Shown one piece after another: positions 1-20,225 of a DNA stretch of 20,225 bases. The notes under the pieces were generated by a model. That model did no database searches and had not been told where the DNA came from. It saw only the letters and a program-made list of their open reading frames with translations. Each line of letters opens with the position of its first letter. The stretch's first letter is position 1. Source of the stretch: a virus. A program made the position numbers and the translations under genes. The DNA lies in IMG/VR virus record IMGVR_UViG_3300028008_000149, positions 1 through 20,225 of that record; one strand, written 5' to 3'.

Positions 1-23
1 AAACAAATTCCGGGGGGGTATGA
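1..23 (+). CDS. C-terminal end of a possible upstream gene (partial)
   Basis: An open frame enters from the left edge and ends at TGA 21-23, giving only the residues TNSGGV. Too little is visible to identify a product. The run of G at 12-18 inside it would also serve as ribosome binding site for the next small gene. The call rests on position and frame only. Confidence 0.25.
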
Positions 24-26
24 CTA

Positions 27-149
27 TTGATTGCCTATATAGTATTCATATTCGTTTTAATCCTACTGCTGACGGGCGTGTTGTTCTACGCCATAGGCGG
101 TGCCATACTCGTGTATGTAGCATGGGTATTGATACAGTCCACAAAATAA
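27..149 (+). CDS. Small membrane peptide, 40 aa
   Basis: A 40-residue peptide that is almost entirely hydrophobic, starting MIAYIVFIFVLILLL and ending VLIQSTK, with one or two closely spaced membrane segments and a short polar tail. It would sit in the host inner membrane. The frame is closed by TGA at 21-23, so the first usable start is TTG 27, eight bases after a GGGGGGG stretch that can act as ribosome binding site. An alternative ATG at 20 in another frame gives a 45-residue peptide without hydrophobic pattern and has the G run too close to the start, so it is less likely. Size and hydropathy would fit a holin, a lysis regulator or a superinfection factor, but nothing in the sequence decides between these. 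It is probably the last gene of the unit to the left, because terminator-like structure follows. Confidence 0.45.
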   Translation: MIAYIVFIFVLILLLTGVLFYAIGGAILVYVAWVLIQSTK

Positions 150-171
150 ATACATAAGCCACAACACCACG

Positions 172-202
172 CGACCATAGACGAGCGTTAAGTCGACCAT
201 AG
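172..202. repeat. Direct repeat CGACCATAG, two copies 22 bp apart
   Basis: CGACCATAG occurs at 172-180 and again at 194-202. The 22-bp offset is about two helical turns, so both copies would face the same side of the DNA. The second copy overlaps the left arm of the inverted repeat at 196-217. A protein-binding site is possible but unproven. Confidence 0.5.
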
Positions 203-217
203 GGTAATACCTATGGT
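196..217. repeat. Inverted repeat ACCATAGG-6-CCTATGGT
   Basis: Perfect 8-bp arms (196-203 and 210-217) separated by GTAATA. It could be a dimeric repressor operator or a short RNA hairpin. No T tract follows directly, so it is not a simple terminator on its own. Confidence 0.6.
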
Positions 218-236
218 TAGGTTGTGCTATTTAAAT

Positions 237-269
237 CGCATAGCGGTCGATTATGAGCGTTTATTTTTT
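237..269 (+). terminator. Probable rho-independent terminator
   Basis: CGCATA (237-242) can pair with TAT and GCG (252-259) around a two-base bulge, with a 9-base loop, and is followed by the T-rich tract TTTATTTTTT (260-269). Its position, downstream of the 27-149 gene and upstream of the regulatory repeats, fits the end of the left transcription unit. The stem is short and bulged, so confidence is moderate. Confidence 0.4.
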
Positions 270-280
270 GCCATTGATTC

Positions 281-310
281 TGATATGACCTTGTTTGACC
301 TTATTTGACC
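281..310. repeat. Three tandem 10-bp units ending TGACC
   Basis: TGATATGACC, TTGTTTGACC and TTATTTGACC lie head to tail at 281-290, 291-300 and 301-310. The TGACC core recurs every 10 bases, so all cores are on one face of the helix. This is what an iteron-type or activator binding array looks like. Three units are few, but the exact phasing is unlikely by chance. Confidence 0.6.
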
Positions 311-350
311 AATTCACTCAATTTTTCCTACCACTCGCCAATGATATGAA

Positions 351-363
351 TTCGGCAGCCGAA
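351..363. promoter_or_regulatory. 13-bp palindrome TTCGGCAGCCGAA
   Basis: Perfect 6-bp arms TTCGGC and GCCGAA around a central A. Its size fits a small operator. No T tract follows, so a terminator is unlikely. Confidence 0.4.
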
Positions 364-393
364 ACCTAAAACTCAAAATTTAACTTAAAAAAA

Positions 394-399
394 TATAAT
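394..399 (+). promoter_or_regulatory. Perfect TATAAT -10 hexamer in AT-rich tract
   Basis: TATAAT lies at 394-399 in an AT-rich stretch (about 363-404). No good -35 hexamer sits 16-18 bases upstream, so it would need an activator, or it is simply part of an unwinding element. The GGRAAACC repeats begin seven bases downstream, where they could block or tune such a promoter. Confidence 0.3.
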
Positions 400-405
400 C
401 TAAAG

Positions 406-453
406 TGGAAACCAAAAGGGAAACCAAGATAAAGGGAAACCTAAAGGGAAACC
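406..453 (+). repeat. Four GGRAAACC direct repeats (iteron- or operator-like)
   Basis: TGGAAACC at 406-413 and GGGAAACC at 418-425, 434-441 and 446-453, with start-to-start spacing 12, 16 and 12 bases. The flanks are also alike (AAAGGGAAACC). They lie right after an AT-rich tract and before the promoter at 483. Such arrays are used by replication initiators or by repressors. Which applies here cannot be told from sequence. Confidence 0.65.
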
Positions 454-482
454 AATCCGTTGATCGACCTGTAATACATTAT

Positions 483-511
483 TTGACACAATTGAAAACA
501 GGGTGTAGTGT
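483..511 (+). promoter_or_regulatory. Sigma70-like promoter for the early operon
   Basis: A perfect TTGACA -35 (483-488) is followed after 17 bases by TAGTGT (506-511), a weak -10 hexamer. Transcription would start near 518 and give a short leader before the ribosome binding site AGAGGA (538-543) of the first gene. The -10 match is poor, but the placement directly before the long plus-strand operon supports it. Confidence 0.45.
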
Positions 512-550
512 TTTAGATTCGTTTTATTTTTTAACTAGAGAGGAAACAAC

Positions 551-658
551 ATGAACTATGAAACTATTGAAGTAAGACTCAAGAAACGGAATTGGTATTT
601 ACTAGGACTACTGCTTGGGTTCGCACTTGGATTTTTAACAAGGGAGGTATTAATATAA
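551..658 (+). CDS. Small single-pass membrane peptide, 35 aa
   Basis: A 35-residue peptide that opens the early operon. Residues 1-13 are polar and basic (MNYETIEVRLKKR) and residues 14-29 form one hydrophobic segment rich in Leu and Gly (WYLLGLLLGFALGFL), followed by TREVLI. By the positive-inside rule the N-terminus would be cytoplasmic. The start ATG has a good ribosome binding site (AGAGGA, 538-543). The stop TAA overlaps the next ATG as TAATG (656-660), which points to translational coupling. Small membrane peptides in this early position often act in takeover or superinfection control, but no family is recognised. It is too short for default gene finders. Confidence 0.6.
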   Translation: MNYETIEVRLKKRNWYLLGLLLGFALGFLTREVLI

Positions 659-852
659 TGGTGAGAGAAAAAATTATAGCGTGGGAAATCGTTGGGTATA
701 CCAATGACGGCCAAATAATTAAGCTATCCGAATGCCCTAATGATGTAGCAGAAAAAGTTGACGGGTGGATAGAAGAATTAGAATCTGACAATGATGTAAC
801 GGAATCTGACTATTTATACAGAGAACACTATAAGAAAAGGAGGACTGGGTAG
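658..852 (+). CDS. Hypothetical acidic protein, 64 aa
   Basis: A 64-residue protein beginning MVREKIIAWEIVGYTNDGQI. The start at 658 is chosen because a strong AGGGAGGT ribosome binding site (640-647) lies ten bases upstream and the ATG overlaps the previous stop. An upstream in-frame ATG at 592 would run through that preceding gene and lacks a binding site. The sequence has a possible N-terminal beta pair followed by an acidic helix (residues about 27-48) and a basic tail KKRRTG. No family is recognised. Confidence 0.75.
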   Translation: MVREKIIAWEIVGYTNDGQIIKLSECPNDVAEKVDGWIEELESDNDVTESDYLYREHYKKRRTG

Positions 853-1038
853 ATGAGTAGAGAAGAAAAGATTCAAAAGATTGTAGAGCTTGAATTTGAA
901 GAACTATGTATGTCATCAGAGGTTCAAGACGGGTGGTGCAAGTGGGTATTGTTAAATGGGTTCACAGGGTTTAAAGATTATACTGATGTGGAACTTGATA
1001 GGAAACTTAAAGAATTACAGGAGAGTGAACATGAGTAA
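853..1038 (+). CDS. Hypothetical protein, 61 aa
   Basis: A 61-residue, mostly helical, charged protein starting MSREEKIQKIVELEFEEL. It begins directly after the previous stop, with AAGGAGG (837-843) upstream. The middle is Trp/Gly-rich (DGWCKWVLLNGFTGF). Its stop overlaps the ATG of the next gene (CATGAGTAA), so it is co-translated with its neighbours. Function unknown. Confidence 0.7.
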   Translation: MSREEKIQKIVELEFEELCMSSEVQDGWCKWVLLNGFTGFKDYTDVELDRKLKELQESEHE

Positions 1039-1333
1039 AGGATACAAAAGGTTTAGCGTTATCATTGATGTAAAACTTGATGACGAGAAGTATGAAAAGG
1101 TATCAAATTGGGAGGGCATTGAACCTGTTGACTTTGTAAAATCAGTAATCGCAGACCATGCACGAGATCGAGGGCTACTACTTCAAATAGATGTATGTGA
1201 AAGTGATAACCCGCTCGTTGATAGACTAATGGAAACCCGCGAAAAGATTATGAAAGACGACGCGTTTAAAGAACTTGAAGACGAGATTATATCTAATAAT
1301 AAATTTTGTATAGGAGGTAATTGTGAAGACTGA
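1031..1333 (+). CDS. Hypothetical protein, 100 aa (weak ribbon-helix-helix look)
   Basis: A 100-residue protein starting MSKGYKRFSVIIDVKLDD. The ATG at 1031 has AGGAGAG just upstream (1019-1025) and overlaps the previous stop. A longer frame starting at 956 lies inside the preceding gene and has no binding site. A beta strand (KRFSVIIDVKL) is followed by two helices (about 19-30 and 36-50, the latter PVDFVKSVIADHARD), an order seen in ribbon-helix-helix DNA-binding proteins. The C-terminal half is charged and ends CIGGNCED. The DNA-binding idea is only a hint from predicted secondary structure. Confidence 0.65.
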   Translation: MSKGYKRFSVIIDVKLDDEKYEKVSNWEGIEPVDFVKSVIADHARDRGLLLQIDVCESDNPLVDRLMETREKIMKDDAFKELEDEIISNNKFCIGGNCED

Positions 1334-1586
1334 GGGATTAGTAGAAAATTGGACAGGCAAAATAAGTGACTTTTTAGTAGGTAAAACTATCAGACATATT
1401 AGATATATGACTGCTCAAGAGGTAGATGATATGGGGTGGACTAAAGCTAATATTGTTATAGAATTCACTGACGGGCATTGGATTGTTCCTATGATGGACG
1501 ACGAGGGTAATGACGCGGGTGCATTGTGGACTTCCGAGGGGAATAAGTTAAGTATTATCCCTGTTATATCGAGGGGGTATTTATGA
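1323..1586 (+). CDS. Hypothetical phage protein, 87 aa
   Basis: An 87-residue protein read from GTG 1323, eleven bases inside the previous gene, with a strong TAGGAGGT site (1311-1318). The core has beta-rich segments around residues 43-55 (KANIVIEFTDGHWIVP) followed by an acidic Gly-rich loop (MMDDEGNDAGALWTSEG). Such a 'DG-W-P-DxxGNDAGAL' pattern recalls small conserved phage proteins of unknown function. No catalytic motif is apparent. The end overlaps the next ATG by four bases (ATGA). Confidence 0.7.
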   Translation: MKTEGLVENWTGKISDFLVGKTIRHIRYMTAQEVDDMGWTKANIVIEFTDGHWIVPMMDDEGNDAGALWTSEGNKLSIIPVISRGYL

Positions 1587-1888
1587 CACCTGAAAAGAAA
1601 GTTAAAAACAAAGTGGTGAAGATATTAAAAGCGAACGGCTGCTACCACTTTTATGCGTCAACAGGGGGATATGGTTCATCGGGTGTGCCTGATATTATCG
1701 CCTGTTATAAAGGAATGTTTTTAGGTATTGAGTGTAAAGCTAATGGCAATAAACCAACGGCACTTCAAAATAGAAACCTATCCGAGATAAGAAAGGCGGG
1801 GGGATATTCAATGGTCATTGACGAAACCGACCTAGACGCATTAGAATTATTTTTTAAAACGCAAGACATAAATTTATTAAGAGGGTAA
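1583..1888 (+). CDS. VRR-NUC domain nuclease, 101 aa
   Basis: A stand-alone VRR-NUC protein, a compact member of the PD-(D/E)XK nuclease superfamily that cleaves or resolves structured DNA during phage replication and recombination. The active-site signature is complete: G34-V-P-D37, then E50-C-K52 in a beta strand (LGIECKA), then Q62 in the following helix. The N-terminal helix (PEKKVKNKVVKILKANG) is typical of the family. Its length of about 100 residues is normal for single-domain phage versions. It starts at ATG 1583 overlapping the previous stop. The SNF2 helicase and Cas4-like nuclease further along are likely partners in DNA processing, by inference from gene content. Confidence 0.9.
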   Translation: MTPEKKVKNKVVKILKANGCYHFYASTGGYGSSGVPDIIACYKGMFLGIECKANGNKPTALQNRNLSEIRKAGGYSMVIDETDLDALELFFKTQDINLLRG

Positions 1889-1892
1889 ATAC

Positions 1893-2126
1893 ATGAGAGC
1901 AAATTTAAAAGACGATCCCGTCGACAGACCCAAACACTACACTACGACAAAGTTTGAAGTCATAGATGTATTGGAAGAGTTTTTTCCGCAAGACCCTTTG
2001 TTGTGGCAATGTGGCAAATACCTGATGAGATGTAAACATAAGGGAAACCCGATTCAAGACCTAAAGAAAATGATATGGTATGCCCAAAGGCAGATAAAAT
2101 CATATGAGGATAAAGGCGTTGAGTGA
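1893..2126 (+). CDS. DUF3310 family protein, 77 aa
   Basis: Matches the widespread phage family DUF3310, sometimes labelled 'nucleotide kinase-like' although no activity is established. Visible signature: DPVDRPKHYT near the N-terminus (residues 8-17), a middle FEVIDVLEEFF, then KYLMRCKHKGNPIQDLKKMIWYAQRQI (about 42-68), where the GNPIQDLKK...WY block is the most conserved part. Found in many podoviruses and siphoviruses near replication genes. It begins four bases after the VRR-NUC stop. Its 3' end overlaps the next gene by 23 bases. Confidence 0.88.
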   Translation: MRANLKDDPVDRPKHYTTTKFEVIDVLEEFFPQDPLLWQCGKYLMRCKHKGNPIQDLKKMIWYAQRQIKSYEDKGVE

Positions 2127-2316
2127 CTTTACTCATGCCCTACTAGATGATGAGGGCGAGATTATCAGGAAGTATAGGTGGAGTAAAAGTGAAGCAAAGT
2201 GGTTTACTGAAAATCATTTTCAAGGTAGGATAGTAAGATTAAAACAACCGAAACCAACACAACAAATCTCACAATACGAATTAGCGTTTGATAATTGTGA
2301 AGAATGTTTATTTTAA
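2104..2316 (+). CDS. Hypothetical protein, 70 aa
   Basis: A 70-residue protein, KALSDFTHALLDDEGEIIRKYRWSK near the start and a pair of cysteines at the end (NCEECLF). ATG 2104 is used here. A TTG at 2119, with AAAGG five bases upstream, is an alternative that would reduce the overlap with DUF3310 to eight bases. The EIIRKYRWSKSEAKWFTEN segment looks like a strand followed by a helix. No family assigned. Confidence 0.6.
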   Translation: MRIKALSDFTHALLDDEGEIIRKYRWSKSEAKWFTENHFQGRIVRLKQPKPTQQISQYELAFDNCEECLF

Positions 2317-2331
2317 ACGAAAGGAAAAGGA

Positions 2332-2550
2332 ATGCCAAAAGTGGCTTACACTGAAGAAGAAAAGAAAAAGATTATAGAAAGAGCAGAAGATTATATGAAT
2401 AGGAAACCAGACACTACAAGAAACAAAGTAGCAGTTTACTCGGGGGTAGCTATTTCAGTATTAGAAAAGTGGGGAGTTGTTCTACCTGAACCTATAACTG
2501 CAAAACAAAGAATGAGAAAAAGTCCGTGGAAAAGGGGCCATATGGTATGA
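2332..2550 (+). CDS. Small basic protein with possible HTH, 72 aa
   Basis: A 72-residue lysine/arginine-rich protein with a good AAGGAAAAGG binding site before ATG 2332. Residues about 28-49 (TTRNKVAVYSGVAISVLEKW) read like a helix-turn-helix, with a GVAIS turn followed by a recognition-like helix, as in small phage proteins that bind DNA. The C-terminus is strongly basic (KQRMRKSPWKRGHMV). It overlaps the next gene by four bases (ATGA). DNA binding is inferred from pattern and charge only. Confidence 0.6.
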   Translation: MPKVAYTEEEKKKIIERAEDYMNRKPDTTRNKVAVYSGVAISVLEKWGVVLPEPITAKQRMRKSPWKRGHMV

Positions 2551-2741
2551 GTGATGATTTAGATAATGCCGATAAAGAAACTCGGCTTATGCTCGAAGCA
2601 ACATTATCTAATGTAGATACTGAAGTGCCTGATAATAATACAGGGCGTTGTATATGGTGTGAAGCAAAAGTAAAAGACAATCGTAGGTGGTGTAGTATAG
2701 AATGTCGTGATGAACATACAAAATATGCGAATAAATTATGA
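2547..2741 (+). CDS. Small zinc-ribbon-like protein, 64 aa
   Basis: A 64-residue protein with an acidic N-terminal half (MSDDLDNADKETRLM) and a C-terminal zinc-binding motif CIWC-x(9)-WCSIEC followed by RDEH. This CxxC...CxxxC layout matches small DUF2116/TraR-like zinc ribbons encoded by many phages. ATG 2547 has AAAGGGG ten bases upstream and overlaps the previous TGA. An earlier GTG at 2526 is possible but lies inside the previous gene. Such proteins may bind nucleic acid or RNA polymerase, but which is not shown here. Confidence 0.65.
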   Translation: MSDDLDNADKETRLMLEATLSNVDTEVPDNNTGRCIWCEAKVKDNRRWCSIECRDEHTKYANKL

Positions 2742-2920
2742 CTATTATAAAAGAAGATAACCGAGTTGGTCCCGCAGTGTGTTACAAGTGTGGTGATGAC
2801 GCAAAGATTAATCATGGGGGCAAATGGTATTGCTCTATTGAATCAGACATGGGTGTGATGAACTTAAAAGGATTTTGTATAAAAGAGAGAAAGGGAAAAC
2901 TTGAATCTAATAACGATTGA
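2738..2920 (+). CDS. Second small cysteine-rich protein, 60 aa
   Basis: A 60-residue protein starting in an ATGA overlap with the preceding gene and lacking its own clear ribosome binding site, so probably translated by coupling. It has CYKCG (residues 15-19), WYC (about 30-32) and FC (about 47), enough for one zinc site. With its upstream neighbour it forms a pair of unrelated-looking zinc proteins just before the polymerase. Function unknown. It overlaps the DNA polymerase start by 20 bases. Confidence 0.6.
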   Translation: MTIIKEDNRVGPAVCYKCGDDAKINHGGKWYCSIESDMGVMNLKGFCIKERKGKLESNND

Positions 2921-4769
2921 CTTTGAAACATTTTATGATGTAGGTTTCAGCTTATCAAATTTAACAACAGAAGAATACATTAGAGACCCAAAGTTTCAAG
3001 TAGTTGGGTTTGCGGTCAAGATAGATGACGGCAAGACTAAATGGTATTCAGGTTCACATGAAGAACTCAAGGCAGCACTTGATAAAATAGATTGGGATAA
3101 TTCATTACTTGTCTGCCACAATATGCTTTTTGACGGGGCTATCTTAAGTTTTATATATAACATAACCCCAAAGATATACCTTGACACTTTGTGTATGGCT
3201 CGTGCAATACATGGAACAAACGCGGGGGGATCGTTAGCATACTTATCCAAGCATTACAATCTAGGTGAAAAAGGAACAGAAGTCCTTGACGCTAAAGGTA
3301 AAAGGTTAGAGGACTTTCAACCGCACGAACTGCATAGATATGGGCAATACTGTATCAATGACACCGAGTTAACCTATAAACTATTTCAGATTTTATCTAA
3401 AGACTTTCCCCACGACGAATTAAAACTAATAGATATAACTATTAGAATGTTTACAGAGCCTTTGCTTGAGGTTAACGACGGGCTACTTATTACAAGACTT
3501 GAAGAACTTAAGATAGAAACCCAGGAGTTATTACAGGGGTTGATGTCTAGGTTAGAGTGTGAAGATGAGGAAGCTGTTAGGAAAAAGTTAGCGAGTAACA
3601 AACAGTTTGCCGAATTGATAACCGAGTTGGGTGCAGTTGTTCCTATGAAGATATCCCCTACGACCGAAAAAGAAACCTTTGCATTAGCAAAGACCGATCA
3701 AGGATTTATAGACTTACAGGGACATGAGAACTCTTTTATACAAGAGTTGTGTGCAGTTAGATTAGGCACAAAGTCTACGATAGAAAAAACTAGGATTGAG
3801 AGGTTTATAGGTGTTGGTGCTAGGAACAAAGGGAAACTACCAATCCCTTTGAAATACTACGGGGCGCATACGGGAAGGTGGTCAGGGTCAGACAAAGTTA
3901 ACTTTCAAAACTTACCGTCGAGAGACGCACGGAAGAAAACATTGAAACAGGCGGTGGTTGCACCATATGGTCATAAGGTAATTAACTGCGATTCATCTCA
4001 AATTGAAGCTAGGATTTTAGTATGGCTATCAGGTCAGGAAGATGTCACACAATGGTATGCCGAGGGTAGAGATGTTTATTGTGAGTTTGCAAGTAAGGTT
4101 TATAACAGGAAGATAGACAAGCGAAACAAAGTAGAAAGAGCAGTTGGTAAGACTTGTATTCTAGGACTAGGATATGGAACGGGTGCTGCTAAACTTCAAA
4201 ATGTTTTGAAGCTAGGTGCGGGTGTAGAGTTTGATGAAGCCGAATGTAAAAGATTAGTTCAGGTATATAGAGAGTTGAACAATAAGGTTACAGACTTTTG
4301 GCGGACTTGTGAGAACGCGTTGCAAGATTTAGTTTATTGGCCCTCAGGGAAAGAACCATACTATTTAGATAAACATAAGACACTACTCGTAGACAAAGAG
4401 GGTATCAAGTTTCCGAACGGACTTTATATACGCTATCCCGATCTCCATGTAGATACTTCTGAATCTAACAAAAGATATTTATATAAGAAAAGATATAACA
4501 TGCAAGTCACTATTTGGGGTGGGAGTGTAACCGAGAATGTAGTTCAAGCATTAGCTAGGATTGTGATTGGGGAACAGATGATACAGATTAATGAGAAATA
4601 TAGACCCGCATTGACAGTGCATGACGCAGTTGTCTGTGTGCTACCTGATGAAGAAGTAGAATCAGGAACAAAGTATATTGAGAGCATCATGTCCGTTGCA
4701 CCTGAATGGGCAGATGGATTGCCTATTGCTTGTGAATCAGGCGTGGCTGATAACTACGGAGATTGTTAA
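2901..4769 (+). CDS. DNA polymerase, family A, with 3'-5' exonuclease domain
   Basis: A 622-residue replicative polymerase of the Pol I/T7 family that copies phage DNA with proofreading. The exonuclease domain shows Exo I D7-F-E9, Exo II H73-N-x-x-F-D78 and Exo III Y150-x-x-x-D154. The polymerase domain shows motif A with catalytic D364 (CDSSQIEAR), motif B R413-x3-K417-x7-Y425 (LGYG) and motif C H574-D575. All key residues are present, so it should be active in both modes. Tyr in motif B (Y425) is the residue that permits dideoxynucleotide use in T7-like enzymes. The start is a TTG at 2901, required because Exo I begins six codons later. AAAGGG lies a few bases upstream. I see no CxxCxGxG DnaJ-type insertion as reported in some marine phage polymerases. 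Confidence 0.96.
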   Translation: MNLITIDFETFYDVGFSLSNLTTEEYIRDPKFQVVGFAVKIDDGKTKWYSGSHEELKAALDKIDWDNSLLVCHNMLFDGAILSFIYNITPKIYLDTLCMARAIHGTNAGGSLAYLSKHYNLGEKGTEVLDAKGKRLEDFQPHELHRYGQYCINDTELTYKLFQILSKDFPHDELKLIDITIRMFTEPLLEVNDGLLITRLEELKIETQELLQGLMSRLECEDEEAVRKKLASNKQFAELITELGAVVPMKISPTTEKETFALAKTDQGFIDLQGHENSFIQELCAVRLGTKSTIEKTRIERFIGVGARNKGKLPIPLKYYGAHTGRWSGSDKVNFQNLPSRDARKKTLKQAVVAPYGHKVINCDSSQIEARILVWLSGQEDVTQWYAEGRDVYCEFASKVYNRKIDKRNKVERAVGKTCILGLGYGTGAAKLQNVLKLGAGVEFDEAECKRLVQVYRELNNKVTDFWRTCENALQDLVYWPSGKEPYYLDKHKTLLVDKEGIKFPNGLYIRYPDLHVDTSESNKRYLYKKRYNMQVTIWGGSVTENVVQALARIVIGEQMIQINEKYRPALTVHDAVVCVLPDEEVESGTKYIESIMSVAPEWADGLPIACESGVADNYGDC

Positions 4770-5428
4770 TGGATTTAGATATTGAGTGGGAAGAAGAAGT
4801 GGTAAAACAAACATCGCCTTTTACTGTTATACCTATGGATATTGATATAGAAGCGGTAACTAATAAAGTTCTGTCTGCGAAAGACAAATGGATTAATAGG
4901 TCAAAGGACTATCCGTTTTATACTTTAGGTAGAGGGGCGTATCTTGACGGAAAAACAAAAGAATATTATAAAGATCTATCTATTGAAAACGAGACAATGG
5001 TTCACACATTTGCTGATTTATATACACAAATAGGGGTAGTGTTGAATAGTGTATTTGCAGAAGATGTCTATCTAACGACCCAATTAAGAGTTCCGGGATT
5101 TCATATTTTTCCGAGTGACAAAAAGTTTTTAAAGATAACAGGCAATTGGCACCAAGATTATCCTCATACTACACTAGGGCTAGATGATATAGATAGCTAT
5201 GCTTTTACACTTGCTATCAAACTACCCAAATCAGGCGGGGGTATGGACTACATAGATGAGTTTCACCAACAACAACACTTAGCGTATAATGAGAAAGACC
5301 TAGTGATACATAATGGTCAAACAATTCATAGGATAGCAGGAATGAAAGAATATGTTCCTAATGAATACAGAATTACATTGCAAGGACATATAGTCAGACG
5401 AGGTGGGTTACTAGAAGCATTCTTTTAG
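4769..5428 (+). CDS. 2OG-Fe(II) oxygenase-like protein, 219 aa
   Basis: Probably a 2-oxoglutarate and Fe(II)-dependent dioxygenase with a double-stranded beta-helix core. The metal triad is visible as H128-x-D130 (NWHQDYPH) and H187 (HNGQTIHRIA), with R201 (YRITLQGH) in the place expected to bind 2-oxoglutarate. The stretch LAIKLPKSGGGMDYID resembles the strand and Gly-rich turn before the distal histidine. The ATG overlaps the polymerase stop (TAATG), with CGGAGA upstream. Phage members of this superfamily include DNA base-modifying enzymes and protein hydroxylases. Position directly after the polymerase makes a nucleic acid substrate attractive, but this is inference. The N-terminal 100 residues are not recognised. 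Confidence 0.7.
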   Translation: MDLDIEWEEEVVKQTSPFTVIPMDIDIEAVTNKVLSAKDKWINRSKDYPFYTLGRGAYLDGKTKEYYKDLSIENETMVHTFADLYTQIGVVLNSVFAEDVYLTTQLRVPGFHIFPSDKKFLKITGNWHQDYPHTTLGLDDIDSYAFTLAIKLPKSGGGMDYIDEFHQQQHLAYNEKDLVIHNGQTIHRIAGMKEYVPNEYRITLQGHIVRRGGLLEAFF

Positions 5429-5439
5429 GAGAAAAAGAT

Positions 5440-5709
5440 ATGACTTTAACAGAGGGCGCATTTATTTTAACAGTAAGTTTGAGTGGTAACTACGACGATC
5501 TAGAATTTGTAGGTTACTTCCATGACTGTCAGACGGCGATAGCATACTACCATGAGAATTGTAGTGAATATATGGCGGCGAGTTGTTTATTAACGGAGTA
5601 TAGTAATCTTCCTGACGACCACCCTAATGTATTTGGATTTGAAATAACCGAACCACAATCCTGTGGCTTCGTCGGAGTAGACCCTAAAACTTTTACAAAG
5701 GATAAATAG
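5440..5709 (+). CDS. Hypothetical protein, 89 aa
   Basis: An 89-residue acidic protein starting MTLTEGAFILTVSLSGNYDD, with a clear AGGAGA site (5428-5433). It looks alpha/beta, with N-terminal strands, a helix QTAIAYYHENCSEYMAASCLL (about 30-50) and a C-terminal strand. Four cysteines are spread without a zinc pattern. Its stop overlaps the GTG of the next small gene (TAGTG). No family assigned. Confidence 0.7.
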   Translation: MTLTEGAFILTVSLSGNYDDLEFVGYFHDCQTAIAYYHENCSEYMAASCLLTEYSNLPDDHPNVFGFEITEPQSCGFVGVDPKTFTKDK

Positions 5710-5849
5710 TGGCAAAGATTAAACAAACGGAACAAGTAAGAGAACCAGTGCATAAACGAACGAGTCAGGGGGGTAGGGTAGCCAAGACTTCTACTATGAA
5801 TAAAAGCTTTCGTAATTCGTTTAAAAAATATCGTGGACAAGGAAGATAG
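5709..5849 (+). CDS. Small basic protein ending KKYRGQGR, 46 aa
   Basis: A 46-residue, strongly basic peptide read from GTG 5709: MAKIKQTEQVREP... and a C-terminal block TSTMNKSFRNSFKKYRGQGR. A TMNK...KKYRGQGR ending is familiar from small conserved phage proteins of unknown role, which supports this frame as coding. Both borders use the same TAGTG overlap (5707-5711 and 5847-5851), which is strong positional support for a gene filling this gap. High charge suggests binding to nucleic acid or to an acidic partner. It is too short for default gene callers. Confidence 0.7.
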   Translation: MAKIKQTEQVREPVHKRTSQGGRVAKTSTMNKSFRNSFKKYRGQGR

Positions 5850-6520
5850 TGGAAGAACAAACTAAAGACAATTACACATGGAGTTTTTCTTCACTTAAAC
5901 AATATCAAAATTGCCCAAAGCAATATCATGAAATACGAGTGCTTAAAAATTATACAGTTAAAGAAAATGAAGCTATGATTTATGGTAAAGAGGTTCACTT
6001 GGCTCTTGAGAATTATGTAAGAGACGGTGTTGAGTTAGCAAAGAACTATCAACAGTTTAAAAGTATGGTCGACGGGTTAATAGAAATCAAGGGTGTAAAG
6101 CATTGTGAATTAGAGATGGCGTTGACTAGAGATAGAAAACCATGCGACTTTCAAAGTGATGATAGATACTGCCGAGGTATAGCCGATCTTGTTATTATAG
6201 ATGGAGACTATGCGTTTGTAGTTGATTATAAAACAGGCAGTAATAAATACCCCGATACAAAACAATTGAAGCTAATGGCTCTCATGATTTTTGAACACTT
6301 CCCTGAAGTAAACACAGTTAAAGGTGGACTAATGTTTGTTGCCAAAAATAGTTTTATATCTGCTCAGTACAAAAGAGAAGATAAAGATAAGCATTGGAAA
6401 ACTTTTGAAAAAATCCTAACTCGCCTAGACCTAGCATACGAATACGACAATTGGCGTCCTAATCCAACCCCCCTTTGTGGTTGGTGCAGTGTTAAGACCT
6501 GCGAATTCCAAAGAACTTAA
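5849..6520 (+). CDS. PD-(D/E)XK nuclease with Cas4/AddB-like Fe-S cysteines
   Basis: A 223-residue RecB/Cas4-type exonuclease (PDDEXK_1 superfamily). Motifs in order: FSSLKQYQNCPKQY (13-26), GKEVH50, then D113 (GIADLVIID), D126-Y-K128 (VVDYKTG) and Q139 (TKQLKLM), a complete active site. C22 together with C210, C213 and C218 near the C-terminus matches the one-plus-three cysteine layout that holds a 4Fe-4S cluster in Cas4 and AddB. It starts at GTG 5849 overlapping the previous stop, with AAGGAAG upstream. Likely trims DNA ends in recombination-dependent replication or degrades host DNA. There is no CRISPR context, so it is not a Cas adaptation gene. It is the last gene before an internal promoter. 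Confidence 0.9.
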   Translation: MEEQTKDNYTWSFSSLKQYQNCPKQYHEIRVLKNYTVKENEAMIYGKEVHLALENYVRDGVELAKNYQQFKSMVDGLIEIKGVKHCELEMALTRDRKPCDFQSDDRYCRGIADLVIIDGDYAFVVDYKTGSNKYPDTKQLKLMALMIFEHFPEVNTVKGGLMFVAKNSFISAQYKREDKDKHWKTFEKILTRLDLAYEYDNWRPNPTPLCGWCSVKTCEFQRT

Positions 6521-6533
6521 TGTCAACCAGCAC

Positions 6534-6561
6534 TTGACTCATGTTTGGGATATGTTACACT
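6534..6561 (+). promoter_or_regulatory. Sigma70-type promoter with extended -10
   Basis: TTGACT (6534-6539, five of six matches) and, 16 bases on, TACACT (6556-6561) preceded by TG at 6553-6554, an extended -10 (TGTTACACT). It lies in the largest gap inside the plus-strand block (6521-6588) and points at the helicase gene. Start of transcription would be near 6568. This splits the replication genes into two units. Confidence 0.65.
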
Positions 6562-6588
6562 AATATTCCACAATAGAGAGAACGGTGT

Positions 6589-8151
6589 ATGCAAGTTATA
6601 GATAACACAGCAGTAAAAATGACGGTGCCTGATTATATGGTTCCACATATTGAGAAAGAGATTGAGAAGTTTGAAGTTGTCGGACAAAAAGGCAACCTTT
6701 CCGAAGTAGTTATATATTGGGGGGTGCAAGAGATGACACGGTTAAACCAATTAGTTTCTTTCCGTAAACCTTTACCGTCTCCCATTACTAGAGACTATGA
6801 TTGGCCCGGGGTCTTTGAGCCGTTCGATCATCAGAAAACTACATCTGAATTTTTATCTATAAACAAAAGAGGATTCTGTTTTAACGAAGCGGGGACAGGT
6901 AAAACTTCTTCTGCTTTATGGGCGGCGGATTATCTTATGAAGCTCGGTTTAATTAAACGAGTGTTAATTATTTGCCCGTTGTCTATTATGTATTCTGCAT
7001 GGGAAGCTGATGTTCAGAATACAGTTATGCACCGAACAGTAGGGGTTGCTCATGGAACACAAAAGAAAAGAGAATTAATTATTGAAGAACCCTTTGATTT
7101 TATATGTATTAATTATGACGGCGTAGGTATTGTTCGAGAGACCATAGCAAAAAATAATTTTGATTTAATTATTATAGACGAAGCTAACGCATACAAATCA
7201 CCAAGCACGGCGAGGTGGAAGACCCTAGCAAAGATAATTAAACCTGAAACTAGGTTATGGCTTATGACAGGAACTCCCGCAGCTCAATCGCCTGTAGACG
7301 CATATGGACTAGCCAAGCTAGTCTCGCCAGAGAGAGTCCCAAAATTTAGTGGGGCGTGGCGAGATAAAGTTATGACCCAAGTAACAAGATTTAAATGGGT
7401 GCCACGATCGGCTGCAAAAGATTTAGTATTTAAAGCATTACAACCTGCGATACGATTTGCTAAAAATGATTGTTTAGATTTACCTGATGTCATGTATCAG
7501 ACTAGAGAGGTGCCACTAACTCCTCAAGTAGTTAAGTATTATAAAACCTTAAAAGATCAAATGCTTATTGAAGCTGCGGGCGAAATGATTAGTGCAGTTA
7601 ACGCTGCAAGTGGTTTGACCAAACTGTTACAGATATCAGGTGGGGCAGTTTATACAGACAAAAAAGATGTTATTGAGTTTGATATTAAACCAAGACTCGC
7701 CGCTCTTAATGAAGTAATAGATGAAACAAATCAAAAAATACTAATATTTGTCCCATTCAGACACACCATAGAGCTAGTTAATAAACATTTAGTAAAGCAG
7801 GGGTATGGGTGTGAGATTATCAATGGTGATGTAAGCGCAAATGAACGCCGTAATATATTTAATAGGTTTCAAAACTTTGATGACCCTAGGGTTCTTATTA
7901 TTCAACCTCAGTCAGCTTCGCACGGCGTGACTTTGACTAAAGCAGACACAGTTGTTTTTTGGTCGCCTGTTAGTTCAGTTGAGGCTTACCTACAATGTAT
8001 CGCTCGTATTGATAGAGTGGGACAAAAGAATAAGATGACTGTAGTTCATTTGCAGGGATCAGAAGTAGAGAGAAAAATGTATGCCATGCTACAGGGTAAA
8101 GTAGATGCCCACACAAGTTTAGTTGATTTATATAGGGACGTTATATCATGA
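6589..8151 (+). CDS. SNF2-family DEAD/H-box helicase/ATPase
   Basis: A 520-residue superfamily 2 ATPase of the SNF2 branch, likely translocating on duplex DNA to remodel forks or recombination intermediates. Walker A is AGTGKT (101-106), Walker B is DEAN (197-200, in place of the usual DEAH/DEGH), motif III is TGTP (227-230), and motif VI is QCIARIDRVGQ (469-479), the SNF2-type arginine finger motif. The N-terminal about 75 residues are a short unassigned extension. ATG 6589 follows AGAGAG after the promoter at 6534. Phage SNF2 helicases are often encoded with VRR-NUC nucleases, and one is present upstream here. It overlaps the next gene by four bases. Confidence 0.92.
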   Translation: MQVIDNTAVKMTVPDYMVPHIEKEIEKFEVVGQKGNLSEVVIYWGVQEMTRLNQLVSFRKPLPSPITRDYDWPGVFEPFDHQKTTSEFLSINKRGFCFNEAGTGKTSSALWAADYLMKLGLIKRVLIICPLSIMYSAWEADVQNTVMHRTVGVAHGTQKKRELIIEEPFDFICINYDGVGIVRETIAKNNFDLIIIDEANAYKSPSTARWKTLAKIIKPETRLWLMTGTPAAQSPVDAYGLAKLVSPERVPKFSGAWRDKVMTQVTRFKWVPRSAAKDLVFKALQPAIRFAKNDCLDLPDVMYQTREVPLTPQVVKYYKTLKDQMLIEAAGEMISAVNAASGLTKLLQISGGAVYTDKKDVIEFDIKPRLAALNEVIDETNQKILIFVPFRHTIELVNKHLVKQGYGCEIINGDVSANERRNIFNRFQNFDDPRVLIIQPQSASHGVTLTKADTVVFWSPVSSVEAYLQCIARIDRVGQKNKMTVVHLQGSEVERKMYAMLQGKVDAHTSLVDLYRDVIS

Positions 8152-8399
8152 AAGATTTTCCGGAAGACGAAATAAAAGAATTAATTGAATTAGTTAATGA
8201 AAGAATTGAGGACCTCTGCGAAGTAGAAGAACAAGCGTTTTTAATCTTGACTGCGATAGTAGTGTGTATTTTGCAGCAAAGAGAAATCAGCCCTTCTGTT
8301 TTTGCGAGTAACTTAGTAGGCGTTCATAGGAATGCTATGGCGTCAATGAAAGATGTAGAAAAACTTTTAAAACCATTTATGAGAGGAAATAAAAAATGA
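8148..8399 (+). CDS. Hypothetical protein, 83 aa
   Basis: An 83-residue, mainly helical protein starting MKDFPEDEIKELIELV at an ATGA overlap with the helicase. The N-terminal helix is acidic. A hydrophobic helix (QAFLILTAIVVCILQQ, about 29-44) is probably buried rather than membrane-spanning because it is flanked by charged helices. The C-terminus is basic (FMRGNKK). Translational coupling suggests a helicase accessory role, but this is only inference. Confidence 0.7.
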   Translation: MKDFPEDEIKELIELVNERIEDLCEVEEQAFLILTAIVVCILQQREISPSVFASNLVGVHRNAMASMKDVEKLLKPFMRGNKK

Positions 8400-8815
8400 G
8401 TGAAGTAGAAGATAAGATTCAGTTAGGGGATTATGTTGGTGCTTATATTGCCATTCGTAATCAAAGAGATACATTAAAAAGAAAGTTTGAAGCTGAAGAT
8501 GTCGGCTTGAAAGAAGAACTTAAAAAACTAGAAGCCGTTATGTTGCAAGAGTGTAATAACATGAACGCCGAAAGTATTAAGACAAGTTCAGGAACTGTTA
8601 TTAAAACACTAAGAGAGAACTTTGTTTGTAGTGATTGGGACGGACTAAAAAGCTTTATCATGGAAAACAATTTGGTAGAACTGTTGCAACAAAGATTACA
8701 TAACGGCAACTTAAAAGAATATTTAGTTAGTCATGGCGAAGACGGGTTGCCCCCAGGAATTAACTCTATGCGTGAGTATAGTATTGTAGTTAAAAAGCCA
8801 TCTAATAAAGCATAG
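8396..8815 (+). CDS. Conserved phage protein, 139 aa, coiled-coil N-terminus
   Basis: A 139-residue protein with a helical, probably coiled-coil region at residues 15-53 (QRDTLKRKFEAEDVGLKEEL) and a C-terminal domain containing ESIKTSSGTV (59-68), SDWDGLKSFI and PPGIN. The SIKT..GT / DWD / PPGI pattern recalls a family of unknown function found next to SSB genes in many phages. The start overlaps the previous stop (ATGA). Its place directly upstream of the cysteine-rich protein and the SSB suggests a role in ssDNA handling, by context only. Confidence 0.75.
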   Translation: MSEVEDKIQLGDYVGAYIAIRNQRDTLKRKFEAEDVGLKEELKKLEAVMLQECNNMNAESIKTSSGTVIKTLRENFVCSDWDGLKSFIMENNLVELLQQRLHNGNLKEYLVSHGEDGLPPGINSMREYSIVVKKPSNKA

Positions 8816-8818
8816 GTT

Positions 8819-9637
8819 ATGGTAAACGAATTAGATAAGATTTTAGATAGTAATCCTGAAGTAGCGACTGACTCTTTAGATTTAGACACCTTATCTGTTG
8901 CAGGTGCGAGATATGTCACGCATCAAAGACTAAAGATTAAAGACGGGTTGTTTCATAAACATATGGATAACTCTATTGAAACTTTGAAAGGACATGAAGT
9001 TAAAGTCGTTATTGTTCGTATGGCACAATCGCCTAGTCGAATGTATTACCCTGCGTCTTTTGATTCTACTCAATACACTAAACCGACTTGTTGGTCTAGT
9101 GATTCTAGAGTTCCTGATCCAGAGGTAGCTAAACCTTTATCTAGTTCTTGTAATCAGTGTCCTTACAGTGTTCGTAACAGTGTTATTAGTAACGGGACTT
9201 CATGTAAGATTTCATGGCTAATAGCCGTAGTAATAAAAGACGATGTAGAGGCAGGGGTATTTCAATTTGTTGTACCCTCTAACTCATGTTGGCAAAAAGA
9301 ATCATTTGGTAAATGGGGATTGAAAGCATATGTTAGTATGCTCGCCACCAACAATGTTAATGCAAGTAGGTTAATAACCAAACTTCATTTAGACCCTATG
9401 GTCGCATACCCCAAAGTATTATTTTCTCCTAGTTCAGCAGTAGACTCGGAATATGTTGAGATACTAAAGAATTTAGGGGAGAGTAAAGAAGCACTCAACG
9501 CAGTGCAATTAAACGTAGTGCCTAAACTACCTAACGCTGAAAGTTTTGGCTTTAGCAGTGAAGACACTATGCAAACCGACCGCAAGACAGAAGCTAATGC
9601 TATTGTTAAAAAGTGGTCACACTTAAAGGAGAAATAA
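8819..9637 (+). CDS. Cysteine-rich putative replication protein, 272 aa
   Basis: A 272-residue protein of unrecognised function. A central block has C91-W, C111-x-x-C114-P and G-x-S-C129, a likely four-cysteine metal site. C157-W follows. The preceding part (about 56-68, GHEVKVVIVRMAQ) and the following part (ISWLIAVVIKDDVEAGVFQFVVP) look beta-rich, as in OB-fold or related ssDNA-binding cores. The C-terminus carries IVKKWS (262-267), the same hexapeptide as the C-terminus of the next protein, the gp2.5-like SSB. The shared tail and the direct adjacency suggest that both dock onto the same replisome partner. It starts three bases after the previous stop. Confidence 0.75.
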   Translation: MVNELDKILDSNPEVATDSLDLDTLSVAGARYVTHQRLKIKDGLFHKHMDNSIETLKGHEVKVVIVRMAQSPSRMYYPASFDSTQYTKPTCWSSDSRVPDPEVAKPLSSSCNQCPYSVRNSVISNGTSCKISWLIAVVIKDDVEAGVFQFVVPSNSCWQKESFGKWGLKAYVSMLATNNVNASRLITKLHLDPMVAYPKVLFSPSSAVDSEYVEILKNLGESKEALNAVQLNVVPKLPNAESFGFSSEDTMQTDRKTEANAIVKKWSHLKEK

Positions 9638-9639
9638 AT

Positions 9640-10341
9640 ATGGCCCAACAGCCTATAGCAATAACTACTCCAACAGGAGTAGCACAGTACCCGTGGTTAT
9701 CTAAAGCGGACACTAAATGGAATGAAGAGGGTGAGTTCAAAACTAATCTGATTCTTTCTGAAGCGGACGCTGAACCACTCATCAAAACTATCAGTGATGT
9801 ATTTGCAGAAAATGTAAAAACAACAACTGAAGAAACAGGTAAAGCACCTAAAACTGCTACACCTCCGTTCGCTCAAGAATTTGGTGACGATGGCAAACCT
9901 ACAGGCAATATGATTATTAGGTTTAAGTCAAAGTTTAAGCCAAAGATTTTTGATGCGTCAGGGAAGTTAATGACTGAAAGTAATATTTGGGGTGGCTCAG
10001 AGATTAGAGTTAACGCTCAAGTGGTTCCTTACTTTACCGCATTGATCGGTTGTGGTGTAAGTCTTCGACTATCAGCAGTGCAAGTAATTAAATATGTTGA
10101 GGGTGGCACTAACTCAAACGCTGATAACTTTGGGTTTAATCCTGTTGAGGGCTTTACACAACCCGCAGAAGAAACATTTGAACAAGTAGCACCTAGTAAA
10201 CCTGCTCCGCTATCAGCTGACACACTACCTCAGTCTGACTTGGCAGTTGAACAACCTGTATTAAAAGATAGTGGCAAAGCACCTGTAGCAGAACCTACAG
10301 ATGTGAATGACATTGTTAAAAAATGGTCTGTTAAAAACTAG
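9640..10341 (+). CDS. Single-stranded DNA-binding protein, T7 gp2.5-like
   Basis: A 233-residue ssDNA-binding protein that coats the lagging strand and contacts replisome proteins. It follows the gp2.5 layout: N-terminal TPTGVAQYPWLSKADTKW (10-27), an EFKTNLIL strand, a central VxxDxxGKLM-like strand pair (KIFDASGKLM), a GGSEIRVNAQVVPY segment, and GCGVSLRLSAVQVIKYV, which is highly typical. After about residue 165 there is a long, flexible, Pro/Ala/Glu-rich acidic linker. Instead of the acidic aromatic tail of T7 gp2.5 it ends IVKKWS plus VKN (225-233). ATG 9640 is chosen for the AAAGGAG site. An in-frame start at 9613 lies inside the previous gene. Confidence 0.85.
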   Translation: MAQQPIAITTPTGVAQYPWLSKADTKWNEEGEFKTNLILSEADAEPLIKTISDVFAENVKTTTEETGKAPKTATPPFAQEFGDDGKPTGNMIIRFKSKFKPKIFDASGKLMTESNIWGGSEIRVNAQVVPYFTALIGCGVSLRLSAVQVIKYVEGGTNSNADNFGFNPVEGFTQPAEETFEQVAPSKPAPLSADTLPQSDLAVEQPVLKDSGKAPVAEPTDVNDIVKKWSVKN

Positions 10342-10349
10342 GAGGTCTT

Positions 10350-10652
10350 ATGTATACCGAAAGATATTTAAGAGACCTTTATTCTTTTAACGAGAAGAGG
10401 TTAGGAGTTCAGCTTGGAAGACTATGTGCTTCGGCAAACCTGCCACCTAGCGAGATAGCTAAAGTTTTAAATGTATCTCGCATGACTGTTTACAATTGGT
10501 TTAGGGGCGGTGCCGTACGAAGTAAAAATGTAGACCGCATAGAAGTGTTTATGCGGTTGGTTGAGGATAACATTCAAGCTGAAAAGCTTCCTGTTCAAAC
10601 TTATAAAGAAGCTAAACTATTTATTAAAGACTATATGCTAGGAAAATTATGA
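10350..10652 (+). CDS. Helix-turn-helix DNA-binding protein, 100 aa
   Basis: A 100-residue protein with a clear XRE-like helix-turn-helix: SEIAKVLNVSRMTVYNWFRG (34-53), where helix 2 is SEIAKVL, the turn is NVS and the recognition helix is RMTVYNWFRG. It has a strong AGGAGGT binding site (10340-10346) overlapping the SSB stop. It ends in a four-base overlap with the primase-helicase. It may be a transcriptional regulator or a replication-origin binding protein. The repeat arrays at 281-310 and 406-453 are natural candidate targets, which is inference. Confidence 0.82.
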   Translation: MYTERYLRDLYSFNEKRLGVQLGRLCASANLPPSEIAKVLNVSRMTVYNWFRGGAVRSKNVDRIEVFMRLVEDNIQAEKLPVQTYKEAKLFIKDYMLGKL

Positions 10653-13489
10653 TTAATGAGTTCTATAAAAAAGCGTTACCAAGCAGTGGAGTATATTGTG
10701 TGGCGGCAATTGATCCAATTAAGAAGATACCTAGTCATAAATTTGTGGAATCTATTGATGACATTGAAGCTGCTGTCAACCAATTTAACCGAGAAAAACA
10801 AAATATTTTTGTTGCACTTAGTTCTTTTTCAGGCTATAGCCGTAAGGCAGATGACGCAGTTTATGTAAGGTCTTTCTTTGTAGATTTAGATGTAGGAGAG
10901 GGTAAAGGGTATAGCACTAAAGACGAAGCATCACAAGCAGTAGATAAATTTGTCGATCACGCTGACCTTCCCCCGCCTATAAAAATTGATTCAGGAGGAG
11001 GCATTCATGCTTATTGGTTGTTTAATAAAGACATACCCGCAGATGAATGGAAGCCGTATGCTGAAAAGTTTAAGGACTTATGTATCAAGAGAGGATTAAG
11101 AATTGACCCTGTAGTGACTGCTGATTTAGCAAGAATACTTCGGTGTCCTGAAACATTTAATCTTAAGACTGATCCACCAAGTCCCACTAAAATTATTGAT
11201 GAGGCGCTACCCGTATATGACTTTGAGGAGTTTAAAGAATATCTAGGAAAGATTATAGACATTCAGCCATTCCCAAAGGTATCTAAAAATCAAATGCAAC
11301 TTATGAAGCTAGATAATTTTAAGTCTAGTTTTGCAAAGATAAAACAAAAAGGGTGTGCTCAAATTCAATATGTTCTTGATAACGCTAAGACTTTACCTGA
11401 ACCTTTATGGTATTCAGCATTATCTATTGCTCAACATTGTGAAGATAGAGACACGGCTATACATGAAATATCCAAAGACTATCCGTCTTATAGCCCTGAA
11501 GAGACAGAAAAGAAAGCACTTCAGTCTCAAGATAAACCTCATTCGTGTGAGACATTTAACTCTATCAATCCTGAAGTTTGTAATGGTTGTTCGCATCGAG
11601 GTAAAATTACTAACCCTTTATCATTAGGAAAAGTATTGCAAGTAGCAACATCTGAAGATGAGAACGCCCTCAAACATAATGGTGTAGCTGTTGGGGAAGA
11701 TGTTCCCCCCGCAACTGTTGATGCTATCGCAGACAAGACTGCTAAAGGAACAGGTCTAATGAAATTGCCTGAAGAACTTTATCCGTTCGTGTATGGTAAG
11801 CAAGGGGGTATCTACTATATGCCTATGGTTAAATATGATGACGATGGTGTGGCTATACCTCAAGAACCTGAATTGGTGACACTGTATGATGTATTTCCAA
11901 TCAAAAGAATCAACAGTCCTCATGACGGCGACTGCCTATTAATGAAAGCTATATTACCTCATGACCCTGAGCGAGAGTTCTTGTTACCCATGCGGTATGT
12001 TTACGCAATTGAAAGACTTAAAGAGATACTCGCAGGTAACGGAGTATTGTTTAACCCTGATGCTAAAGGAGCAAAAAATCTAATGAACTATATAATAAAA
12101 TGGGGCCACTATCTGACCGCTCAAAAGTCCGCTGAAATAATGAGAATGCAAATGGGGTGGACTCCCGATCGAGAATCATTTGTAGTGGGGGAACATGAAC
12201 TTACTCGTAAGGGTAAAGAAGTGTCTTCACCTACATCACCTCTATGTCGAGGTATTGCTAAACACTTGAATGTAAGTGGAGATTATTTGGAGTGGAAAAG
12301 AGCAGCTAATAGACTCAATCAACGCACTCTTGAACTCCATGCGTTCACACTTCTTACAGGATTTGGTTCTGTATTAATGAATTATACTTCTACTTCGGGT
12401 GTGACTTTGTGTTTAACAGGGGAGTCAGGCGCTGCTAAAACAGGTGCGTTATATGGAAGCTTATCTGTATGGGGCAACCCTAAAGACTTGTCTGTTCTAG
12501 AAGCAACAGGTAATGGTATGACAGGTAGATATTTAGGACTGCACAACATACCGTTTGGGCTTGATGAAGTAGGTAATATATTACCTAAAGACTTATCTCA
12601 ACTAATCCACAAAGTATCTCAAGGTAAATCTAAAATTAGAATGCAGGCTTCTGTTAATGCAGAAAGAGACCATGAGATGTCAGCAAGTTTGGTAGCAATC
12701 TTTACTTCTAATCATTCGTTGTATGACAAGTTAAGCACTTTGAAGAAAGATCCAAATGGAGAGGTAGCTAGACTAATTGAGTTTTCAATTAAGAAGCCAC
12801 AACTATTTAAAGATGACGCGACTATGGGTAGAGAGATATTTGATAAGTTTAGATTTAACTATGGTCATGCAGGTAGAGACTTTATATTTAACCTGTATAA
12901 ACATTCTGACGCTGAAGTTCAGCACATGATGGAAGTATGGGTGACAAAGTTTAGGGAACAGTTTGGAGAAGACACGGCTTACAGGTTTTATGAAAATCTT
13001 ATCGCAGCTACTATGACAGCAGGAGAGATTGCTTTACAAGCCCATATAATTGACTATGACCTCGACCGTATTTTTGAAAAAATTGTTAGTGAGTTAATTG
13101 CTATAAGAGACGGCGTTGTCAAGGTTAACCAAGTAGATTACGCAGGACTTGTAGGTGAGTTTATTATGAGGAATCAAACAGGTATGCTTGCGTTTAACAA
13201 AGGAACATTAGAGATGGAGCCGAGGACGGCTTTGATGATACGAGCAGAATTAGATAGTAATTTAATGTTTATATCTAAACCTGACTTCCGAAAGTTCTTA
13301 TCTGAAAATATGGTGAGTTCTCGTGAGATTGTGCACGAGTTGAATAAGATAGGTATTCAAGTGACTGAAGTTAAAAAGCGTATGGGTGCGGGGTGGAAAG
13401 ACGCAGCTGCAAGTACTCCTGTTATGGCGTATCGGTTCCCTCTTGATAGCTTTGATAAAATTCTAGAGACAATAAGTGATAACGCATAG
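10649..13489 (+). CDS. Primase-helicase fusion (AEP-like primase plus DUF927-type ATPase)
   Basis: A 946-residue bifunctional protein that primes and unwinds DNA at the fork. The N-terminal third looks like an archaeo-eukaryotic-type primase: D79-x-D81 (FFVDLDV), S115-GGG-IH120 and a later D153 with R161/R165 (ADLARILRCP). Around residues 300-320 there is a cysteine cluster (SC...VCNGC) that may bind zinc. The C-terminal part is a DUF927-like helicase/ATPase with Walker A GESGAAKTG (about 590-598), Walker B FGLDE (about 635-640) and a sensor-like IFTSNHS (about 684-690), ending in a likely winged-helix tail. It starts in an ATGA overlap with the HTH gene. It replaces the TOPRIM-DnaB type gp4 of T7-like phages. 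Confidence 0.88.
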   Translation: MINEFYKKALPSSGVYCVAAIDPIKKIPSHKFVESIDDIEAAVNQFNREKQNIFVALSSFSGYSRKADDAVYVRSFFVDLDVGEGKGYSTKDEASQAVDKFVDHADLPPPIKIDSGGGIHAYWLFNKDIPADEWKPYAEKFKDLCIKRGLRIDPVVTADLARILRCPETFNLKTDPPSPTKIIDEALPVYDFEEFKEYLGKIIDIQPFPKVSKNQMQLMKLDNFKSSFAKIKQKGCAQIQYVLDNAKTLPEPLWYSALSIAQHCEDRDTAIHEISKDYPSYSPEETEKKALQSQDKPHSCETFNSINPEVCNGCSHRGKITNPLSLGKVLQVATSEDENALKHNGVAVGEDVPPATVDAIADKTAKGTGLMKLPEELYPFVYGKQGGIYYMPMVKYDDDGVAIPQEPELVTLYDVFPIKRINSPHDGDCLLMKAILPHDPEREFLLPMRYVYAIERLKEILAGNGVLFNPDAKGAKNLMNYIIKWGHYLTAQKSAEIMRMQMGWTPDRESFVVGEHELTRKGKEVSSPTSPLCRGIAKHLNVSGDYLEWKRAANRLNQRTLELHAFTLLTGFGSVLMNYTSTSGVTLCLTGESGAAKTGALYGSLSVWGNPKDLSVLEATGNGMTGRYLGLHNIPFGLDEVGNILPKDLSQLIHKVSQGKSKIRMQASVNAERDHEMSASLVAIFTSNHSLYDKLSTLKKDPNGEVARLIEFSIKKPQLFKDDATMGREIFDKFRFNYGHAGRDFIFNLYKHSDAEVQHMMEVWVTKFREQFGEDTAYRFYENLIAATMTAGEIALQAHIIDYDLDRIFEKIVSELIAIRDGVVKVNQVDYAGLVGEFIMRNQTGMLAFNKGTLEMEPRTALMIRAELDSNLMFISKPDFRKFLSENMVSSREIVHELNKIGIQVTEVKKRMGAGWKDAAASTPVMAYRFPLDSFDKILETISDNA

Positions 13490-13502
13490 AGAGGCTGAAT
13501 GG

Positions 13503-13676
13503 GTGTTTCCCTTTGAGGCTATGGAAGTCGGGGATAGTTTTTTTATACCTACGCTTAAAACTGCCGAGACTATTTATGCTATTGAGTCTGGGGCAAAAAG
13601 AGCCAAAGTAAAAGTACGCGCCTTTGTTACATTGAAAGATGGGTGTATGGGAGTTAGATGTTGGAGGTTGTTATAA
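13503..13676 (+). CDS. Small conserved phage protein (FPFEAMEVGDSFF type)
   Basis: A short protein with the signature FPFEAMEVGDSFFIP at its N-terminus and a basic middle (GAKRAKVKVRAF), a form common in phages and plasmids but without a known role. GTG 13503 is chosen because AGAGAGG lies eight bases upstream (13488-13494), giving 57 residues. A GTG at 13476 would add nine residues and overlap the primase by 14 bases. The stop TAA (13674-13676) lies within TTATAA, whose complement is the stop of the opposing giant gene. It is the last gene of the plus-strand block. Confidence 0.7.
   Translation: MFPFEAMEVGDSFFIPTLKTAETIYAIESGAKRAKVKVRAFVTLKDGCMGVRCWRLL
13671..13676. other. Shared palindromic stop TTATAA of two convergent genes
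   Basis: TTATAA reads TAA at 13674-13676 on the plus strand and TAA at 13673-13671 on the minus strand. The two convergent genes therefore overlap by six bases and end back to back with no spacer. Confidence 0.9.
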
Positions 13677-16600
13677 GCCCGATGCAATTCGTAGTCGGGC
13701 AATACTTCTAACTACATTATTCATTTGTTTTTCTACATTGGTTAGGGCGGCTCGTTTTTTATCTCCGTCCATTCCAGATTCTATTATAAGTTTTCTACGA
13801 GCTCTCAAATCTTTGAGATTGTTTGATAGTCTATTTACTTGCTTTCTAGTTCCAATCATTCTAGCGTTATCTTTACGATACTCAAACGCTTTCTTCGGAT
13901 TGTATTTCATCAGTCTATTTACTGTTGCGGTAGCCTCGTCTGATGCTTGTTTTAGTTCGTAGAAGTCGTTTAGTTTATCTCTACCTTGAGCGGTATAAAG
14001 AAGTGGAGATATAAGCGGAATATCTTTTAGCCTCATCGTAGGCTTCTCATTACCAATCATTGTATTTGCTGCCTGGTCCATAACAAACAATGCAGTAGAA
14101 CCTACAGTGCCAAAGTAAGAACGAATTATGTGGTCAGCATTAATTGGCGCTACCATGCCGGTGCTACCTAAAAGTTTAGCAAGTTCTGAGGTAGCTTCAT
14201 TGTACTGTTCTTCTGTTGCTAATCTGCTAAGTCCTAGTCCGATGAGTGGTCTACCTGAATAGAAGTTATAGTTAGTTGCCACTTCAACAGAACCTCTTAT
14301 TAACTGAGGGAATAAGTTAGGGCCCATCGCTGCATCTCTAACTGCAAGGCTCATGCCGTTAAATAATTTAGTAGCATCAACTTCATTAGTTGTACCTAGT
14401 TTAGTGACATATTGATAGGCTTGTTCTGGAATATATTTAGTAAGTAATGAAATCTCCGCACGGACAGGCAGCTTGAATCCTGTTCCAGGCACTATATAGT
14501 TTCTAAATTTAATTCGATCATCTAGCTCTTCGTACTCTTCTTCGCCAGCAACTACCATTGAATAAAGCATGTTAAACATTGTAAGGGCTAAAGCTGTTTT
14601 TAAGAACAGTATTCTTGCTGTTTGAGCATCTGTTCCTGATAGACCTTTACCTGCCATAGCATTTAGCAATACGTCCATACCCTGAAGATACGCATTAGCA
14701 AATGGAATAACATGAGTCATAGTTCTTACTGAGCTACTCGCACCTCTTTTCTGCCAGTTAATAATATTAAGTGCTCGGTTCATAGCTAGTATTTCATTAC
14801 CACCAGCAACAGATCCATCGGCTTGTCTCACTCCGCCAGACTCTAAAAGTGTCTGCACAAATATACCTCGTCGTTGAGCCAAGTCAGATCTAGATGCAAA
14901 GGCATCAGTAGCATCAACTAGTTTCTGCCACTTATTCATGTTCTCAACACCTAGTTGTCTTTGAGCTTTTAAGAATATATCTCCAGGTGTTCTACCGAAT
15001 CCACCTGCAATACCTAGTCTAGCCATTTGATCGTCTATTGCTTTAGTATCTCTAAAGTATTGGTCTCTAACATACCCGCCAATAATTTCTTTTCCTAGTT
15101 TTAATGGGCTTCTAACTCCTGAATACATTGCTGCGCCAAGAGCATCGTTAATTACTTGGTAAGTTTGAAAGACAGGGTTAGCAGTAATACCTAATCTAAA
15201 CCATTTAGCTGCTAGGCCAAACCATTTTAGTATGCCTTTGTATACAGGAAGTGCTCCTTGAATACCTATTGCTAATGCGGGATCAGAATATTCTACAAAC
15301 TTTCGTTCTCCATCAACCATAACAGGCGCTGCCGTACCAGTTTCAGGTTTCTTATCATATAGTATTAGATTGTTTTGATCGTCATGAAGTCCTACTTGTT
15401 TAGCAGCCTCATAGTTAGCATTGTTTCGCAGAGACGCACTAACCGCCCAGAAGTGTTGTTGAAGTAAGTTACCTAGGACATGCTTAGTATCTTTATCCGA
15501 ACCTGTAAACCCATACTCTCTTCCAATATCAGCAAACCCAGAAAAGTATTGTGTTATAGTCTGGTCTCCTTTACCTAAGTCCTCTATCATTTCTCGGAAT
15601 AGTGGGACATACCCTTCTCTATCTCTGTAATCATCAGCCATGTCTTTTGTATAAACCCCAGATTGCTCTAACAGATCAATTCTGTTTTTGTTAATTGCAT
15701 CAATCATTGCACCCACTTCGACAAGCACTGGGTATTGTTGGGCGTATGCTAGTCCTGGTTCAATAGCTGCTTCTTGTTCTGGAGTAATAGTAATACTTTC
15801 ATTTTTTTCTTTGTCTCTTTCATTTTGTTTTTGGTAGCGTGCGATAAGTTTATTAAGCTGTTTTTTATCGTCGCCTTTGGCTGTCTTAAGTTCTTGATTG
15901 GCAGTTTTTATAGCCTGTTTTCTAGATGCAATATTAGCTGCTCTTTGTTCCACTCTATCTAGTTCTAGTCTATACCGTCTAGCAGAAGTGTAAGACTGTA
16001 TAAGTCCCTCAGCCAATTCAATAGATGTTTGATCTGCTAGTTGTTGTCTTAGTTTTACTAGATTATTTATGTTGTTTTCGTCAATCACAACTCTGGCAAC
16101 ACGGTCTTCACCGAGTACAACTTTTCCTTCCGCTGCAGATTGCGAAGCCATCACACTATCATCTAGTGCTTGAGACATTATTATGTCACCTCTTACGTTT
16201 CCTAAGCCGTCAGTAACGGCACCTTCATATTCGTTCAAAAGTTTTCTTTCTATACCTGCACCTGAGTAACCCATCTTTATTCTTACTTGATTCCATAATG
16301 AAGCTAGTGAGTCTACTGGTTGGTTTTTAACTTTTTCAAAGCCGTCTACAAAGTTACTATAGAATGTTTTACTATCGTCTTTAACTCCAGAAAGGTATAC
16401 GCTAGTCTGCTCTAGTCCTGTAGGTACATCTGTTTTAGAATACATAAGATCAGTCTGTAGATCTCCCATGCCCAAAGCAATTTGTGGCGCGCCTGAATCA
16501 GATGTAATGTTGTTGTAGAACCCATCAAATCCTAAAGCATTTAATATAGTAGGCCATGGAGTTGTCATCCTGTCTATATAAGGTCGAGGAGGTCCGTCAT

Positions 16601-19600
16601 CTAAGTTTTCTAAAGGGCTAGGAAACAACGGCTTTCCATCTCTATAATTTACCGCGTTATACCCAGGATATCTTATTCCTAAATCTCCACTCCAATCAGT
16701 AGCTATATACTGAAGGGTCATTCCAGCTTCAATTGTTCTAGAGAAATTATCAACGGGCGTATTTAACTGCTTGTTAAGCATTTCTGCTTCTTTTTCGTTT
16801 ACTTTGTAATCTGTTGATACTACTTTTAACGGTCTATCTACTTGATAGCCAAATACATTGCCTCTATCCATGGGACCAACTTGGTCATCAAAAGGTCTGT
16901 TTCGATCTGTTCTATATTGTCTGGCAAAAGCATCGGCAGTGTCTAGTTCTTGGTGAAAAAATATTAAACCTCCTTCAGTGGTAAACCCTGATTGACTTTT
17001 TATAGGCGGCTCAGCCAACAATGTATTATCATTATCGCGTATTTTATTTCCAAGAGGGCGAGGAACTCCGTGATATAACATCTCTCCTGACCTTAAAGTT
17101 AAACCATATTCTTCAAAGCCACCCCCAATTTCTTTGGCTTCTTTTTCTCTTTTTAGCTCATCTTTTTTGTTTTGTTCTACCGACATCTTTCTTAATACTC
17201 TAGTTAGTGGTTTGTTCCTAGTAGTATCTATTACAGACAGTTGAACTGGAGTTAGTCCCAATGATGACGCTATTATTTGATTGTTTGTAACCTTATCGCT
17301 TTTAGCTAGAGCTGATCTAGTAGAATACATAATTAAGTCTTGCATATCTGCAGTAGTTAATGTATTAGGATTGAAGAACCCAAGCTTACGTAAGAAGTTT
17401 TTAACCGCTGCAACTACTCGTTTGAACAATGTATTTTGTGGACTTTGCTCACCTATTTTAGCCATGACTTCTTGTAGATATAACTTACCACCCACTTCAA
17501 GGTCTGGATATTTTCTGCCTACTTCGTCCCATACTGCTTTAACTTTAGCGTCAGTATTTTTAAGACTGTTTAGTCTACCTAGAGTAGCACCATAGCTATC
17601 ACCTAGCATACGCTCTAGTCCGTAGTGTTCTCCAAGTTCATGCAGTAATACTTTTCTACCTTGTCCCGGCATTACTTTAGATGCAACGATATAAACCTTA
17701 TTTGATCTAGGGTCGTATGCACCGTTAGTTGTAAATTCGTATCCTTTAGTTCTAGGAGGTAGTTCAGTTAAGTGGTTAACAATAACTAATTGTCCTGAGT
17801 CGATTGCTTTGTCAATGTCTGAACCAAATTCTTTTCTTAATGATTCGGTAATAGAATCTGCAGTCTCTACAGGACCTAGTGTATCAGACCTAGACTCTTG
17901 TACTGCTAGTTGTTCTTTTAGTTTTTTGATTCGATCTCTTAACCGTTTAGGAACTCTTTCACTTGCTTTTATATAACTGCCCGCTTGATACTCAGCTTCT
18001 CTAAGTTCAAACGCTAGTCTGTCTTGTTCTGTTTCAGTTCGTGACTCTTGTATATCGTCTACTTTTTTGTAAAAGGTGCTATCCCCTATCTGTTCTTCAG
18101 TTTCTTTTTGTATAGGGTTTATTTTGTATGGAACAGGCGCGATATAGTTGTCGTCCGCAAAGTAGTAATCCTCAGCTTTAGTTCCAATAGGTTCACCTTT
18201 TAATACATTCGTTATAGCGTCCTCTACTGCTTGTCGGCGAAACCTTTTGGTGTCGTACATTTCTACAGAAACACCTCGTTCAATAAGCATCTCAGAATAA
18301 TTTAGCCCTTCTAAGTCCTTACCAAATATTTTTTCTAGTTCCTTTTCAAATTTATCGCGTTGCTTTTGAGCCTCTTTCAAAAGACGGTCATATTGAGGAT
18401 TATCCTCCTCCATAAACCTGTTTCTTCTAGCGCGATCAAGGTCTTGATAGGTGTCTATAAGACTTTGAGGTATTTCTATGCCATTAATCATAGGCACTAC
18501 ACTTTGTACACCTTCTATTTTTGGTATTATATAATCCTCAACCGCTTTCTCTGATTTATCTACAAGTGTTGCTTGTCTACCTGCTTTAATAGCTTCTGCA
18601 CCTGTCACACCTGACCCGGCAAATGGATCAAGCACTGACTCTCCTTCAAATGTAGAGTTAGAAATAAGAGCGCTAAGTAGTTGAGGTGCTTTTTCAGTTG
18701 AATAGCTGTTACGACCTGAGGGTCTAACAAATCTAAAGTTAAGATTATCTAAAGTTTTTTCACCTTCTCTTGCTGTTCCAGATTTTGTAAATAAGAATAT
18801 TCTTTCAGCTGATGCTTCTTTCCCTCTTACATTTGTTACAGGTTTTCCATTCTTAAATAATTTTTTGTATTCTCCTTCCCCTACTACAGAAAGTCCTACA
18901 TCATTCATAGCATTAAGATACGATAGCATATCGTATTGTGCAGAAGGAGCTCCTGATAACATAAGATAGATATGACCATCGGTTTCTTTTATTAAATCTG
19001 GAACACTCTCCATTGCTTTTTTAAATTCTGGTCTCTTCATAAACTCATAATCTTTAATGCCCCTATTACCCCCTCTAACAGCGCTACTAAAGTATGCAGG
19101 GTCTAGGAATATCATGTCAAACGGTTCGCGTTTACCCGCTTTAATTTCTTCTACAAATTTAGGCAAAACATTTACTGCGTCGCCTACTTCTATATGAGCT
19201 ATCTTTTTGCCGTCTGGTGTAGTTAATGTATAGACCCCTTTATCTACTCTTTCAAACTTACCAGTCTTAGCGCCTTGACCTGTTATGCGACGTACATTAG
19301 GTTCTAATATATCTGTTTGTTCTGCTATTTCTTTTATTGTAAGAGGCGTGTCAGACTTTTCTAATGTTTCTATAACTCTTTGCTCTTGTGTGGGTTGTAG
19401 TTTATCTAGGTTCTTTAAGGTTTTTTCGTTTTCCCCCTCATAACTTTTAGCTGAAGCACGTAGATTTGCCAGCCCTTCGTTAATAGCTTCTTGTTTTGTA
19501 GCAAAGTAAGGGCCATTCTGCAGTGAGTAATACATTGCCGCGGAACCAGAGCCACCAGTTTTTGTACTAAATTCAGTTCTATAGACAAATCCTTTTGGCG

Positions 19601-20225
19601 TTTCGGCTACTTCTACAAGTGCAAACTCGCGAGATGATTTAGTTTTAGGAGTTACAATAACCTGCTCTATGTTAGCATTGTTTTCTACTTCATCTATTGT
19701 TTTGCTTTGATTTCTTAAATCGTCAAACTTGGGGTCTGAAGGATAGACATCCCTTGTATCAGGTCTTTTTGGTCTAGGCGTAGTAGGAGTTTCTTGTGTG
19801 GGTGTTACTGCTGGTTGTGTTGTAGATTCTTGAGGTATGCCCATAGGTCCTAGATTTAGATCGTACTCCTGTACTCTAGTGTCAGTTGCTTTTCCCTCCT
19901 GCTCTAAAGTTTTTGCAATTTCTTCGGCTCTTTGTTTACCACCTACTTTTTCTTGCCACACAGTCTCTACGTCTGTTCCCTTAATCTTTCCGAACACTAC
20001 ATATCGAAGGTCTTGCGGCTGACTCTTAACGTATTCTTCTATAAGGTTTTCTAAATCACTTCGAGTTTTATCTGTATAATAATCCCCTATATATTTTTGT
20101 AGTTCTCTATAATAATCAGACGTCTTAAGATCTGGTAGTGTGCTATCGCGATCTGGTTTTCTTGATTTGTACGCGTCAATAAGTGTTTTAGGTATAGACT
20201 GACCATTGATTTCTACGACTGCTCC
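13671..20225 (-). CDS. Giant polyvalent protein, N-terminus beyond the window (partial)
   Basis: One frame runs from TAA 13673-13671 to the right edge without a stop; the visible part is 2184 residues. A GTG at 19997 could look like a start, but the frame is open for 76 further codons upstream. In order (window positions): motif INGxxIPxxLIDxY (about 20160-20210), Pro/Thr-rich linker, winged-helix (19212-19400), beta-class DNA methyltransferase (18528-19205), second LIDxY motif (18420-18500), charged helical linkers, zincin-like HELGEH domain (around 17625-17642), ADP-ribosyltransferase-like domain (16428-17105), coiled coil (about 15800-16000), and a long C-terminal region resembling LPD38 (13968-15260). 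Such polyvalent proteins are thought to be packaged or ejected with phage DNA to shield it and disarm host defences. The role here is inferred from architecture. Confidence 0.9.
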   Translation of the reverse strand, partial: GAVVEINGQSIPKTLIDAYKSRKPDRDSTLPDLKTSDYYRELQKYIGDYYTDKTRSDLENLIEEYVKSQPQDLRYVVFGKIKGTDVETVWQEKVGGKQRAEEIAKTLEQEGKATDTRVQEYDLNLGPMGIPQESTTQPAVTPTQETPTTPRPKRPDTRDVYPSDPKFDDLRNQSKTIDEVENNANIEQVIVTPKTKSSREFALVEVAETPKGFVYRTEFSTKTGGSGSAAMYYSLQNGPYFATKQEAINEGLANLRASAKSYEGENEKTLKNLDKLQPTQEQRVIETLEKSDTPLTIKEIAEQTDILEPNVRRITGQGAKTGKFERVDKGVYTLTTPDGKKIAHIEVGDAVNVLPKFVEEIKAGKREPFDMIFLDPAYFSSAVRGGNRGIKDYEFMKRPEFKKAMESVPDLIKETDGHIYLMLSGAPSAQYDMLSYLNAMNDVGLSVVGEGEYKKLFKNGKPVTNVRGKEASAERIFLFTKSGTAREGEKTLDNLNFRFVRPSGRNSYSTEKAPQLLSALISNSTFEGESVLDPFAGSGVTGAEAIKAGRQATLVDKSEKAVEDYIIPKIEGVQSVVPMINGIEIPQSLIDTYQDLDRARRNRFMEEDNPQYDRLLKEAQKQRDKFEKELEKIFGKDLEGLNYSEMLIERGVSVEMYDTKRFRRQAVEDAITNVLKGEPIGTKAEDYYFADDNYIAPVPYKINPIQKETEEQIGDSTFYKKVDDIQESRTETEQDRLAFELREAEYQAGSYIKASERVPKRLRDRIKKLKEQLAVQESRSDTLGPVETADSITESLRKEFGSDIDKAIDSGQLVIVNHLTELPPRTKGYEFTTNGAYDPRSNKVYIVASKVMPGQGRKVLLHELGEHYGLERMLGDSYGATLGRLNSLKNTDAKVKAVWDEVGRKYPDLEVGGKLYLQEVMAKIGEQSPQNTLFKRVVAAVKNFLRKLGFFNPNTLTTADMQDLIMYSTRSALAKSDKVTNNQIIASSLGLTPVQLSVIDTTRNKPLTRVLRKMSVEQNKKDELKREKEAKEIGGGFEEYGLTLRSGEMLYHGVPRPLGNKIRDNDNTLLAEPPIKSQSGFTTEGGLIFFHQELDTADAFARQYRTDRNRPFDDQVGPMDRGNVFGYQVDRPLKVVSTDYKVNEKEAEMLNKQLNTPVDNFSRTIEAGMTLQYIATDWSGDLGIRYPGYNAVNYRDGKPLFPSPLENLDDGPPRPYIDRMTTPWPTILNALGFDGFYNNITSDSGAPQIALGMGDLQTDLMYSKTDVPTGLEQTSVYLSGVKDDSKTFYSNFVDGFEKVKNQPVDSLASLWNQVRIKMGYSGAGIERKLLNEYEGAVTDGLGNVRGDIIMSQALDDSVMASQSAAEGKVVLGEDRVARVVIDENNINNLVKLRQQLADQTSIELAEGLIQSYTSARRYRLELDRVEQRAANIASRKQAIKTANQELKTAKGDDKKQLNKLIARYQKQNERDKEKNESITITPEQEAAIEPGLAYAQQYPVLVEVGAMIDAINKNRIDLLEQSGVYTKDMADDYRDREGYVPLFREMIEDLGKGDQTITQYFSGFADIGREYGFTGSDKDTKHVLGNLLQQHFWAVSASLRNNANYEAAKQVGLHDDQNNLILYDKKPETGTAAPVMVDGERKFVEYSDPALAIGIQGALPVYKGILKWFGLAAKWFRLGITANPVFQTYQVINDALGAAMYSGVRSPLKLGKEIIGGYVRDQYFRDTKAIDDQMARLGIAGGFGRTPGDIFLKAQRQLGVENMNKWQKLVDATDAFASRSDLAQRRGIFVQTLLESGGVRQADGSVAGGNEILAMNRALNIINWQKRGASSSVRTMTHVIPFANAYLQGMDVLLNAMAGKGLSGTDAQTARILFLKTALALTMFNMLYSMVVAGEEEYEELDDRIKFRNYIVPGTGFKLPVRAEISLLTKYIPEQAYQYVTKLGTTNEVDATKLFNGMSLAVRDAAMGPNLFPQLIRGSVEVATNYNFYSGRPLIGLGLSRLATEEQYNEATSELAKLLGSTGMVAPINADHIIRSYFGTVGSTALFVMDQAANTMIGNEKPTMRLKDIPLISPLLYTAQGRDKLNDFYELKQASDEATATVNRLMKYNPKKAFEYRKDNARMIGTRKQVNRLSNNLKDLRARRKLIIESGMDGDKKRAALTNVEKQMNNVVRSIARLRIASGL
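13677..13700. terminator. Hairpin at the convergent junction, possible terminator
   Basis: GCCCGA (13677-13682) and TCGGGC (13695-13700) form a 6-bp GC-rich stem around a 12-base loop, directly after the plus-strand stop. No clear T tract follows on either strand, so it may act weakly or by stalling. It lies inside the 3' coding end of the giant gene. Confidence 0.4.
13968..15260 (-). other. LPD38-like C-terminal region of the giant protein
   Basis: A long helical, partly hydrophobic region with FRLGITANPVFQTYQVINDA, WQKRGASSSVRTMTHVIPFANAYLQG and PINADHIIRSYFGTVG, which together resemble the large polyvalent protein-associated domain LPD38 seen at the C-terminus of many phage internal proteins. 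A hydrophobic helix near ILFLKTALALTMFNMLYSMV could enter or cross a membrane, which would fit DNA ejection. Family assignment is from memory. Confidence 0.55.
16428..17105 (-). other. ADP-ribosyltransferase-like domain
   Basis: Within the giant protein. The core signature is MLYHGVPRPLG (the H-containing first motif), GLIFFHQELDTADAFARQY (second), GYQVDRPLKVV, and a closing GFDGFYNNI...GAPQIAL segment, as in the ART fold of polyvalent proteins. The catalytic Glu/Gln of the third motif is not clearly placed, so activity is uncertain. Known phage ARTs modify host RNA polymerase or translation factors; the target here is unknown. Confidence 0.55.
17448..17867 (-). other. Zincin-like metallopeptidase domain
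   Basis: Within the giant protein. RKVLLHELGEHYGLERMLG contains HExxH (17625-17642), the zinc ligand pair and catalytic Glu of zincins. Upstream strands (KGYEFTTNGAYDPRSNKVYI) fit the edge strand and loop of such folds. A third ligand is not obvious. Could release the protein's own domains by cleavage or attack a host protein. Confidence 0.65.
18420..18500 (-). repeat. Second copy of INGxxIPxxLIDxY motif inside the giant protein
   Basis: Residues INGIEIPQSLIDTY follow the methyltransferase domain directly. The same pattern, INGQSIPKTLIDAY, lies near the right edge of the window (about 20160-20210). Nine of fourteen positions are identical. It may be a short helical docking or linker module between domains. 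Confidence 0.55.
18528..19205 (-). other. DNA methyltransferase domain (beta class, N6A/N4C type)
   Basis: Within the giant protein. Motif IV comes first as FDMIFLDPAYF (about 19093-19123) and motif I follows as SVLDPFAGSG (about 18609-18638), then a VDKS acidic loop. This order is that of beta-class amino-methyltransferases. The catalytic tetrapeptide is DPAY rather than DPPY. Likely methylates phage DNA on entry to block host restriction; activity is not proven. A winged-helix (19212-19400) just before it may supply DNA binding. Confidence 0.8.

Follow-up and report, generated by a model that had tools for sequence, protein, structure and literature searches.

Polyvalent proteins are the closest described systems to the gene analysed here. 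LPD38 is listed among their domains as phage-type only, and the zincin variants described for them include the HEXXXH form; T4 Alt, which offers an ADP-ribosyltransferase comparison, modifies a host protein (PMC5512222). For JC1 gp69, a protein of 4515 aa, PMC9144972 reports detection in CsCl-purified virions by mass spectrometry, with 51 unique peptides. We located LPD38 at residues 4195-4401 of gp69, near its C-terminus.

The window, meaning the whole stretch of DNA that was analysed, corresponds to a virus record in IMG/VR with a length of 20,225 bp, the right third of which holds a single minus-strand frame. The giant protein encoded there is a member of this known class, having at least two disparate domains in one polypeptide (methylase, zincin and LPD38). 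As the first-pass annotation had described, the frame is open from its stop codon (13671-13673) to the right edge, over 2184 residues, and the extension to the true start is supplied by a sister contig from a different metagenome, L003 (IMGVR_UViG_3300025120_000392, 28,479 bp), in which the homologous ORF is complete at 2578 aa. The two contigs share 93.7-95.2% DNA identity over long stretches, and 90.7-97.4% in the parts of the giant gene common to both. The first giant codon of the window corresponds to residue 847 of the L003 protein, i.e., it lies 846 residues after the L003 start, and the full length of the gene is probably ~3,030 codons, as estimated from this one sister contig. The parts shared with the closest relatives are under purifying selection (dN/dS 0.13-0.48), so the frame is not a chance one. 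The features of the giant gene are as follows, with residues numbered from the window's first codon.

13671..20225, minus strand: giant polyvalent protein gene, 3' part; 2184 codons and stop, with the 5' ~846 codons beyond the contig edge (by L003)
19839..20225, minus strand: shared backbone, aa 1-129; 97% DNA identity to L003, ending at the start of cassette A
20166..20210, minus strand: IPxxLIDxY motif, copy 1, aa 6-20, INGQSIPKTLIDAYK; short repeated motif
18498..19838, minus strand: cassette A, aa 130-576, an unknown domain, winged helix and DNA methyltransferase; unrelated sequence in its place in L003
19221..19382, minus strand: winged-helix-like segment, aa 282-335; HTH_IclR similarity, below cut-off
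18537..19121, minus strand: beta-class DNA methyltransferase, aa 369-563; Pfam match, motifs IV (DPAY), X and I (DPFAGSG) intact
18444..18488, minus strand: IPxxLIDxY motif, copy 2, aa 580-594, INGIEIPQSLIDTYQ; at the right border of cassette A
17286..17909, minus strand: zincin-like metallopeptidase of the HEXXXH class, aa 773-980; conserved domain alignment
17625..17642, minus strand: HELGEH active-site motif, aa 862-867; invariant in the 26-sequence alignment
16455..17285, minus strand: cassette B, aa 981-1257, ART-like block; missing in L003 and diverged in L002
16488..17096, minus strand: tentative ART-like segment, aa 1044-1246 (LYHG, EGGLIFF, ALGFDGFY); from motif order
13674..16454, minus strand: conserved C-terminal core, aa 1258-2184, mainly helical; common to many phage giants
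14010..14543, minus strand: LPD38 Pfam domain, aa 1895-2072; E 3.7e-22

The other genes of the window lie on the plus strand, pointing at the giant gene, and include those for a family A DNA polymerase, a helicase, a PD-(D/E)XK exonuclease, a T7-type single-strand binding protein and a DUF927 primase/helicase. The product of a small ORF at 1583-1888 resembles Holliday junction resolvases of the Hjc type (Pfam 2.7e-6). An additional ORF of 172 aa is present in L003 (L003:18401-18919, at about 5690 of the window) within ~490 bp that are absent from the window, between homologues of the window's small ORF 5440-5709 and of the exonuclease at 5849. No close relative of the window was found among isolated phages.

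We favour, with a probability of about 0.7, a reading in which the giant protein is packaged together with ejection proteins, injected, and cut by its own zincin, freeing the methylase and the ART-like enzyme. A conserved carrier, made up of an N-terminal module, the zincin and the C-terminal LPD38 core, would be packaged in the head alongside the ejection proteins encoded just upstream and would enter the cell with the phage DNA. There the zincin would most likely cut its own polypeptide to free the enzyme segments; judging from their families, the winged-helix/DNA methyltransferase would then mark the incoming phage DNA against restriction and the ART-like domain would modify a host protein. 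The enzyme segments occupy slots that are swapped among close relatives by recombination.

The virion association proposed in the first-pass annotation is well supported by the LPD38 family, by gene order in L003 and by the published mass spectrometry of virions of JC1, whose gp69 is a distant LPD38 giant. The LPD38 assignment itself is firm (PF18857, 79.8 bits against a curated cut-off of 27). In L003 the giant gene starts two bases past the stop of an unassigned 447-aa ORF, which is in turn preceded by the gene for a 428-aa protein of DNA ejection family phrog_4287 (6e-17). The giant gene is therefore the second after the DNA ejection protein gene, in the late or virion-gene neighbourhood known for polyvalent proteins. 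L029, which is less closely related, has in this position one gene for an ejection protein and one for an internal virion protein carrying a transglycosylase domain. By analogy with JC1 gp69, an LPD38 giant present in virions, the protein of the window is probably carried within the virus particle and passed into the bacterium.

The core was modelled with AlphaFold2 from 66 sequences (aa 1240-2184), giving a mainly helical structure (pLDDT 78.7, pTM 0.75). Foldseek found no match for it among solved structures (best E 0.039, TM below 0.2) and 65 matches among viral models at E < 0.001, including those of E. coli phage PTXU04 and Ralstonia phage Alix. A hydrophobic tail for passage through the envelope, suggested earlier, is rejected, as hydrophobic sequence is confined to aa 1874-1892 (Kyte-Doolittle 1.45) and the final 113 residues are hydrophilic, with a net charge of +13.

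These properties bear on the strongest alternative, for which the odds are only slightly worse than even: the giant may be mainly an ejection-channel or DNA-translocation protein, standing where T7-like phages have their large internal protein, with the LPD38 core essential and the cassettes optional. It overlaps in part with the reading that we favour, and the two differ in which part of the protein is essential. No other part is as conserved as the core, which defines the family; the giant gene comes last in the ejection gene set, cassettes can be missing, and a lytic transglycosylase domain is found in some structural relatives of the core and in JC1 gp69. On the other hand, the core fold matches no solved ejection protein, and the protein contains little hydrophobic sequence.

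The zincin is the part of the favoured reading on which the release of the enzymes would depend. The peptidase noted in the first pass is borne out by a conserved HEXXXH domain, although none of the Pfam models detects this region. In an alignment of 26 such domains the H, E and H of the motif are invariant, together with two downstream glutamates, Glu 919, the candidate third zinc ligand, and Glu 926. AlphaFold2 predicts the region confidently (pLDDT of ~90), as three strands and the motif helix; the best Foldseek hit among solved structures had an E-value of 0.29, with a submitted model that contained a long unmodelled part.

In a scan of IMG/VR with a profile of the core, 568 stretches passed, and the matches listed gave 80 loci with the core. 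As this set was picked by core similarity, the retention of the motif applies to the LPD38-core family only. Among the matches listed, 53 of 54 complete giants have HExxH or HExxxH between the N-terminal part and the core (mean 1.3 and maximum 5 in shuffles); the aligned HEXXXH domain is present in slightly under half of the giants, and carrying the motif is in itself no proof that a given giant has a peptidase. The first 330 residues of the L003 protein are recognisable in 19 giants, including L003 itself, among the matches listed. The cargo is more varied: ART-PolyVal occurs in 19 of 45 middle regions (again among the matches listed), methylases in a few, and pyrophosphatase, ParB-like, helicase, GNAT and HATPase domains singly. 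Since the motif is kept while the cargo changes, the zincin behaves as part of the carrier and not as cargo. The giant ORFs of L016, L053, L082 and L087 contain recurring HEGRHR-containing segments, ParB-like in look.

Retention of the motif alongside changing cargo also favours self-processing over attack on host proteins. Self-cleavage is nevertheless not a given, because N4 vRNAP is packaged uncut despite having such a peptidase domain (PMC5512222). The timing of a cut could also differ from that in the favoured reading: the zincin may be a maturation protease that cuts the giant before or during head assembly, the products being packaged, as inferred for P1 DdrB. We regard this as unlikely, while giving weight to the processing of DdrB prior to packaging (PMC5512222) and to the near-universal presence of the motif in the giants; against it stand the uncut N4 protein and the available text of PMC9144972, which is silent on cleavage of gp69 in JC1 virions. 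The proteolysis of host proteins that had been proposed in the first pass is possible in principle, since zincin effectors occur in other conflict systems (PMC5512222), but a zincin that cuts host defence proteins is improbable for a motif that is found in 53 of the 54 complete relatives listed and does not behave like cargo.

Returning to the favoured reading, the enzymes that would be freed differ in how clearly they can be recognised. The methyltransferase is unambiguous (Pfam N6_N4_Mtase, 2e-13), with intact residues in motifs IV (DPAY, aa 375), X (EKAPQLL, aa 511) and I (DPFAGSG, aa 533), the order of the beta class. Its closest phage proteins are free-standing DNA methylases, no match to a helicase partner was obtained in P0001 or P0002, and no relatives of cassette A were found in other LPD38 giants. 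The winged helix named with it is plausible from similarity to HTH_IclR, but the match (E = 0.0044) falls under the curated cut-off. The IPxxLIDxY motif, considered as a repeated domain, was ruled out as such, as the match covers only ~15 residues.

For the ADP-ribosyltransferase, the motif order LYHG...EGGLIFF...ALGFDGFY and the slot adjoining the zincin fit the earlier suggestion, but profiles do not confirm it: there is no Pfam match to ART-PolyVal (PF18760) even at E 10, a local profile gives ~2 bits and hhalign a probability of 27-43%. The motif pattern was found in 0 of 20,000 shuffles, a count that is not independent, since the pattern was composed after viewing the sequence. Similar patterns are present in L059 (YHG, EGNLIWF, ALGYDGLF) and in the fragment L002 (ALGYDGYF). 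In relatives such as L034, L036, L041, L044 and L046, the zincin is followed directly by ART-PolyVal and this by the core, so that ART-PolyVal fills the slot which the ART-like block has in the window. Tandem ART-PolyVal copies are present within one giant protein in L068, L069, L082 and L087.

The comparison with L003 shows how these blocks vary between close relatives. Cassette A (bases 388-1726 of the window's gene) is replaced in L003 by ~790 unrelated bases, or ~263 aa, and cassette B (bases 2940-3772) by ~30 bases; the borders of both are sharp and inside one gene, with >90% DNA identity to L003 on either side. The core of L002 is 96% identical to that of the window and is joined in frame, at the same place, to a clearly diverged ART-like end. 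In L016, whose core is 51-57% identical, an ART-like cassette precedes the zincin between two 39-bp direct repeats; the repeat is a linker of which the window has a single copy. That the cassette differences are assembly chimeras is very improbable, for while all three contigs are metagenomic and cassette A is found in one contig only, the frames are open across all cassette borders, L002 independently has its diverged ART-like end in frame with the same core, and the L016 cassette has its flanking repeats. Searches of IMG/VR and of phage, plasmid and genome collections gave no donors of cassettes A and B, with the exception of L059 for the ART-like block.

With both enzyme blocks replaced or absent in L003, while the remaining shared DNA is >90% identical, the exact order and combination of domains is not supported as the compact counter-defence package first envisaged; it represents the current loadout, one of several, and not a fixed set. 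We tentatively suggest, as an idea with rather less than even chances, that the LPD38 giants may be a cartridge system, in which an invariable ejection carrier, equipped with its own protease, would deliver swappable enzyme cassettes, and closely related phages would exchange these by recombination at linkers to alter their counter-defence set.

The giant core (13674-16454) is closer to L002 (dS 0.13) than to L003 (0.21), and the neighbouring primase gene (10649-13489) is much closer to L003 (dS 0.06) than to L002 (0.70); these opposite affinities indicate recombination between the two convergent genes. Direct repeats were considered as a general exchange site and rejected: they are present in L003 (31 bp), L016 (39 bp) and L025, but are not commoner per base in giants (7 of 83 giant ORFs, 498 kb, versus 5 of 221 other long ORFs, 469 kb). 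Faster evolution as a special trait of the giants was likewise ruled out. Between the window and L003, a pair disturbed by recombination, dN/dS is 0.35-0.48 for the giant versus 0.01-0.05 for replication genes; in other pairs it is 0.09-0.15, similar to or below that of neighbouring late genes.

The window and L003 provide a natural experiment, in which one injected-type protein differs between two close phages in its methylase and ART-like blocks. In the LPD38-core family the protease motif is a carrier feature, so that the self-processing proposed for polyvalent proteins could be put to the test in E. coli phages sharing this carrier.

Compared with its sister, the window's protein has a backbone 79-87% identical and the same gene neighbours, whereas the L003 protein is without the methylase and the ART-like block and has unrelated sequence at the place of cassette A. 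With the polyvalent proteins of Iyer et al. (2017, PMC5512222) it shares unrelated enzyme domains in one polypeptide, LPD38, the HEXXXH zincin and the late-gene neighbourhood. It differs in combining a beta-class methylase with a winged helix and no helicase partner, in an ART-like domain that falls outside the ART-PolyVal model, and in a slot exchange seen between closely related phages. In DarB a SWI2/SNF2 helicase is fused to the methylase, whereas the window's methylase stands without a helicase. JC1 gp69, from a Bcep22-like phage and DarB-like, resembles the window's protein in LPD38 near the C-terminus, a methylase-like region and a late position, and is found in virions; it differs in having LPD3, a helicase region and a domain like lytic transglycosylases (PMC9144972). 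The link between the two proteins does not go beyond membership of the LPD38 family. The core is 23-24% identical over 550-670 aa to that of giant proteins from Vibrio phage 1.232.O, Aeromonas phage phiARM81mr and E. coli phages Pondi and PTXU04. A HEXXXH zincin precedes the core, as in the window, in all of these but PTXU04, whereas their cargo is of other kinds, for example ResIII/Helicase_C, an MTS methylase and GNAT in 1.232.O.
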